Source: an uncultured Pelagibacteraceae bacterium (GTDB lineage: Bacteria > Pseudomonadota > Alphaproteobacteria > Pelagibacterales > Pelagibacteraceae). Taken from it: 64,000 nt of DNA. The DNA lies in the NCBI GenBank assembly GCA_902573295.1, contig CACGJB010000001.1, positions 1 through 64,000 of the forward strand. The letters are read 5' to 3'. Each line of letters opens with the position of its first letter. Positions within the stretch are counted from its first letter, which is position 1. A program made the position numbers and the translations under genes. Shown one piece after another: positions 1 through 64,000 of the stretch. The notes beneath the pieces are model-generated. The model saw only the letters and a program-made list of their open reading frames with translations. It was not told the origin of the DNA and ran no database searches.

Positions 1-450
1 ATATTTGATAAGAAAAAATTAAATAATGATATTAGCTATTATCTCCACAGACCTACTGCGACTGATAAAACTATGGCCCCAGAAGGAAATGATTGTTTTT
101 ATGTTTTAGTGCCTGTTCCTAACAATCAGTCAAAAATAAATTGGGAAACTGAAGGTGAAAAAATGAAAAATCTTGTAATTGAAAAAATGGAAAAAGACTT
201 AATGCCAGATCTTAGGAATAATATAGTTGAAGATTTTTATCTAACACCTGATTACTTTGAAAAGGAATTAAATACAAAATATGGATCAGGGTTTTCAATT
301 CAACCTAAATTTACACAATCCGCATACTTTAGATTTCATAATAAATCAGAAATATACGATGGTTTGTACTTTGTTGGTGCGGGCACACATCCTGGGGCCG
401 GTGTTCCAGGTGTTCTCTCCTCAGCGAAGGTTTTAGATAAATTATTTTAA
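1..450 (+). CDS. crtI: Phytoene desaturase CrtI, C-terminal part (cut by window start)
   Basis: FAD-dependent desaturase converting phytoene to lycopene, the step before CrtY. Only the last 149 residues are present; the frame is open from base 1, so the gene starts upstream. Visible family marks are the HRPTATDKTMAPEG segment (residues about 16-29 of the visible part), the VLVPVPN strand, and the terminal FAD-binding motif GAGTHPGAGVPGV near the end. The stop TAA shares its last base with the ATG of crtB (TAATG), indicating translational coupling in a crtI-crtB-crtY-blh operon. Identification is firm from motifs and neighbours; the internal ATG at 73 is not the real start. Confidence 0.93.
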   Translation: MFDKKKLNNDISYYLHRPTATDKTMAPEGNDCFYVLVPVPNNQSKINWETEGEKMKNLVIEKMEKDLMPDLRNNIVEDFYLTPDYFEKELNTKYGSGFSIQPKFTQSAYFRFHNKSEIYDGLYFVGAGTHPGAGVPGVLSSAKVLDKLF

Positions 451-1301
451 TGTTAACGAAGAATTATTTAGCTACTTACGCAAAATCTTTCAATTGGGCA
501 GGTTTTTTTTTACCAAAACAAACATATAAAAAATGCTCAGCTCTTTATGATTTTTGTAGGGAAGCAGATAATATTGCTGATGATGAAAACAAGATTGAAA
601 GAAAAAAGGATAATTTTATTAAATTTAGAAATAATTTTCTAAATAAAAATTATGATGATCCAGTTATTAAAAACATGTGGCATCTTATTAATGAATTTAA
701 TATTTCCACTAAAATAGTTGACGATTTATTTGAGGGTATTAACTCTGATATTGAAGAAAATGTTCAACTTAATTCAAAAAAAGAATTATTAGTATATTCT
801 TACAGGGTAGCTGGAACAGTTGGATTGATGATGGCTAAAATATTAACTGTTCATAAAAAACAATCTTTAAAATCAGCTATTGATCTTGGGATTGCAATGC
901 AATTAACAAATATTTCTAGAGATGTAATGGAAGATAAAAGAAATAATAGATTTTATATAAAGGAAAGTTTTGAGGATATTGAAGCTACAATCAAACTTTC
1001 AGAAAAATTTTATGAAAACTCATTTTATTCAATAAAAGAAATACCACTTAGCTTCAGATTTTCTATTTTAGTTGCAAGAAGAGTTTACAGAAAAATAGGA
1101 TATAAAATTTTAAATAAAAAAAACTTAGAAAATTATAAAAATTCAGGGAAAATTTACGTTTCAAATATTGAGAAAATAATTGAAACTTTATTATCGATTT
1201 TTGACTTAATTAAATTGTCACTTATAAGCAAAAACGATGATAATATTGAACATGATCATGATTTAATTTACGAAGAAATAAATTTAAATGAAAGAATTTG
1301 A
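450..1301 (+). CDS. crtB: Phytoene synthase
   Basis: Condenses two geranylgeranyl diphosphates to phytoene. The 283-residue protein has both aspartate-rich substrate motifs of squalene/phytoene synthases: DFCREADNIADDE at residues 34-46 and the NISRDVMED motif near residue 155. It begins on the last base of the crtI stop codon and overlaps crtY by 14 nt, so it is clearly part of the carotenoid operon. The geranylgeranyl diphosphate synthase (CrtE) needed to feed it is not in this window and is presumably upstream of crtI. Confidence 0.95.
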   Translation: MLTKNYLATYAKSFNWAGFFLPKQTYKKCSALYDFCREADNIADDENKIERKKDNFIKFRNNFLNKNYDDPVIKNMWHLINEFNISTKIVDDLFEGINSDIEENVQLNSKKELLVYSYRVAGTVGLMMAKILTVHKKQSLKSAIDLGIAMQLTNISRDVMEDKRNNRFYIKESFEDIEATIKLSEKFYENSFYSIKEIPLSFRFSILVARRVYRKIGYKILNKKNLENYKNSGKIYVSNIEKIIETLLSIFDLIKLSLISKNDDNIEHDHDLIYEEINLNERI

Positions 1302-2352
1302 TTACATAATTATAGGTGGAGGCTGCGCAGGTCTTTCATTAGCATATGAGTTAGAAATTCATGATAAATTAAAAAATAAAACTTTAGCAATCATTGAACC
1401 AAGAGAAGAGTATAAAAGAGATAAGACTTGGTCTTTTTGGAAGGTTTTTTCACATAACTTTGATGACTGCGTTAAAAAAAATTGGATTAATTTCACAATA
1501 AATACACCAAATGAAACAAAACATTTAGATTGCCAGTCTACTCCATACCAGACAATTGATAGTGGTAGATTTTATGAAAAAATACTTTCAAAACTTAAAT
1601 TAAATAAAAATATTCAGTTTTTTAAAAATATTGATGAAGTAGATAAATCGGATTCTATTGTTTTTAATAGTGTGCCTAATTTTGATAACAATCAAGGTAA
1701 GTTATGGCAACATTTTTATGGAGTAGAAATAGAGACTGATAAAGACTTTTTTGATGATGAAATTTTCAATTTAATGGATTTTGCTTGTGATCAGAGAAAC
1801 AGAGTTCATTTTTTTTACACTCTTCCATTTACAAAAAGAAATGCGCTAGTAGAGACAACATGGATATCAGAGCTAAATAATGAAAATCTTGAGGATTATG
1901 AAGATCAAATTGATAATTACTTGGGCAATGATCTTAACATAAGAAGTTGCAAAATTAATTTTAGAGAAAAAGGTGCCATCCCACTTTTTAGACAAAAAAA
2001 GGCGGGCAATTCAAAAGAAATATTTATTGGTTCTGCGGGGGGTATGACAAGATTAAGTACTGGGTACACTTTCTTAAATATTCAAGAACAAAGTAGATAT
2101 ATTAGAGAAAACATCGAAAATATTAGAAAAGTAAAACCATATAAAATCCGTAAAAAGTATGATTTTTTAGACAAAATTCTTTTAAGAGTTTTGAAAAATA
2201 ATTCCTCAGAAATGGGAAATATATTTCTGAAAGTATTTAATACCGAACCGAAAACTGCAATAAAGTTTTTATCAAATAAAAGTGGTCTTTCTGAAGACTT
2301 AAAAGTTATACTTAAAATGCCTAAATGGAAATTTGTAAAAGAAATAATTTAA
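1288..2352 (+). CDS. crtY: Lycopene beta-cyclase (CrtY type)
   Basis: Cyclises both ends of lycopene to give beta-carotene. The 354-residue flavoprotein starts with a Rossmann dinucleotide-binding motif (IIIGGGCAGLSLA, residues about 7-19), followed by the REEYKRDKTWSFW segment typical of bacterial CrtY cyclases and the GSAGGMTRLSTGYTF segment in the C-terminal half. The ATG lies 14 nt inside crtB. The next gene starts 1 nt after the stop, so the product is most likely handed to the Blh-type dioxygenase. Length fits the bacterial CrtY family. Confidence 0.92.
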   Translation: MKEFDYIIIGGGCAGLSLAYELEIHDKLKNKTLAIIEPREEYKRDKTWSFWKVFSHNFDDCVKKNWINFTINTPNETKHLDCQSTPYQTIDSGRFYEKILSKLKLNKNIQFFKNIDEVDKSDSIVFNSVPNFDNNQGKLWQHFYGVEIETDKDFFDDEIFNLMDFACDQRNRVHFFYTLPFTKRNALVETTWISELNNENLEDYEDQIDNYLGNDLNIRSCKINFREKGAIPLFRQKKAGNSKEIFIGSAGGMTRLSTGYTFLNIQEQSRYIRENIENIRKVKPYKIRKKYDFLDKILLRVLKNNSSEMGNIFLKVFNTEPKTAIKFLSNKSGLSEDLKVILKMPKWKFVKEII

Positions 2353-2353
2353 T

Positions 2354-3283
2354 ATGAACAACAAGATTAAAAAAATAAATTTAAATCATTCATTTATTTT
2401 TTTCTTTGTTGTAAATATTTTTTGTATTTTGCTATTTAAGTTTAATAATTTAAATATTTCATCGATTTTATGTTTACTTTTAATTTTAATTGTGGGCGTG
2501 TCTCATGGTTCGTTAGATCATATTAAAGGAAAAAAACTACTAAGATTATTCAATATAAAATCAACTTATATTTTCTATACTATATATATTTTAATTTCAG
2601 CAACAGTCATAGTAACTTGGATAATATTACCATCTATGACTTTAATTCTTTTTTTGATAATAGCCTCATACCACTTTGGTAAAGAAGATACACAATTTTT
2701 GATTAATGTTAGTTCATATTTCACTCAAATACTTTATTTTTTTAAAGGATTATTAATTATACTTGCTCCTTTGTATTTTCATTTTCAGGAATCAATAGCG
2801 ATTTTTAAATTATTATTAATCGATAATGAGGTATTTTATTCAAGTTTAAATTTTATTGAGTCAAATAATGTAATTCAAATAGGAATAATCTGCAGCACGC
2901 TTTCTAGTATTTTTCTTTTCTTAATGAATTTTGAAATTAAAAAATTTGTAGTTTTTTTAGATTATTTTTCAATTTTAATATTAAATTACTATTTATCTCC
3001 ACTAATGGCTTTTACTGTTTATTTCTGTTTTTTACACTCAATTAGACACTCAATTTCACTAGCTATTGATCTTGATCCGAATAGTTTAATTAATGGATTT
3101 AGATTGTTTATTAAAAAAGCTTTACCTTTAACAATTTTGACAGCTGTATTTTCTTTTATTGCACTATATCTTCTTAGTTATTCTAACAATTTAGATAGTG
3201 CAATTTTAAAAATAATATTTATAGGTTTGGCGTCTTTAACCTTTCCACATATATTGCTGGAATATTTTTTAGAAAAAAAATGA
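2354..3283 (+). CDS. blh: Brp/Blh-family beta-carotene 15,15'-dioxygenase
   Basis: Predicted to cleave beta-carotene into two retinals, the chromophore of proteorhodopsin. The 309-residue protein is strongly hydrophobic with about eight membrane segments and carries the histidine motifs of the Brp/Blh family: HGSLDH at about residues 51-56, SYHFGKED near 105, and HSIRHS near 225, which are the expected iron ligands. Its position directly after crtY reproduces the known marine crtIBY-blh cassette. A rhodopsin gene itself is not present here; retinal use by proteorhodopsin is inference from known SAR11 biology. The stop overlaps ispH by 4 nt (ATGA). Confidence 0.9.
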   Translation: MNNKIKKINLNHSFIFFFVVNIFCILLFKFNNLNISSILCLLLILIVGVSHGSLDHIKGKKLLRLFNIKSTYIFYTIYILISATVIVTWIILPSMTLILFLIIASYHFGKEDTQFLINVSSYFTQILYFFKGLLIILAPLYFHFQESIAIFKLLLIDNEVFYSSLNFIESNNVIQIGIICSTLSSIFLFLMNFEIKKFVVFLDYFSILILNYYLSPLMAFTVYFCFLHSIRHSISLAIDLDPNSLINGFRLFIKKALPLTILTAVFSFIALYLLSYSNNLDSAILKIIFIGLASLTFPHILLEYFLEKK

Positions 3284-4224
3284 AAAATAAAGAATTGAAA
3301 ATATTATTGTCTGCGCCTCGTGGATTTTGTGCTGGGGTAGAAAGAGCGATTGAAATAGTAGAAAAATCTATACAAAAATTTGGAGCTCCAGTTTATGTAC
3401 GGCATGAAATAGTACATAACAAGTATGTCGTAGATGATTTAAAAAATAAAGGGGCAATATTTGTTGAAGAGTTGGAGGAGATAAAGGATAAATCAAGACC
3501 AGTAATTTTTTCAGCGCATGGTGTTCCAAAAAAAATACCTGAAGATGCACAAAATTATAAAATGACATATGTTGATGCTACATGTCCACTTGTTTCTAAA
3601 GTTCATAGAGAAGCAGAAAATCTTAATAAAGCTGGTTACCATATAATTTTAATTGGTCATGAAAATCATCCTGAAGTAATTGGAACTATGGGTCAATTAA
3701 ATGAAGGCTCTATAGATCTAATCCAAAATGAGAAAGATGCTTTAAAATACCAAAATAAACTGGACAAAAAATTAGCATATATTACTCAGACTACTTTGTC
3801 AGTTGAAGACACAAAAGAGATAATCAAAATTTTAAAAACTAATTTTCCTAATATAAGAGAACCAATGAAAGAAGATATTTGTTATGCGACTACTAACCGT
3901 CAAATGGCAGTAAAAAGTATTGCAAAGAATTGTGATATGTTTTTTGTTATTGGAAGCAGAAACTCTTCAAATTCTGTAAGGCTAGTTGAAGTGGCAAAAA
4001 AATCGGGCTGTGAAAATTCGCAACTTATTCACTCTGAAAGCACAATACCATATGATCAAATAGAAAATTGCGATACCATAGGTATATCATCAGGAGCATC
4101 TGCCCCAGAAATATTAGTTGAAAATTTTATTAATGATTTAAAAAATAAATTTTCTATAAGTATCGATGAAGTTGAAATAATTAAAGAAGATGTGATATTT
4201 AAAGTTCCTAAAAAATTAAATTAA
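3280..4224 (+). CDS. ispH: 4-hydroxy-3-methylbut-2-enyl diphosphate reductase
   Basis: Last enzyme of the MEP isoprenoid pathway, making IPP and DMAPP with a [4Fe-4S] cluster. The 314-residue protein has the three cluster cysteines in their usual settings: GFCAGV (Cys17), DATCPLV (Cys102) and DICYATTNRQ (near residue 200). The HEIVHNKYVV, SAHGVP and IGHENHPEV signatures are also present. Its ATG overlaps the blh stop (ATGA), so precursor supply is probably co-translated with the carotenoid/retinal genes. Standard length, no anomalies seen. Confidence 0.96.
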   Translation: MKNKELKILLSAPRGFCAGVERAIEIVEKSIQKFGAPVYVRHEIVHNKYVVDDLKNKGAIFVEELEEIKDKSRPVIFSAHGVPKKIPEDAQNYKMTYVDATCPLVSKVHREAENLNKAGYHIILIGHENHPEVIGTMGQLNEGSIDLIQNEKDALKYQNKLDKKLAYITQTTLSVEDTKEIIKILKTNFPNIREPMKEDICYATTNRQMAVKSIAKNCDMFFVIGSRNSSNSVRLVEVAKKSGCENSQLIHSESTIPYDQIENCDTIGISSGASAPEILVENFINDLKNKFSISIDEVEIIKEDVIFKVPKKLN

Positions 4225-4226
4225 AA

Positions 4227-5192
4227 ATGGCTGTTTATACAAAAATAAATCAAAAAGAAATTAAAATTATTAATAAAAATTTTAATATTGATAAAATAAT
4301 AAGTTTTAAAGGTATCAAGCAAGGAATTGAAAACACAAACTATCTTATTAAATCAAAAAAGAAAAAATTTATTTTAACTATTTTTGAAAAAAGAGTTTTA
4401 CAAAAAGAAATACCTTTTTTCATGAAATTAATGGATAATTTAAATAGTTCAAAAATAAATTGTCCTAAGCCACTAAAAACTAGAAATAATAAATATCTTA
4501 TTAAATTAAAAAATAAAACTGCATGTATTGTGTCATTCTTAGAGGGTAAAGATAAAAAAATACTAAATATAAATGATTGTTATGCAATTGGTAAAACAAT
4601 TGCTCAAATGCATATGGTAACAAATAAAATGAAGATTAATAGAAAAAATTCGATGGGTATTAGGAATTTAGAACCTTTGTTGGAAAGCATTAAATTTAAG
4701 TCAAAAAAGTTTTCAAATTTAAAAATATTTTTAAAAAACAACCTAAAAGATATTACTAAAAATTGGCCCAAACAATTACCCAAAGGTATTATCCATGGTG
4801 ACTTATTTATAGATAATATTTTCTTTAAAAGAAATAAACTTTCAGGAATTATTGATTTCTACTTTGCTGCTAATGATTATTTTATGTATGAAATTGCTAT
4901 ATGTATTAATGCTTTATGTTTTGACTATAAAAAGAGAAAATTCCAAATAAATAACAAAAAAATTAAAAATTTAATCAAAGGATATGAAAGTATTAAAAAA
5001 ATTTCAACGAAAGAAAAAAAATCTATAAATATTTTATGTAGAGGGGCAGCATTAAGATATTTGTTAACAAGATTGTATGACTACTCAAATACACCAAAGA
5101 CAGCATTGATTAAAATTAAAGATCCTAATGAATATTATCAAAAATTACTTTCTCACAATAATTTAAGTTCATTTAAAAATTATTTAAATTAA
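4227..5192 (+). CDS. thrB: Homoserine kinase (ThrB type II, APH fold)
   Basis: Phosphorylates homoserine for threonine synthesis. The 321-residue protein belongs to the aminoglycoside-phosphotransferase-like homoserine kinases. It has an N-terminal GIKQGIENTNYLI segment (about residues 29-41), the catalytic loop IIHGDLFIDNIFF (around 188-200) and the metal-binding IIDFYFA segment that follows. It is lysine/isoleucine rich like its neighbours. It lies 2 nt after ispH and its stop overlaps the rnhA start by 1 nt. Threonine synthase lies 0.9 kb away in the opposite orientation (6094-7473), which supports the assignment over a generic phosphotransferase. Confidence 0.9.
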   Translation: MAVYTKINQKEIKIINKNFNIDKIISFKGIKQGIENTNYLIKSKKKKFILTIFEKRVLQKEIPFFMKLMDNLNSSKINCPKPLKTRNNKYLIKLKNKTACIVSFLEGKDKKILNINDCYAIGKTIAQMHMVTNKMKINRKNSMGIRNLEPLLESIKFKSKKFSNLKIFLKNNLKDITKNWPKQLPKGIIHGDLFIDNIFFKRNKLSGIIDFYFAANDYFMYEIAICINALCFDYKKRKFQINNKKIKNLIKGYESIKKISTKEKKSINILCRGAALRYLLTRLYDYSNTPKTALIKIKDPNEYYQKLLSHNNLSSFKNYLN

Positions 5193-5617
5193 TGATTACA
5201 ATTTATACAGATGGATCTTGTTTAACAAATCCAGGTAATGGTGGATGGGCTGCAATCATAAAAGATGAAAAAGAAATAAGAAAAATTAGTGGTAGTGAAA
5301 AAAACACTACGAATAATAGAATGGAGCTACTGGCTCCGATTAATGCACTGAAGAATATGAAGCCTGGTGTTGAAATAAAAATATATACTGACTCTCAATA
5401 TGTTAAAAATGGAATTACTGAATGGATTAATACTTGGTTAACTAATAATTGGAAAACATCTAAAAAAGAAGACGTTAAAAATAAAGATTTGTGGATTGAA
5501 TTATACAATTTAAATAAATCACTTAATGTTCAATGGAATTGGGTAAAGGCTCATGATGGAAATCCTATGAATGAAGAAGTGGACTTATTAGCTAAAAAAG
5601 CTGCAAATTTAGACTAA
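5192..5617 (+). CDS. rnhA: Ribonuclease HI
   Basis: Cuts the RNA strand of RNA-DNA hybrids, for example at replication primers and R-loops. The 141-residue protein shows the complete acidic active site: Asp7 in IYTDGSC, Glu in RMELLAP, Asp in IYTDSQYV, and Asp in EEVDLLAKKAA, plus the handle-region WVKAHDGNPMNE segment. The start codon overlaps the thrB stop. The 3' end overlaps the convergent peroxiredoxin gene by 9 nt, so there is no room for a terminator between them. Confidence 0.95.
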   Translation: MITIYTDGSCLTNPGNGGWAAIIKDEKEIRKISGSEKNTTNNRMELLAPINALKNMKPGVEIKIYTDSQYVKNGITEWINTWLTNNWKTSKKEDVKNKDLWIELYNLNKSLNVQWNWVKAHDGNPMNEEVDLLAKKAANLD

Positions 5618-6094
5618 ATTTAAAAAATTTTCTGCCGCCGAAATTTCGCAAGATCCAGTATCTTTTTCCTCTTGTAACTTAATAACCCTCATATCCTCAA
5701 CATACATGGTGTATCTATTTGATCTTATACCTAATCCTCTTCCACTTTTATCAACATCAGCACCAATATCTTTAGTAAAGTTTAAAAAAGGGTCTCCCAT
5801 CATAACAATTTTATCACCTACGTTATTTTCTTTTCCCCAAGCATTCATAACAAAAGGATCATTTACAGAAATGCAAATAATTTGATCAATACCTTTTTCT
5901 TTGTATTTATCATGCAACTTAACATACCCGGGTAAATGTTTAGCAGAACATACCGAGGTATAAGCGCCTGGTAACCCAAATAAAACTACTTTTTTGTCTT
6001 TGAAAAAATCTTCAATTTTTTTTTTAGTAGGCTCACCATTTTCTAAAACAAATACTTCTGAATTTGGCAGTAAATCGTTTTCGTTTATTTTCAT
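5609..6094 (-). CDS. Peroxiredoxin, Prx5/AhpC-TSA type
   Basis: Thiol peroxidase of the Prx5 subfamily, expected to reduce H2O2 and alkyl hydroperoxides. The 161-residue protein has the peroxidatic cysteine (Cys49) in PGAYTSVCSAKHLPGY, the conserved MNAWGKE segment and the C-terminal RYTMYVEDMRV strand. A second cysteine near the end (DTGSCEIS) could be the resolving residue. It is the last gene of the minus-strand cox/thrC run: its start codon overlaps the thrC stop by 1 nt. Electron donor (thioredoxin or glutaredoxin) cannot be read from the sequence. Confidence 0.92.
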   Translation of the reverse strand: MKINENDLLPNSEVFVLENGEPTKKKIEDFFKDKKVVLFGLPGAYTSVCSAKHLPGYVKLHDKYKEKGIDQIICISVNDPFVMNAWGKENNVGDKIVMMGDPFLNFTKDIGADVDKSGRGLGIRSNRYTMYVEDMRVIKLQEEKDTGSCEISAAENFLNLV

Positions 6095-7473
6095 TATACC
6101 CTGTCTTTAATATGTTGTTTTACTTTTTCAATATCATTTTCAATAATATCATAATTTTCCTTTTGATCTAAAATAAAAATTAATTCATTTGGCAACTTTG
6201 CTTTTACATTAATTGCACTTTGAATTGCGCCTGGGAACTTGCAGGGGTGCGCAGTTGCTAGTACGATATTATTTCCTTTTAAATTATGTTTATCAAACGC
6301 TCCATATCCAATAGCAGTGTGTGGGTCTAAGACTACGGAAAATTTTTCATATACATTTTTAATTACCTCTAAAGTCTCATCCTCACTCATTCTAGCTGAT
6401 AAAAAATTTTCGCTAATTTTCTTTAATTTATCCTTATTTATTAAATACTTTCCTTTGTCTTTGATATTTTTCATATCTAATGAAGTCTGTTGATCGTCTC
6501 CATTGTTAAGATCAAATATAAGTCTCTCAAAATTACTTGCTATTTGAATATCCATACTTGGAGAGATAGTTTCTGAAACCTTTTCTGCTTCATAACCACC
6601 TTTTGATATTGCTCTATGTAAAATATCATTTTGATTAGTTGCAACAATCAATTTATCTATAGGTAGGCCCATTTTTTTGGCTAAATATCCTGCATACACA
6701 TCTCCAAAATTTCCTGTTGGTACTGAAAAATTTGTTGGTTCACTTACATCTTCAACTGATGAATAACTGTAAAAATAATAAACACTTTGAGCAATAATCC
6801 TCGCCCAATTAATAGAGTTTACACCTGACATTTTAATGTCATTTGAAAATTTTTTATCTGCAAACATGGATTTAACTAAGTTTTGACAATCATCAAAATT
6901 TCCCTTTATAGCTATGTTAAAAACGTTTTCTTCTTTAACTGTTGTCATTAATTTTCTTTGAACTGGTGAAACACGATTATCTGGATGAAGTACAAAAATA
7001 TTAACATTTTTTTTACCTTTAATTGCATCAATTGCTGCGGCACCAGTATCTCCAGATGTAGCAACAACAATATTAATCTTTTGATTTTCATTATTTAGGT
7101 AATACTCGTAAAAGTTACCTAAAAGTTGCATGGCAACATCTTTAAAAGCTAAAGTTGGTCCATGAAACAGCTCTAATACAGTTCTATCTTCAAGCTTTAT
7201 GGAATCTACAACATTATCTCGTCTAAATGCAGAGTAAGAATTATCAATAATTTTACTTAATTCAGCTTGTGACATGAAATCACCAATAAATGGATAAACG
7301 ATTTTTTTAGCCAACTCTGAGTAACTTAGTTTTTTAAAATCTTTAATTTCATTTTCAGTATATTTCATCAAGGTTTCTGGAATAAATAAGCCTCCATCAT
7401 CAGCAAGACCTTTGATAAAAACGTCTTTAAATTCGAAGGTTTTTGATGTGTCTCTTGTGCTTACGTATTTCAT
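6094..7473 (-). CDS. thrC: Threonine synthase
   Basis: PLP enzyme converting O-phosphohomoserine to threonine. The 459-residue protein has the PLP lysine (Lys111) in HGPTLAFKDVAMQ, the phosphate-binding TSGDTGAAAI loop and the TGNFGDVYAGY segment of the long bacterial/fungal ThrC class. It starts directly behind the surf1 gene and continues into the peroxiredoxin gene. A threonine gene at the end of a cytochrome oxidase operon is a recurring alphaproteobacterial arrangement (coxC-surf1-thrC). With thrB on the other strand nearby, the last two steps of threonine synthesis lie within 3.3 kb. Confidence 0.95.
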   Translation of the reverse strand: MKYVSTRDTSKTFEFKDVFIKGLADDGGLFIPETLMKYTENEIKDFKKLSYSELAKKIVYPFIGDFMSQAELSKIIDNSYSAFRRDNVVDSIKLEDRTVLELFHGPTLAFKDVAMQLLGNFYEYYLNNENQKINIVVATSGDTGAAAIDAIKGKKNVNIFVLHPDNRVSPVQRKLMTTVKEENVFNIAIKGNFDDCQNLVKSMFADKKFSNDIKMSGVNSINWARIIAQSVYYFYSYSSVEDVSEPTNFSVPTGNFGDVYAGYLAKKMGLPIDKLIVATNQNDILHRAISKGGYEAEKVSETISPSMDIQIASNFERLIFDLNNGDDQQTSLDMKNIKDKGKYLINKDKLKKISENFLSARMSEDETLEVIKNVYEKFSVVLDPHTAIGYGAFDKHNLKGNNIVLATAHPCKFPGAIQSAINVKAKLPNELIFILDQKENYDIIENDIEKVKQHIKDRV

Positions 7474-8127
7474 TTAATAATTTTTTTTCCTAAAATATAA
7501 ATATATTAAAAGAATTGAAATCGCCATAGAAAACCAAGTAATCGCATACTTCTTGTGATTATTTGAAATTTTAGCAGTGATCACTTTTGGTTTTGGGATT
7601 TTATAATCCCCATTTAAATAAATGACATACTCTGAAAAATTTCTTCCAGTAAATTTGAAAATATCTTCTCTATTCAAAGTAAACCAATAATTTTTTTCAA
7701 CATCGTTTTCTGGCTTGAATGTACTTGCTTTACTTTGCAGCATAAGAGTGCCAACTATTTGATTTTGATCAACTAAATTTATTTCAGGTAAATATTTTTT
7801 TTCAAAAGATATCCATCCCCTATTCAATAAGTAATTGACGTCACCAATTTTAATTGGATTAATTACTTCAAATCCAGGTGTGCCTGTATCATTTAAATTA
7901 TATAAGTACATTTGTTTATCAAAATCAATATCTCCACTTGTCTTTATTCTTAGATAATTTTTTTTTTCAATATTAGATAATTCTACAGGATCGTTTTTTA
8001 AAGAATTTTCAATTTGCTCAATTAAATCTAATTTCCAATTTAATCTATAGATCTGCCAAAACCCAAGGGAAAGCAGAGTTAAAATAATAAAATAAACAAA
8101 AACTGAAAATAGTAATTTATTCTTCAA
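7474..8127 (-). CDS. SURF1 family cytochrome oxidase assembly protein
   Basis: Assembly factor for aa3-type oxidase, thought to help insert heme a into subunit I. The 217-residue protein has the expected architecture: one membrane helix at about residues 6-24, a periplasmic domain with the LGFWQIYRLNWK start signature and the YLLNRGWIS motif, and a second helix at about 193-212 (YAITWFSMAISILLIYLYF). It lies 9 nt downstream of coxC and abuts thrC, consistent with one operon. No anomalies. Confidence 0.9.
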   Translation of the reverse strand: MKNKLLFSVFVYFIILTLLSLGFWQIYRLNWKLDLIEQIENSLKNDPVELSNIEKKNYLRIKTSGDIDFDKQMYLYNLNDTGTPGFEVINPIKIGDVNYLLNRGWISFEKKYLPEINLVDQNQIVGTLMLQSKASTFKPENDVEKNYWFTLNREDIFKFTGRNFSEYVIYLNGDYKIPKPKVITAKISNNHKKYAITWFSMAISILLIYLYFRKKNY

Positions 8128-8136
8128 GGATAAATA

Positions 8137-8925
8137 TTAACTTCCCCAAATATAAATTGCAGCAAATAAGAATAGCCACACGACGTCAACGAAATGCCAG
8201 TACCAAGCAGCAGCTTCAAATCCAAAATGATGATCTTTAGTAAAATGACCAAGTCTTCCTCTCCACAAACATACAGCCAAAAATATTGTTCCAACAATCA
8301 CATGGAAGCCGTGGAAGCCAGTTGCCATATAAAATACAGCTCCATAAATATGGCCTGAGTAAGTAAAAGTAGCGTGATGATATTCGTATGCTTGCAATAA
8401 TGTAAAAAAGAAACCAAGAATAACAGTTAGTGTTAAACCTTGTATAAACCCTTTTCTATCATCTTCTAATAAAGCGTGATGAGCCCAAGTAACAGTTGTT
8501 CCTGATAATAGTAAAACTAATGTGTTTATTAAAGGAATATCCCAAGGATCAAATGTTTCAATATCTTTTGGTGGCCATACATTTCCAACAAATTCATTTG
8601 GAAACAAGCTTATATCAAAGTAAGCCCAGAACCATGCAACAAAAAACATTACCTCTGAAGCAATAAATAAAGTCATTCCATATCTATGATGAATTTGAAC
8701 AACAGGAGTATGATGACCTTGATGTTCAGCTTCGATTACTACATCTCTAAACCACATATATGCACCATAAATTAATAAAGCTAAGCCAAGATACATTCCC
8801 CACGAAATACCGTTATGCATATAAAAAATCGCACCTATTGCTAAAACTAAGCATGCAAAAGATGTATAGATTGGCCAAGGGCTGGGATCAACTAAGTGGT
8901 AATCGTGTTTTTTTTCTGCTGACAT
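8137..8925 (-). CDS. ctaE: Cytochrome c oxidase subunit III
   Basis: Core integral subunit of the proton-pumping aa3 oxidase. The 262-residue protein has about seven membrane helices. Characteristic segments are SEVMFFVAWFWAYF near residues 91-104, the GTTVTWAHHALLE segment, GFHGFHVIVGTIFL, and the C-terminal HFGFEAAAWYWHFVDVVWLFLF. It stands 9 nt downstream of ctaG in the order coxB-coxA-ctaB-small ORF-ctaG-coxC-surf1 known from other alphaproteobacteria and mitochondrial relatives. Confidence 0.97.
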   Translation of the reverse strand: MSAEKKHDYHLVDPSPWPIYTSFACLVLAIGAIFYMHNGISWGMYLGLALLIYGAYMWFRDVVIEAEHQGHHTPVVQIHHRYGMTLFIASEVMFFVAWFWAYFDISLFPNEFVGNVWPPKDIETFDPWDIPLINTLVLLLSGTTVTWAHHALLEDDRKGFIQGLTLTVILGFFFTLLQAYEYHHATFTYSGHIYGAVFYMATGFHGFHVIVGTIFLAVCLWRGRLGHFTKDHHFGFEAAAWYWHFVDVVWLFLFAAIYIWGS

Positions 8926-8934
8926 TTTTCGTGA

Positions 8935-9468
8935 TTATGATTGTTTATAGTAATCTGTCGAGAAAAAAGTATACGACATGGTTACATCTTGTAGATTTTT
9001 TGTTGTTGGATCGTTTACAAGTTCAGGGTCTAAATAAAAAGTCATCACATATGTAGCCTTCTCACCAGCCTTCAACTCTTGTTTTTCGAAGCAAAAACAT
9101 CCTAATTTACTATAATATTTACCAAAACTAGCAGGTGAAACATTAAAGCTAGCTACTCCAAAAGTAGTGTCATCGCCGTAGTTTTCTACCTCAAACTCTA
9201 TTCTATTAACCTGACCAACTTTAACATCAATTACATTTGATTTTGCCTTAAAATCCCATTCTAGATTATTTACATTTGTATCAAATCTTACACTTACTAC
9301 TTTATCTAATACTATATCAGGTGCTTCCTTCGAAACCTGTGTAGTTCCACCAAATCCGGTTACTCTACAAAATAAATCATATAAAGGTACTGCAGCAAAT
9401 GACAAGCCTAACATCAGAACAAAAATTCCTGCTAACAATATTGGGGTTAATGTTTTGCCTTTCATCAT
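8935..9468 (-). CDS. ctaG: Cytochrome c oxidase assembly protein CtaG/Cox11
   Basis: Copper chaperone delivering Cu(I) to the CuB site of subunit I. The 177-residue protein has one N-terminal membrane anchor (about residues 8-30, ending in the conserved VPLYDLFCRVTGFGGT segment) and a periplasmic domain with the copper-binding LGCFCFEKQ motif and the VMTFYLDPEL segment. Two ATG codons stand in tandem at the start. The first overlaps the stop codon of the preceding small membrane ORF by a few bases, implying coupled translation. Confidence 0.95.
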   Translation of the reverse strand: MMKGKTLTPILLAGIFVLMLGLSFAAVPLYDLFCRVTGFGGTTQVSKEAPDIVLDKVVSVRFDTNVNNLEWDFKAKSNVIDVKVGQVNRIEFEVENYGDDTTFGVASFNVSPASFGKYYSKLGCFCFEKQELKAGEKATYVMTFYLDPELVNDPTTKNLQDVTMSYTFFSTDYYKQS

Positions 9469-9590
9469 ATCTGCCTATCAAATACTCCAACGTTATAAAG
9501 AGTAAAGACAAATAAAAAAACCATAAAAGCTAAAATTGCTATTGCAGTTATTATATTTTTTTTCTTTGTCTTTTTATCAGGTGTTATCAT
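9465..9590 (-). CDS. Small single-span membrane protein in cox operon (41 aa)
   Basis: Reverse-strand ORF of 41 codons plus TGA, lying exactly between ctaB and ctaG. It begins MITPDKKTKKKN, then has one hydrophobic helix at about residues 13-32 (IITAIAILAFMVFLFVFTLY) and a short tail NVGVFDRQI. A lysine-rich N-terminus followed by the helix predicts N-in topology. Its ATG overlaps the ctaB stop (ATGA) and its TGA overlaps the ctaG start, so it sits in a fully coupled translation chain. Small proteins of this kind occur between ctaB and ctaG in other alphaproteobacteria (sometimes called CoxF). Function is not established, but a role in oxidase assembly is likely from position. Confidence 0.72.
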   Translation of the reverse strand: MITPDKKTKKKNIITAIAILAFMVFLFVFTLYNVGVFDRQI

Positions 9591-10498
9591 AAAATTTTAT
9601 CTATTAAAAACAGAACAAATATTAAGAATAAATATAAAATTGAATATCCAAATATTGTTTTTGCTTTTTTTGCATCAAATTTATTTTTCTTAAACTTGTA
9701 AAGTTCGAAACATAAATAATTATAGTAAATTGTCAAAATCAAAGATGGTATTAAAAACGCTAAACCTACGAAACCGATGGTATATGGAAAAATTACGACT
9801 GGTAGCATTGTAAGTGAATAAATGAATATGTTTAATTTTGTACTCTCCACACCGTTGGTAAGTGGTAGCATTGGTATTTTTGCTTTCTTATAGTCGTCAG
9901 ATTTGTACAAACTTAATGCCCAGAAATGAGAGGGAGTCCAAAAAAATATAATTAAAAAGAAAGTAAGCGGCTCTAATGAAAGAGAGTTAGTGGCTATAGT
10001 CCAGCCAATGACAGGTGGTAATGCTCCTGCGGCACCGCCAATAACTATGTTTTGAGGAGTTTTTCTCTTAAGCCAAATTGTATAAACAAATACATAAAAC
10101 AAAATAGTAAATAGTAACAAGGCAGCTGATATTCTGTTTGAGTAAAAATCTAGCGCAATTACAGAAAATATTGATAGGAAAATTCCAAAAACTAGAGCTT
10201 GGTTTTTGTTTACTTTGCCTGTCGGAATCGGTCTAAGGCAAGTTCTTGTCATTAATGCATCAAGATCAGACTCATACCACATGTTTAAAGCGCCAGCAGC
10301 GCCTGCTCCAATTGAAACTAAAATAATTCCAATGATTGCATCCTTTGTTGGGATAATGTTCGGTGCCATTAATAAACCAACCGCACATGTAAAGATAACC
10401 AAAGACATTACTCTTGGTTTCATTAATTTAAATAATTCAGATAAATTAAAGGCGTCTTCTTGAGATAAGTTTCTATTTTTTAATTTAGACTTAATCAT
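9587..10498 (-). CDS. ctaB: Protoheme IX farnesyltransferase (heme O synthase)
   Basis: Adds a farnesyl group to heme b to give heme o, the precursor of heme a for the oxidase encoded next door. The 303-residue UbiA-superfamily membrane protein has the first aspartate-rich prenyl-diphosphate motif NMWYESDLDALMTRT (about residues 71-85) with the following CLRPIPTGK. The second polar loop is around FWTPSHFWALSLYKSDDYKKAKIPMLP. Around nine membrane helices are apparent. It follows coxA after 33 nt and overlaps the small ORF downstream by 4 nt. Confidence 0.95.
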   Translation of the reverse strand: MIKSKLKNRNLSQEDAFNLSELFKLMKPRVMSLVIFTCAVGLLMAPNIIPTKDAIIGIILVSIGAGAAGALNMWYESDLDALMTRTCLRPIPTGKVNKNQALVFGIFLSIFSVIALDFYSNRISAALLLFTILFYVFVYTIWLKRKTPQNIVIGGAAGALPPVIGWTIATNSLSLEPLTFFLIIFFWTPSHFWALSLYKSDDYKKAKIPMLPLTNGVESTKLNIFIYSLTMLPVVIFPYTIGFVGLAFLIPSLILTIYYNYLCFELYKFKKNKFDAKKAKTIFGYSILYLFLIFVLFLIDKIL

Positions 10499-10531
10499 TA
10501 ATTTAAAGTTAAAAAATCTTATTTGCTATAT

Positions 10532-12983
<2,452 letters not shown>

Positions 12984-13044
12984 TTTTTTACCCTATATAG
13001 AGCGTCTTTTAAAAAAATACACTTTTACTTTTAGCGACAAAATA

Positions 13045-13743
13045 TCAATTAATGGCGTAATTTATGATCGATAGAGCAGAAATAACAGCCGTTTCAGATC
13101 TCAATATGTTTTCATTGATTTTAATAGGCTGAACACCATTAAATTTAAGAATCTCTTCCCTCTCCTCCTCAGAAAAATCTCCTTCAGGCCCTATGATTAC
13201 GCAAGTGGGTTTAGTTGTTAACTTTGTAAGATCAATTTTTGTATTAGCAGTATTGAGATCAGTAAATATTAAATCCATATCATTGCTTAGAAAATTTTTT
13301 AATTTCTGAGTCTCCTCAATTATTGGAACAGTTATTCTATTTGATTGTTCAGCAGCTTCTATGATTACTTTTTTCAATCTCTCTTTATTAATCTTTCTAA
13401 CAATTGTTCTTTCAAAGATTACTGGTAAAAACTTAGTTACACCAAGCTCTGTAGCTTTTTGGATCATAAAATTAAAGTAATTTGATTTGATTGGAGAGAA
13501 AGCCAGCCAGAGATCTTTGGTATTTTCTTTCTGTCTTAACTGTTTCATGACATTAAATTCAACTATGCTTTTGGTTATATTCAAAATTTTAGCTTCCCAT
13601 TCACCACTGCTATTAAAAAGAGAAAAAACTTCTTTCTCTTTAAGTCTCATAACTTTTGAAACATAATGAGATTGAGATTTATCAAGTTTGTCAGTCAAAT
13701 TAAGAGATAAACTTTTTGAATAAAATAATCTAATGTTACTCAT
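13045..13743 (-). CDS. rsmE: 16S rRNA m3U1498 methyltransferase RsmE
   Basis: SPOUT-class methyltransferase modifying U1498 in 16S rRNA. The 232-residue protein has the N-terminal PUA-like half (SQSHYVSKVMRLKEKEVFSLFN), the FMIQKATELGVTKFLPV segment near residue 95, and the C-terminal trefoil-knot SAM site with GPEGDFSEEE (about 182-191) and LRSETAVISALSIINY. It is divergent from the neighbouring HAD gene with only 16 nt between start codons. The two must share promoter space, or the HAD promoter lies within rsmE. Confidence 0.94.
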   Translation of the reverse strand: MSNIRLFYSKSLSLNLTDKLDKSQSHYVSKVMRLKEKEVFSLFNSSGEWEAKILNITKSIVEFNVMKQLRQKENTKDLWLAFSPIKSNYFNFMIQKATELGVTKFLPVIFERTIVRKINKERLKKVIIEAAEQSNRITVPIIEETQKLKNFLSNDMDLIFTDLNTANTKIDLTKLTTKPTCVIIGPEGDFSEEEREEILKFNGVQPIKINENILRSETAVISALSIINYAIN

Positions 13744-13759
13744 ATTGATAAGTTAGTTT

Positions 13760-14422
13760 ATGAAAAATATTAAAGCAATAATTTTTGATGCTTACGGAAC
13801 TTTATTTGATGTCAACTCAGCTGCTGAAAAATGTAAAGATAAAATAGGTGATAAGTGGGAAGGTTTTGCCAATTATTGGAGAACCACACAATTAGAATAT
13901 ACCTGGCTAAGAAGTTTAATGAAACGTCATAGAGATTTTTGGCAAGTAACAGAGGATAGTTTAGATAAATCAATGAAAGCTTATGAAATAGATTCTTCAA
14001 TGAGAAATGAATTATTGGATCTTTATAAAATTCTTTCACCATTTAAAGAAGTTCCAGGAGTTTTAAAATCATTAAAAGAAAAAGATTTTAAACTTGCTAT
14101 TCTTTCAAATGGTACACCTGCACTTCTTGATGAGTTAGTTAAGAGCAATAATTTAGAAAATATATTTGATGATATTTTTTCAATTGAAGATGTTGGAGTT
14201 TATAAACCAGACTCTAAAGTTTACGATATTCCAATAAAGAAATATCAAATTCAAAAAAATGAAGTTACTTTTTTAAGTGCTAATACCTGGGATGTATCAG
14301 GTGCTGGTAATTATGGTTACAATTCTATTTGGGTAAATAGAAATCAAAGTATTTTTGATAATTTAGATTACGATCCAAATCATAAAATAGAAAATTTATC
14401 AGAGCTACTGCCTTTAATTTGA
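13760..14422 (+). CDS. Haloacid dehalogenase type II-like hydrolase
   Basis: HAD-superfamily hydrolase closest to L-2-haloacid dehalogenases. The 220-residue protein has the nucleophile motif IIFDAYGTLFDV (Asp10), the LSNGTPALLDE motif II (near residue 116), the KPDSKVYD lysine (about 152), and the dehalogenase-type SANTWDVSGAGNYG motif near 173. The Tyr after the nucleophile and the Asn-Trp-Asp motif favour dehalogenase over phosphatase chemistry. The physiological substrate is not evident from the neighbours. Confidence 0.87.
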   Translation: MKNIKAIIFDAYGTLFDVNSAAEKCKDKIGDKWEGFANYWRTTQLEYTWLRSLMKRHRDFWQVTEDSLDKSMKAYEIDSSMRNELLDLYKILSPFKEVPGVLKSLKEKDFKLAILSNGTPALLDELVKSNNLENIFDDIFSIEDVGVYKPDSKVYDIPIKKYQIQKNEVTFLSANTWDVSGAGNYGYNSIWVNRNQSIFDNLDYDPNHKIENLSELLPLI

Positions 14423-14486
14423 AGCGGTCATTTGGCTTATATCAAAAGTTATTTAAAAATATACTGTTCACTTGGAAGGAATAAAT

Positions 14487-14675
14487 ATGAGTGAAAAAAA
14501 AGAGATCTCTTTTGAAATATATTCTGACTCAGAAGAAATGCTAGAACAAATAGTTGATAAATATGAACTACCAGATAAATCAAAAGCATTAAGATGCTTA
14601 ATGGATTATGTTGAGGAAAAAGAAGAAAATTGGGATGATATATTTGCAACAATTCGTTGTAATAGATGTGGGTAG
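14487..14675 (+). CDS. Small conserved-looking protein with C-terminal CNRCG (62 aa)
   Basis: Sixty-two-residue acidic protein: MSEKKEISFEIYSDSEEML, then a helix-rich middle (YELPDKSKALRCLMDYVEEKEENWDDI) and a C-terminus ATIRCNRCG. The chosen ATG at 14487 has a good Shine-Dalgarno sequence, GGAAGGA at 14474-14480. A TTG 15 nt upstream would place the SD inside the gene and is rejected. The ISFEIYSDSEEMLEQIVDKY-KSKALRCLMDYV arrangement resembles short ribbon-helix-helix-like or regulatory peptides, but I do not recognise the family. The terminal CxxC could bind metal or react with thiols. Downstream genes (DoxX, pirin, quinone oxidoreductase) hint at a redox setting. Confidence 0.7.
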   Translation: MSEKKEISFEIYSDSEEMLEQIVDKYELPDKSKALRCLMDYVEEKEENWDDIFATIRCNRCG

Positions 14676-14680
14676 AAACT

Positions 14681-15049
14681 ATGACTAAAATTTTAGACTT
14701 AATCGGAAGAATTTTTATTTCGACCGTATTTTTATTAAGCGGATTTAATAAAATTGGAAACTACGAAGGAACTGTTGGTTGGATGGAAAGTTTCGGACTT
14801 CCAGGATTTTTATTAATACCAGCAATTATTTTAGAAATACTTGCACCAATGTTAATCATAATTGGATATCAAACTAGGATTGCTGCTGCAGCTTTAAGTT
14901 TGTTTTGTCTATCAACGGCTATTATTTTTCACAATGATTTTTCAGATCAAATGCAATTTATTTCTTTTATGAAAAATATTGCATTATGTGGTGGCTTTTT
15001 ATTCTTAGTTGTAAACGGTGCTAAAGGTTATTGTTTAGATAAAAAGTAA
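14681..15049 (+). CDS. DoxX family membrane protein
   Basis: About 122-residue integral membrane protein with four hydrophobic helices. The DoxX signature is clear: LIGRIFISTVFLLSGFNKIGNYEGT at the N-terminus, PAIILEILAPMLIIIGYQTRIAAAALSLF in the middle and FMKNIALCGGFLFLVVNGAKGY near the end. DoxX/DoxD relatives are often linked to quinone or sulfur redox chemistry or membrane redox stress complexes. I prefer the ATG at 14681; an ATG at 14666 would overlap the preceding gene by 10 nt. Cotranscription with the 62-aa gene is likely. Confidence 0.85.
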   Translation: MTKILDLIGRIFISTVFLLSGFNKIGNYEGTVGWMESFGLPGFLLIPAIILEILAPMLIIIGYQTRIAAAALSLFCLSTAIIFHNDFSDQMQFISFMKNIALCGGFLFLVVNGAKGYCLDKK

Positions 15050-15085
15050 TCTTGAATTAGTTGTCTAAATTATTATTTAAATATA

Positions 15086-15922
15086 ATGAAAAATATTGAA
15101 GTAAATCAAATTATAGAACCTATTCCAGCTTCTGACGGTGCTGGAGTTAAATTAAAAAGAAGTATTGGTGTTGAGCCAAATTATTTTGATCCTTTCTTAA
15201 TGCTTGATGAATTTGGATCTGAAAATAGCGAGGATTATATTGCGGGTTTCCCACCTCACCCTCATCGAGGTATTGAGACGGTGACTTATATGTTGGCTGG
15301 AGATTTTGAGCATAAAGATAGTACAGGTGGTGAAGGTAGAATGACTGCAGGAGACGTTCAATGGATGAAAACTGGAAGTGGAATTATCCATTCAGAAATG
15401 CCTGCAATGAAAGAAGGTAAACTTCATGGATTTCAATTGTGGATAAATATGCCAGCTAAATTAAAAATGAGTAAGCCTGAATACATTTATATTGATGCAA
15501 ATAAAATGAGTGTTCATAAAGATGATGATAAACAAATTAAAGTGATAGCTGGAAAATATGAAAAAGCTGAAGGACCAGTAAAAGGTCATAACGTTGAGCC
15601 TGTTTATTTTGATGTAGAATTAAATAAAGATAAAGAGTTCAATTTTAAATTACCATCTACCCACAATACTTTTATTTATTTAATTAACGGTGAAATTGAA
15701 ATTGGTAAAAATAAACACGAAAGTGTTAAAGATAGTACTTTAATACTACTAACAAAAGGTGAGGATTTAATAGTTAAAGCTAATTCAAATGCTAAATTTT
15801 TGGTAATTTCAGGCAAACCAATTAATGAGGAAATAGCTAGAGGTGGACCATTTGTTATGAATACTAAAGCAGAAATCTTGCAAGCAGTTCAAGATTATCA
15901 TAATGGTACGTTTGTAAAATAA
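15086..15922 (+). CDS. Pirin family protein
   Basis: Bicupin iron protein of the pirin family. The 278-residue sequence has the N-terminal cupin with the metal site spread over PPHPHRGIETVTYML (residues about 56-70), EHKDSTGGEGRMTAGDVQWM and SGIIHSEMP, i.e. the His-His-His/Glu pirin set. The C-terminal cupin and the closing GGPFVMNTKAEILQA motif complete the family pattern. Bacterial pirins variously act as quercetinase or redox-modulated partners of metabolic enzymes; the role here is not determined. It is followed 3 nt later by the quinone oxidoreductase gene. Confidence 0.9.
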   Translation: MKNIEVNQIIEPIPASDGAGVKLKRSIGVEPNYFDPFLMLDEFGSENSEDYIAGFPPHPHRGIETVTYMLAGDFEHKDSTGGEGRMTAGDVQWMKTGSGIIHSEMPAMKEGKLHGFQLWINMPAKLKMSKPEYIYIDANKMSVHKDDDKQIKVIAGKYEKAEGPVKGHNVEPVYFDVELNKDKEFNFKLPSTHNTFIYLINGEIEIGKNKHESVKDSTLILLTKGEDLIVKANSNAKFLVISGKPINEEIARGGPFVMNTKAEILQAVQDYHNGTFVK

Positions 15923-15925
15923 ATT

Positions 15926-16900
15926 ATGAAAGCTGTAGAAATAAATAAAACTGGTGGACCTGAGGTTTTAGAGGTTAAAGATATTTCTTTAGATGAGCCA
16001 GATCCTGATCAAGTAACAATTGAACAAAAAGCAATTGGTCTTAACTACATTGATACTTATCATAGATCAGGCCTCTATCCTTTAAAACTACCGATTGGTA
16101 TAGGTTTAGAAGGTGCTGGGGTTATTACTAATGTTGGTGATAACGTAAAAGACTTTAAAGTTGGTGATAAAATTTCCTACGCAGGTATTCCTTTAGGATC
16201 TTATTGTTCACACAGAAATTATCCAACTAAGAATTTGGTAAAGGTACCAGATGGTGTTGATCTTGAAATAGCAGCAACTTTAATGACAAAAGGATTAACA
16301 ACTTTTTATCTTTTGCATAAAACTTATCCTGTTAAATCAGGAGAAACAATTTTATTTCATGCAGCTGCTGGTGGCGTTGGTCAAATATTTGGACAATGGG
16401 CAAAGAGTTTAGGATGTACTGTTATAGGCACAGTTGGATCTGATGAAAAAGTAAATATAGCAAAAGAAAACGGGTATGATCACGTAATAAATTATAATAA
16501 AGAGAATTTTGCGAAAAAAGTTTTAGAGATTACTGACGGTAAAGGCGTCCCAGTTGTTTATGATGGTGTTGGTAAAGATACATTAGATGGATCTATTGAA
16601 TGTTTAGCTGTTAGAGGAATGATGGTTTCTTTTGGAAATGCATCTGGACCCTTGTCAGATATTAATGTGCCAAAAGTTATTCAGCCAAAAGGCTTGTATC
16701 TTGTGAGACCCTCTATGCAACAATACCTTTCAACAAGAGAAGAATTAGAAGAGGCCTCAAAAACAATGTTTGAAAAAATTAGTTCTGGAAAAGTAAAAAT
16801 TAATATTTACAAAAAATATAAGCTAGACGAAGTTGTTGAAGCGCACCAAGATCTTGAAGGAAGAAAGATTTTAGGCCCAGCTATATTGGTTCCTAATTAA
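15926..16900 (+). CDS. qor: NADPH:quinone oxidoreductase (zeta-crystallin type MDR)
   Basis: Zinc-free medium-chain dehydrogenase/reductase expected to reduce quinones with NADPH. The 324-residue protein has the QOR-type N-terminus (EVLEVKDISLDEPDPDQV), the GLNYIDTYHRSGLYP substrate segment (residues about 38-52), LPIGIGLEGAGVI, and the cofactor-binding HAAAGGVGQIFGQWAK motif near 148-163. Structural zinc cysteines are absent, as in QOR. The 3' end overlaps the convergent DUF2721 gene by 8 nt. Cotranscribed with pirin by spacing. Confidence 0.92.
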   Translation: MKAVEINKTGGPEVLEVKDISLDEPDPDQVTIEQKAIGLNYIDTYHRSGLYPLKLPIGIGLEGAGVITNVGDNVKDFKVGDKISYAGIPLGSYCSHRNYPTKNLVKVPDGVDLEIAATLMTKGLTTFYLLHKTYPVKSGETILFHAAAGGVGQIFGQWAKSLGCTVIGTVGSDEKVNIAKENGYDHVINYNKENFAKKVLEITDGKGVPVVYDGVGKDTLDGSIECLAVRGMMVSFGNASGPLSDINVPKVIQPKGLYLVRPSMQQYLSTREELEEASKTMFEKISSGKVKINIYKKYKLDEVVEAHQDLEGRKILGPAILVPN

Positions 16901-17297
16901 CATCAACATCCATATCCGACATATGAAGTTTAAGTGCATTTGTAGATATTTGAATTTCTCTTATAAAAAAAATGATAGATACAATCATTGATAAACAGCA
17001 AGATCCAAAAATTACTCTAGCAAGAAAAACTTCATCCAAATAAAGTGCAAAAACTGTAAGCATGTTAAATAAAAAGCCAAATGAAGCAAATAAAATTGTC
17101 CATCTAAGAAGGGTAATTCTACCACTTAGATTAATAAACTGCTTTTTCCATTCAGGTGGTATATGTTTTTCATAAACGTGCTCATCATGAAGCTGACGAA
17201 TCAAGATACTTAAAGAATGAAATCTGTTGCTATAAACACTCATAAGTAAAGGAATTGCTGGGAACATCAAGGCGGTAACAGTGTAATCTATATTCAT
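16893..17297 (-). CDS. DUF2721 family membrane protein
   Basis: 134-residue protein with three hydrophobic stretches: residues about 5-22, 66-86 and 90-112. The pattern PAIPLLMSVYSNRFHSLSILIRQLHDE followed by a soluble helical link and two C-terminal helices matches the DUF2721 family, whose function is unknown. A conserved LSGRITLLRW segment precedes helix 2. It is a single gene on the minus strand between two plus-strand groups, divergent from ubiA with a 52-nt spacer. Confidence 0.8.
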   Translation of the reverse strand: MNIDYTVTALMFPAIPLLMSVYSNRFHSLSILIRQLHDEHVYEKHIPPEWKKQFINLSGRITLLRWTILFASFGFLFNMLTVFALYLDEVFLARVIFGSCCLSMIVSIIFFIREIQISTNALKLHMSDMDVDVN

Positions 17298-17349
17298 ACG
17301 AATCAGTTTGATTATGAAACCACCCTTTGTTATTTACAAGTAAAATATT

Positions 17350-18213
17350 ATGAACCAAGTAAAACTTTTCATCGAATTAACAAGATTAACTAAACCAATA
17401 GGTTTTATGCTTTTGTTTTGGCCTTGTGCTTGGGGACTAACTTTAGCTTATGATTTTTCAGGTAGTTTAAATAAATATTTTTTTTATTTAATTTTATTTT
17501 TTTTAGGATCTGTTTTGATGCGATCGGCTGGATGTATTGTTAATGATATTTTAGATAAAGAATTAGATGCAAAAGTATTTCGAACAAAAAAACGTCCAAT
17601 TGCCTCTGGTAAAATTTCTATAACGCTTGCAATTTTTTATTCACTAACATTATGTTTTTTAGCTTTATTGGTTCTTTTAAATTTCAATAAATTCACAATT
17701 ATTTTAGCAATAGGCTCAATGCCTTTAGCTTTTACATACCCACTAATGAAAAGATTTACATACTGGCCACAATTATTTTTAGGAATAACTTTTAATTATG
17801 GACTTATACTAGGATGGACAGCAATTAAAGGTCAGATAGATATTATACCAGTTATATTCTATATAGGAGCCATATTTTGGACACTGGGGTATGACACAAT
17901 TTACGGATATCAAGATATAAAAGATGACGAAATAATAGGAATTAAATCAACATCAATTAAATTTAAAAAGAGCCCATTTATTTTCTTATATTTATGTTAT
18001 TCAATATTTTTTTCATCTTTATTGATTATGAGTCATTTAATAAATTTAAATAAAATAAGTCTTATGTTTTTATTGCTAGTAGCTATACAATTATTTTATT
18101 TTCAATTGAAAAAGTTAAATGTAAAAAAATCATCTAGTTGTCTTGAAACTTTTAAATCAAATAATTTATTGGGATTTACCGTATTCTTTGTTTTGCTAGT
18201 AGGTAAAATTTAA
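17350..18213 (+). CDS. ubiA: 4-hydroxybenzoate polyprenyltransferase
   Basis: Membrane prenyltransferase attaching the polyprenyl tail to 4-hydroxybenzoate in ubiquinone synthesis. The 287-residue protein has the first aspartate motif IVNDILDKELDAKVFRTKKRPIASG (near residues 69-92; NDxxDxxxD form) and the second, GYDTIYGYQDIKDDEIIGIKSTS, near 176-198, with around eight membrane helices. TRLTKPIGFMLLFWPCAWGL at the N-terminus is typical. It precedes the lipid A block with only 1 nt to the ABC exporter gene. Confidence 0.94.
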   Translation: MNQVKLFIELTRLTKPIGFMLLFWPCAWGLTLAYDFSGSLNKYFFYLILFFLGSVLMRSAGCIVNDILDKELDAKVFRTKKRPIASGKISITLAIFYSLTLCFLALLVLLNFNKFTIILAIGSMPLAFTYPLMKRFTYWPQLFLGITFNYGLILGWTAIKGQIDIIPVIFYIGAIFWTLGYDTIYGYQDIKDDEIIGIKSTSIKFKKSPFIFLYLCYSIFFSSLLIMSHLINLNKISLMFLLLVAIQLFYFQLKKLNVKKSSSCLETFKSNNLLGFTVFFVLLVGKI

Positions 18214-18214
18214 T

Positions 18215-19954
18215 ATGACAAAAATAGAAATTGTTAAAAGGTTATACAAAAACTATACAAAGAAATATTTAAAAAATATTTTAATAGCATTCATATTTTC
18301 ACTTTTGCTTGCTGGAAGTACTTCTTCAGTTGCTTACCTACTTGATCCAGCAATTAAAAAACTGTTTATTGAACAAAATCAATCACTAATATTTGTAATC
18401 CCTGTTTTAATAATCATAGCTTTTACCATTAAAGGAGCGTCACTTTATATTGCAAGAGTTACAATGATTGGAGTCTCAGAAGAGGTTAAGAAAGATATTC
18501 AAAAAGATATATTTTCCTCACTATTAAAAGCAGATACACAAATTATAGACGACAAACATTCGGGAAAATTCATTGCTAATTTAACAAATGATGTAGGTAT
18601 GATAACTAATTTGCTTAGTACAGTCGTATTAAATTTATTTAAAGATTCTCTAACTCTGGTTGGATTACTTTTTGTAATGTTTTATCAAAATTGGAAGCTT
18701 TCTTTGATAGCTATAATTATGATACCGCTTGCGAGCATTGCTGCAAAATCATTGGGGAAAAGAATAAGCAAAGTTGCTACTCAACAAATGAATCGAGCCG
18801 GTGCTCTTACAGCATATTTAATGGAAATGTTTAAAAATCATAAATTAATTAAAATATTTCAAAAAGAAAATTACGAAAAAAATAGAGCATTTGAATTTAT
18901 AGAAAATCTTAAAGAGTCCACAAAAAAGATAGCTATAGTTTTTGTAAGAGCATCTCCAATAATGGAATTTTTGACAGGAATTATGATTGCATTTCTTATT
19001 TTTTTTGCAGCAAAATTAATTTCAAAAAATGAATTGGAGGTAAGTAATTTTTTCTCATTCCTCGCTGCAATGATGTTGGCCTATCAACCTGTAAGGTCAC
19101 TAGCAACAATTAACATATCTATCCAGCAAGGAATATCTGGTGCGATAAGGGTTTTACCTATTATTGATGAAAAACCAAAAATTAGTGAAAAAAACAACGC
19201 ACAAAATCTAACAATAAATCATGGTTCAATAGAATTTAAAAATGTAGATTTTAAATATCCTAAGACTGAAAAACAAATATTAAAGTCTGTAAATTTAAAA
19301 TTTACTGGAGGTCATATGACAGCTTTGGTTGGTCACAGTGGTGCAGGGAAATCAACTATATTAAATTTAATACCAAGGTTTTATGATCCTATTAAAGGAG
19401 AAGTAGAAATTGATGGTCAATCTATTCATTCATGCAAAATAAATTCTTTAAGAAAAAACATTTCACTTGTGAGTCAAGACACCACCTTATTTGATGATAC
19501 TATAAGAAATAATATTGCATATGCTAATTCAGAGGCTTCAGAAAATGAAATTAAAGAGGCTGCAAATTTATCCTTTGCAAACGAATTTATAGAAAAATTA
19601 CCAAATAAATATGAGACACTCATTGGTGAAAATGGAATAAGATTGTCAGGAGGAGAAAAGCAGAGACTTTCAATTGCTAGGGCACTTTTAAAAAAAAGTC
19701 CTATTATATTACTAGATGAGGCCACCTCTTCTTTAGACGCTGAAACTGAGGATAAAATTCAAAAAGCAGTAAATATTTTAACCCAAGGTAGAACCACAAT
19801 TGTAATTGCTCACAGATTATCTACAATACTAAATTCAAATAAAATTTATGTAATTGATTCTGGATTGATCAGTGGCGAAGGAACTCATGAAGAGTTATTA
19901 AAAAACTCAAATGTTTATAAAAACTTTTATCAAAAACAGATAAAAAAATCTTAA
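18215..19954 (+). CDS. msbA: MsbA-like lipid A/lipid ABC exporter (fused permease-ATPase)
   Basis: Half-transporter expected to flip lipid A-core across the inner membrane. The 579-residue protein has an N-terminal six-helix membrane domain (about residues 20-315) and a C-terminal ATPase domain. The latter has Walker A GHSGAGKST (about 373-381), Q-loop SQDTTLFDD, ABC signature LSGGEKQR (about 478), Walker B IILLDEATSSLD and the IAHRLS switch histidine. Neighbouring waaA, lpxK and an LpxL-like acyltransferase support a lipid A role over drug export. Its stop overlaps the waaA start by 1 nt. Confidence 0.9.
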   Translation: MTKIEIVKRLYKNYTKKYLKNILIAFIFSLLLAGSTSSVAYLLDPAIKKLFIEQNQSLIFVIPVLIIIAFTIKGASLYIARVTMIGVSEEVKKDIQKDIFSSLLKADTQIIDDKHSGKFIANLTNDVGMITNLLSTVVLNLFKDSLTLVGLLFVMFYQNWKLSLIAIIMIPLASIAAKSLGKRISKVATQQMNRAGALTAYLMEMFKNHKLIKIFQKENYEKNRAFEFIENLKESTKKIAIVFVRASPIMEFLTGIMIAFLIFFAAKLISKNELEVSNFFSFLAAMMLAYQPVRSLATINISIQQGISGAIRVLPIIDEKPKISEKNNAQNLTINHGSIEFKNVDFKYPKTEKQILKSVNLKFTGGHMTALVGHSGAGKSTILNLIPRFYDPIKGEVEIDGQSIHSCKINSLRKNISLVSQDTTLFDDTIRNNIAYANSEASENEIKEAANLSFANEFIEKLPNKYETLIGENGIRLSGGEKQRLSIARALLKKSPIILLDEATSSLDAETEDKIQKAVNILTQGRTTIVIAHRLSTILNSNKIYVIDSGLISGEGTHEELLKNSNVYKNFYQKQIKKS

Positions 19955-21195
19955 TGTTACAAATATACAGGTTTTTAATTAATATAATTTTAATCTTATC
20001 TCCAATAATTATTATATTTAGACTAATTAAAGGCAAAGAGGATTTGAAAAGATTTAAGGAAAAGCTTTGCTTTTTTTCAATAAATAAAGATAAAGGAAAA
20101 TTGATATGGTTTCATGGAGCTAGTGTAGGTGAAATTCAAAGTATTGTACCCTTAATAGAAAAAATTGAGAAAAATAAAAATATAAAAAAAATTTTAATTA
20201 CTTCAAACACATTAAGTTCTTCCAAAATTGTTAAAAAATTTAAATTTAAAAAAGTAATTCACCAATTTTTCCCTATAGATACAAATTACCATTCAAATAA
20301 ATTCATTAATTATTGGAAACCCTCAGTTGCTTTTTTTATAGATTCAGAGATTTGGCCAAATATGATTATTAATCTTAAAAAAAAAAATATTCCAATAATA
20401 ATTTTGAATGGACGAATCACAAAAAAAACTTTTGAAAGATGGAAATTTTTTTCAAATTTTTCGAATTTTATTTTTAGTAAAATTGATCTTTGCTTATCAT
20501 CAAGTAAGGTTTCAAAATTTTATTTAAATAGATTAGGTGTAAAAAATTTAAAATATTTTGGAAATCTTAAGTTTTCGCAATCAGAAAATGATAAGCTTTA
20601 TAAATTTAACGATTTAAGAAAAATAATTTCTAAAAGAAAAGCTTGGTGTGCATCAAGCACTCATTATGATGAAGAAAAATTTTGCGGATTAGTTCACAAA
20701 CAATTAAAGCAAAAAAATAAAAATATATTAACAATTATAATTCCTAGGCATATAGAAAGAGCTAATAGAATTGTACAAGATCTTAATAAATTAAATTTAA
20801 TAACACATACATCTGAGTCATCTAAACCAATAAATAAGAATACAGATGTCTATATTGTTAATTCATATGGTAAAACTAAATCAATTTATAATATATGCAA
20901 AAATGTTTTTTTAGGTGGCTCCTTAATTGAACATGGTGGCCAAAATCCACTAGAGGCAACAAGATATGGATGCAAAGTACTTCATGGACCAAATATTAAT
21001 AATTTCAGAGAAATATATAATTATTTATCATCTTTAAAATTATCACATAAAATTTCAAATAAATTACAAACAGTTAATATGTTAGAAAAATTATTTACCA
21101 ATAAAAATAATTCTAGAAAAATACAGGTTAAATTAAAAAAAATTGGATATAATATTTTAAAAAGATCTTATAAAGAAATTAACAAATTCTATTAA
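19954..21195 (+). CDS. waaA: 3-deoxy-D-manno-octulosonic acid (Kdo) transferase
   Basis: GT30 enzyme adding Kdo to the lipid A precursor at the cytoplasmic membrane. The 413-residue protein has an N-terminal membrane anchor (about residues 3-23), the WFHGASVGEIQS motif with the catalytic Glu (about 52-63), SEIWPN near 131, LNGRITKKTFERW, and the C-terminal GGSLIEHGGQNPLEATRYG donor site. Base composition is even more AT-rich than average, with many AAA/AAT codons, as in the next two genes. It is in a tight envelope operon. Confidence 0.93.
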   Translation: MLQIYRFLINIILILSPIIIIFRLIKGKEDLKRFKEKLCFFSINKDKGKLIWFHGASVGEIQSIVPLIEKIEKNKNIKKILITSNTLSSSKIVKKFKFKKVIHQFFPIDTNYHSNKFINYWKPSVAFFIDSEIWPNMIINLKKKNIPIIILNGRITKKTFERWKFFSNFSNFIFSKIDLCLSSSKVSKFYLNRLGVKNLKYFGNLKFSQSENDKLYKFNDLRKIISKRKAWCASSTHYDEEKFCGLVHKQLKQKNKNILTIIIPRHIERANRIVQDLNKLNLITHTSESSKPINKNTDVYIVNSYGKTKSIYNICKNVFLGGSLIEHGGQNPLEATRYGCKVLHGPNINNFREIYNYLSSLKLSHKISNKLQTVNMLEKLFTNKNNSRKIQVKLKKIGYNILKRSYKEINKFY

Positions 21196-21197
21196 AA

Positions 21198-22148
21198 ATG
21201 AATTTTAAAAAGCCTATATTTTGGGATTATAAAGAACCCAATTTTTTATCATATTTGCTACTACCATTTACATTATTTATTAGATTAAATAATTTTTACC
21301 TTAATTATAAAAAAAAAATTTATAATAAGAAAATTAAAACAATATGTGTTGGAAATATTTATGTTGGAGGTACTGGAAAAACACCTACAACAATAAAAAT
21401 ATTTAATATTTTAAAAAAATTAAAAATTTCAACTGTAATTGGTAAAAAAGAATATGAATCACAAATTGATGAGGTTAGAGTCATTAAAAATTATGCTAAA
21501 ATAATAGTTGATAAATCAAGAAGTAGAATTTTAAAAAAAGCAAAAACAAATAAATATAAAGTATTAATATTCGATGATGGTCTTCAGGATAAAAACATTT
21601 GTTACGATTTACAAATTGTATGCTTTGACTCAATAAACCCAATTGGTAATGGTTTTTTAATTCCTGCTGGCCCATTAAGAGAAAAATTAAAAAGTTTATC
21701 AAAATATGATTGTGCACTTATAAAAGATAGTAATGGCGATATCAAAAAAATTACTAAAGCTATAAAAAAAATTAACAATAAAATTAAAATTTTTATCACG
21801 AATTTTAGAATTAAAAATTTAAATGAATTTAAAACTTCAAAAAAATATTTAATTTTTTCAGGAATTGGAAACCCAAATACTTTTAAAAATATTTTATTAA
21901 AAAATAGAATTAAAATAGTTAAAGAGTTTAATTTTCCAGATCATTATAGTTACAAAAAAAGTGATATTATTAAAATAAAAAAAATAGCCGCAAAAATGAA
22001 CTTAGAAATTATAACCACTGAAAAAGATTATGTTAAAATGTCCAAATCTGAGCAAAAAAACATTAAATATTTAAAAGTTGAATTAAACTTTAAAAAAGAA
22101 AAAAATTTTATTAATTATTTAAAATCAAAAATAAATGAAAAAAATTAA
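21198..22148 (+). CDS. lpxK: Tetraacyldisaccharide 4'-kinase
   Basis: Phosphorylates the 4' position of the lipid A disaccharide. The 316-residue protein carries the Walker A motif VGNIYVGGTGKTPTT (about residues 51-65) and the IFDDGLQDKN motif (near 120), both diagnostic for LpxK, plus the C-terminal TTEKDYVKM segment. The last 14 nt overlap the start of the acyltransferase gene. The lysine-rich sequence follows the low GC of the area and is not a sign of transfer. Confidence 0.93.
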   Translation: MNFKKPIFWDYKEPNFLSYLLLPFTLFIRLNNFYLNYKKKIYNKKIKTICVGNIYVGGTGKTPTTIKIFNILKKLKISTVIGKKEYESQIDEVRVIKNYAKIIVDKSRSRILKKAKTNKYKVLIFDDGLQDKNICYDLQIVCFDSINPIGNGFLIPAGPLREKLKSLSKYDCALIKDSNGDIKKITKAIKKINNKIKIFITNFRIKNLNEFKTSKKYLIFSGIGNPNTFKNILLKNRIKIVKEFNFPDHYSYKKSDIIKIKKIAAKMNLEIITTEKDYVKMSKSEQKNIKYLKVELNFKKEKNFINYLKSKINEKN

Positions 22149-22998
22149 TTATTTTATCCAATATGTTTTAATTCTTATACTATTTTCTATATTTAAAATT
22201 TTAGGAATTAAATTATCTATAATTATTTCATCATCGATTTTTAGTTTATTAGGTCCCATCATAAAAAAAAATAAAATAAGCAAACAAAATTTATCTTATG
22301 CTTTTAAAAATATAAGTAATCAATCAAAAGAAAATATAATAAGAAGTATGTGGAAAAATTATGGAAAGATTTTTGCAGAGTACATGTTTATAAAAGATTT
22401 TCGTCTAAATCCAAAGTTTTCAAAAAACATTAAGTTAGAGAATAATGAAATACTAAATGAAGTAAAATCTAAATCTGAACCCGTAATTTTTGTTTCTGGT
22501 CATTTCAACAACTTTGAATTGATGGCAATGTCTATAGAGAAATTTGGAATTAGCTTGGCCGCAGTATACAGACCCTTAAATAATTATTTTTTAAATCCAA
22601 TAATGGTAAATATAAGAAAAAAATATATTTGCAGGAATCAAATTCAAAAAGGAATATCAGGGACCAAAAATTTGCTTAAAAGTTATAAAAACGGCTCATC
22701 TATTGCTATTATGATAGATCAAAGGGTATCTGAAGGTATTCAAAGTGATTTTTTTGAAAAAAAGGCCTTAACCACAACAATACCAGCTCAATTTGTAAAA
22801 AAATTTAATTGTAAAATTGTTCCTGTTTATATTGAAAGATTAGAAAATGATGATTTTAAAATTAAATTTAATAAGCCTCTAATCTTTAATCAAGATGAAA
22901 GCATCGAAAAAATTACTTTAAAACTTAATCAAAATTTAGAAAAGATGATATTGAAAAATCCAGATCAATGGATATGGACCCATAATCGGTGGAGATAG
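22135..22998 (+). CDS. lpxL: Lipid A biosynthesis acyltransferase (LpxL/HtrB family)
   Basis: Adds a secondary acyl chain to Kdo-lipid A. The 287-residue protein has an N-terminal membrane segment (about residues 6-40), the catalytic HxxxxE motif SGHFNNFELM near 123, the AVYRPLNN substrate segment, and MIDQRVSEG near 203. The terminal WIWTHNRWR tail is typical of the family. LpxL and LpxM subtypes cannot be separated here. It is the last gene of the ubiA-msbA-waaA-lpxK run. Confidence 0.9.
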   Translation: MKKINYFIQYVLILILFSIFKILGIKLSIIISSSIFSLLGPIIKKNKISKQNLSYAFKNISNQSKENIIRSMWKNYGKIFAEYMFIKDFRLNPKFSKNIKLENNEILNEVKSKSEPVIFVSGHFNNFELMAMSIEKFGISLAAVYRPLNNYFLNPIMVNIRKKYICRNQIQKGISGTKNLLKSYKNGSSIAIMIDQRVSEGIQSDFFEKKALTTTIPAQFVKKFNCKIVPVYIERLENDDFKIKFNKPLIFNQDESIEKITLKLNQNLEKMILKNPDQWIWTHNRWR

Positions 22999-23009
22999 AT
23001 TATTAAAAT

Positions 23010-23192
23010 TTATGGCCTTTTTTTAGATGCCTCAATATATGAGAAATATGGTTCTTGTAACTCTACATTCCAATAATTTAATTTTTCAATAGGAATTTGT
23101 TTTCCACTAACAGAACATATAACGTGATCCCCTTTTTCTACAATTTCAAAATTATTTGGTAAATATTTTAATTTTGCTAATTTTTTATACAT
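23010..23192 (-). CDS. DUF2093 family small protein (60 aa)
   Basis: Sixty-residue protein starting MYKKLAKLKYLPNNFEIVEKG, followed by DHVICSVSGKQIPIEKLNYWNVELQEPYFSY and a short tail. The pattern of an F-x-I/V strand, a single conserved VxCxVSGxxIPLxxLxYWxVxxQExY region fits the alphaproteobacterial DUF2093 family, whose function is unknown. It is divergent from purD by 21 nt and convergent with the acyltransferase gene. Confidence 0.8.
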   Translation of the reverse strand: MYKKLAKLKYLPNNFEIVEKGDHVICSVSGKQIPIEKLNYWNVELQEPYFSYIEASKKRP

Positions 23193-23213
23193 ATTTAGTT
23201 TATATAATATTAT

Positions 23214-24476
23214 ATGAAAATTTTAATCATTGGAAGTGGTGGTAGAGAACATGCTCTGGCATTGGCTTGTAAAAAATCATCAAATTCACATCAAATATTT
23301 TGTATACCAGGAAATGCTGGTACTGAGAGTATTGCGAAAAATGTAAAATTAGAAATTAATGACTTTGATAAAATAAGAAAATTTATTCAAGAAAGTAAAG
23401 TTGATATAGTTATTATTGGACCTGAGCAGCCATTGGTTGACGGTATAGTTGACTATTTAAATAAATTTAATATTAAAGTATTTGGGCCCAACCAAAAAGC
23501 TTCACAACTTGAAGGTTCAAAAATTTTTACAAAAAATTTTTGTAAAAAATATAATATCCCAACAGCAAATTTTGGGGTTTTTAAAAATTTATCAGAGTCA
23601 AATAAATTTCTTGATAGTTGTAATTTTCCAATTGTAATAAAAGCTGATGGTTTGGCCTCAGGAAAAGGAGTTTATATTTGCAAAGAGAGAAAGGATGCTA
23701 AAGTTGCTTGCGAAGAAATTTTTAGTGGAAAATTTGGAAAAGCAGAAAATATCCTTTTTGAAGAATTTCTTGATGGAGAGGAGATGAGTTTTTTTGTTAT
23801 TTCAGATGGAGAAACGTTTTATAATTTTGGTACAGCCCAAGATCATAAAAGAGTTCTTGAAGGTGACAAAGGTAAAAATACTGGTGGTATGGGTGCCTAT
23901 TCTCCTTCCAGGTTAGAAGATAAAAAATTAAATAATAAAATAATTAATAAAATTATCAATCCAACTTTAAAGGGATTAAAAGATATAGATACTAAATTTA
24001 TAGGATTTTTATATGCAGGTTTAATGATTATAAATAATGAACCTTATTTAATAGAATACAATGTAAGAATGGGTGATCCTGAATGTCAAACTATAATACC
24101 AAAACTTAAAACTGATTTAGTTGAAGTTATAAATGCTTGTATTAATAAAAAATTAAAGTCAATTAATTTAGAATGGTATGAAGATAAAAGTTTATGTATT
24201 GTGCTGTGTTCTATGGGATATCCTGATGAATATAAAAAAAATATTGAGATAAAAAATTTGGATAAAATTCATTTAGCAAATAACGAATATATATTTCATG
24301 CAGGTACAAAAAAAATAAACAACAAAATTGTATCGAATGGAGGGCGAGTTTTAAATATTGTCATTAGGTCTGAAAATTTTAAAAAAAATAGAGAAAAAGC
24401 AATAAGTTTAATAAATAAAATTAACTGGGATAATGGATTTTTTAGAAAAGACATTGGCTACAAAGTTATTAATTAA
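23214..24476 (+). CDS. purD: Phosphoribosylamine-glycine ligase
   Basis: Second step of de novo purine synthesis (GAR synthetase). The 420-residue ATP-grasp enzyme has the N-terminal ILIIGSGGREHALALA motif, GPEQPLVDGI near residue 67, the ATP-grasp KADGLASGKGVYI loop near 144-156, and RMGDPECQTI near 285. AQDHKRVLEGDKGKNTGGMGAYSPS is complete. The start of rsmD overlaps the stop by 1 nt (TAATG). The organism therefore makes purines as well as breaking them down (48976-64000). Confidence 0.97.
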   Translation: MKILIIGSGGREHALALACKKSSNSHQIFCIPGNAGTESIAKNVKLEINDFDKIRKFIQESKVDIVIIGPEQPLVDGIVDYLNKFNIKVFGPNQKASQLEGSKIFTKNFCKKYNIPTANFGVFKNLSESNKFLDSCNFPIVIKADGLASGKGVYICKERKDAKVACEEIFSGKFGKAENILFEEFLDGEEMSFFVISDGETFYNFGTAQDHKRVLEGDKGKNTGGMGAYSPSRLEDKKLNNKIINKIINPTLKGLKDIDTKFIGFLYAGLMIINNEPYLIEYNVRMGDPECQTIIPKLKTDLVEVINACINKKLKSINLEWYEDKSLCIVLCSMGYPDEYKKNIEIKNLDKIHLANNEYIFHAGTKKINNKIVSNGGRVLNIVIRSENFKKNREKAISLINKINWDNGFFRKDIGYKVIN

Positions 24477-25036
24477 TGAGAATTATTGGTGGCAAAAATA
24501 AAGGTAAAAAAATAGATCTACCTACTGATGAAAAAACAAGACCTTTAAGAGATTTAGTAAAAGAGTCAATATTCAATTTAATTTTACATTCAAATAAATT
24601 TACATGTGTATTAGCAAATTCACGAATTTTAGATTTATTTTCTGGTACTGGTTCATTTGGATTAGAGTGTTATTCAAGAGGGGCTAAGCATGTTACTTTT
24701 GTAGAAAATTACTTTTCTGTTTTAAAAATACTTAAAAAAAATGTAGCCAGTATAAGTGCAAACAACTCTACAAAAATTATAGAAAAAGATTGTTTCCAGT
24801 ATTTTGATACTCAGCAGAGTTTAACAAATGAATATGATTTTATATTTTTAGATCCACCATATAAAGAGAGAAAAGTTAATTTACTGATAGATAAAATTAA
24901 AGAAAGTCAAATTTTAAAAAAAAATGGAATTATAATATTACATCGTCACAAAAAAGATGAAATAGAAATTAGCGAAAGTCTAAATATCCTTGAAGCAAGA
25001 AATTATGGTATTTCAAAGGTGATAATTGGTAATTAG
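24476..25036 (+). CDS. rsmD: 16S rRNA m2G966 methyltransferase RsmD
   Basis: SAM-dependent N2-guanine methyltransferase acting on 16S rRNA in assembled 30S subunits. The 186-residue protein has MRIIGGKNKGKKI at the N-terminus, RPLRDLVKESIFNLI near residues 22-36, the SAM loop ILDLFSGTGSFGLECYSRGA (about 56-75) and the catalytic FLDPPYK motif near 124. The 3' end overlaps the convergent pgi gene by 4 nt. Confidence 0.93.
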   Translation: MRIIGGKNKGKKIDLPTDEKTRPLRDLVKESIFNLILHSNKFTCVLANSRILDLFSGTGSFGLECYSRGAKHVTFVENYFSVLKILKKNVASISANNSTKIIEKDCFQYFDTQQSLTNEYDFIFLDPPYKERKVNLLIDKIKESQILKKNGIIILHRHKKDEIEISESLNILEARNYGISKVIIGN

Positions 25037-26199
25037 AGATTTATTAATTTTTTTTTTGTCTCAGTTTTAATCAACTCCACTGATGGTTGATCATAAGGAT
25101 TAATTTTAAGAGCTTTGCCGAGTAAAATAGTTTCTAAAACGAAGAAAGTAAACAATTCACTTAAAGATTGCTCATTTCGTTTCTTTATCAAAAAACTTCT
25201 AAAAGGAATTTTTTTTTTAGTAAATACATTTTGTGTAGCAATGTATTGACTATAAATTATAGAATTTAAATCTTTATTTTTAAGATAATTTCTCGATTTT
25301 AAGAGCTGATTGTTTATAATTTTTTTTGATTTTTTTTCTAATGTGAAAAAAAAAGTATAAAAACTATCCTTTCTTCCATCTAAATAAAATTGCATCAAGC
25401 TATGATTATCTTGTGGCATTTTTGAAACAATTGGAAGAATTCCTTTACTTTTTTTACCCAAACTTTCAGCAACTAATTGTTGATACCAATAAAATAGATC
25501 TAATGACTTTTCGTCATAGTTTAATATTATTGAATTTGATTTTTTTTTTTTTGATAAATCAATAATGTTTTTAACATTTTTAATTAATCCCTCTAAAAAG
25601 TATTTATTTTTAATTAACTGATTCAAATTTCTAAATTTTTCAACATCAAGACCCATAAGGTGTGCGGGCAGCATGCCTACTTCTGATAAAACTGAGTATC
25701 TACCCCCAATATAATTATTATGGTCTATTACCTCAGATTTCATTTTATTTGCAAGATGTCTTAAATAATTATCTTTATTTTCTGTAATAAAAATATTTTT
25801 ACATTTAGGATTCATTAATATATTAGAATTCACAATTGTTTCTAAAGTATTGCCTGATTTAGAAATGATTAAATTTAATCTATTTTTTTTATCTAAATTA
25901 TTAATTTCATTATGCTCAAAATTATCTATGAAAAAAAAATTTTTCTTAATTTTTTTTTTTAAAAAACTATATATTGATTTTGAACCCATTATAGATCCAC
26001 CCATACCAATCAAATTGATATTTGAAAATTTCTTATATTTTTTTATGTCAACCTTTTTCCATGAATCTTGATAGGATTTCCTTAAAGAATTAATAATTTG
26101 GTTTTCTTGATTAAGTATGTTTAATAATATTTTTTTTAAATTCTTGCTATTTGATGTTTTTTTAAAATTCTTAAAAAAAATATTATCAGTTAGATTCAT
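25033..26199 (-). CDS. pgi: Glucose-6-phosphate isomerase, short form
   Basis: Interconverts glucose-6-phosphate and fructose-6-phosphate. At 388 residues it is shorter than the usual 440-550. The SIS-type sugar-phosphate sites are present: IGMGGSIMGSKSIYSFL (near residue 65), LIISKSGNTLETIVNS (near 110), GGRYSVLSEVGMLPAHLMG (near 161), QDNHSLMQFYLDGRKDS (near 261), and the C-terminal NPYDQPSVELIKTETKK with the catalytic Lys. The missing length is mainly N-terminal. The start overlaps the lipoprotein gene by 14 nt. Confidence 0.88.
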   Translation of the reverse strand: MNLTDNIFFKNFKKTSNSKNLKKILLNILNQENQIINSLRKSYQDSWKKVDIKKYKKFSNINLIGMGGSIMGSKSIYSFLKKKIKKNFFFIDNFEHNEINNLDKKNRLNLIISKSGNTLETIVNSNILMNPKCKNIFITENKDNYLRHLANKMKSEVIDHNNYIGGRYSVLSEVGMLPAHLMGLDVEKFRNLNQLIKNKYFLEGLIKNVKNIIDLSKKKKSNSIILNYDEKSLDLFYWYQQLVAESLGKKSKGILPIVSKMPQDNHSLMQFYLDGRKDSFYTFFFTLEKKSKKIINNQLLKSRNYLKNKDLNSIIYSQYIATQNVFTKKKIPFRSFLIKKRNEQSLSELFTFFVLETILLGKALKINPYDQPSVELIKTETKKKLINL

Positions 26200-26506
26200 T
26201 TTTTTTAATATTCTTCAAAATTAATTCTTCTGTGGACTTGGTCTCAGAAACTTCTTGATTAGTTTCACTTAAATTATTGTCATCCTCAATGCTAATTTCA
26301 AACGAACTACTTTCGTTTTCGTTTATATCCTGTGTATTCCCAGGTTTAGGTAAATCATCATATTCTGGTGGTAGTACCAAAGGATTTTTCTTTTCAACTA
26401 AAAATTCATCACCTGTATTACCTTTTTTTAATTTAAATCCCTCTGAAACAGATCCGCAACTATAAACGAAATTAAATACTAAAATAATTAGAATAATTTT
26501 TTTCAT
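26186..26506 (-). CDS. DUF3035-like small lipoprotein
   Basis: 106-residue predicted lipoprotein. Residues 1-17 form a signal peptide with lipobox VYSC (Cys17). The mature part contains KKGNTGDEFLVEKKNPLVLPPEYDDLPKP, which resembles the DEFxVxxKxPLxxPPxxxLP motif of the alphaproteobacterial DUF3035 family, followed by an acidic Ser/Glu-rich low-complexity tail. It lies 2 nt downstream of lspA, the signal peptidase that would process it. Function unknown; an outer-membrane or periplasmic role is inferred from the lipobox. Confidence 0.8.
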   Translation of the reverse strand: MKKIILIILVFNFVYSCGSVSEGFKLKKGNTGDEFLVEKKNPLVLPPEYDDLPKPGNTQDINENESSSFEISIEDDNNLSETNQEVSETKSTEELILKNIKKNESN

Positions 26507-26508
26507 AA

Positions 26509-26973
26509 TTAATTTCTTTTTTTCATTAATAGTTCTGAAAATATTAATAATAATACTCCTAATGTAATAAATATATCAGCAACATTAAATATAAACCAAT
26601 GAAAATTTTGATAATGAATATCTATAAAGTCTGGTACGGCTGAATAAATAAATCTATCAAAAACATTTCCTAAGGCCCCTCCTAGAATTACTATAAAACT
26701 ATATTTTTCAATTCCTTTCGTTTTCCTGATAAAATAAATCAATGTTAGTATAATTATAATTATAAATCCTGTTATCAAATTATAAAAAGATTTATCATCG
26801 AATGCAAATAACCCAAAAGCTACTCCCTCATTCCAGATTAGCTGGATGTTAATAAATTTTGAAGTAATGATTTCAGAATTTAATAATATTTCATCTAAAT
26901 GAATTACATAAATTTTAGAAATTCTATCTAATAAAAAAATTAATGAAACTATAATAATATCTTTTAAACTCAT
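26509..26973 (-). CDS. lspA: Lipoprotein signal peptidase (signal peptidase II)
   Basis: Aspartyl protease cleaving prolipoproteins in the inner membrane. The 154-residue protein has four hydrophobic helices and both catalytic regions: GALGNVFDRFIYSAVPDFIDIHY (near residues 99-121, first Asp in NVFDR) and FNVADIFITLGV (near 129-140, second Asp). WNEGVAFG near the first loop is also conserved. Its ATG overlaps the ileS stop codon by 1 nt, reproducing the common ileS-lspA pair. Confidence 0.95.
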   Translation of the reverse strand: MSLKDIIIVSLIFLLDRISKIYVIHLDEILLNSEIITSKFINIQLIWNEGVAFGLFAFDDKSFYNLITGFIIIIILTLIYFIRKTKGIEKYSFIVILGGALGNVFDRFIYSAVPDFIDIHYQNFHWFIFNVADIFITLGVLLLIFSELLMKKRN

Positions 26974-29687
26974 TATGGATGTCTAGGACAAGAACTTTCG
27001 TTAATTTTCCAACACACAGGACACTTTGATCCTTGAGCTTTACTAGTATTAACTGAAACTTCTAAATTATCGTTATAAACCACCTCGGCCTTTGATGTAA
27101 TACATAATTCTGAAAAATCTATATTATCGATTTTATCCTTTAGGTTTTTATTTAATTCAATTTTTAATTCTGCTTCAAGACTTGATCCAATTTCTTTTGC
27201 TGCTCTTTTCTCCTCAATGCTAATATTACAAATATTTCTAATTTTAATTAATTCTTTCCATTTTTCATTTAAATTTTCATTTTTAAATTTTAGCGGATAT
27301 TTTTTAAATTTTTCTAAATGAATACTTTTGTTATTATTTAATAATAATTTATAAATTTCTTCAGTTGTAAATGATAAAATAGGGGCAAACCATTTAAGCA
27401 ATGAATCTAGAATTATATTCAATAAAATAATTGTTGATTTTCTTTTTTGTGAATCGATAGGATCGCAATATAGAGTATCTTTTCTAATATCAAAATAAAA
27501 AGCAGAAAGATCTACGGTACAAAAGTTTAATAATTCTTTATACAAATTATGAAAATCATAGTTTTTAAAATATTTTTCAAAATTATTATTTAAGTTATAA
27601 ATTTTATGAAGCATAAATTGCTCTAGTTCTGGCAATTCATTTATTTTTATTTTATCTAAATCTAATATTTCAAATTTATCATTTATATTTCCTAATAAAT
27701 ATCTGAATGTATTCCTTATTTTTCTATATGAATCAGCATGCTGATCTAAAATAGAATAATCAATTCTTAGATCTTCAGAATAATTTGAAGATGCCACCCA
27801 AATTCTTAGAATGTCTGCTCCATATTTTTTTAAAATATCTTCAGGAGCAATAACATTTCCTAGAGATTTGGACATTTTTAAGCCTTTACCGTCCACTACA
27901 AAGCCGTGAGATAAAATAGACTCGAAAGGTGCTCTTCCTCTGGTTCCACATGATTCCAGTAAAGAAGAATGAAACCACCCTCTGTGCTGATCTGAACCTT
28001 CTAAATACATTGATGCTGGCCATTTTAAATCATCTCTTTTTTCCAAAACAAATGAATGAGTTGAGCCACTATCAAACCAAACCTCAACAATATCGCTTAA
28101 TTTTTCATAATCTTCAGCTTTATATTTTTTGCCTAAAAATCTTTGAGGATCATCTGAAAACCAACAATCCGAACCTTCTTTTTCATAAATAGAAGCAATA
28201 TTTTCAGTAACCTCATCATCAACTAATATTTCTTTTGTTTTTTTATTTACAAAAATTGGAAGGGGCACTCCCCAAACTCTTTGTCTTGAGACACACCAAT
28301 CAGGCCTTGTTTCTATCATTGATTTTAATCTTTCTTTACCTTTGCTTGGGTAAAAAGTTGTTTCATCAATAGCCTTTAATGCTTTGTCTCTTAATTTATG
28401 ACTTTCCATTGAAATAAACCATTGTGGTGTAGCTCTGTGAACCAGAGGTGCTTTAGATCTCCAAGAATGTGGATAAGAATGTACTAGCTCACCATTAGTT
28501 AATAAATTTTTCTGCTCTTTTAATTTTTCAATTACAATTGGATTTGCTTTAAAAATGTGAATTCCCTCAAACAATTTCACATTATTTGTGTATTTTCCAT
28601 CTCCATCAACTGTCTCTATCGCTTTAATATCATTATTCAAACAAAGGTTAAAGTCATCAGGTCCATGACTTGGAGCACAATGAACTATTCCAGTTCCTTG
28701 CTCGGTAGTTACAAATCTAGCCTCAAGCATTGGGATATCATGACTATAGCCAAGATTAAAAAAAGGGTGACTACAAGTAGTGTTATTAAATTCTTTTCCT
28801 TTAAATTTATAAATTTTTTTATAATTATTTAGTTTACAATCTTTAACAACTGATTCTAACAGAGCGTCCGCAATAACAATTTTTCTATTTTTAAAATCAC
28901 TTTCGTCATTAATTTCTAATATTACATAATCAAGAGTCTCGTTATATGCTAAAGCTTTATTAGCTGGTATTGTCCACGGAGTTGTTGTCCAAATAACTAT
29001 TTCACTTCCAACTAAATCTTTTAAATTAGATGATTTAACTTTAAACGAAGTATAAATTGTATCTGATTTATGATCTTGATATTCTACCTCGGCATCTGCA
29101 AGCGCAGTCTTCTCAACTGTTGACCATAACACGGGTTTAAAACCTTTATATAAACTTCCTTCTTTTAAAAATTTACCAAGCTCACGAACTATTTGTGCTT
29201 CTGCATCAAAACTCATCGTTGAATAATAATTTTCCCAATCCCCTACAACACCTAGCCTTTTAAATTGACTTTTATGGACTTCAATCCACTTTTCTGCAAA
29301 TGTTCTACATTCTTTTCTAAACTCAACAATTGGAACTTCGTTTTTGTTTTTTTTATTTTTTTTATACTGTTCCTCAATTTTCCATTCAATTGGTAAGCCA
29401 TGACAATCCCAGCCTGGAACATAAATAGAGTCTTTTCCGTCCATTTGGTGAAATTTTACGATTATATCTTTAAGAATTTTATTTAAAGCTGTTCCCATGT
29501 GAATATTTCCATTCGCATAAGGAGGTCCATCATGTAAGACAAATTTTTCTCTTCCTATACTTTGATTTCTTAATTCATCGTAAAGATTTATTTTTTTCCA
29601 ATATTCAAGAATTTCTGGCTCTCTAATAGGTAAGTTAGCTTTCATGGAAAAAGCTGTTTTTGGGAGATTTATTTGAGATTTAGTCAT
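26973..29687 (-). CDS. ileS: Isoleucyl-tRNA synthetase
   Basis: Class I synthetase charging tRNA-Ile. The 904-residue protein has the HIGH motif as GNIHMGTALNK (near residue 61), the CP1 editing domain with TTPWTIPANKALAY (near 240), WFDSGSTHSF, GSDQHRGWFHSSLL, and LKMSKSLGN (KMSKS, near 604). The C-terminus has a zinc-finger-like KCPVCWKINESSCPRHP. In most bacterial IleRS the finger ends with a fourth Cys, but here the last residues are HP, so one ligand would be His. The start overlaps the ribF stop by 4 nt. Confidence 0.96.
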   Translation of the reverse strand: MTKSQINLPKTAFSMKANLPIREPEILEYWKKINLYDELRNQSIGREKFVLHDGPPYANGNIHMGTALNKILKDIIVKFHQMDGKDSIYVPGWDCHGLPIEWKIEEQYKKNKKNKNEVPIVEFRKECRTFAEKWIEVHKSQFKRLGVVGDWENYYSTMSFDAEAQIVRELGKFLKEGSLYKGFKPVLWSTVEKTALADAEVEYQDHKSDTIYTSFKVKSSNLKDLVGSEIVIWTTTPWTIPANKALAYNETLDYVILEINDESDFKNRKIVIADALLESVVKDCKLNNYKKIYKFKGKEFNNTTCSHPFFNLGYSHDIPMLEARFVTTEQGTGIVHCAPSHGPDDFNLCLNNDIKAIETVDGDGKYTNNVKLFEGIHIFKANPIVIEKLKEQKNLLTNGELVHSYPHSWRSKAPLVHRATPQWFISMESHKLRDKALKAIDETTFYPSKGKERLKSMIETRPDWCVSRQRVWGVPLPIFVNKKTKEILVDDEVTENIASIYEKEGSDCWFSDDPQRFLGKKYKAEDYEKLSDIVEVWFDSGSTHSFVLEKRDDLKWPASMYLEGSDQHRGWFHSSLLESCGTRGRAPFESILSHGFVVDGKGLKMSKSLGNVIAPEDILKKYGADILRIWVASSNYSEDLRIDYSILDQHADSYRKIRNTFRYLLGNINDKFEILDLDKIKINELPELEQFMLHKIYNLNNNFEKYFKNYDFHNLYKELLNFCTVDLSAFYFDIRKDTLYCDPIDSQKRKSTIILLNIILDSLLKWFAPILSFTTEEIYKLLLNNNKSIHLEKFKKYPLKFKNENLNEKWKELIKIRNICNISIEEKRAAKEIGSSLEAELKIELNKNLKDKIDNIDFSELCITSKAEVVYNDNLEVSVNTSKAQGSKCPVCWKINESSCPRHP

Positions 29688-30607
29688 TTAGTCTTTTTTG
29701 CGATATTTAAATCTTTTTTAATTTGAGCTCTTAATTGATTAACATTATTAAATTTTTTTTCTTTTCTTATAAACTTTAAAAACTCTACTGATAAAAGTTT
29801 ATTATAAAGATTTCCAGAAAAATTAAATAAATGAACTTCTAATAATATTTTTTTTTGGTTAAATGTTGGTCTAAATCCAAGATTAGCAATTCCTTTAAGA
29901 TATTTGTCATTATTTTTTCTCAAAACCTTAACGGCATAAACTCCTGGTTTTGCCAAAACATAATCATCGATATCTATGTTGCAGGTTGGAAAACCAATTT
30001 TTTTTCCTACTTGTCTTCCTTTTTTAACTACTCCTTGTATTGACCAGTTTCTTTTTAAAAGATTGTTAGCTTTGTCTAAAAGACCCTTTTCTAAAAGATT
30101 TCTTATTAAAGATGATGATACGATCTTATTATTTTTAATATATGGTTCTGGTTTAACAACTTTATAATTAAACAATTGTTCGTATTTTTTTAATAAATTA
30201 ACATTTCCCTCTCTTTTATTTCCAAATCTAAAATTATTGCTAACAAAAATAAATTTGGAACTTAATTTTTTATTTAAAATTTGAGTAATGAAGTTTAGCG
30301 CTTTAGTTTTTGAAAATTTTTTATCAAATTTTTTTGTAATAACAAAATCTACTTTTAAATTACCAAGTAATTTAATTTTTTGATCAATATTAGAAAGTCG
30401 AAAATTTTTTAATTTTTTATTGAAAAACATTTTTGGCATTGGATTAAAATTTACAACACCAATCTTTAAATTATATTTTTTCTTATATGATTGCGCTAAT
30501 TGAAATAATTTTTGATGTCCTAAATGCAAACCATCAAAATTACCTATTAGAATAATTGATCCTCTGTGTATTTTTTTAATATTAAAATTTGTATAATGTT
30601 TTACCAT
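29684..30607 (-). CDS. ribF: Bifunctional riboflavin kinase/FAD synthetase
   Basis: Converts riboflavin to FMN and FMN to FAD. The 307-residue protein has the N-terminal nucleotidyltransferase domain with IGNFDGLHLGHQKLFQLA (about residues 22-39) and SSSLIRNLLEKG near 165-176. The C-terminal riboflavin kinase domain has GRQVGKKIGFPTCNI (near 197-211), PGVYAVKV and the VEFLKFIRKEKKF motif. It overlaps the upstream HAD gene by 7 nt. The ribF-ileS-lspA order is a common bacterial arrangement. Confidence 0.94.
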   Translation of the reverse strand: MVKHYTNFNIKKIHRGSIILIGNFDGLHLGHQKLFQLAQSYKKKYNLKIGVVNFNPMPKMFFNKKLKNFRLSNIDQKIKLLGNLKVDFVITKKFDKKFSKTKALNFITQILNKKLSSKFIFVSNNFRFGNKREGNVNLLKKYEQLFNYKVVKPEPYIKNNKIVSSSLIRNLLEKGLLDKANNLLKRNWSIQGVVKKGRQVGKKIGFPTCNIDIDDYVLAKPGVYAVKVLRKNNDKYLKGIANLGFRPTFNQKKILLEVHLFNFSGNLYNKLLSVEFLKFIRKEKKFNNVNQLRAQIKKDLNIAKKTK

Positions 30608-31419
30608 TTTAAATCTGATTGAATAAAATTAACTATCGCTTCATACTCTTTTGAAACATCTTGGATGCCTTTTTTTTTTATTTCATTTCTATGTATTCCG
30701 TTACTAATTAATAAAGAGTCATAATTTAAAAGATTTGCACCTTTAATATCAGTATTTAAATTATCACCAATTGCTAATATTTTTTTATTATTGTTATCAA
30801 TCGATTGATTATAAACTTCTGGATGTGGTTTTCCAAAATACACTACCTCTCCACCCATTTTTTCAAAAACCATTGCGACAGAACCTGCACACAACTCTCT
30901 AACTTCACCACGATCAACGATTAAATCAGGATTTGTACAAATCATTTTTTTGGTAATATGTTTTTCAAGTAAGTCTTTATAAAATTTTAAATCCTTGTCA
31001 TGATCATCAAATAACCCTGTGCACAATAAATATTCACTATCACTAATATCTTCGCACTTATTTTTCTCAAATAAATAAAATAAATCAAAATCTCTTGGTG
31101 GACCTATGTGATAAAACTTTTTCGATAAGTATGATTTTTTCAAATAATTCAGAGCTGCCTCTCCTGAGGTAAATACGTGATCTCTGAGTACCTTGTGCAT
31201 GCCCATCTTTTCTAAAAAATTTTGAACAGTTTTATTTGGTCTTGGAGCATTTGTTAAAAGTACTAACATTTTCTTTTTTTTTAAAAGTTCATTTAAAACA
31301 GCTATTGCCTTTTCGTGAAGATTAACCCCATTATGAACAACACCCCATAAGTCTACATAAAAAAGATCATAATTATCAGCAATTGATTGTAAGCCATTTA
31401 AATCTAAATTTTTGGTCAT
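30601..31419 (-). CDS. HAD superfamily hydrolase, class IIA (NagD-like)
   Basis: 272-residue HAD phosphatase with a nucleophile motif YVDLWGVVHNG (Asp near residue 23), motif II LLTNAPRPNK (near 55), a IIA cap domain, the CTNPDLIVDRGEVRELCAGS segment near 165-184, FGKPHPEVYNQS (near 196-207) and the metal site AIGDNLNTDIKGANLL near 216-231. The NxPR form and this cap match the alphaproteobacterial TIGR01459-type subgroup of the NagD class. Substrate unknown; sugar- or nucleotide-phosphates are typical for the class. Confidence 0.87.
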   Translation of the reverse strand: MTKNLDLNGLQSIADNYDLFYVDLWGVVHNGVNLHEKAIAVLNELLKKKKMLVLLTNAPRPNKTVQNFLEKMGMHKVLRDHVFTSGEAALNYLKKSYLSKKFYHIGPPRDFDLFYLFEKNKCEDISDSEYLLCTGLFDDHDKDLKFYKDLLEKHITKKMICTNPDLIVDRGEVRELCAGSVAMVFEKMGGEVVYFGKPHPEVYNQSIDNNNKKILAIGDNLNTDIKGANLLNYDSLLISNGIHRNEIKKKGIQDVSKEYEAIVNFIQSDLKW

Positions 31420-31486
31420 ATTTTAAGGTATAAACCATAAAAACCCGAATTTACTAACAATTTTAATATCCTAAAGATTTTCTGAT

Positions 31487-31514
31487 CTTGAAATAGGCGG
31501 TGAAATATCTATAT
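31487..31514 (+). promoter_or_regulatory. RpoH (sigma-32)-like promoter of groESL
   Basis: CTTG at 31487-31490, a 17-nt spacer (31491-31507), then TCTATAT at 31508-31514. This matches the alphaproteobacterial heat-shock promoter form CTTG-N17-CYTATNT with one mismatch (first C is T). It predicts transcription from about 31520, a 30-nt leader and then AAGGAG at 31541-31546 before the groES ATG at 31552. No CIRCE inverted repeat was found. The hsp20 gene has the same CTTG-N17 layout. Confidence 0.72.
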
Positions 31515-31551
31515 GAAGCTCATATTTATAAAGATTTATTAAGGAGAATTT

Positions 31552-31842
31552 ATGAAGTTTAAACCGTTACATGACAGAGTTTTAATCGAAGTATTAGATG
31601 GCAGTGAAAAAACTGCTGGAGGAATAATCATACCTGACACAGCTCAAGAAAAACCTCAAGAAGGCAAAGTTGTTGCTGTAGGTGGTGGTGCAAAAACTGA
31701 AGATGGAAAAATAATTCCAATGGATGTTAAAGTTGGTGATAAAGTTTTATTTGGTAAATGGTCTGGAACTGAAGTCAAAATTAATGGCAAAGAATACAGC
31801 ATAATGAAAGAGTCTGACATTATGGGTATTTCAGGTAAATAA
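31552..31842 (+). CDS. groES: Co-chaperonin GroES
   Basis: Ten-kDa lid of the GroEL chaperonin. The 96-residue protein has the canonical [34 protein letters not shown]-terminal half (in two motifs, residues 4-21 and 24-36) with the mobile loop around EKTAGGI, and the [18 protein letters not shown]-terminal strand. Shine-Dalgarno AAGGAG lies 6 nt before ATG. It is followed by groEL after 22 nt, which contains AAAGGAG. Confidence 0.98.
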
Positions 31843-31852
31843 TTTAATTTAA

Positions 31853-33526
<1,674 letters not shown>

Positions 33527-33550
33527 TCCCTCACTTTCTTAAATAAATTC

Positions 33551-33580
33551 TAAAAGGCCATCTCAAGATGGCCTTTTTTT
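33551..33580 (+). terminator. Rho-independent terminator of groESL
   Basis: Stem GGCCATC / GATGGCC around a TCAA loop, extended by A/T pairs (AAAA upstream, TTTTTTT downstream). The run of T follows directly. It lies 25 nt after the groEL stop, so it should end the heat-shock transcript. Confidence 0.9.
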
Positions 33581-33596
33581 TATGTTATGTAGAATT

Positions 33597-33713
33597 ATGT
33601 CAAAAAGATATAGCGGCAAATCATTTAAAGACTCTAGTATTAAAAAAAAACCTAAATTGAGCTTTAAAGAAAAAAGAAAACTTAAAAAAGATAAGCAAAA
33701 AAAGACAAATTAA
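33597..33713 (+). CDS. Possible very small basic protein (38 aa)
   Basis: ORF of 38 codons plus TAA immediately behind the groEL terminator. Product MSKRYSGKSFKDSSIKKKP, then KLSFKEKRKLKKDKQKKTN; about 40% Lys/Arg. An in-frame ATG at 33582 would add MLCRI. There is no clear Shine-Dalgarno sequence. It fills most of the largest intergenic gap (33527-33798). It may be a real small nucleic-acid-binding peptide, or chance coding in A-rich DNA; the non-lysine residues (RYSGKSF) are not what pure poly-A drift would give. Confidence 0.38.
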   Translation: MSKRYSGKSFKDSSIKKKPKLSFKEKRKLKKDKQKKTN

Positions 33714-33798
33714 TCCTGAATTTTGAAAATTATTCAAGCCAGTTATGAGTTTTTTTGAGTTTTAATATCCTTTTAAATATGTATAAGAGCCAGAATTT

Positions 33799-35625
33799 AT
33801 GAGTAATAATATCAGAAATATCACAATAATTGCCCATGTTGACCATGGCAAAACTACTCTAATTGATAATTTAATGAAACAGAGTGGTTCATTTAGAGAT
33901 AATGAAGTAGTTGATGAAAGATTAATGGATTCGGGTGAGCTCGAAAAAGAAAGAGGAATTACAATTTTAGCAAAACCTGCTTCAATTAATTGGAACAATT
34001 CAAGAATAAATATAATCGATACTCCAGGCCACAGAGATTTTGCTGCTGAAGTTGAAAGAGTTTTAAGCATGGCAGACGGAGCATTATTGTTAATTGACTC
34101 TGCAGAAGGTGTCATGCCTCAAACAAAATTTGTATTGTCAAAAGCACTTAAACAAGGATTAAAACCAATTGTTGTTATTAACAAACTAGATAAAGCTGAT
34201 CAAAGAGCTAATGAAGTTTTAGATGAAACATTTGATTTATTTGTTAGCTTGGATGCAAATGAAGAACAATTAGATTTTCCAGTTCTGTATGCAAGTGGAA
34301 GATCAGGTTGGGCAGATCATGAAGTTGATGGTCCAAGAGAAAATTTAAATCCTTTGTTAGATTTAATTGTTGATCATGTAAAACCTGCTGAACTTGATAA
34401 AACTAAACCTTTTGCAATGTTGTCAACACTACTTTATGCAGATAGTTTTTTAGGAAGAAGTTTGGTTGGAAGAATTACACAAGGTACCGCTAAAGCTAAT
34501 CAGTCTATAAAAGCAATCAATTTGAATGGTGAAAAAGTTGATGAAGGAAAATTAACAAAAATTTTTAGATATGAAGGAACAAAAAAAGTTCCAATAGATG
34601 TTGGTGAAGCTGGAGATATAGTAGTTGTTGCTGGATTAGAAAAAGCAAACGTTGCTGATACAATATGTGACTTAGAGGTAAATGAACCAATCTCTGCTAC
34701 ACCGATAGATCCTCCTACAATGTCAATTACAATAACTGTAAATACTTCACCTTTGGCTGGAACTGAAGGTAAAAAACTAACTAGTACTCAAATAAGAGAT
34801 CGATTAGTTCAAGAAGCTCAAAATAATGTTGGAATTACATTTTCTGAAAACGAAGGAAAAGACTCTTTTGTTGTAAGTGGTAGAGGAGAATTAATGTTAG
34901 AAATTCTTTTAACTCAAATGAGAAGAGAGGGTTTTGAAATGACAGTAAGCCCTCCAAAGGTTTTATACAAAACTGACGAAAGTGGAAATAAACTTGAGCC
35001 AATTGAAGAAATTACAATGGACCTTGATGAAGAACATTCGTCAAAAGTGATAGATTCTATGAATAGAAGAAAAGGTAAACTTATAGAATTAAAAGATACT
35101 GGAACTAACAAAAAAAGATTAATTTTTCATGCACCTACTAGGGGCCTAATGGGGTACACAAGTAGATTTCTTACACTTACAAAAGGAAATGGAGTGATCA
35201 ACAGAATATTCCATAGCTATGGTCCTTTTGAAGGAGAGATGGAAGGTAGAAGAAATGGAGCCTTAATCTCTATGGAACAAGGAAAGGCAGTTGCATTCGC
35301 AATCTTCAACTTACAGGCACGAGGAGAAATGTTTGTTACACATAATGACTCTGTTTATCCTGGAATGATTGTTGGTCTTTCGCCTAAACCTGGAGATATG
35401 ATCATTAATGTAATGAAGGGTAAAAAATTAACTAATATGAGAACTCAAGGTACTGATGAAAATGTTGTACTCACTCCTGTAAGAACAATGTCTATTGCTG
35501 AACAATTAAGTATGCTAAATACTGATGAAGCTTTAGAGATAACTCCAGACTCTTGTAGACTGAGAAAAGCAATTCTTGATCCACATGAAAGAAAGAAAAG
35601 CGAAAAAGCTATAGCTGCAGCCTAA
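33799..35625 (+). CDS. typA: Ribosome-associated GTPase TypA/BipA
   Basis: Translational GTPase involved in 50S assembly and stress growth, notably cold. The 608-residue protein has G1 AHVDHGKTTL (residues 12-21), G2 ERGITI, G3 DTPGHRDF, G4 NKLDKADQRANEV, the EF-G-like domain III, and the TypA C-terminal domain with GYTSRFLTLTKGNGV and EGRRNGALISMEQGKA. A possible promoter is TTGAGT (33755-33760), a 17-nt spacer and TATGTA (33778-33783). There is no strong SD. The stop overlaps the convergent yczE-like gene by 4 nt. Confidence 0.96.
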   Translation: MSNNIRNITIIAHVDHGKTTLIDNLMKQSGSFRDNEVVDERLMDSGELEKERGITILAKPASINWNNSRINIIDTPGHRDFAAEVERVLSMADGALLLIDSAEGVMPQTKFVLSKALKQGLKPIVVINKLDKADQRANEVLDETFDLFVSLDANEEQLDFPVLYASGRSGWADHEVDGPRENLNPLLDLIVDHVKPAELDKTKPFAMLSTLLYADSFLGRSLVGRITQGTAKANQSIKAINLNGEKVDEGKLTKIFRYEGTKKVPIDVGEAGDIVVVAGLEKANVADTICDLEVNEPISATPIDPPTMSITITVNTSPLAGTEGKKLTSTQIRDRLVQEAQNNVGITFSENEGKDSFVVSGRGELMLEILLTQMRREGFEMTVSPPKVLYKTDESGNKLEPIEEITMDLDEEHSSKVIDSMNRRKGKLIELKDTGTNKKRLIFHAPTRGLMGYTSRFLTLTKGNGVINRIFHSYGPFEGEMEGRRNGALISMEQGKAVAFAIFNLQARGEMFVTHNDSVYPGMIVGLSPKPGDMIINVMKGKKLTNMRTQGTDENVVLTPVRTMSIAEQLSMLNTDEALEITPDSCRLRKAILDPHERKKSEKAIAAA

Positions 35626-36269
35626 TCAAAAGTTTTATCAACTAAATAAAGTCCTAACGCAACGCAAGGGCCTATGCCAAATGCAAACAATAATGTTCCA
35701 ATCCCTACTGTTCCTCCTAAATACCATCCAATACTAACAACTGAAATTTCTAATGTTGCTCTTACAACAGCTATAGGAAAATTAGTTAATTTTTGTAATC
35801 CTATCATTAGTCCATCTCTAGGACCGGCTCCTAAATTTGACACCAAATAAATTCCCCCACCTATTCCAACCATGATAACAGAAATTACAGCTAATAATAA
35901 TTGATGAATATAATTTGATGGTGTTGGAACATACTTGATACAAAGATCAATCATAATTGCAATTATCAGAGCATTAAATATTGTACCCATTCCTGGTTTT
36001 TGACCTAGAGGTATCCACAAAATTAAAACAGCAACACTTATTAATAATGTGATAGTTCCAATACTTAAATTAACATTTAAAGAAATACCTTGCGCTAAAA
36101 CACTCCAAGGAGAGGCTCCTGTGAATGAAACAATCAACAATCCCTCACCTAATCCAAATAAAGACAAACCAAAACATAAGAAAAAAAATGTAGAAAACTT
36201 TGGTTTAAAATTAAATGGTTTTTCTGAGCTCCATTTTACTTTTGGAATTTTTTTTATTTTTAAAAACAT
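35622..36269 (-). CDS. YczE/YitT family membrane protein
   Basis: 215-residue integral membrane protein with about five or six helices. Its LGLSLFGLGEGLLIVSFTGASPWSVLAQGI start (in two segments, residues about 34-63), GTIFNALIIAIMID, and the LVSNLGAGPRDGLMIGLQK motif near 143-161 match the YczE branch of the YitT superfamily. Function unknown; members are predicted transporters or membrane scaffolds. Single gene, convergent with typA and divergent from the DUF6134-like gene. Confidence 0.82.
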   Translation of the reverse strand: MFLKIKKIPKVKWSSEKPFNFKPKFSTFFFLCFGLSLFGLGEGLLIVSFTGASPWSVLAQGISLNVNLSIGTITLLISVAVLILWIPLGQKPGMGTIFNALIIAIMIDLCIKYVPTPSNYIHQLLLAVISVIMVGIGGGIYLVSNLGAGPRDGLMIGLQKLTNFPIAVVRATLEISVVSIGWYLGGTVGIGTLLFAFGIGPCVALGLYLVDKTFD

Positions 36270-36322
36270 AATTGTAATAAGCTATATCTATTAATGAAAA
36301 ATTCTAATATTGTAACCAGCAA

Positions 36323-37003
36323 ATGAAAAAGTTTGCAATTATTTTACTAGTTGTATTTTTCTCATCAATTTCTTTGGCTCATATAGGTCATTATAACAAA
36401 TTTGACAAAATAGAAATGGAGATCTTGAGAAATGATGAAGTAATTGGCTATAACAATTATTTTTTTAAAAGAGATGGTGAAAAAACGATAGTAAAAAATC
36501 AATACAAATTTGAGGTAAAATTACTATCTGCAACAATATTTAAAGTGGATGGGTATGGAGAAGAAATTTATTTAAAAGATGATTTAATATCTTTTCAATC
36601 AAAGACACTTCAAAATAAAAAAGAAAAATTTGTAAACTTAAAATTAGATAAAAATAATAAAAAGTTTGACATCAGAGGGTCTTCATATTCAGGTGAAGCT
36701 TCTATAAAAAATATTATCGGAAATTGGTGGAGTCATAGAATTTTACAAGCAGAAAGCCAAATAAGCCCTATTTCTGGAAGTATAAAAGAACAAATAGTTA
36801 CTTTTATTGGTAAGGAAAATATTTCAATTAATGGCAAACAATACGAAACGGATCATTTCAAACTTACATCCAAAGATACATCTCTTCCTGAGGATAAAAA
36901 ATTAAATTTTGATATTTGGCTTGATAATAAGACTTCAGTTATTGTCAAAGTTACATATAAGAGAATGGGAAATTGGGAATATCGTTTAAAAAATCTTGAA
37001 TAA
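36323..37003 (+). CDS. Secreted DUF6134-like protein
   Basis: 226-residue protein with signal peptide (residues 1-19, MKKFAIILLVVFFSSISLA, cleavage near LA-HI). The mature part is beta-rich with YNNYFFKRDGEKTIVKNQYKFEVKLLSATIF (two segments) and NWWSHRILQAESQISPISGSI, ending in WLDNKTSVIVKVTYKRMGNWEYRL. This resembles DUF6134/DUF3108-type periplasmic proteins of unknown function, with an open beta-sheet that may bind lipids. No lipobox. No operon partner. Confidence 0.72.
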   Translation: MKKFAIILLVVFFSSISLAHIGHYNKFDKIEMEILRNDEVIGYNNYFFKRDGEKTIVKNQYKFEVKLLSATIFKVDGYGEEIYLKDDLISFQSKTLQNKKEKFVNLKLDKNNKKFDIRGSSYSGEASIKNIIGNWWSHRILQAESQISPISGSIKEQIVTFIGKENISINGKQYETDHFKLTSKDTSLPEDKKLNFDIWLDNKTSVIVKVTYKRMGNWEYRLKNLE

Positions 37004-37009
37004 AATTAT

Positions 37010-37981
37010 TTATTTATTTATTTTTTTATAAAGATCATTTGCACTTATCCATCCAGCCTCTACTCTAGGACCTACAAACCAATCTGCACACACACCTAAA
37101 TTTAATTTAGTATTCCAATAACTTTTAACTTTTAAAGATCTAGAATTTGAGGAATATTTCCAACCATGATTTAATGAAGTTAATATTTTTGTTTTTTTAA
37201 TTCCAGTAAGTTTAAAAAATCGATCAATCAAAATCTTTGAGTTTTTTTCTTTATTTTCTCTATTTTTATTTATTTTTTTGTTTGCCCACAAATTTGTGCT
37301 TTGTAAAGTCCATAAATCATTATTATTTTTAAATCTTTTTTTACTATTTTCTTTAGCAGCCCATCCTAGAATTTTGTCATCAAACAAATAACTCGATATG
37401 TTTTTATTTGTTTTTTTAATTTCAATCATGACTGTAATATTTGCATCCATTTTAATTTTTTGTTTGATGAATGGATCTTTTATAAATTTTTTTGACAATT
37501 TTTTTAACTGCGGGAATGGACAAGTTAATATTAATTTTTCATAATATTTTATTTGGCTGTTCTTAAAATCTAATTTCCATTTATTATTTATAAATTTAAT
37601 CTTCTCTAACTCACTTTGAAAGTTACATTTTATATTCTTTATCAAATGTTTGCTGATATCATTATTACCTTTGCAACCAATTATTTTAATATGATTTTTA
37701 TTTTCTTTTTTTAATTTGTTTAAAAAAATATGTTTGCCACTCCATTTTTTTAAAATTTTTTTTTTACGTAAATTTGTAATAAATTTCTTAAATTGGATTG
37801 ATTTTGGAGAAATATATTGAGCCCCGTGATCAAATCCTTTTGACTTGTTTAATCTTTTAAAGGAGGATCTACCACCTGGACCTCGAGCTTTATCATAAAT
37901 ATGTACAGAATTTTTTTTGCTTAAAAGATTAGCTATTGTCGCTCCCGAAATTCCAGAGCCAATTACACAATAACTGCTCAT
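37010..37981 (-). CDS. FAD-dependent amine oxidoreductase-like protein (renalase-like)
   Basis: 323-residue flavoprotein with the N-terminal Rossmann motif CVIGSGISGATIANLLSKK (residues about 5-23), the ARGPGGRSSFKRL motif (near 34-46), the LILTCPFPQLKKL segment near 152-164 and a C-terminal FAD motif LGVCADWFVGPRVEAGWISANDL. This is the COG3380-type renalase-like branch. Substrate unknown. The start overlaps the pmbA stop by 4 nt, suggesting cotranscription with tldD-pmbA. Confidence 0.82.
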   Translation of the reverse strand: MSSYCVIGSGISGATIANLLSKKNSVHIYDKARGPGGRSSFKRLNKSKGFDHGAQYISPKSIQFKKFITNLRKKKILKKWSGKHIFLNKLKKENKNHIKIIGCKGNNDISKHLIKNIKCNFQSELEKIKFINNKWKLDFKNSQIKYYEKLILTCPFPQLKKLSKKFIKDPFIKQKIKMDANITVMIEIKKTNKNISSYLFDDKILGWAAKENSKKRFKNNNDLWTLQSTNLWANKKINKNRENKEKNSKILIDRFFKLTGIKKTKILTSLNHGWKYSSNSRSLKVKSYWNTKLNLGVCADWFVGPRVEAGWISANDLYKKINK

Positions 37982-39294
37982 TTTCCTGCAACAGTCATAC
38001 CTTCTATCATCATAGTTGGTGAATTGACTGAATATTCGAATTCTAAATCATTAGCTAAAGTTATATTTTTAAACATATCCTTAAAATTACCAGCAATTGT
38101 TATTTCATTAACAGGATATTTAAATTCTCCGTCTTCAACCAAAAAACCAGTCGCCCCTACTGAATAATCTCCTGTTACAAGATTAGATCCGTGACCAATA
38201 GTTTCAGTAATATAAAGACTTTTTGAATTTTTTTTTAGAAGATCTTCGAAGCTTATATTTCCATTTTCAAAATACAAATTAGTAGTTCCACCACTTCTTC
38301 CATTTGATTGTAAATTTAATTTTTTTCCATTGTAAGTGTCGACAAGGTAATTTTTAAGTATTCCATTCTCTATAAGTTGTAATGTATTAGAATTTACGCC
38401 CTCTGAATCAAAATTTTGAGAACCCATTCCTTTGATTATATCTGGTTTATCAATTACATTTATCGAATTGGCAAAAACCTTTTGATCAATTTTATCCTTT
38501 AAAAATGAAGTGCCTCTTGCAATTGCAGATGCAGATATTGCACTTGCAAAAACACTTAACATTCCTTTTGAAATTCTTTTATCAAAAATTATGTTTATCT
38601 TCTCGCTTCCAATTTTGTTAGGGCTCAATTTTCTGATAGTTTGTTCGGCAGCTTTATTTCCTAGATCTGATGCTTGCTTAATATCAGACAAATGACGTTT
38701 GCTAGAAAATTCATAGTCTCTTTCCATGCTATTTTCATCTTTTGCAACTGTTACACAAGAAGTAGTAAAAGAAGAAGTTTTATAACCGTCACAAAAACCG
38801 TCACTATTAGCTAATATAAAATTTGATTTATTTTCAGTGAAACTAGATTCTGTATTTATAATTTTCTTATTTGATGAAGCAGCCTCCTCTAAATCTTTTA
38901 AATATTTTATTTTTTTATCGTTTTCAAATCTTGTTTGATCATACAAATTAAGGCTACTAATTTGTTTGGCTAATAAATTTTTATCAGGTAAAGAATTAAA
39001 TTCATCCTCTGGTGTAATTTTTGTAGTCTCAAAGCATTTTTCAATTAAAGTTTTTATATTTTCATCTAGTAAATTTGATGATGAAATTGATGATCTTCTT
39101 TTACCTAAATAAGTTTCTATACTTAATGCCAATCCATCCGATCTATCTGAGGCTTCTAGGGATTTATTTCTAAAATTAACTGTTTCTGAAATTGAGTGAC
39201 CAACTGTAACACTTGCATCAGTTACTCCCATTTTTTTTGCCAAATCCAAACAATACGAAGCTTTTGATTTGAGAAATTCTTGATTCTTAACCAT
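37978..39294 (-). CDS. pmbA: PmbA/TldE, TldD partner
   Basis: Non-metal subunit of the TldD/TldE peptidase, which processes peptides such as microcin precursors and contributes to protein turnover. The 438-residue protein has TVGHSISETVNFRNKSLEASDRSDG near the N-terminus, the NVIDKPDIIKGMGSQNFDSEG segment (in the central domain), GATGFLVEDGEFKYPVNEITIAGN and the C-terminal SPTMMIEGMTVAGK. The HExxxH motif of TldD is absent, as expected. tldD starts 3 nt upstream. Confidence 0.93.
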   Translation of the reverse strand: MVKNQEFLKSKASYCLDLAKKMGVTDASVTVGHSISETVNFRNKSLEASDRSDGLALSIETYLGKRRSSISSSNLLDENIKTLIEKCFETTKITPEDEFNSLPDKNLLAKQISSLNLYDQTRFENDKKIKYLKDLEEAASSNKKIINTESSFTENKSNFILANSDGFCDGYKTSSFTTSCVTVAKDENSMERDYEFSSKRHLSDIKQASDLGNKAAEQTIRKLSPNKIGSEKINIIFDKRISKGMLSVFASAISASAIARGTSFLKDKIDQKVFANSINVIDKPDIIKGMGSQNFDSEGVNSNTLQLIENGILKNYLVDTYNGKKLNLQSNGRSGGTTNLYFENGNISFEDLLKKNSKSLYITETIGHGSNLVTGDYSVGATGFLVEDGEFKYPVNEITIAGNFKDMFKNITLANDLEFEYSVNSPTMMIEGMTVAGK

Positions 39295-39297
39295 AAT

Positions 39298-40710
39298 TTA
39301 AAGTTTTGTTCCACCAACTGTCATTTTATCAATCAAAATTGAAGGTTGAGCGACACCCACCGGAACCCCTTGTCCTGCTTTTCCACAAGTTCCTATACCT
39401 GGGTCTAACATCATGTCATTTCCTACCATCGATACTTCTTTTAGTATTGATGGTCCGTCACCAATAAGTGTTGCACCTTTAATTGGAGATCCAATTTTAC
39501 CGTTATTTATTTCGTAAGCCTCAGTACAATTAAATACAAATTTTCCAGACGTAATATCTACCTGGCCGCCTCCAAAACTTACTGCGAAAATTCCTTTATC
39601 AACAGATTTGATCATTTCATCTTGAGTTTGATTTCCACTTAACATCATTGTGTTTCTCATTCTTGGCAACACGATATGTCTATAATTTTCTCTTCTTCCA
39701 GACCCAGTGGATCTTGTATCCATTAATCTTGCATTGTGCCTGTCTTGCATAAAATTTTTAAGAATACCATTTTCAATCAAAACCGTTCGCTCAGTTGGTG
39801 TTCCCTCATCATCAATTGTTAAACTACCTCTTCTGTTATCTATTGTACCATCATCGACAATTGTTACTCCTTCACTTGCAACTTTTTCACCCATAAGATT
39901 ATGAAATGCTGATGTTTTTTTTCTATTAAAATCTCCTTCTAGACCATGACCAATTGCTTCATGAATTAATATAGCTGGCCAACCAGGTCCCAAAACTACT
40001 TTCATCTCACCAGCAGGCGCTGGTTTACTTTCTAAATTTACTGATGCTATTCTAAAAGCCTCTTCACAAACATTTTTCCAATTGTCATTTTTTAAATAAT
40101 CATCATAAGATTGTCTGCCACCAATTCCATATACACCTGTTTCTTTTCTTCCATTTTTTTCTAACATCACAGAAACGTTAAATCTAATTAATGGACGTAT
40201 ATCAGTAAGCGACTCTCCACCTGATCGAATGATCTCTATTGATTTTTGCTCACCAGCAAAACTAGCCGTTACTTGTTTTACCGATCCATCTTTATTTCTT
40301 AAAAATTTATTTACTTTATTTAAGACTTCTAATTTTGAATCTAACGTTTTTTGTTCAATTGGATTTATATCGTTATAAAATCTTTTATTAGATTTTGGGA
40401 TTTCATGGTTATATGTGCCTTTAATTGATTTCAGAGTTGATTTAAGATTTTCTGACGAACTTTTTAATGAATCTTTTGATATTTCATTTGAATATGAATA
40501 AGCAACAACCTCATTTGAAATAGCCCTAAAACCAAATCCTAAATCAGAACTATAGTTAGAGCTTTTTATTTTATTATCATCTAGCAAAATTGACTCTGAT
40601 TTGGACTCCTCTAAATAAAGCTCACCATCATCACAATTGTTGAGTGTTTCAGATACTAATTTATCTGCATCTTGTCTTGTTAAATCAGATTTGTTAAAGA
40701 AATTACTCAT
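39298..40710 (-). CDS. tldD: Metalloprotease TldD
   Basis: Catalytic zinc subunit of the TldD/TldE heterodimer. The 470-residue protein has the zinc motif HEAIGHGLEGD (near residue 250), FNRKKTSAFHNLMGE, the GTPTERTVLIENGILK segment and the third ligand region with DPGIGTCGKAGQGVPVGVAQP near the end. It is upstream of pmbA in the usual pair, 4 nt apart including the stop. Function in this organism is inferred only from the family. Confidence 0.94.
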   Translation of the reverse strand: MSNFFNKSDLTRQDADKLVSETLNNCDDGELYLEESKSESILLDDNKIKSSNYSSDLGFGFRAISNEVVAYSYSNEISKDSLKSSSENLKSTLKSIKGTYNHEIPKSNKRFYNDINPIEQKTLDSKLEVLNKVNKFLRNKDGSVKQVTASFAGEQKSIEIIRSGGESLTDIRPLIRFNVSVMLEKNGRKETGVYGIGGRQSYDDYLKNDNWKNVCEEAFRIASVNLESKPAPAGEMKVVLGPGWPAILIHEAIGHGLEGDFNRKKTSAFHNLMGEKVASEGVTIVDDGTIDNRRGSLTIDDEGTPTERTVLIENGILKNFMQDRHNARLMDTRSTGSGRRENYRHIVLPRMRNTMMLSGNQTQDEMIKSVDKGIFAVSFGGGQVDITSGKFVFNCTEAYEINNGKIGSPIKGATLIGDGPSILKEVSMVGNDMMLDPGIGTCGKAGQGVPVGVAQPSILIDKMTVGGTKL

Positions 40711-40795
40711 CCATCTTAAATAGTGGTTTGTTAATAAATTTCAACTGATCATTTTACGCATGTACAATTTCTTACTAAAAGTTAATTATTATTAG

Positions 40796-41143
40796 ATGAA
40801 AGTATATTTTAATAATTCTTGTAAAATCTGTAGATCGGAAATTAACTTATATAAAAAAGAAAATATTAAAGATATCGACTGGATAGATATAACTAATAAT
40901 TCAGATGCTGAAAAAGAAACATCAAGAAATGAGAAAGAATTGTTAAGGAGACTGCATGTTAAAGAAAATGGTAAAATTATTCAGGGTGCAGAGGCATTTC
41001 TTTATGTTTGGAAAAAAATTCCAAAATATAAATTTTTATATAAATTTTTTAAACTACCAATAATTTTCACAATCTTTAAATATGGGTATGAAATAATTGC
41101 CTTTTTTTTATATTTAAAAAATAAGAATCAACTCAAAAACTAA
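40796..41143 (+). CDS. DUF393 (DCC) thiol-disulfide oxidoreductase-like protein
   Basis: 115-residue protein of the DCC family. It has the N-terminal VYFNNSCKICRSEINLYKK segment with the CxxC redox pair (Cys10, Cys13) in a thioredoxin-like first strand-helix, and WIDITNNS. The GKIIQGAEAFLYVWKKIPKYKFLYKFF segment is the second family hallmark. Hydrophobic C-terminus (about 90-107) may associate with the membrane. The second residue of the usual DGxCxxC is replaced (NNSCKIC). The 3' end overlaps the next gene by 4 nt. Confidence 0.84.
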   Translation: MKVYFNNSCKICRSEINLYKKENIKDIDWIDITNNSDAEKETSRNEKELLRRLHVKENGKIIQGAEAFLYVWKKIPKYKFLYKFFKLPIIFTIFKYGYEIIAFFLYLKNKNQLKN

Positions 41144-41433
41144 GTTAAGAAAAATATTAAAAATTCACTTAGTAAAGACATAGATAACAAGAACATTATT
41201 AATAAAATTGAGTACATTAGAGTTATAACTCTATTTCTTTTTCTCCTCAGTCTAACAAAAGTTTTATCATCAAGATCTGAGATATCTCTTTCACCTATAA
41301 CTGGATAATCATAACTCCATCGCCAGGTAGACTGACCTAACCTAGAGTCAAGACTGTTAAAATATCTTATCCATGCAATAACATATCTAAATATTAAATA
41401 TAAAATGATCATTAATGCAGAAGAAAATAACAT
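41140..41433 (-). CDS. Small two-helix membrane protein, family not recognised (97 aa)
   Basis: 97 residues with membrane helices at about residues 3-21 and 74-95. A soluble loop in between holds a WIRYFNSLDSRLGQSTWRWSYDYPVIGERDISDLDDKTF segment (in pieces) ending with a basic RLRRKRNRV. I do not recognise the family. Topology with the charged loop in the cytoplasm is predicted. A 30-nt gap separates it from the Lys-rich coiled-coil gene on the same strand, so they might be cotranscribed. Confidence 0.62.
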   Translation of the reverse strand: MLFSSALMIILYLIFRYVIAWIRYFNSLDSRLGQSTWRWSYDYPVIGERDISDLDDKTFVRLRRKRNRVITLMYSILLIMFLLSMSLLSEFLIFFLT

Positions 41434-41463
41434 CCTAAATGATACTTAATAATTTAAGATAAT

Positions 41464-42672
41464 TTAATTGATATTTTTGGCTCGTTTTCTTCCAATTAGT
41501 TGAGTGAGTGCGTCAACCATAGTATCTGAAGCCTTAAATATTTCATTATTTTTAAATTCATGTGAAATATTTTTTTCCGGATTTGTTTTGTCTTCAATAA
41601 CTATTCCTTCATCAGGCGAATTATTCTTTATATAAATTAACAAAAGCCACTCATCATCCGAGGCTTCATCCCACTTGACGAATATTTCTCCAGTTTCAAA
41701 TCTTCTGTCAATACATCTAAAAATTGACATGTGTCTAGTTATATGTCTTTTGTTTAATTGAAATACTAAACTACTTGCACTTCTGTAAAAACTTTCAAGA
41801 GCAAACTCAATTTTTTGTCTAGCTAAAGTATATTCTTTTTCTTTTTGTAAAAGTGTTTCTCTATCTTCATCTCCTTGAATTTTTACTCCTAAGGCCTCTA
41901 CTCTTTCTCTAATCTTTTGATCTCTAATAATTCGGTATTTTTCTTTTAGTTTTTCTATTCTTTGTTGTAAGCCAGCATAATCCTCTCTCTTTTCTCTTAA
42001 AGAAATTTTTTCTAATTTCTCTAATTCTTTAACCTCTCTAACTCTAAATTTTTCAATTTGCTTATCTAATTTTAACTGTTGTAAAAATTGCTTTTGTTTT
42101 TCTGCTTGTTCAATTCTTAAAAGAGCCTGTTCTTTTCTTAAGAATAATTTTATTTCTTTTGTTCTTTGTTTTTCTAATTTAATTTCATCTTTTAAAGCTT
42201 GTTCTTTTAATTTAACTTTTAATTCAGCCTCTTTTTGTCTTTCTTTTGCAATTTCAATCTTTTCTAATCTTTCTTGTTCTTGTTTTTCTAATTTTAATCT
42301 TCTTGCTTCATCTTTTTTTAGAGTTTTATATTGTGAAATTGTGTCCGCTATTTTATCAAAAAATGCTTGAATATATTTTTCAAAACCAAAATTTAAACTA
42401 AACTTAAATTCAGGCTTCAGAGAATTTTGAAAGTTAACTAACTTTAAAATAAAATCTGGTTTCTTTGGTGAGATAGATTTAAATTTTTTTGAAATCTTTT
42501 TTAATCTTTTTGATTTTTTATTTTTCCGTTTTCTTCGATTATTAATTCTTTTTACAGATTTAAATTTGGTATAAAATTTATTTGATTTTTTAGATGTTTT
42601 TTTTATTTTTTTTTTGGCTTTATTTTGATTTTTAGAAATACTTTTTTTTAATTTTTTTTTCTTTTTTTTCAT
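41464..42672 (-). CDS. Lysine-rich coiled-coil protein with conserved-looking C-terminal domain
   Basis: About 402 residues, family not recognised. Residues 1-72 are extremely basic (starting MKKKKKKLKKSISK and containing NNRRKRKNKKSKRLKK). Residues about 73-108 are amphipathic (FEKYIQAFFDKIADTISQY). About 110-275 form a long charged coiled coil (EQERLEKIEIAKERQKEAEL). The C-terminal 120 residues look globular: FYRSASSLVFQLNKRHITRHM, GEIFVKWDEASDDEWLLLIYI, ending GRKRAKNIN. A TTG 24 nt upstream is an alternative start; I prefer the ATG because the TTG lies 4 nt from the cfa stop. It could be a nucleoid, ribosome or membrane-surface protein; no function is claimed. Confidence 0.68.
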   Translation of the reverse strand: MKKKKKKLKKSISKNQNKAKKKIKKTSKKSNKFYTKFKSVKRINNRRKRKNKKSKRLKKISKKFKSISPKKPDFILKLVNFQNSLKPEFKFSLNFGFEKYIQAFFDKIADTISQYKTLKKDEARRLKLEKQEQERLEKIEIAKERQKEAELKVKLKEQALKDEIKLEKQRTKEIKLFLRKEQALLRIEQAEKQKQFLQQLKLDKQIEKFRVREVKELEKLEKISLREKREDYAGLQQRIEKLKEKYRIIRDQKIRERVEALGVKIQGDEDRETLLQKEKEYTLARQKIEFALESFYRSASSLVFQLNKRHITRHMSIFRCIDRRFETGEIFVKWDEASDDEWLLLIYIKNNSPDEGIVIEDKTNPEKNISHEFKNNEIFKASDTMVDALTQLIGRKRAKNIN

Positions 42673-42700
42673 TTTAAGGGAGATAGTTTCTACCAATTAT

Positions 42701-43891
42701 TTATTGATAAATATAGTCTCTTGTAACAGGCGTAGAAGAATAATTTTTTGTTAATTGAAATTGGTATACAACTTGATCACCCCATTTAAATGCCATCTCA
42801 CAACCAGCAAGATAAAATTCCCACATCCTAAAAAATCTTTCATCGAACATTTCAATTATTTTTTCTTTATTTCGAATACAATTTTCTTTCCAATGTCTTA
42901 GTGTATGTGAATAATGAAGTCTCAAAACCTCAATATCTGCAACGATTAAGCCTGCTTTTTCAATTGGTGTTGTTACCTCACTTAAGCTCGGAGTATAGCC
43001 TCCTGGAAAAATATACTTAGTAATCCATGGATGTGGATCTCTTGGCGGATTTACTGATCCTATAGTATGAATTAATGATACTCCATCATCTTTTAAAAGT
43101 TTTTCAACTTGTGAAAAAAATTTTTTATAAAATTTTCTTCCTACATGTTCAAACATCCCAACACTGACTATTCTATCAAATTTTTCATTGAGCTCTCTAT
43201 AATCCATTAACTTAAAGTTCAATTGATTTTCTAAATTAAGTTCTTTTGCTCTTTTCTTACAGTAATTAAATTGATTTTCTGAAAGTGTAATGCCTGTTAC
43301 TTCACAGTTTGCACTTTTTGCAATATCTATTGCTAGAGAACCCCATCCGCATCCAATATCCAAAACTTTTTGATTTGGCTTTATGTTAAGTTTTTTTATT
43401 ATATGTTGAATTTTATTATTTTGGGCAGTTTCCAATGTATCTGTTTCACTTTTAAAATATGCACATGAATATTGTCTTTTAGGATCTAAAAATAAGTCAT
43501 AAAGATCATCGGAAATATCGTAGTGATGCGAAACATTCATCTTAGATTTTTTTATAAAATTAAAATTAGTTAAATATCTATAAGAACCTCTTAATCTGTT
43601 TATTAAATAACTGAAAAAATTTAAATCTCCTCTACCAAAATTCATTAAAGAAAGATCTAAAAATTCAGTTAGAGTTCCATTTTCTATAATTATTTCCCCA
43701 TCAGTGTAGGCCTCCCCAAAATACAAGTCTGGATGAAATAATAATTTATAATGAAGTTTTTTATTTAATATTTTTAATTTTATAGGATTTTCACTTTTTG
43801 GGTTTCCAATAATGTAACTTTTTGAATTTGCATCAACTAATATAAATCCGTCTTTTTTAAAAACATTATTTAAAAATCTAGCTAATTGCAT
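42701..43891 (-). CDS. cfa: Cyclopropane-fatty-acyl-phospholipid synthase
   Basis: SAM-dependent enzyme adding a methylene bridge to unsaturated phospholipid acyl chains. The 396-residue protein has an N-terminal lipid-binding domain, then HHYDISDDLYDLFLDPKRQYSCAYF (near residues 123-147), the SAM motif VLDIGCGWGSLAIDIAKS (near 175-192), GMFEHVGRKFYKKFF and the late FPGGYTPSLSE and HYSHTLRHWKEN segments. All hallmark residues are visible. It follows the dapA-like gene with no gap (43891/43892). Confidence 0.93.
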   Translation of the reverse strand: MQLARFLNNVFKKDGFILVDANSKSYIIGNPKSENPIKLKILNKKLHYKLLFHPDLYFGEAYTDGEIIIENGTLTEFLDLSLMNFGRGDLNFFSYLINRLRGSYRYLTNFNFIKKSKMNVSHHYDISDDLYDLFLDPKRQYSCAYFKSETDTLETAQNNKIQHIIKKLNIKPNQKVLDIGCGWGSLAIDIAKSANCEVTGITLSENQFNYCKKRAKELNLENQLNFKLMDYRELNEKFDRIVSVGMFEHVGRKFYKKFFSQVEKLLKDDGVSLIHTIGSVNPPRDPHPWITKYIFPGGYTPSLSEVTTPIEKAGLIVADIEVLRLHYSHTLRHWKENCIRNKEKIIEMFDERFFRMWEFYLAGCEMAFKWGDQVVYQFQLTKNYSSTPVTRDYIYQ

Positions 43892-44776
43892 TTAAGCCGC
43901 CTTAGTATTTTTATATGAAAAATTTAATTTCTCTAAATTAGTAATTAAACCTGACTCATCTTCAGCATTTAACATGCTGAGCGGTGGTAAAAGATTTTTA
44001 TAATATTTTTCTTTTTTACCAAAATAGGCATGTAAACCTGAAATCAAATTATATTTTTCAAATTCAGCTCTTACATCGCAAAGATTCTGGTTTACTGTTT
44101 GATCACGTCCATCATTAAAATCATCGTATACTTTTCTTGCCAGTGCAGAAGTAGCATTGCATGTAGCTGTAATAATTCCTGAACATCCTAACTGAAGTCC
44201 TTTAAATAATTTTGATTCTGACCCAGGTAAAACTGAAAAATTTTCAATTTTTAAGTTTTCAAAAAGATTATAAGAACTATCTTTTACTCCAATAATATTT
44301 TTTGGGTATTTTTTTACTAATTCTTCAATGCATTCAATGCTAAACTTATAGCCACATAGTTTTTCAAAATTATATAATACAATTTCACAATCAGAAATTA
44401 CCTCTACTATTTTACTATAAAATTCTATTACTTCATTATCTCCATATTTATAGTATGCAGGAGGCATAATTAAAAATCGATTAAAACCTAAAGATTTGGA
44501 AACTCTCATTAAATTAATTGTTTCACCTAAAGAATTTAATCCAGTTCCGATAATATACTTTTCTTTGTGTTTACTTAAAGTCAGATGATTTAATAAATTA
44601 ATTTTTTCAGAGACAGGTATAAGTTGAGCTTGCCCTGTGCTTCCAAATATAGCTGCTCCATGACACCCATTATCAATAACCATTTCTGCGTGCAGAATGG
44701 TTTTTTTAATATCAAGCGTCAAATCATCATTTAAAATCGACATTGAGGCCGCATAAATGCCTTTAATTTTACTCAT
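43892..44776 (-). CDS. DapA/NanA superfamily lyase (dihydrodipicolinate synthase-like)
   Basis: Class I aldolase of the DHDPS/N-acetylneuraminate lyase superfamily. The 294-residue protein has the GIYAASMSILNDDLTLD start, GSTGQAQLIPVSEKINLL (near residue 45), IVLYNFEKLCG with the catalytic Tyr (near 134) and the Schiff-base lysine in IGVKDSSYN (near 161). The GSTGE and YNxP motifs of true DapA are changed (GSTGQ and YNFE), so this is probably not lysine biosynthesis DapA. Substrate unknown. It is cotranscribed with cfa by spacing. Confidence 0.85.
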   Translation of the reverse strand: MSKIKGIYAASMSILNDDLTLDIKKTILHAEMVIDNGCHGAAIFGSTGQAQLIPVSEKINLLNHLTLSKHKEKYIIGTGLNSLGETINLMRVSKSLGFNRFLIMPPAYYKYGDNEVIEFYSKIVEVISDCEIVLYNFEKLCGYKFSIECIEELVKKYPKNIIGVKDSSYNLFENLKIENFSVLPGSESKLFKGLQLGCSGIITATCNATSALARKVYDDFNDGRDQTVNQNLCDVRAEFEKYNLISGLHAYFGKKEKYYKNLLPPLSMLNAEDESGLITNLEKLNFSYKNTKAA

Positions 44777-44825
44777 AGTAAAAATTTATATAAAAATATT
44801 AATTAGTAAAGTTTATAAATTAACC

Positions 44826-45788
44826 ATGAAAATATTAGCTATTCAAAACAGGATGGGTATAGGTGATACAGTAATTTTTCTACCTTTTATTAAAGCTATT
44901 TCAAAAAAATTTGGTGTGCCAATTAGTTTGTTGGTAAAGGAAAATTCAAAAGCTAACGAATTTTTAAATAAAACAAATTATATTAATGAAATAATTCACT
45001 TGGAAAGAGATAATAAAATAAATCAAAAACATGATGGTTTTAAAGGATTTTTCAAATTAGCAAGTGATCTAAAAAAATATAATTTCGATAAAGTTTTTAT
45101 ATTCAATTCTTCTTTAAGATATAACTTAATTTCTAAATTAGCAGGTATTAAAGAAATATTTCAATACCCATTATTTGAAAAACAAAATCAACACATTACA
45201 GAACCAGCTAAAGCTATAATGAAAAAATATTTAGATATCGAAACTTTTGATAATCCAGAAATTCAAATTGACAATAAAATTGTTCAAGAATCAGCAGTAA
45301 ACTTTAAAATAAATAATGATGAACTCAATGTTTTGTTGGGCATAGGTGGTTCAGGTCCAACAAAAAGAATACCATCCAAAACTTTTCTAAACGTAATGGA
45401 AAGATTAGTGTTTTTAAAAAAATGTAGATTTTTTTTGGCAACAGGTAAAAATGAAGATGAACAAAAAATTTTAACTGAATTATATGATACAAAATTTAAA
45501 GAAAAATGTGTTGCCCTAGACAATCTTAATTTAAGAGAAATATTACCTGTTATTAAAAATTGTAATGTTGCAATCTGTAATGATACAAGTTTCTCACATT
45601 TGTCATCAGCATTAGGAATTAAAACAATTACATTAATGGCAGATACTCCATTAATTTATGGTTCTTACAGTACAAATATGTATCCAATAATTCCTGATGG
45701 AGAAATAACAGTTTCTCATAATACGCTTGGTAAAGACAAAATTAATCCAGATAAGATCTACGAAAAGCTATTATCAATAATTAACTAA
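44826..45788 (+). CDS. Glycosyltransferase family 9 (heptosyltransferase-like)
   Basis: 320-residue GT9-type protein starting MKILAIQNRMGIGDTVIFLPFIKAI, the N-terminal signature of ADP-heptose:LPS heptosyltransferases. The C-terminal donor site shows LGIGGSGPTKRIPSKTF (near residue 172) and NVAICNDTSFSHLSSALGIKTI (near 245-266). An ATG 69 nt upstream would overlap the divergent DapA-like gene and adds an implausible leader, so the start at 44826 is chosen. It probably builds LPS core, but the donor sugar is uncertain. Confidence 0.83.
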   Translation: MKILAIQNRMGIGDTVIFLPFIKAISKKFGVPISLLVKENSKANEFLNKTNYINEIIHLERDNKINQKHDGFKGFFKLASDLKKYNFDKVFIFNSSLRYNLISKLAGIKEIFQYPLFEKQNQHITEPAKAIMKKYLDIETFDNPEIQIDNKIVQESAVNFKINNDELNVLLGIGGSGPTKRIPSKTFLNVMERLVFLKKCRFFLATGKNEDEQKILTELYDTKFKEKCVALDNLNLREILPVIKNCNVAICNDTSFSHLSSALGIKTITLMADTPLIYGSYSTNMYPIIPDGEITVSHNTLGKDKINPDKIYEKLLSIIN

Positions 45789-46288
45789 GTGATATCTTTA
45801 AGAACTATCTCTTTTGCTTCATTAACTATAGCTGATAATCTTGAGGTTTCTGGAGAAATATCTGGATGAATTTTTTTTTGAATTTTTTGGTAAGCTTTGT
45901 TAAGTGCTTCTTTGGTTGGTTTCTTATTAATATCTAAATTTAAAATCTTATATGCCTCATTTGTTGATAATGATGAAGAATTATTATTTTGATATTGATT
46001 AAAAGAAAATCTTCCTGAATTTCTTAGAGTTTGAATAAGCCTATAAAGAGAAAGCAATTGAATCAAAGATAAACCTTTAAGTTTTACTAAAGCAAGGCTT
46101 GCAAGAGTTAATGGCAATGTAAGCAAAAATTTTCCTCCAATAGCAAATAAAACTGCTAATAAAGCCAATAATAAAATTGTTATTAATCTCACTCCTTTTG
46201 ACATTTTTTTTGGAGAAATATTTGACCACCATCTTAATAAAAAATATAAGATGACTAAAATTACAAATAGATAAATAATAATATTCAT
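45785..46288 (-). CDS. Membrane-anchored J-domain protein (DnaJ-like)
   Basis: About 167 residues. Residues 1-22 form a membrane helix, a second hydrophobic region spans about 35-70, and the C-terminus is a J-domain (AYKILNLDINKKPTKEALNKAYQKIQKKIHPDIS in two parts) with an intact HPD tripeptide. The J-domain is at the C-terminus as in TIM14/DjlC-type proteins, which recruit Hsp70 to a membrane site. The ATG at 46288 has AAGGAAA before it. An ATG 30 nt upstream would overlap the divergent peptidase gene. The 3' end overlaps the GT9 gene by 4 nt. Confidence 0.83.
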   Translation of the reverse strand: MNIIIYLFVILVILYFLLRWWSNISPKKMSKGVRLITILLLALLAVLFAIGGKFLLTLPLTLASLALVKLKGLSLIQLLSLYRLIQTLRNSGRFSFNQYQNNNSSSLSTNEAYKILNLDINKKPTKEALNKAYQKIQKKIHPDISPETSRLSAIVNEAKEIVLKDIT

Positions 46289-46303
46289 ATATTTCCTTAT
46301 TAG

Positions 46304-48379
46304 ATGAAAGTACCACAACTTAAAAAAAAACTAGAGATAAAAACTTGTCACAATATTGATTGGGAAGACAATTACAGCTGGATTCATCAAGATAATATTT
46401 TGGATGTTCTCAGAGATAAAAGCAAGTTAGACCCTGAAGTGAAAAAATATTTAGAAGATGAAAATGCTTACACAGAACACCATTTAAAAGATACAAAAGA
46501 TATTCAAAAAAAATTATTCGATGAAATCAAAGGAAGAATTAAATTAGAAGATGAGTCTTTACCCTATAAAGATCATACGTATGAGTATTGGACAAAAACT
46601 ACAACAAAAGGAAATTATTCGATAAAACTGAGAAAAAAAATTGGTTCAGAAAATATAGAAGAAATATGGAATGGTGATAAAGAAAAAGAAAATCTCAAAA
46701 CCGAATATTTTGGTGTGGGAGATTTAGAAGTAAGTAATAATGACAAGTATTTAGGATATTCTTTAGATCTTAAAGGTTCTGAATATTATACAATTTATTT
46801 AAGAGATATAAAAACAAACAAAATTATTTCAAAAGAAATTACTGAAACATCTGGTGGAATAACATTTAGTTTGGATGATAAATTTATTTATTATTCAAAA
46901 CTTGATGAAAATCATAGAGCAAGAACAATATACAGGCACAAAATAGGTGATTTTGATGGCAAAGATGAATTAATATTTGAGGAGAAAAGCGAGGCTTTTA
47001 CAGTAGGAATTGGAAAAAGCTCAGATGAAAAATATTTTTTTATAAATACTTCTGACCATAATACTTCAGAGCAATATTACTTTAAATCTGATGAATTAAA
47101 TCCATCTCCAAAACTTATTATTAAGAGAGAAAGAGGTGTTCTATATTCTGTTAATTCATGGGATGATAAATTTTATAATCATACAAATAAAAATGCTGAA
47201 GACTTTAAAATTGATATTTGTGACAATTTAGAAAATCAAAATTGGAAAACTTATATCTCGGCAAAAGATGAAGTTTTAATTGGTGGATTAACATTTCTTA
47301 AAAATTGGATTATTCGAGGTGAAACATCGGATGCACTAGATAAATTATTTGTTAAAAATATTTCTACAAATATAGAGGAAGAATTAATTTTTTCTGATGA
47401 GTCTGTTTATGTTCCAGGAGTAAGCTTAACTCAAAAAGATAGAAATACTGATGAAGTTTATTTGGGATATTCATCACCCAAAACTCCTTCTAGAGTGTTT
47501 AAATATAATTTAGCAACAAAATCTAAAGAACTTGTGAAAGAGCAAGAAATTCCTTCTGGTCACAATAAAGATGACTATATTGTTGAGAGAGTTGAGTTTA
47601 AATCTCATGATGGGAGAATGGTTCCATTAACAATCACAAGACACAAAAAAACAAAAATTGATGGATCTGCAAATATTTTATTATATGGATATGGATCTTA
47701 TGGAAATTCCATGTCCCCAAGTTTTTCTTCCACAAGATTAAGTCTTATAAACAGAGATATAATTTGGGCCACAGCTCATATCAGAGGTGGTATGGAAAAA
47801 GGTATGAAGTGGTGGAAAGAAGGAAAATTAACAAACAAAAAAAATACTTTTGAAGATTATATTTACGCAGCAAAGTATTTGATCGAAAAGAATTATACGT
47901 CAAAAGGAAATATTATTGGAATGGGTGGATCAGCTGGAGGATTATTAATGGGAGCTGTAGTCAATCAGTCTCCTGAATTATTTTTAGGAATTATAATGGC
48001 TGTTCCTTTTGTAGATTCTTTAACAACAAATCTTGATCATTCTCTACCTTTAACTGTGGGAGAATTTGACGAATTTGGAAATGCAAAAGAGAATAAAGAA
48101 CATTTTGATTATATTTTTTCATATGCACCATACAACAATATTAAAAATATGGATTATCCACATATTTTTATTACAACAAGTTTAAGTGATAATAGAGTTT
48201 TATTTGATGAACCTGCAAAGTTCACAGCAAAACTTAGAGACTATAAAACAGATAATAATTTGCTTCTCTTGAAAACCGAAATGAATGCTGGTCATGGTGG
48301 AAAATCGGGAAGAGATGGCGCAATAGAGGAAATTGCTATTGACTATGCATTTGCATTAAAAATTTCAAAAAAAATTTAG
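46304..48379 (+). CDS. ptrB: S9A family peptidase (oligopeptidase B-like)
   Basis: Cytoplasmic serine oligopeptidase cleaving short peptides, typically after Arg/Lys. The 691-residue protein has an N-terminal beta-propeller (about residues 65-395) and a C-terminal alpha/beta hydrolase domain. Catalytic Ser is in GMGGSAGGLLMG (near residue 547) and catalytic His in MNAGHGGKSGRDG (near 665). LLYGYGSYGNSMSPSFSS and AHIRGGMEKGMKWW match oligopeptidase B/prolyl oligopeptidase. No signal peptide. Confidence 0.93.
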   Translation: MKVPQLKKKLEIKTCHNIDWEDNYSWIHQDNILDVLRDKSKLDPEVKKYLEDENAYTEHHLKDTKDIQKKLFDEIKGRIKLEDESLPYKDHTYEYWTKTTTKGNYSIKLRKKIGSENIEEIWNGDKEKENLKTEYFGVGDLEVSNNDKYLGYSLDLKGSEYYTIYLRDIKTNKIISKEITETSGGITFSLDDKFIYYSKLDENHRARTIYRHKIGDFDGKDELIFEEKSEAFTVGIGKSSDEKYFFINTSDHNTSEQYYFKSDELNPSPKLIIKRERGVLYSVNSWDDKFYNHTNKNAEDFKIDICDNLENQNWKTYISAKDEVLIGGLTFLKNWIIRGETSDALDKLFVKNISTNIEEELIFSDESVYVPGVSLTQKDRNTDEVYLGYSSPKTPSRVFKYNLATKSKELVKEQEIPSGHNKDDYIVERVEFKSHDGRMVPLTITRHKKTKIDGSANILLYGYGSYGNSMSPSFSSTRLSLINRDIIWATAHIRGGMEKGMKWWKEGKLTNKKNTFEDYIYAAKYLIEKNYTSKGNIIGMGGSAGGLLMGAVVNQSPELFLGIIMAVPFVDSLTTNLDHSLPLTVGEFDEFGNAKENKEHFDYIFSYAPYNNIKNMDYPHIFITTSLSDNRVLFDEPAKFTAKLRDYKTDNNLLLLKTEMNAGHGGKSGRDGAIEEIAIDYAFALKISKKI

Positions 48380-48391
48380 TACACTTTAAAT

Positions 48392-48419
48392 CTTGAAAAA
48401 ATCAAATTAATTACCATAT
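48392..48419 (+). promoter_or_regulatory. RpoH (sigma-32)-like promoter of hsp20
   Basis: CTTG at 48392-48395, 17-nt spacer, then ACCATAT at 48413-48419. The same CTTG-N17 geometry and -10 placement occur upstream of groES (31487-31514), where the -10 is TCTATAT. The two sites match CTTG-N17-nCnATAT. Expected start is about 48425, giving a 57-nt leader that contains the two hairpins described next. Confidence 0.7.
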
Positions 48420-48426
48420 AAGCTTA

Positions 48427-48475
48427 GTAAGTCGCCTAATGGGGCTTACATAAATAAACTTGCTTAACAAAGGAG
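48427..48475 (+). promoter_or_regulatory. ROSE-like RNA thermometer in the hsp20 leader (predicted)
   Basis: Two hairpins. The first spans 48427-48449: GTAAG (48427-48431) pairs with CTTAC (48445-48449), with further C-G pairs inside. The second pairs CTTGCTT (48459-48465) with AAGGAG (48470-48475) around an AACA loop, which covers most of the Shine-Dalgarno sequence. Pairs are C-G, U-A, U-G, a G facing no partner, C-G, U-A and U-A. A bulged G inside a U(U/C)GCU strand facing the SD is the hallmark of ROSE thermometers on small heat-shock genes. Pairing is read by eye, not by a folding program. Confidence 0.6.
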
Positions 48476-48481
48476 GATATT

Positions 48482-48928
48482 ATGACAAGTAAGGATCTAT
48501 CTATATTTAACTCACTTAGACCTTTTTCAATTGGTTTTGATGATATGTTTGACCAATTTGAAAATATGCTAGGTAATGGAAATTTGACAATGCAGTCAAA
48601 TTACCCACCATATAACATCCGAAAGACTGGTAAGGATAATTATGCTATCGAAGTAGCGTTAGCCGGTTTTAGTAAAAAAGATGTTGAGGTTGAGTTCGAA
48701 GACAATTTATTAACTGTTAGAACTAAACAAGTTGCTAAATCTGAGGACAGTGATTTTAATGGAGAAATTATTCATAAAGGAATTTCTCAAAGACAGTTTG
48801 CAAGATCATTCACTATAGCTGATGATGTAAAGGTTAATGGTGCTGAACTTAAGGACGGTCTTTTAACAATATCTTGTGAAAGAATAATTCCAGAACATAA
48901 AAAAAAGAAGCTTATTGAAATTAAATAA
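48482..48928 (+). CDS. Small heat-shock protein Hsp20 (IbpA-like)
   Basis: ATP-independent holdase that binds unfolding proteins. The 148-residue protein has the IbpA-type N-terminal LRPFSIGFDDMFDQFENMLG, the alpha-crystallin domain (YNIRKTGKDNYAIEVALAGFSKKDVEVEF, in two strands) and the KHKKKKLIEI-like tail with an IxI-like motif (LIEIK). GISQRQFARSFTIADDVKV is typical of the IbpA branch. It is preceded by AGGAGG 6 nt before ATG, an RpoH-type promoter and a ROSE-like leader, and followed by a strong hairpin. Confidence 0.95.
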   Translation: MTSKDLSIFNSLRPFSIGFDDMFDQFENMLGNGNLTMQSNYPPYNIRKTGKDNYAIEVALAGFSKKDVEVEFEDNLLTVRTKQVAKSEDSDFNGEIIHKGISQRQFARSFTIADDVKVNGAELKDGLLTISCERIIPEHKKKKLIEIK

Positions 48929-48941
48929 GTATTAAACCTTG

Positions 48942-48965
48942 CTTGTGGGGATTTCTCCCCACAAG
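48942..48965 (+). terminator. Hairpin terminator between hsp20 and NCS2 permease
   Basis: Perfect 9-bp stem CTTGTGGGG (48942-48950) / CCCCACAAG (48957-48965) with a 6-nt loop. It lies 13 nt after the hsp20 stop and 10 nt before the 3' end of the convergent permease gene. The downstream T-run (TTTAAATTTATTATTTTTTT) is broken by A, so it may also serve as a bidirectional terminator. Confidence 0.75.
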
Positions 48966-48975
48966 TTTAAATTTA

Positions 48976-50298
48976 TTATTTTTTTGCCATTATAGCATTT
49001 AAAAAAAATGCTAGTAATCCAGCAGGTATAAGTCCGGTTGTTAACAGTAGTTTTAAACTTATTCCAAAATCAGGAATATTTTTCACAAAGTCTGGTAACA
49101 ATGACATTCCAATTCCAAAAGACAAAGAAAGAGCTAAGATTAATAAATTCCTTTGATCCATTTCTGCCCTTGAAATCAATTTAATACCAGCAGCTACAAT
49201 CATACCAAACATAATGATTGCTGCTCCACCTATCACAGACTCTGGCATTGCAGCAATTATTCCACCTAATTTTGGAAATAATCCCATTAGAACCAAAACT
49301 ATTCCAGCTATAGTTCCAACGTGTCTACTTACAACTCCTGTAAAAGCAACTAGTCCAGCATTTTGTGAATAAGATGTATTTGGCATCGCATTAAATATTG
49401 CACCAAATGCAGTGCCAACACCATCTGCCATAATTCCACCTGATATTTCTTTATCCGTTGCTTCTCGTTTAGCACCACCCATTGTCGTAGCACTAATATC
49501 TCCAATTGTTTCAATTGTTGTAACAATTGACATAAACAACATTAGAATTATTGCACCAGGTACAAAATCAATTCCATATTGAAGTGGCATCGGAAATGCA
49601 AACCATGCTGCAGAAGCAATTTTACCATAGTTAACCATTCCTAGTGCTGCTGCAACTATGAAGCCAGCTACTATTCCAATTAAAATTGAAGCTGCAGAAG
49701 CCATCCCTTTACCTCTAAGATTAAAAAAGATAGCAACTATAAATACTGAAGCAGCAACTGTTAAGTGATTTGCATTTGCAAAGATTTCAGGTTTATTGTT
49801 CATTAACCATCCACCTCCACCAGCATACATAAAACCAACTTTAAGCAAACTAAATCCGATCATTAATACAACTATACCAGTGACTAATGGTGGAAATAGA
49901 TGCCTTATTGGTTTTAAAACTTTTCCAATAAAAATTTGAAAAATTCCTCCAATGAATGCGGCTGTAAATACTGCACCCAATCCTGCTGCTTTAAATGGTA
50001 GCATAATTGGTATAAACGCAAAACTTGTTCCTTGAACAATAGGAAGTCTTGCACCAATTTCTTTGTATCCAACAGTTTGGATGATTGTTGCAACTCCCGC
50101 TACAAACAAAGCCATTTGAATCAAAAATATTTTTTGTTCAGGCGTTTGACCAAAAACTCCAGCCACAATAATAGGAACAGTTATATTACCAGCAAACATT
50201 GCTAGTACATGCTGAATTCCTAAAGGTATGGATTTATTTAATGGAAGTTTCTTGTCTGGACTATTTGTAGAGCCCGCTTTTGTTTTTCTTGAAGCCAT
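48976..50298 (-). CDS. NCS2 family nucleobase permease (uracil/xanthine/urate type)
   Basis: Proton-coupled nucleobase importer. The 440-residue protein has about 12-14 hydrophobic helices and the NCS2 motifs IQHVLAMFAGNITVPIIVAGV (in two pieces, residues 28-48), VQGTSFAFIPIMLPF near 88, and the NTSYSQNAGLVAFTGVVSRHVGTIAG region near 306-331. The family contains uracil and xanthine/urate carriers. Proximity to purine catabolism genes suggests xanthine, guanine or urate, but uracil cannot be excluded from sequence. A hairpin over its start region is listed separately. Confidence 0.88.
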   Translation of the reverse strand: MASRKTKAGSTNSPDKKLPLNKSIPLGIQHVLAMFAGNITVPIIVAGVFGQTPEQKIFLIQMALFVAGVATIIQTVGYKEIGARLPIVQGTSFAFIPIMLPFKAAGLGAVFTAAFIGGIFQIFIGKVLKPIRHLFPPLVTGIVVLMIGFSLLKVGFMYAGGGGWLMNNKPEIFANANHLTVAASVFIVAIFFNLRGKGMASAASILIGIVAGFIVAAALGMVNYGKIASAAWFAFPMPLQYGIDFVPGAIILMLFMSIVTTIETIGDISATTMGGAKREATDKEISGGIMADGVGTAFGAIFNAMPNTSYSQNAGLVAFTGVVSRHVGTIAGIVLVLMGLFPKLGGIIAAMPESVIGGAAIIMFGMIVAAGIKLISRAEMDQRNLLILALSLSFGIGMSLLPDFVKNIPDFGISLKLLLTTGLIPAGLLAFFLNAIMAKK

Positions 50299-50332
50299 AT
50301 AACCTCCGTCGTTAACTTAATAGACGTTACAT
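50297..50332 (-). promoter_or_regulatory. Predicted hairpin over SD and start of the NCS2 permease mRNA
   Basis: On the minus-strand RNA, AUGUAAC (50332-50326) can pair with GUUAUAU (50303-50297), and GUC (50325-50323) with GAC (50310-50308), around a 12-nt loop. This gives 10 bp including one G-U pair. The Shine-Dalgarno core GGAG (50307-50304) is left as an unpaired asymmetric bulge, and the stem ends inside the ATG. It could control translation, but it can also be coincidental in AT-rich DNA. Eye-read pairing only. Confidence 0.4.
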
Positions 50333-50436
50333 TATTGGCTATGAATTAATATAAAAAAACTGATTAGTTTAGAACAACTTCTCTTTAGATAGTAAAAAAA
50401 ACCTATAATGAGCAAATTTATTTCCAGTTATAAACT

Positions 50437-50742
50437 TTAAAAACATCCGTTTGAAACGAAGCCTATAACTATATTATCTGAATTTATTTCAAACCTTCGT
50501 TCACATGGAACAAGGTATTTTTTACTATTATAAACTAGCTCAAAATTCCCTTTTGCATTTTTAAAGTCTTCATCTGGTTTTCCAAGCTCCATCTGAAGTT
50601 CGGTAGCTGATTTTCCAAGAAATTTACTTAATTTTTCATTTTCCTTTTCAACAATAGCATCTGTTTTATCTTTAACAGTTTGACATCCTGAAAAAAAAAT
50701 TAATATAATTATAAGACTTATTGCTGATTTTAATTTTGACAT
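50437..50742 (-). CDS. Small putative lipoprotein (101 aa)
   Basis: 101-residue protein with a signal peptide and lipobox FSGC (Cys20). The mature part is VKDKTDAIVEKENEKL, then LGKSATELQMELGKPDEDFKNA and NFELVYNSKKYLVPCERRFEI, ending GFVSNGCF. The LGKPDEDF turn and the two later cysteines (about Cys80 and Cys100) resemble small SmpA/OmlA-like outer-membrane lipoproteins, but identity is not firm. It stands alone, divergent from the deaminase-transporter operon; upstream region listed separately. Confidence 0.68.
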   Translation of the reverse strand: MSKLKSAISLIIILIFFSGCQTVKDKTDAIVEKENEKLSKFLGKSATELQMELGKPDEDFKNAKGNFELVYNSKKYLVPCERRFEINSDNIVIGFVSNGCF

Positions 50743-50779
50743 AAGTTCAAACTAACTTTTTTTGTTTTATAAATTATTA

Positions 50780-50824
50780 ACTTTTAAGTTGTATAAATAA
50801 TTTATTTCTTATTACTTTTAAGTT
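50780..50824. promoter_or_regulatory. Direct repeat pair ACTTTTAAGTT upstream of nucleoside transporter operon
   Basis: The 11-mer ACTTTTAAGTT occurs exactly at 50780-50790 and 50814-50824, 34 bp apart (about three helical turns). Each copy is nearly palindromic (ACTT/AAGT arms). The pair is in the 126-bp divergent spacer between the lipoprotein gene and the deaminase-ABC operon. It is a candidate operator; AT-rich composition raises the chance of coincidence. Confidence 0.38.
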
Positions 50825-50868
50825 TAATTATAGTAACAATTGTGTTCTTTATTTGATGGTTCAAGCAT

Positions 50869-51459
50869 ATGAATGAAAAAGCCCTAGAAAAGATACTGAA
50901 TATATTTTCGAAAGAAGTTTTACCCTTAACTGAAAAAGGTGTCGCTAAAGGTAGTAAAATATTTGGTGCTGCCATAATTAAAAAAGAAGATTTTTCAATT
51001 GTAGTTGCAGAAACAAACAATGAGATAGAAAATCCATTGTGGCATGGTGAAATGCATGCTCTTAAAAAATTTTATGAATTAGACACAAATATAAGACCAA
51101 AAGAAAAAGACTGTATTTTCTTAAGTTCACATGAACCCTGTAGCATGTGCTTGAGTGGAATTACCTTTTCTGGATTTGATAATTTTTATTATTTGTTTCC
51201 ATATGCTGCCACTAATGAGGAATTTAATATTCCACATGATTTAAATATACTCAAAGAAGTATTTAAAATTAATGATGGAGAATATAATAAAGAAAATTCC
51301 TATTGGAAAAGTCAAAATATAAATTTACTTATTGAAAGATTACCTCCTGCAAAAAAAGAAAAGATTCTAAATCAATTAGACGAAATTAAAAAAAAATATC
51401 AAACATTATCAAATCAATATCAGGAAAATAAAGATGGAAATTCTATACCATTAAATTAA
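50869..51459 (+). CDS. CDA-fold deaminase (guanine/cytidine deaminase superfamily)
   Basis: 196-residue zinc deaminase. The catalytic HGE motif is in NPLWHGEMHALKKF (near residue 60-73) and the zinc cysteine motif is SSHEPCSMCLSGITF (near 85-99), so the HxE...PCxxC set is intact. The N-terminal half is DUF-like (VLPLTEKGVAKGSKIFGAAII) and there is a long C-terminal extension. It is followed 3 nt later by the nucleoside ABC transporter gene, suggesting a nucleoside or purine base substrate. It is not the classical GuaD, which is present separately at 57593-58063. The paralogue substrate is unknown. Confidence 0.82.
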   Translation: MNEKALEKILNIFSKEVLPLTEKGVAKGSKIFGAAIIKKEDFSIVVAETNNEIENPLWHGEMHALKKFYELDTNIRPKEKDCIFLSSHEPCSMCLSGITFSGFDNFYYLFPYAATNEEFNIPHDLNILKEVFKINDGEYNKENSYWKSQNINLLIERLPPAKKEKILNQLDEIKKKYQTLSNQYQENKDGNSIPLN

Positions 51460-51462
51460 TCA

Positions 51463-52959
51463 ATGAATACAAATCTTAAAATTTCAAATGTAACCAAAAT
51501 ATATCCAGGATGTATTGCAAACGATAATGTTTCACTCGAATTTAATAGTGGTAAAATTTATGCTCTGCTTGGAGAAAATGGTGCTGGTAAATCTACCCTG
51601 GTTAAAATTCTTTCTGGAGTCATCATTCCTGATGAAGGTTCAATTTATTTAAATAAAAATAATCTTAAACTTAATTCGCCATTAGATGCTAAAAAAAATG
51701 ATATTGGAATGGTTTTTCAGCATTTTAACCTTTTCGAAACTTTGTCTGTATTTGAAAACTTAATAATAGACTCAGATGAACAAAGAGAAAGTTTAAGAGA
51801 AAAAATTGAAGAAATTATGAGAAAATACAATTTTTCAATTGATCTTGATATTCCTGTTTTAAATCTTTCAGCAGGTCAAAAACAGAAAGTGGAAATAATT
51901 AGATGTTTAATAAGGAATCCAAAAGTTTTAATTATGGATGAACCAACATCTGTATTAACAGAGCAAGAAACAAGTGAATTATTCTTATCTTTGAAAAAAT
52001 TTTCAGAAGAGGGAATTTTAATTATTTATATAACTCATAAACTAAAGGAAGTTATGCAGCTTTGTGATGAAGTTGCTGTAATGAGAAGAGGAAAGCTAGT
52101 TTCTGTAAGCCAAATTAAGAATGAAAATTTAGAATCACTTGCTACAAAAATGGTAGGTCAAAACTTAAAAACAATTAAGAAAAAAAAAGCAAGCACATCA
52201 TCAGATCAATTAATAAATATTACAAATCTTAATTTTATAAGTGAGGATCCTTTTGAAACAAATTTGAGCGATATTAATTTTTCTGTTAATCGTGGTGAAT
52301 GTTTAGGAATTGCTGGTATATCAGGAAATGGCCAGAGTGAATTATTCCAAGTATTGAGTGGTGAAATTTTATCAGACAAGAATTCAATAGAATTTAATAA
52401 AAATTATATTGGAGATTTAAATCCTCAAGAGAGAAGAGAGTATATGGTGGCTTTTTCTCCAGAGGATAGGCTTGAACAAGCAGCGGTTCCTCAAATGAAA
52501 ATTTTTGAAAATGTAGCTCTAAACAATTTTAAATCCTCAAATTTTTTTAATAATGGTTTAATAAATGAAAAAAAAATTAGGGAACATTCCAAAAAAATAA
52601 TTTCGGACTTTAATGTTAATACAGATAACATAGATTTGAAAAGTCAATTTTTATCTGGTGGTAATCTGCAAAAATTAATTATGGGAAGAGAATTAATCAC
52701 ATCTCCAGATTTATTAATTTGTTTTAATCCAACTTGGGGACTGGATGTTGGGGCTATAAATTATATTCATGAAACATTGGTCAATATCAACGAACAAAAT
52801 AAATCAATAATACTAATTTCTACTGATACTGATGAGTTGTTAAAATTAAGTGATAAAATTTCAGTAATACATAAAGGAAAATTATCAAAAATTATGAATT
52901 CTGACGAGGTTACATCTGAGAAACTTGGAATACTGATGGGTGGAGGAGAAATTGATTAA
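51463..52959 (+). CDS. Nucleoside-type ABC transporter, ATPase with two nucleotide-binding domains
   Basis: Energises the BMP-type importer. The 498-residue protein has two ATPase halves. The first is canonical: GENGAGKST (residues about 37-45), LSAGQKQKVEI, VLIMDEPTSVL and ITHKLKEV. The second is degenerate: GISGNGQSELFQ without the Walker A lysine, LSGGNLQKLIMGREL, and LLICFNPTWGLD with Asn-Pro-Thr in place of Asp-Glu, as in the YufO/RbsA/XylG class. One active and one inactive half is the family norm. Genes downstream encode the two permeases and binding protein. Confidence 0.92.
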   Translation: MNTNLKISNVTKIYPGCIANDNVSLEFNSGKIYALLGENGAGKSTLVKILSGVIIPDEGSIYLNKNNLKLNSPLDAKKNDIGMVFQHFNLFETLSVFENLIIDSDEQRESLREKIEEIMRKYNFSIDLDIPVLNLSAGQKQKVEIIRCLIRNPKVLIMDEPTSVLTEQETSELFLSLKKFSEEGILIIYITHKLKEVMQLCDEVAVMRRGKLVSVSQIKNENLESLATKMVGQNLKTIKKKKASTSSDQLINITNLNFISEDPFETNLSDINFSVNRGECLGIAGISGNGQSELFQVLSGEILSDKNSIEFNKNYIGDLNPQERREYMVAFSPEDRLEQAAVPQMKIFENVALNNFKSSNFFNNGLINEKKIREHSKKIISDFNVNTDNIDLKSQFLSGGNLQKLIMGRELITSPDLLICFNPTWGLDVGAINYIHETLVNINEQNKSIILISTDTDELLKLSDKISVIHKGKLSKIMNSDEVTSEKLGILMGGGEID

Positions 52960-54016
52960 AATTACAAAAAGAGACCAGCCTTCAAAAGCTATATTTTTCC
53001 TAACACCTGTTTTAGCAATTTTTCTAACCTTAGTAGCAGGAGGTTTAATTTTTTATGTTTTAGGTTTTAAACCTTTTGAAGCTCTAAAGTTTTTTTTCAT
53101 AGTTCCAATAGCAGATATGTATGGGTTCAGTGAATTACTCTTAAAAGCCACCCCACTTTGTTTAATAGCAATTGGTTTATCTTTTTGTTTTAAAAGTAAT
53201 AATTGGAATATTGGAGCTGAAGGTCAATTAACATTTGGAGCTATAGTTTCAGGGGGTGTTGCATTATTATTTTATGAACAAGAAGGGTTTTATATTCTTC
53301 CAATAGTTATTTTGGCTGGAGCAATAGGTGGAATGCTATATGCATCCATACCTGCAATTTTAAAAACTTACTTTAATACGAATGAAATTTTAGTAAGTCT
53401 TATGCTTGTATATGTCTCAAAATTAATTTTGGATTATCTTGTTGTTGGTCCTTGGAGTAATCCAGAAGGATTTAATTTTCCTGAAACTAGACAATTCAGT
53501 GACTCTGCAAGACTTCCGTTGTTATTTGAAGGACTAAGAATTCACGCAGGAATATTTTTAGCTTTAGCTGCAGTAGTTATGAGTTGGTTTGTTTTTTATA
53601 AAACATATTTGGGGTTCCAAATGAAAGTTTCAGGTTTTAGTTTAAAGACAGCAAAATATGCCGGGTACAAAGGTAAAAAAATGATCATCCTAGTTTTTTT
53701 AATAAGTGGTGCTTGCGCAGGTTTAGCAGGAGTTGGTGAAATAACTGGACCTATCGGACAACTTCATAGAGAAGTATCTCCAGATTATGGTTTTACTGCA
53801 ATAATTGTAGCGTTTTTGGGTCGTTTACATCCTGTTGGAATAATTTTTGCATCTCTGGTTGTTGCAATTACTTATCTGGGTGCAGAAACAGCACAAATAT
53901 TTATGCAAATTCCAAAATATACCGGTCAGGTTTTTCAAGGAATGATTTTATTTTTTCTTCTTGCTTCTGACTATTTACTCTTTTTCAAATTTAAATTTAT
54001 AGGTTCAAAAAAATGA
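52940..54016 (+). CDS. Nucleoside-type ABC transporter permease 1
   Basis: 358-residue inner-membrane subunit of the BMP-dependent (YufP-like) importer, with about ten hydrophobic helices. The CIAIGLSFCFKSNNWNIGAEGQLTFGAI region (in two pieces, residues about 75-103) and GCAGLAGVGEITGPIGQL are typical of the BPD_transp_2 family. GTG at 52940 gives a 20-nt overlap with the ATPase gene. A TTG at 52952 would follow GGAGG at 52942-52946 by 5 nt and is a possible alternative. The stop overlaps the second permease (ATGA). Confidence 0.9.
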   Translation: MEEKLIKITKRDQPSKAIFFLTPVLAIFLTLVAGGLIFYVLGFKPFEALKFFFIVPIADMYGFSELLLKATPLCLIAIGLSFCFKSNNWNIGAEGQLTFGAIVSGGVALLFYEQEGFYILPIVILAGAIGGMLYASIPAILKTYFNTNEILVSLMLVYVSKLILDYLVVGPWSNPEGFNFPETRQFSDSARLPLLFEGLRIHAGIFLALAAVVMSWFVFYKTYLGFQMKVSGFSLKTAKYAGYKGKKMIILVFLISGACAGLAGVGEITGPIGQLHREVSPDYGFTAIIVAFLGRLHPVGIIFASLVVAITYLGAETAQIFMQIPKYTGQVFQGMILFFLLASDYLLFFKFKFIGSKK

Positions 54017-54945
54017 TCATCGATATAAATTTTATTGGACTGATAATTGCATCCATAATGGCCTCTGCAGTACCTTTGATTTTGGCTTCTTGTGGTGAAC
54101 TTATTACAGAAAGATCTGGTGTTCTAAACCTTGGTGTTGAGGGAATGATGATTATTGGTGCTATTTCTGGTTTCGCATTAATGACCGTTACAGGAAGTTT
54201 GATCATTGCAGTTCTTGGTGCAATGATAGCCGGAGTTTTAATTTCAACAATCTTTGCATTTCTAACCCAAACATTAATTACAAATCATGTTGCTACTGGT
54301 TTAGCGCTTACCATATTTGGAATTGGTATTTCTGCTATGATAGGAAAAAATTTCGTAGGTATTCCTGGAAAAGAGTTTCCAGTTTTATTTGAAGGTTTAA
54401 AAGACACAATACCACTTTTGAGCCCAATATTATTTGGACACTCAATTGTTTTTTATTTTGCTTTTGCGCTACCATTCATAACTAGCTACTTTTTAAAAAA
54501 AACAAAAATTGGATTAATTGTGAGAGCTGTAGGAGACTCACCTGAGTCTGCGTCTAATCAAGGAATAAATGTAAAATTTGTTCGTTACGCTTGTATACTT
54601 TATGGAGGAGCTATGTGTGGACTTGCTGGTGCATATTTATCAATGATATATACTCCGCAATGGATTGAAAACATGACAGGTGGTAGGGGATGGATTGCTC
54701 TTGCTCTAGTAGTATTTTCAACTTGGAACCCAATTAAAATTTTAATTGGTGCTATGATTTTTGGTGGATTGACTATTATTCAATTTCATATGCAGGCAAT
54801 TGGAGTAAGAATTCCCGTACAATTCTTAACAGCTCTACCCTATATTGTTACTATAATAGTATTAGTTGTAATTTCTCGTGATAGTAGAAAAATAAGGCTA
54901 AGTACACCCAGTTCTTTGGGGAAATCTTTTCATAAAGACAATTAA
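54013..54945 (+). CDS. Nucleoside-type ABC transporter permease 2
   Basis: 310-residue membrane protein, YufQ-like, with about eight to ten helices. The AVPLILASCGELITERSGVLNLGVEGMM region (in two pieces, near residues 19-46) is the family hallmark, and RAVGDSPESASNQGINVKFVRY and WNPIKILIGAMIFGGL follow. It forms the second channel half with the upstream permease. The ATG overlaps the previous stop by 4 nt. Confidence 0.9.
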   Translation: MIIDINFIGLIIASIMASAVPLILASCGELITERSGVLNLGVEGMMIIGAISGFALMTVTGSLIIAVLGAMIAGVLISTIFAFLTQTLITNHVATGLALTIFGIGISAMIGKNFVGIPGKEFPVLFEGLKDTIPLLSPILFGHSIVFYFAFALPFITSYFLKKTKIGLIVRAVGDSPESASNQGINVKFVRYACILYGGAMCGLAGAYLSMIYTPQWIENMTGGRGWIALALVVFSTWNPIKILIGAMIFGGLTIIQFHMQAIGVRIPVQFLTALPYIVTIIVLVVISRDSRKIRLSTPSSLGKSFHKDN

Positions 54946-54947
54946 TT

Positions 54948-54996
54948 AAAAAATAATTATTTTTTTTTAGACAAATTAATTTAGATTTAGTTTTAT
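54948..54996 (+). promoter_or_regulatory. AT palindrome and possible own promoter before the BMP gene
   Basis: The 18-bp palindrome A6TAATTAT6 at 54948-54965 runs into further T, resembling a weak intrinsic terminator or processing hairpin just after the permease stop. It is followed by TAGACA (54968-54973), a 17-nt spacer and TTTTAT (54991-54996), a possible sigma-70 site. This layout could let the binding protein gene be transcribed more than the membrane genes. AGGGGA precedes the BMP ATG. Confidence 0.35.
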
Positions 54997-55023
54997 TAAA
55001 AAATCAAAAGGGGAAATAAATTT

Positions 55024-56094
55024 ATGCTTAAAATATTTATTCGTTCTTTCGTCTCTTCTTTAGTTTTATTATTTACATTAACTGTAGCTGCTGTATCAAA
55101 AGATGTTAAAGCAGCATTCGTTTATATTGGTCCAACTGGTGACCATGGATGGACATATCAGCATGATGTAGGTAGAAAAGCTGTAGAAGCTGCCGGATTT
55201 AAAACAACTTACGTAGAAGGTGTTCCAGAAAGTGCTGATGCTGAAAGAGTTCTTAGACAATTGGCAAATTCTGGTCATGATGTAATCTTTACAACTAGTT
55301 TTGGATATATGAATCCAACAAACAAAGTTGCAAAAGAGTTTCCAAACGTAAAATTTGAACATGCAACTGGATACAAAAGAGAACATCCAAATGTTGCAAC
55401 ATACGCTGCTAGATTCTACGAAGGTAGAGCTATCTTGGGAACAATAGCTGGATCAATGACAAAATCTAATGTTATTGGTTACGTAGCATCTTTTCCAATT
55501 CCAGAAGTGATAAGAGGAATTAATTCATTTACTTTAGCTGCTCAAAAAGTAAATCCAAATATCAAAACAAAGATTGTTTGGGCCTTTACTTGGTATGATC
55601 CAGGTAAAGAAGCAGAGGCTGCTAAAGCTTTAATTGATCAAGGTGCTGATGTTATAGCACAGCATACAGATAGTACTGCGATTGTTCAGATTGCAGAGAA
55701 AGCTGGAGTTTACGCTTTTGGTCAAGCCAGTGATATGGATAAATTTGCTCCTAAAGCTGTATTAACTTCAGTTGAAAATAACTGGGGACCTTACTATGTG
55801 GAAAGAGTTAAAGCTGTGGCCAATGGTACATGGAGCCAAAAAGATACATGGCATGGTATCGGTGATGGTATGGTAGTGATATCTGATCTTGACTCAGCAA
55901 TTCCTTCTAACTTAAAGAAAAAAGTTAAAAAACTTCAGTCAGATTTAGCGTCTGGAAAAGTTCATGCTTTTACGGGTCCTATTTACGACCAAAAAGGTAA
56001 CTTGATGGTTGCTGAAGGCAAAACTGCAGATGATGGAATGCTTGCAGGTATGATGACTTATGTCAAAGGTGTTGAAGGAGATATACCTAAGTAA
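55024..56094 (+). CDS. BMP-family ABC substrate-binding protein (PnrA-like)
   Basis: Periplasmic binding protein of the nucleoside importer. The 356-residue protein has a signal peptide (residues about 1-28). Its KAAFVYIGPTGDHGWTYQHDVGRKAVE region (in two pieces), FKTTYVEGVPESADAERVLRQL, and GRAILGTIAGSM are BMP/PnrA hallmarks. No lipobox Cys is visible, consistent with a soluble Gram-negative form. PnrA members bind purine nucleosides; the bound ligand here is inferred from purine neighbours. A palindrome precedes the gene and a strong terminator follows. Confidence 0.92.
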   Translation: MLKIFIRSFVSSLVLLFTLTVAAVSKDVKAAFVYIGPTGDHGWTYQHDVGRKAVEAAGFKTTYVEGVPESADAERVLRQLANSGHDVIFTTSFGYMNPTNKVAKEFPNVKFEHATGYKREHPNVATYAARFYEGRAILGTIAGSMTKSNVIGYVASFPIPEVIRGINSFTLAAQKVNPNIKTKIVWAFTWYDPGKEAEAAKALIDQGADVIAQHTDSTAIVQIAEKAGVYAFGQASDMDKFAPKAVLTSVENNWGPYYVERVKAVANGTWSQKDTWHGIGDGMVVISDLDSAIPSNLKKKVKKLQSDLASGKVHAFTGPIYDQKGNLMVAEGKTADDGMLAGMMTYVKGVEGDIPK

Positions 56095-56116
56095 GTTTTA
56101 AACTTATAGAAATTTA

Positions 56117-56143
56117 AAAGGCCGGTTTTTTAACTGGCCTTTT
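56117..56143 (+). terminator. Rho-independent terminator, bidirectional, after BMP gene
   Basis: Stem AAAGGCCGGTT (56117-56127) / AACTGGCCTTT (56132-56142) with a TTTT loop and one G-U pair, followed by T-run. It lies 22 nt after the BMP stop and 2 nt before the end of the convergent phosphoribosyltransferase gene, so it may serve both. A perfect 15-bp palindrome TAAGTTT-T-AAACTTA (56092-56106) overlaps the stop codon just upstream. Confidence 0.88.
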
Positions 56144-56668
56144 TTATATTTGGTGTTTTTTTTTTATTTCTTCGATCCTTAATTCTTCATAAATTTCGAA
56201 GGGTTGGACTATCCAAGGATTATCAGGAAGTCTGTTTGCACAGAAGTCTGGCTCAAAAGTTGACTTCTTTTTTTTAAACAATGTTGCTGTTTTAATATCT
56301 TCTATTTTATCCTTAATGGGTTCGTATTTTTTTAACCAGTCTATACTTTTGTTAAAAGTTATTCCTGTGTCAGATAAATCATCACATAAAAGTATTTTTC
56401 CACCCATATTAGGTGCTATAGAACTCATTTCTCTTGAAAACACAATGTCACCCTGCTCATCCTCTACTCCCTTACCGCTGTAAGACTCAACTGCAAGATA
56501 CGCACATTTTAATTTAAAAATTCTACTTAGAACATCTATCATCGGCGCTGCTCCACGCATGATGCCAACTAGTATTGTTGGTTCATATCCACTCTCATCA
56601 ATTTGGATTGCCAGTTTCTCAACAGTTTTGTTATATTCGTCCCAGCTAACAATCATTTTTTCAGACAT
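56144..56668 (-). CDS. Purine phosphoribosyltransferase (xanthine/guanine type)
   Basis: Type I PRTase expected to salvage xanthine, guanine or hypoxanthine with PRPP. The 174-residue protein has the PRPP motif KILLCDDLSDTGITFNKSI (near residues 93-111), the EPTILVGIMRGAAPMIDVLSR segment (near 25-45) and ESYSGKG near the flexible loop. The C-terminal PDNPWIVQPFEIYEELR is XGPRT-like. It is convergent with the BMP gene and precedes puuD in the opposite direction relative to flow (puuD is upstream on minus strand). Base specificity not determined. Confidence 0.85.
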   Translation of the reverse strand: MSEKMIVSWDEYNKTVEKLAIQIDESGYEPTILVGIMRGAAPMIDVLSRIFKLKCAYLAVESYSGKGVEDEQGDIVFSREMSSIAPNMGGKILLCDDLSDTGITFNKSIDWLKKYEPIKDKIEDIKTATLFKKKKSTFEPDFCANRLPDNPWIVQPFEIYEELRIEEIKKKHQI

Positions 56669-56684
56669 ACTTTTTTATATCTAG

Positions 56685-57596
56685 TTATTTAAATAATAAA
56701 ACTAAAACTGCAAGAATGATAAGTGCTATTATTGAAGAAATTAAAATATACAACCTATGAATGTTTCTTCCTCTTAAATTAAAATAATGTCTTGCAACAC
56801 CAGAAATAACTGCAATAGCACATAATATTAACCAATTATATTGGTGATAAACTAAAAAGCTCGAATGCCCAGAAAGCATTATAAACAAAACTAAAAAAGT
56901 TGAATAATTGTTGTGAATTGATCGTTGTTTAGCTGCTAGAGATAAACTCATGTCAAATTTCTCGCCTCTTTCACTACTACTAATTATGTTCATTTGATTA
57001 GGGATAATTACTGTGAAAACATTACCAAACATATTAGATCCAATAATTAATCCAACACTTAAAATTGCAAATTTCGGACCAAATAATTTTGTAAGTCCAA
57101 ATGATACAACTGCTAGCAAAATTATTCCCAAGGATATAAATAAAATATTATTCTCAATTAATTTTGATTTACATAAAAGATCGTAAACAAACCAAGAAAC
57201 AATCAATGATAAGAGTGAGATAATAATCGCATAACTAGGAGGTATTAATAGAACTCGCTTATCAACCATTAATACACCAGCGTTATAGTAGTAAATTACA
57301 ACTAATAGCAACATTCCAGTTACAAAAGTTAAGTAACTTTGCCATTTGAAGATTACTAATCTATTCAAGTAATCTTGGGGTGGAGATGTTTTTAACCTTG
57401 AAAGTTTGTAAAAAAAACCAGAATGCATCAGATATCCTTCACCATCGATATCATCGCTTGTTATATTTTTATTTAAATTATTATCTAAGTAATTAAATAA
57501 AAAACTATTACCTACCCATAATATTGCGAATAATACATGGCCCCATCTTAGAATAACTTCTAACCATTTTATTGTATAAGGTAAAAATTCCATCAA
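56685..57596 (-). CDS. puuD: PuuD-like membrane urate oxidase domain (no cytochrome c tail)
   Basis: Integral membrane urate hydroxylase converting urate to 5-hydroxyisourate. The 303-residue protein has eight hydrophobic helices and the PuuD signatures: LRWGHVLFAILWVGNSFLFNYLD (near residues 16-38), GFFYKLSRLK, FKWQSYLTFVTGMLLLVVIYY (near 83-103) and AAKQRSIHNNYSTFLVLFIMLSGH. Typical PuuD ends with a cytochrome c (CxxCH) domain; none is present here and no such gene lies next to it. The electron acceptor must therefore differ or be encoded elsewhere. It overlaps guaD by 4 nt. Confidence 0.88.
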   Translation of the reverse strand: MMEFLPYTIKWLEVILRWGHVLFAILWVGNSFLFNYLDNNLNKNITSDDIDGEGYLMHSGFFYKLSRLKTSPPQDYLNRLVIFKWQSYLTFVTGMLLLVVIYYYNAGVLMVDKRVLLIPPSYAIIISLLSLIVSWFVYDLLCKSKLIENNILFISLGIILLAVVSFGLTKLFGPKFAILSVGLIIGSNMFGNVFTVIIPNQMNIISSSERGEKFDMSLSLAAKQRSIHNNYSTFLVLFIMLSGHSSFLVYHQYNWLILCAIAVISGVARHYFNLRGRNIHRLYILISSIIALIILAVLVLLFK

Positions 57597-58063
57597 TATT
57601 TTATTTTATCTACTTTTTTATCCCAAATTTCAAATGCTTTTAAAGCTTCATCTCTAAGCATTTGTACCATTTCAATTTTCCTATCATCAATTTTTTTTGG
57701 AATTTCTGTATAAATAAATGAGTCATCGAAATCTATATTTTTTGCATCTTCTCTAGTGTTTGCATAATATATTTTATCTAGTCTTGACCAATAAATTGCT
57801 GAAAGACACATCGGGCAAGGTTCACAGGAAGTATAAATCTCGCATCCAGAAAGATCAAAAGTATTTAAATTTTTACAGGCTTCTCGAATTGCTACTATTT
57901 CTCCATGAGCAGTGGGATCATTTATAGAAGTAACTTTATTTGAGCCCTCTGCAATAATCTTATCATTTTTAACTACAACACTTCCAAAGGGGCCTCCAAT
58001 AGTATTTGCACTATTTATTGAAAGTTCAATAGCTTTTGCCATAAATTTTTTTTTATCTTTCAT
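57593..58063 (-). CDS. guaD: Guanine deaminase (CDA-fold, GuaD)
   Basis: Zinc hydrolase converting guanine to xanthine. The 156-residue length equals that of Bacillus GuaD. The catalytic HGE is in DPTAHGEIVAIREACK (near residues 49-64) and zinc cysteines in SCEPCPMCLSAIYWSRL (near 79-95). The GuaD-specific YYANTREDAKNIDFDDSFIYTEI segment is clear. Its product is the substrate of the xanthine dehydrogenase genes immediately upstream on the same strand (1-nt gap). Overlaps puuD by 4 nt. Confidence 0.93.
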   Translation of the reverse strand: MKDKKKFMAKAIELSINSANTIGGPFGSVVVKNDKIIAEGSNKVTSINDPTAHGEIVAIREACKNLNTFDLSGCEIYTSCEPCPMCLSAIYWSRLDKIYYANTREDAKNIDFDDSFIYTEIPKKIDDRKIEMVQMLRDEALKAFEIWDKKVDKIKY

Positions 58064-58064
58064 T

Positions 58065-60368
58065 TTAATTTTTTATTTTATTTTTAATTTTGTTAATACT
58101 CATTAAAATTCTTTCAGGTGTTGCAGGTGCATTAAGTTCAGGTATAAACTGGTAATTTCCAATTGAAGCAACTGCATCTTTAATTGCATAAAAAACACTC
58201 ATGGCTAGCATCAAAGGAGGTTCACCAGTTGTTTTTGCTTTATTAACAACTTTTTCTTTATTTAATCCTTCTTTAAAAATTTCTACATTAAATTTTTTTG
58301 GAATATCACTTACTGCAGGTATTTTGTAAGTTGATGGAGAAAAGGTTGTAATCTGACCATCTGATTTCCACTTCAATTCCTCTATTGTCAGCCAACCTTG
58401 TCCTTGTACAAAACCACCCTCTATCTGGCCCAGTTCTAGTGCTGGATTTATTGGTTTCCCAGCATCATGTAAGATATCTACTCTTTCCAATATATTTTCA
58501 CCCGTCAATGTATCTACAGTTACTTCCGAAACAGCTGCTCCGTAACAAAAGTAATAAAACGGTCTCCCTCTAAATTTTTTTTTATCAAAATTTATTTTTG
58601 GTGTTGAATAGAAGCCTGATGATGAAAGAGAAATTCTATTTAAATATGCCTCTTGAATTATATTTTTAAATTCAAATTGTCTGTTTCCAAATATTATATA
58701 TTGATCTTTATAGACTGCCTCTTGATTATAGATCTTATATTTTTTCTTAATAAATTTTTCTAAATTTAATTTAATTTTTGCTACTGCATTTAACGCTGCA
58801 GCTCCGTTAAGGTCTGTAGTTGATGAAGCAGCGCTAGCTGAAGTATTTGGAACCTTAGCCGTATTTGTTGATGAAATATGAACTAAACCATAAGGTAATC
58901 CAAAAGAATTAGCCACTAATTGAGCTATCTTTGTATGGGTCCCCTGACCCATTTCAATACCTCCATGATTTAAATGAACACTTCCATCTGTATAAATATG
59001 AACTAATGCTCCAGCTTGATTTAAATGAATTGTTGTAAATGAAATACCAAATTTTAAAGGTGTAATAGCTATACCCTTCTTTTTAAATTTATTTTTTTCA
59101 TTAAATTTTCTTATGTCCAAATATCTTTTCTTGTAATTAGATTTACTTTCTAACTTTTTAAATATTTCATTAATGACATTATCTTCAACAGTCATTCCAT
59201 AATGAGTTACATTCCTTTTATCTTTTTGATAAAAATTTTTCTTTCTGACTTCTATAGGATCTTTTTGTAAATACCTTGAGATATTATCTATAATATTTTC
59301 TATAGCCATCATCCCTTGATTTCCACCAAAACCTCTAAATGCAGTTGAGGTTGGAATATTTGTTTTACATAAATTATTTGTTACCTCGATATCTGAAATA
59401 TAATATGCGTTATCTATATGAAGCAAAGCTCTCTCATTTATTGCAGCTGATAAATCAGGTGACATTCCACAATTTGAAGATAGGTTTACTTTTAATCCCT
59501 CAATAATTCCTTCATCATCAAAACCAACTTCATATTCAGATAAAAATTCATGTCTTTTACCAGTCAATATTATATCGTCATCTCTATCTAATCTTAATTT
59601 GACTGGCTGCCCTGATTTTTTTGCCAACAACGCACAAATACATGCCGTCATAAAATTTGTTTCCTTGCCACCAAACCCACCTCCGATTCTTCTGACTTCA
59701 ACATTTATTGAATTGCTTTTTTGATTAAACATTTTTGCAATTAATTGTTGTGTTTCCGATGGATGTTGCGTTGAACTATAGACTAAAAAATTATCATCTT
59801 CTTTAGGAACAACAAAAGCTGCTTGACCCTCTAAATAAAAGTGCTCTTGGCTTCCAGTTGTAAAATTTCCTTTTAAATTATTTTTTGAGTTTTTTATTTT
59901 TTTAGAAGGGTTACCTTTTTTAACTTTTCTAGGTTTAAATAAAAATTGCTTCTTACTTAAAGCTTCTTTTATTGTAATAACTGGTTTTAAATCTTCATAG
60001 GTAACTTTAGCTTTTAATACTGCCTTTCTAGCAAGTTCTGTAGTTGTGGCAGCTACAGCGAATAATGGCTGACCAAAAAACTCTATTTTTTTTTCTGGAA
60101 AAATTGGATCACCTTCAAAAACTGGACCTACGTCATTTCTACCAGGGATATCTCTTTGAGTAACTACCGATATCACTCCTTCACTTTTTTTTACTTCAGT
60201 GAGGTCTATATTTTTGATTATTGCATGAGCTTTTTTGCTTAAACCAATGGCGCCATAAATTGTATTTTTTGGCTCATTAATATCATCTGTGTACTCAGCG
60301 TATCCACTCACATGCTTATAGGCACTATCATGTGGTCTTATTTCCTCGATGTAGTTCTCTTTACTCAT
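58065..60368 (-). CDS. xdhB: Xanthine dehydrogenase, molybdopterin subunit
   Basis: Molybdenum subunit oxidising hypoxanthine and xanthine to urate. The 767-residue protein has the molybdopterin-binding motifs RRIGGGFGGKET (near residues 228-239), TAFRGFGGNQGMMAIE (near 336-351), GIEMGQGTHTKIAQL (near 467-481) and the catalytic Glu in KTTGEPPLMLAMSV near 728. Other hallmarks: AHAIIKNID, EAEHFYLEGQ-like QEHFYLEGQAA. Starts directly after xdhA (60368/60369). Substrate inferred from urate pathway neighbours. Confidence 0.95.
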   Translation of the reverse strand: MSKENYIEEIRPHDSAYKHVSGYAEYTDDINEPKNTIYGAIGLSKKAHAIIKNIDLTEVKKSEGVISVVTQRDIPGRNDVGPVFEGDPIFPEKKIEFFGQPLFAVAATTTELARKAVLKAKVTYEDLKPVITIKEALSKKQFLFKPRKVKKGNPSKKIKNSKNNLKGNFTTGSQEHFYLEGQAAFVVPKEDDNFLVYSSTQHPSETQQLIAKMFNQKSNSINVEVRRIGGGFGGKETNFMTACICALLAKKSGQPVKLRLDRDDDIILTGKRHEFLSEYEVGFDDEGIIEGLKVNLSSNCGMSPDLSAAINERALLHIDNAYYISDIEVTNNLCKTNIPTSTAFRGFGGNQGMMAIENIIDNISRYLQKDPIEVRKKNFYQKDKRNVTHYGMTVEDNVINEIFKKLESKSNYKKRYLDIRKFNEKNKFKKKGIAITPLKFGISFTTIHLNQAGALVHIYTDGSVHLNHGGIEMGQGTHTKIAQLVANSFGLPYGLVHISSTNTAKVPNTSASAASSTTDLNGAAALNAVAKIKLNLEKFIKKKYKIYNQEAVYKDQYIIFGNRQFEFKNIIQEAYLNRISLSSSGFYSTPKINFDKKKFRGRPFYYFCYGAAVSEVTVDTLTGENILERVDILHDAGKPINPALELGQIEGGFVQGQGWLTIEELKWKSDGQITTFSPSTYKIPAVSDIPKKFNVEIFKEGLNKEKVVNKAKTTGEPPLMLAMSVFYAIKDAVASIGNYQFIPELNAPATPERILMSINKIKNKIKN

Positions 60369-61805
60369 TTAATTTACTCTTGATAACTTATTAGAATTTA
60401 TTTCTACGAAACATTTCATCAATAAATTTTTTGCTATCTCTAGTCTATATTCTTTACTGGCTCTCATGTCACCAATGGGACTTAAATCTTTTTCTAAATA
60501 ATTTTTTGCTTGATCAAAAGTATTGATGGTAAGAGGCTTATTTTTAAGAATTTTTTCACATGCTTTAGCTCTTTTTGGTACAGCAGCCATGCCTCCATAT
60601 GCAATATAAACCTCTTTAATTTTATTATTATTAATCTCAAAATTAAAAGATCCACAAACTGATGAAATATCATCATCAAATCTTTTTGAAATCTTAAATG
60701 CCTTAAAAATGTTTTTCTTAAATAATGGTATTTTTATTGAGTAAATAAATTCATTATTTTTTAATTTAGTTTTTCTATAATCAAGAAAAAAATTATTTAA
60801 AGGTAATACTTTTCTTTTATTATAACTTTCAATTAAAACCTCTGCATTTAAGGATAATAGAATTGGCAGTGAGTCGCCAATTGGAGATGCTGTTGCAATA
60901 TTACCGCCTATAGTTCCAACATTTCGAATTTGAACAGAGCCATATCTTTTTAGAACTAAATAAAAATCTGGATAATATTTTTTAATTTCTTTTTCAAATT
61001 TTATTAAAGGTGTGGCAGAGCCAACTTCTAAATAATTTTTACTTACTTTGATAAAATCTAATTCATTAATTTCTTTTAAATCAATTATAAATGGAATTTC
61101 TTTTCTCTCTTTTGTAACTTTTAAAGATAAGTCGGTACCTCCAGCAAGAAAACTAAAATTAGAATGTTTTTTAATTATATCTTTTAAATCTTTAATATTT
61201 TTTGGTGAAAAATAAATTTTATCATCTTTTTTAATATAAATATTTTTTGGTTTAATTTTTTTTAATTGCTGAATAATTTTATTTTTATTTTTTGTAAATT
61301 GATCATTTTTATTTATTTTATTTAAACTTTTGGCAGCATCAATTATAGGCCTATAACCAGTACAACGACATAAATTACCAGATATAGAGTCTGTTATTAA
61401 TTCATCATCAAGCCTTTTATTATTTTTAAACATTGAAAATAAAGACATAACAAATCCTGGTGTACAGAATCCACATTGAGAACCATGGAATTTTACCATC
61501 GCATTTTGCACTGGGTGAAGTTTTCCATTTTGAGATACTAAATCTTCAACAATTAGAAGCTGCTTACCATTCAATGATGGAACAAATGAAATACAGGAAT
61601 TAATTGCTTTATATTCAATTTTATTATCAACTAATTCACCTAAAACAATTGTACATGCACCACAACCACCCTCTGAACATCCTTCTTTAGTTCCTGTCTT
61701 TTTTAATTCAGTTCTTATATAATTAAGTAACGTTTGATTAGGATCGGGGTTTTTGATTACTATAAGCTTGTCATTTAATAGAAATTTAACAGAACTCGAT
61801 ATCAC
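60369..61805 (-). CDS. xdhA: Xanthine dehydrogenase, Fe-S and FAD subunit
   Basis: Electron-transfer subunit with two [2Fe-2S] clusters and FAD. The 478-residue protein has the plant-type cluster motif CSEGGCGACTIVLGE (residues about 39-53), the second cluster CGFCTPGFVMSLF and GNLCRCTGYRPII (about 104-156), and the FAD domain with FLAGGTDLSLKV (near 216) and RNVGTIGGNIATASPIGDSLP (near 290-310). NAD+ is the likely acceptor. It follows uraH with no gap, so uraH-xdhA-xdhB-guaD-puuD is one transcription unit. Confidence 0.95.
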   Translation of the reverse strand: MISSSVKFLLNDKLIVIKNPDPNQTLLNYIRTELKKTGTKEGCSEGGCGACTIVLGELVDNKIEYKAINSCISFVPSLNGKQLLIVEDLVSQNGKLHPVQNAMVKFHGSQCGFCTPGFVMSLFSMFKNNKRLDDELITDSISGNLCRCTGYRPIIDAAKSLNKINKNDQFTKNKNKIIQQLKKIKPKNIYIKKDDKIYFSPKNIKDLKDIIKKHSNFSFLAGGTDLSLKVTKERKEIPFIIDLKEINELDFIKVSKNYLEVGSATPLIKFEKEIKKYYPDFYLVLKRYGSVQIRNVGTIGGNIATASPIGDSLPILLSLNAEVLIESYNKRKVLPLNNFFLDYRKTKLKNNEFIYSIKIPLFKKNIFKAFKISKRFDDDISSVCGSFNFEINNNKIKEVYIAYGGMAAVPKRAKACEKILKNKPLTINTFDQAKNYLEKDLSPIGDMRASKEYRLEIAKNLLMKCFVEINSNKLSRVN

Positions 61806-62156
61806 TTAACTACCTCTATAAGTAGAATAACTCCAAGGTGAAACAAGCAAAGGAACATGGTAATGTTGTGAGGGATCTGAAATACCAAATCTTATAACAA
61901 CATCATCCAAGAATGGTACATCGCTAGCTGAAGATATATTTTTAAAATAATCACCAATATGAAAAACTAATTCATATTTGCCCTTAATAAAAACATCTCC
62001 CTCTGCTAGTGGTGAGTTAGCTCTGCCATCGTCATTGAGTTTTGTTGACGTTAATTTTTTTCGTTCTGAATTATTAATATAAAACAACTCAACCAAGATA
62101 CCTTTGCCAGGTTTACCAGAATACACATCTAAAACATGAGTTGTGAGCTTTGTCAT
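61806..62156 (-). CDS. uraH: 5-hydroxyisourate hydrolase
   Basis: Transthyretin-like enzyme hydrolysing 5-hydroxyisourate to OHCU. The 116-residue protein has the N-terminal TTHVLDVYSGKPGKGILVEL motif with the catalytic His, the NDDGRANSPL segment (Arg near residue 46) and the diagnostic C-terminal YRGS. HYHVPLLVSPWSYSTYRGS is complete. It is the first gene of the minus-strand purine unit and divergent from uraD, with 47 bp between the start codons. Confidence 0.96.
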   Translation of the reverse strand: MTKLTTHVLDVYSGKPGKGILVELFYINNSERKKLTSTKLNDDGRANSPLAEGDVFIKGKYELVFHIGDYFKNISSASDVPFLDDVVIRFGISDPSQHYHVPLLVSPWSYSTYRGS

Positions 62157-62203
62157 AAAATTATAGTATCATTTAATTTTAAACTTAAATTATTTAAAGT
62201 TAT
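62157..62203. promoter_or_regulatory. Divergent promoter region between uraH and uraD
   Basis: Only 47 bp separate two divergent start codons of consecutive pathway enzymes, so promoters for both units, if not further inside genes, overlap here. It contains an inverted repeat TAATTT (62174-62179) - 7 nt - AAATTA (62187-62192), near the middle. No strong sigma-70 elements can be named because the region is almost pure A/T. A shared operator is possible but not shown. Confidence 0.35.
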
Positions 62204-62701
62204 ATGAGAACAATAGATAACATTAACGATCTAAACAAGTCTGATTTTTTGTCTATATTTGGTAATGTTTTTGAAAAAACTGAATCAGTTGCTTTGGAAG
62301 CTTTTGAGTTAAAACCATTTAAAAACTTCGAAGATATCGTGTTTAAAATGCTTGATATTTATGAAAATTACGAAAAGAATAAAATTTTAGAGATTTTAAA
62401 TGCACATCCAGAGCTTGCTGTGGCAAAAAAGATGACATCTGAATCTATATCAGAACAAGCCTCAGCAAAATTAAACCAATGTTCTAATGACGAATATGAG
62501 GAATTTAAAAAATTAAATTCAGAATATAAAAAAAAGTTTAATTTTCCTTTTATAATTGCCGTAAAAGGTAAAGATAAAAATGAAATTTTGAATAATTTTA
62601 GACAAAGAATACAAAGTGATGTAGAAAGTGAATTTCTTGAAGCAAAAAAACAAGTAAAAAAAATTGCAACCTTTCGCTTAAATGAAATAAATAAAAAATG
62701 A
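62204..62701 (+). CDS. uraD: OHCU decarboxylase
   Basis: Converts OHCU to (S)-allantoin, the step after UraH. The 165-residue protein has FGNVFEKTESVALEAF near residue 20-35, the hallmark LNAHPELAVAKKMTSESISEQASA (near 65-88) with the catalytic His-Pro and Glu, and the C-terminal FIIAVKGKDKNEIL...FRQRIQSD (near 115-142). The stop overlaps the allantoicase start by 4 nt (ATGA). Complete pathway partner of uraH on the other strand. Confidence 0.95.
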   Translation: MRTIDNINDLNKSDFLSIFGNVFEKTESVALEAFELKPFKNFEDIVFKMLDIYENYEKNKILEILNAHPELAVAKKMTSESISEQASAKLNQCSNDEYEEFKKLNSEYKKKFNFPFIIAVKGKDKNEILNNFRQRIQSDVESEFLEAKKQVKKIATFRLNEINKK

Positions 62702-63684
62702 AAAAATTTATAAGTGCAAAAATGATTAACTTAGCAGATTCAAGAATTGGATCTAAAATTATTTATAAGACTGACGATTTTTTTGCAGCTGCTGATAGAA
62801 TTTTAAAATTAGATAATCCAGTTTTTAAAGATGGACTATTTGACAAACATGGTAAATGGATGGATGGATGGGAAACAAGGAGAAGAAGATCAAAAGGTTT
62901 TGATTATTTAATATTAAAACTTGGTAAACCTGGAAAAATATTTGATATAGACATTGACACAACACACTTCAATGGAAACCAACCCACACATGCTTCGTTA
63001 GAGGGTTGCTTAAGTAAAACAAAGCCTAATAAGAAAACAAAATGGATTTCTTTACTAAGCAAAAAAAAACTTGGGCCAAGCCGAAACCATAGCTTCAAAT
63101 CAAAAAACAAATCTGTTTTTAATTATATAAGACTAAACATTTTTCCAGATGGCGGAGTTGCAAGACTAAGACTTTATGGAAAAATTGAAATGGAGAAAAA
63201 CTTTTTAAGCAATAAAACTATCAACCTTACATCTGTTTTGAATGGAGCTTCAATTATTGGTTGTAATAATGAACATTTTGGCAGAGCTGAAAATATCATT
63301 GCACCAGGCAAAGGAAAAAATATGGGAGATGGTTGGGAAACTAGAAGAAGTAGAGGAAAAAACTTTGATTGGCTTATAATAAAATTTGGAAAACCAGGAT
63401 TAATAAAAAAACTAGAGATTGATACCCATCATTTTAAAGGAAACTATCCCGATAGTTGTTCAATTCAAACTGCAAGTATTTCAAAAGATCTATCCAATAA
63501 ATCAATTGTCAATAATTCAAAAAATTGGAAGTTTATTTTAAATAAATCAAAACTATCAGCTCACAAGAAACATATTTTTAAAAAATTCTTAATAAAAAGA
63601 AGTAAGGAAAACTATCTTAAGATAAATATTTATCCAGACGGTGGAATTTCAAGAATAAGGGCATTTGGAAAATTTGTGAAATGA
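62698..63684 (+). CDS. alc: Allantoicase
   Basis: Hydrolyses allantoate to ureidoglycolate and urea. The 328-residue protein has the family start MINLADSRIGSKIIYKTDDFFAA and two homologous halves, seen in repeated motifs: DGWETRRRRSKGFDYLILKLGKPG (near residues 58-81) and GDGWETRRSRGKNFDWLIIKFGKPG (near 213-237), each followed by a DTHHF/DTTHF site and an IYPDGG/IFPDGG strand. The allantoate-producing allantoinase was not seen in the window. Starts ATGA after uraD and ends ATGA before allA. Confidence 0.94.
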   Translation: MKKFISAKMINLADSRIGSKIIYKTDDFFAAADRILKLDNPVFKDGLFDKHGKWMDGWETRRRRSKGFDYLILKLGKPGKIFDIDIDTTHFNGNQPTHASLEGCLSKTKPNKKTKWISLLSKKKLGPSRNHSFKSKNKSVFNYIRLNIFPDGGVARLRLYGKIEMEKNFLSNKTINLTSVLNGASIIGCNNEHFGRAENIIAPGKGKNMGDGWETRRSRGKNFDWLIIKFGKPGLIKKLEIDTHHFKGNYPDSCSIQTASISKDLSNKSIVNNSKNWKFILNKSKLSAHKKHIFKKFLIKRSKENYLKINIYPDGGISRIRAFGKFVK

Positions 63685-64000
63685 AAGTAATAAAAGCAAA
63701 AAAAATTACTAAAAAAAATTTTTCTAAATTTGGTCAATTAATAGATACGTCAAAAAAAAAACCTATAAATATTAATGATGGATATGCAAAAAGATTTGAT
63801 AATTTGATAAATTTAGATGCATCTAAAAACAAAGGGAAAGCAATTGTTAGTATTTTTAAAGCAAAAAAAAGAAAGTTTCCTATGAAAATTGATATGATGG
63901 AAAAACATCCTTTGGGAAGCCAAGCCTTTATACCTATGGAAGATACAAAATTTTTAGTGTTTGTAGCACCAAAAGGAGATAAGCCAGATGTAAATAAAAT
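63681..64000 (+). CDS. allA: Ureidoglycolate lyase, N-terminal part (cut by window end)
   Basis: Splits ureidoglycolate into glyoxylate and urea. The first 106 codons are present: MKVIKAKKITKKNFSKFGQL, then DGYAKRFDNLINLD and AIVSIFKAKKRKFPMKIDMMEKHPLGSQAFIPM (in pieces). The MEKHPLGSQAF motif, with its catalytic/metal His, is diagnostic of AllA. It starts on the allantoicase stop (ATGA). The gene continues past 64000. Confidence 0.92.
   Translation, partial: MKVIKAKKITKKNFSKFGQLIDTSKKKPININDGYAKRFDNLINLDASKNKGKAIVSIFKAKKRKFPMKIDMMEKHPLGSQAFIPMEDTKFLVFVAPKGDKPDVNK

Follow-up and report, generated by a model that had tools for sequence, protein, structure and literature searches.

The ibpA thermometer of E. 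coli is of the ROSE type. Its anti-Shine–Dalgarno strand, UCGCU, precedes a small heat-shock protein (sHsp) gene whose product carries Arg at position 93, and all three features have counterparts in the SAR11 locus described here. SAR11 bacteria rank with the most abundant in the sea, and they have few regulators. Pairing between the two untranslated ends of one message is known from the staphylococcal icaR mRNA, in which a 3′ UTR strand is complementary to the translation-initiation region of its own mRNA. The SAR11 mRNA has such a strand as well; it differs from icaR in that the strand targets early codons, is combined with a ROSE-type leader and overlaps a terminator-like stem.

Short ROSE-like thermometers have been described for Pseudomonas ibpA (PMC3669281). 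In the available part of that paper, which also names E. coli ibpA as a thermometer, these elements share with the SAR11 leader a length of about 60 nt, two hairpins only, an sHsp gene downstream, U(U/C)GCU facing the Shine–Dalgarno (SD) sequence in hairpin II, an AUG outside the hairpin and a sigma-32 promoter. The SAR11 helices are AU-rich by comparison, and the SAR11 mRNA adds a fit to codons 2–5 and a 3′ UTR strand directed against the gene start, neither of which is mentioned in that part of the paper. The Rfam family ROSE_3 (RF02523) has in common with the SAR11 leader a hairpin 1 with a bulged G in UGCC opposite GGG, U(U/C)GCU in hairpin 2 and a start codon just behind. For E. coli IbpA, translational autorepression has been reported, with R93 essential and K98 also needed, in the part of PMC10474464 available to us. 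Among the literature matches listed (titles and abstract starts, mostly from open-access journals), a ROSE element in SAR11 or phages is unreported, and the main text of PMC2704228 contains no occurrence of heat or hsp.

Promoter and leader of the SAR11 hsp20 gene

The window analysed here is a stretch of 64,000 nucleotides from an uncultured Pelagibacteraceae bacterium. On its forward strand, which carries all features given below, it encodes an Hsp20/IbpA-type small heat-shock protein of 148 residues (48482–48928, ATG at 48482; PF00011, E = 1e-16). The top NCBIfam matches of the protein are IbpA and IbpB, both below the cut-off, and the close relatives of the gene are recorded as Pelagibacteraceae, i.e., SAR11.

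The gene is preceded by a −35 box CTTGAAA (48392–48398) and a −10 box CCATAT (48414–48419), with 15 nt between TTGAAA and CCATAT. By the sigma-32 consensus, we take these boxes to be of the RpoH (sigma-32) type. The first-pass annotation had placed an RpoH promoter on hsp20; the CTTGAA- and CCATAT-type boxes and their near-fixed spacing bear this out, with dependence on the sigma factor being predicted. In the 112 SAR11 leaders compared below, TTGAA is present in 106, the −10 box matches at five or six of six positions in 109 (best of gaps of 12–18 nt, counted without a shuffled control), and of 111 scorable leaders, 102 have a gap of 15 nt. The pattern CTTGAAN{14,16}CCATAT occurs once in the window versus 0.07 expected, and a looser promoter pattern 14 times versus 11.89 expected. 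Transcription would start a few nucleotides past the end of the −10 box (48419) and hence upstream of 48460.

The leader can form two hairpins. Hairpin 1 (48427–48449) reads GUAAGUC[G]CC-UAAU-GGGGCUUAC and contains the unpaired G48434. In hairpin 2, the anti-SD strand CUUGCUU (48459–48465, with U(U/C)GCU at 48460–48464) faces the SD sequence AAGGAG (48470–48475), leaving G48462 bulged; the earlier description of two hairpins, the proximal one at 48459–48475, proved exact. The element therefore has the marks of the ROSE-like class: it belongs to the 5′ UTR of an sHsp gene, holds U(U/C)GCU against the SD in its 3′-proximal hairpin, and has two of the two to four hairpins typical of the class, with a stable one (hairpin 1) upstream. 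Both hairpins share a bulged G in U(U/C)GC(C/U) facing GG(G/A), which gives hairpin 1 the look of a second ROSE core.

Conservation across SAR11

A total of 179 loci came from 80 contigs and from 147 genomes drawn from the family. An sHsp match was present in 96 of these genomes and absent in the other 51, including 7 of 53 of good quality. Locus L177, whose leader was not captured, and the divergent paralogues L178 and L179, whose leaders lack U(U/C)GCU by eye, were omitted before alignment. The 160 distinct 65-nt leaders were thinned to 112 for counting; they are related by descent, and the counts are not independent events.

CU(U/C)GCU is invariant in all 112 leaders. Loss of the UUGCU strand in related leaders had been named as an observation that would speak against the thermometer; the strand is kept as UUGCU or UCGCU throughout. 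All five core pairs of hairpin 2 are retained in 110 leaders and four of five in the other 2. Its end pairs replace each other, since 66 leaders have the top pair only, 40 the outer pair only, 6 both and none neither. Mapped on the tree of the coding sequences (n = 148), the bases flanking CUUGCU are A..U in 96, C..A in 51 and T..U in 1, with 6 changes counted at each position. The main helix of hairpin 1 is 97.8% paired. The structure named above pairs in 92.6% of cells, compared with 44–65% in slid versions, and the unpaired G is invariant in hairpin 2 and at least 90% conserved in hairpin 1. The covariation called for in the first-pass annotation was found for one hairpin of the two: 7 of 9 pairs of hairpin 1 changed on both sides according to RNAalifold, while the interior of hairpin 2 hardly varies, shows weak covariation and is absent from the RNAalifold consensus of the SAR11 leaders.

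The evidence that the element exceeds chance comes from this conservation, because the motif alone hardly does so. TTGCTN{2,12}AGGAG occurs three times in the window versus 1.08 expected, a count reached by 7 of 100 shuffles, and TTGCTN{2,14}AGGAG occurs 42 times in the genome versus 6 for the pattern read backward. Motif counts, near chance in the window though above the backward control genome-wide, were set aside as evidence.

Covariance models

Rfam ROSE_3 matched the leader over its full length (48426–48487) with 22.7 bits (E = 0.019), against a gathering threshold of 43 bits. This match alone proves nothing, because an unrelated family reached a better E-value (0.0059) in the same scan. 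The suggested Rfam check was thus borne out in extent and not in score. The leader stands 20 bits under the gathering score of RF02523, covers 62 versus 69 positions and has some non-standard consensus pairs. ROSE_3 or ROSE_2 matched 4 of 20 further SAR11 leaders, all below threshold, and 43 bits were reached at none of the loci scanned, with best scores elsewhere of 23.3, 28.6, 32.8, and 24.9 bits. Across 115 genomes of the class, ROSE_3 gave one match at E ≤ 0.001, located before clpB, and none above the cut-off. As judged from sequence, the element is of the ROSE type by anatomy and conservation and lies outside ROSE_3 as curated.

Another covariance model, R1, was built from SAR11 leaders alone. 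In its own genome, the hsp20 leader scored 84.9 bits; the single further match reached 19.7 bits (E = 0.14), and a second ROSE site in this genome was rejected at these values. Within the order, R1 matched 134 of 197 genomes and gave three additional matches of 24.5–25.2 bits. It found no match in the E. coli ibpA leader, whose SD is more deeply paired by computed fold (0.00–0.18 unpaired), nor in the listed sister-family genomes, though hsp20 is present there.

Folding and a second partner in the coding sequence

The temperature series proposed by the first-pass annotation did not return hairpin 2: when 48424–48502 was folded at 5–42 °C, its mean probability was just 0.03–0.05, because the anti-SD strand pairs with codons 2–5 instead. 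Hairpin 1 was 0.97–0.99 paired over the same range. The competing segment, CAAGUAAGG (48486–48494), offers AAGUAAG (48487–48493) as a second anti-SD partner and also faces the 3′ UTR strand described below. The anti-SD strand fits AAGUAAG of codons 2–4, or AGUAAGG where the leader has CCUUGCU. Of the 89 leaders in the MTS/MTG clade, 88 have this fit over 7 bp; in the other 23 leaders it spans 3–6 bp. One of the 65 open reading frames in the window has a 7-bp fit, by its own count hsp20 itself, and five reach 6 bp. Codons 2–4 (ACA AGU AAG) show zero synonymous change in 148 distinct coding sequences and are the sole sites of this kind among 108, the median being 13 changes. Lysine 4 is encoded by AAG in 145 of 145 cases; AAG makes up 649 of the 2293 lysine codons in these genes, the 145 included.

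The balance between the two partners depended on the length of coding sequence included. With 0–3 nt, ViennaRNA paired the SD with a probability above 0.5 in 108–111 of the 112 leaders. With 18 nt, this held for 9–13, and the anti-SD strand preferred the codons in 86–92. The SD was favoured again with 30–36 nt in 65–80 leaders and with 40 nt in 61–81 of the 112; with 60–100 nt, SD and codon pairing were about equal across leaders. When 30, 60, or 100 nt were included for the window leader, warming from 5 to 45 °C lowered the anti-SD to SD pairing from 0.93–0.94 to 0.28–0.51 and raised the pairing with the codons from 0.03–0.06 to 0.24–0.55. The shift was small with 45 or 150 nt (codon pairing up to 0.17 and 0.15), and codon pairing won at all temperatures with 18 or 24 nt. 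Among 96 synonymous variants of codons 2–5, the native sequence ranked 7 and 9 for codon pairing in the window leader and 14 to 36 in three other leaders. Clean melting was absent in silico from the 112 leaders at several coding-sequence lengths and from 12 full-length mRNAs. The E. coli ibpA control gave no clean melting either; since a known thermometer fails the same computation, the computed melting is uninformative.

Complementarity between the 3′ UTR and the gene start

Directly behind the hsp20 stop codon lies the sequence CCUU(A/G)CUUG. The corresponding strand in the window, CCUUGCUUG (48937–48945), is complementary to the beginning of the coding sequence, and its last 5 nt form the foot of a terminator-like hairpin (48941–48966) seen in the fold of the 3′ end. 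CCTT(A/G)CTT is present in 81 of 83 distinct 3′ ends, and a longer form of the strand, CTTRCTTGYGGRG, occurs once in the genome. In all 109 loci providing these 83 ends, the 32 nt past the stop codon pair with codons 2–7 over 8–11 bp; of 1199 control stretches, 17 reach 8 bp and none 9. Fourteen more loci of the main clade have 9–10 bp between 3′ UTR and start. The duplex energy of the window hsp20 is the lowest of the 65 open reading frames, save one internal ATG of a longer frame.

Clades whose proteins start with MSNAL, MKEL, or similar have a different 3′ UTR that fits their own start. Of 23 orthologues from these clades, 21 reach 8 bp or more; the shortfalls are L160 (7 bp) and L169 (6 bp). 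One of 223 control stretches reaches the median score of these clades. In L171 and L173, a double change keeps the two strands matched: CUUUCUAU occurs together with AUAGAAAG or AUGGAAAG. The paralogues L176 and L178 have weak 8-bp matches only. Mean helix scores were 21.8 and 21.2 for own pairs versus 12.7 and 13.8 for swaps between clades, and the duplex energies of swapped pairs were moderately weaker (mean −14.4 versus −18.4 and −16.8). The swap is an imperfect control, since CUAUCUAUA is also found in main-clade starts. Against shuffled 3′ UTRs, z was below −2 for 26 of the 45 pairs tested. Of 12 sister-family loci, 6 have a common 8-bp match in a different position, another reaches 9 bp and the remaining five reach 5–6 bp. 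E. coli ibpA has 6 bp between 3′ UTR and gene start, and among eight phages, L432 has 8 bp, L433 and L444 have 7, and the rest 4–6.

Relatives in phages and other Alphaproteobacteria

R1 was also applied to viral sequences. Eighty viral contigs, among the matches listed, had been fetched with a pattern containing the motif, so only hairpin 1 and the gene context of these loci count as evidence. R1 matched 56 places at E < 0.01 and 63 at E ≤ 1. A downstream open reading frame was available for 52 of the 56, encoding an sHsp in 49 (blastp) and, by eye, a DnaK-like protein in 2 and a rubredoxin-like protein in 1. The DnaK-like genes behind ROSE-type leaders are those of L325 and L327 (viral contigs L311–L390). 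In addition, 22 named phage or virus records with hsp20 (L431–L452) were hand-picked for diversity out of 505–507 records listed. R1 matched the hsp20 leader in 20 of them at E ≤ 0.001, L451 gave E = 0.02, and L443 had no match. The records sampled include Synechococcus, Prochlorococcus, and Pelagibacter phages. Of the 10 viral and 14 phage loci scanned with Rfam, one each (L354 and L441) showed ROSE traces, both below threshold. In an alignment of 69 phage, viral-contig, and alphaproteobacterial leaders, hairpin 1 shows double changes at 9 of 9 pairs, and 95.5% of cells pair versus at most 60.4% in slid versions; these pair counts lean to the model, because the alignment was fitted to it. A further MAFFT alignment, covering 47 of these leaders, is unfitted; the pair figures come from the fitted one.

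Outside the family, R1 gave 13 matches in 12 genomes (E ≤ 0.01; 240 genomes of the class scanned), where very roughly 2.4 chance matches would be expected. Seven lie before hsp20, two before rpoH, one before dnaK, and three before other genes; L221, L222, and L225 have no recognised heat-shock gene downstream and were rejected. R1 was present in one of four genomes of the order to which G492 belongs, and the rpoH case of G492 is therefore not shown to be conserved. The ROSE-like leaders before rpoH (two genomes) or dnaK (one) are L216:1501–1560, L217:1501–1569, and L224:1501–1570, and the sub-threshold ROSE_3 match before clpB lies at L180:1501–1570. In the sister family of the order, inspection by eye placed UCGCU within a compact SD hairpin in all 12 hsp20 leaders examined. 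This hairpin reads AAUC[G]CU-UAAGG-AGGAUU (L286–L297, by eye) and apparently has two further hairpins upstream.

The rpoH leaders of SAR11 were considered as additional ROSE sites and rejected: no SD-like leader was seen by eye in the 27 of 29 loci that were readable (all except L273 and L277). In this set (L256–L284), rpoH seemingly lacks an SD, and promoter-like boxes appear to sit directly next to the start codon. The arrangement suggests a leaderless rpoH mRNA, perhaps autoregulated.

Proposed mechanism and alternative explanations

With the above results in hand, the hsp20 leader is very probably a ROSE-type switch of translation, short and with two hairpins, that is transcribed from an RpoH-type promoter. 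The first-pass annotation had read it as a ROSE-like thermometer, and leader conservation supports this reading; the thermal action would follow from the likeness to known ROSE elements. In such a switch, heat would raise hsp20 mRNA through RpoH. Hairpin 2 would hide the ribosome-binding site at normal sea temperature; it would be opened by heat or by the loss of a bound protein, releasing translation of the mRNA stock. The codon 2–5 partner, in the main SAR11 clade, and the 3′ UTR partner could tune or lock the same switch. These two partners, by which the element differs from known ROSE kinds, and the viral relatives are additional to the earlier reading. They lead to a wider proposal, in which the whole hsp20 message acts as a thermoswitch: the anti-SD strand would pair with the SD or with codons 2–5, a 3′ UTR strand would reach the start about 450 nt away and would have re-evolved in step between clades, and the ROSE core would belong to a lineage common to streamlined Alphaproteobacteria and marine phages, where it precedes phage hsp20 and dnaK-like genes. 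We put this proposal forward tentatively, stopping a little short of an even chance. A family-wide RNA heat switch would offer a direct handle on how SAR11 meets warming, phages carrying the element on hsp20 would time chaperone supply through RNA, and a partnership of coding sequence and 3′ UTR would extend RNA thermometers by a long-range layer.

The leader may instead serve mainly as an operator for the sHsp, a reading that we regard as less likely than not. Hsp20 oligomers would block translation by binding the two bulged-G hairpins until the protein is sequestered by aggregates, so that temperature would act via protein aggregation and not RNA melting. Binding of Hsp20 to the leader hairpins, in the manner of E. 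coli IbpA, would fit the conserved unpaired G of both hairpins, and the proteins agree in part: the R93 equivalent is Arg in 176 of 177 aligned proteins of the SAR11 set (the exception, L179, has a motif-less leader), in 21 of 22 named phage proteins (in the exception, L451, the leader scores lowest) and in 48 of 48 of the viral set, and the aromatic residue at position 34 is kept (Tyr in 176, Phe in 1 of 177). Arg at this place may, however, be common among sHsps in general. Position 98, Lys in E. coli, is Ser or Thr in 175 of 177 and speaks against an operator, as do L178 and L443, which retain R93 without a recognised leader; position 97 is Arg or Lys in 177 of 177, and the pair of positive residues at 97 and 98 is thus not kept. 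The operator and the melting switch are compatible, because both retain the SD pairing. A translation-initiation leader conserved for reasons other than temperature, with CUUGCU and hairpin 1 serving mRNA stability or constitutive control, would agree with folding programs giving no clean melting. We consider it improbable, given that E. coli ibpA fails the same computation, that the RpoH-like promoter is conserved, and that the same architecture stands before hsp20, rpoH, and dnaK elsewhere in Alphaproteobacteria and before phage hsp20 and dnaK-like genes.

The long-range partner has an alternative of its own. The 3′ UTR match could be a by-product of terminator-stem conservation and shared ancestry and not a functional pairing. 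Five of the strand's nine nucleotides lie in the terminator-like stem, the independent clade-level states of 3′ UTR and start are only a few, and the folding of full-length mRNA is heterogeneous. The swapped-clade energies, not much weaker than the native ones, the limited share of z-scores below −2, and the short or displaced matches in the sister family and E. coli ibpA point the same way. Against a by-product speak the match of at least 8 bp at every one of the 109 loci against so few controls, the changed 3′ UTR where the start differs, including the double change of L171 and L173, and the energy of the window hsp20, the lowest but for one internal ATG. We judge the by-product explanation unlikely.

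A minor observation concerns the proteins themselves: the sHsps without the R93 equivalent in the two aligned sets (L179 and L451) also belong to loci with no ROSE leader or the weakest one.
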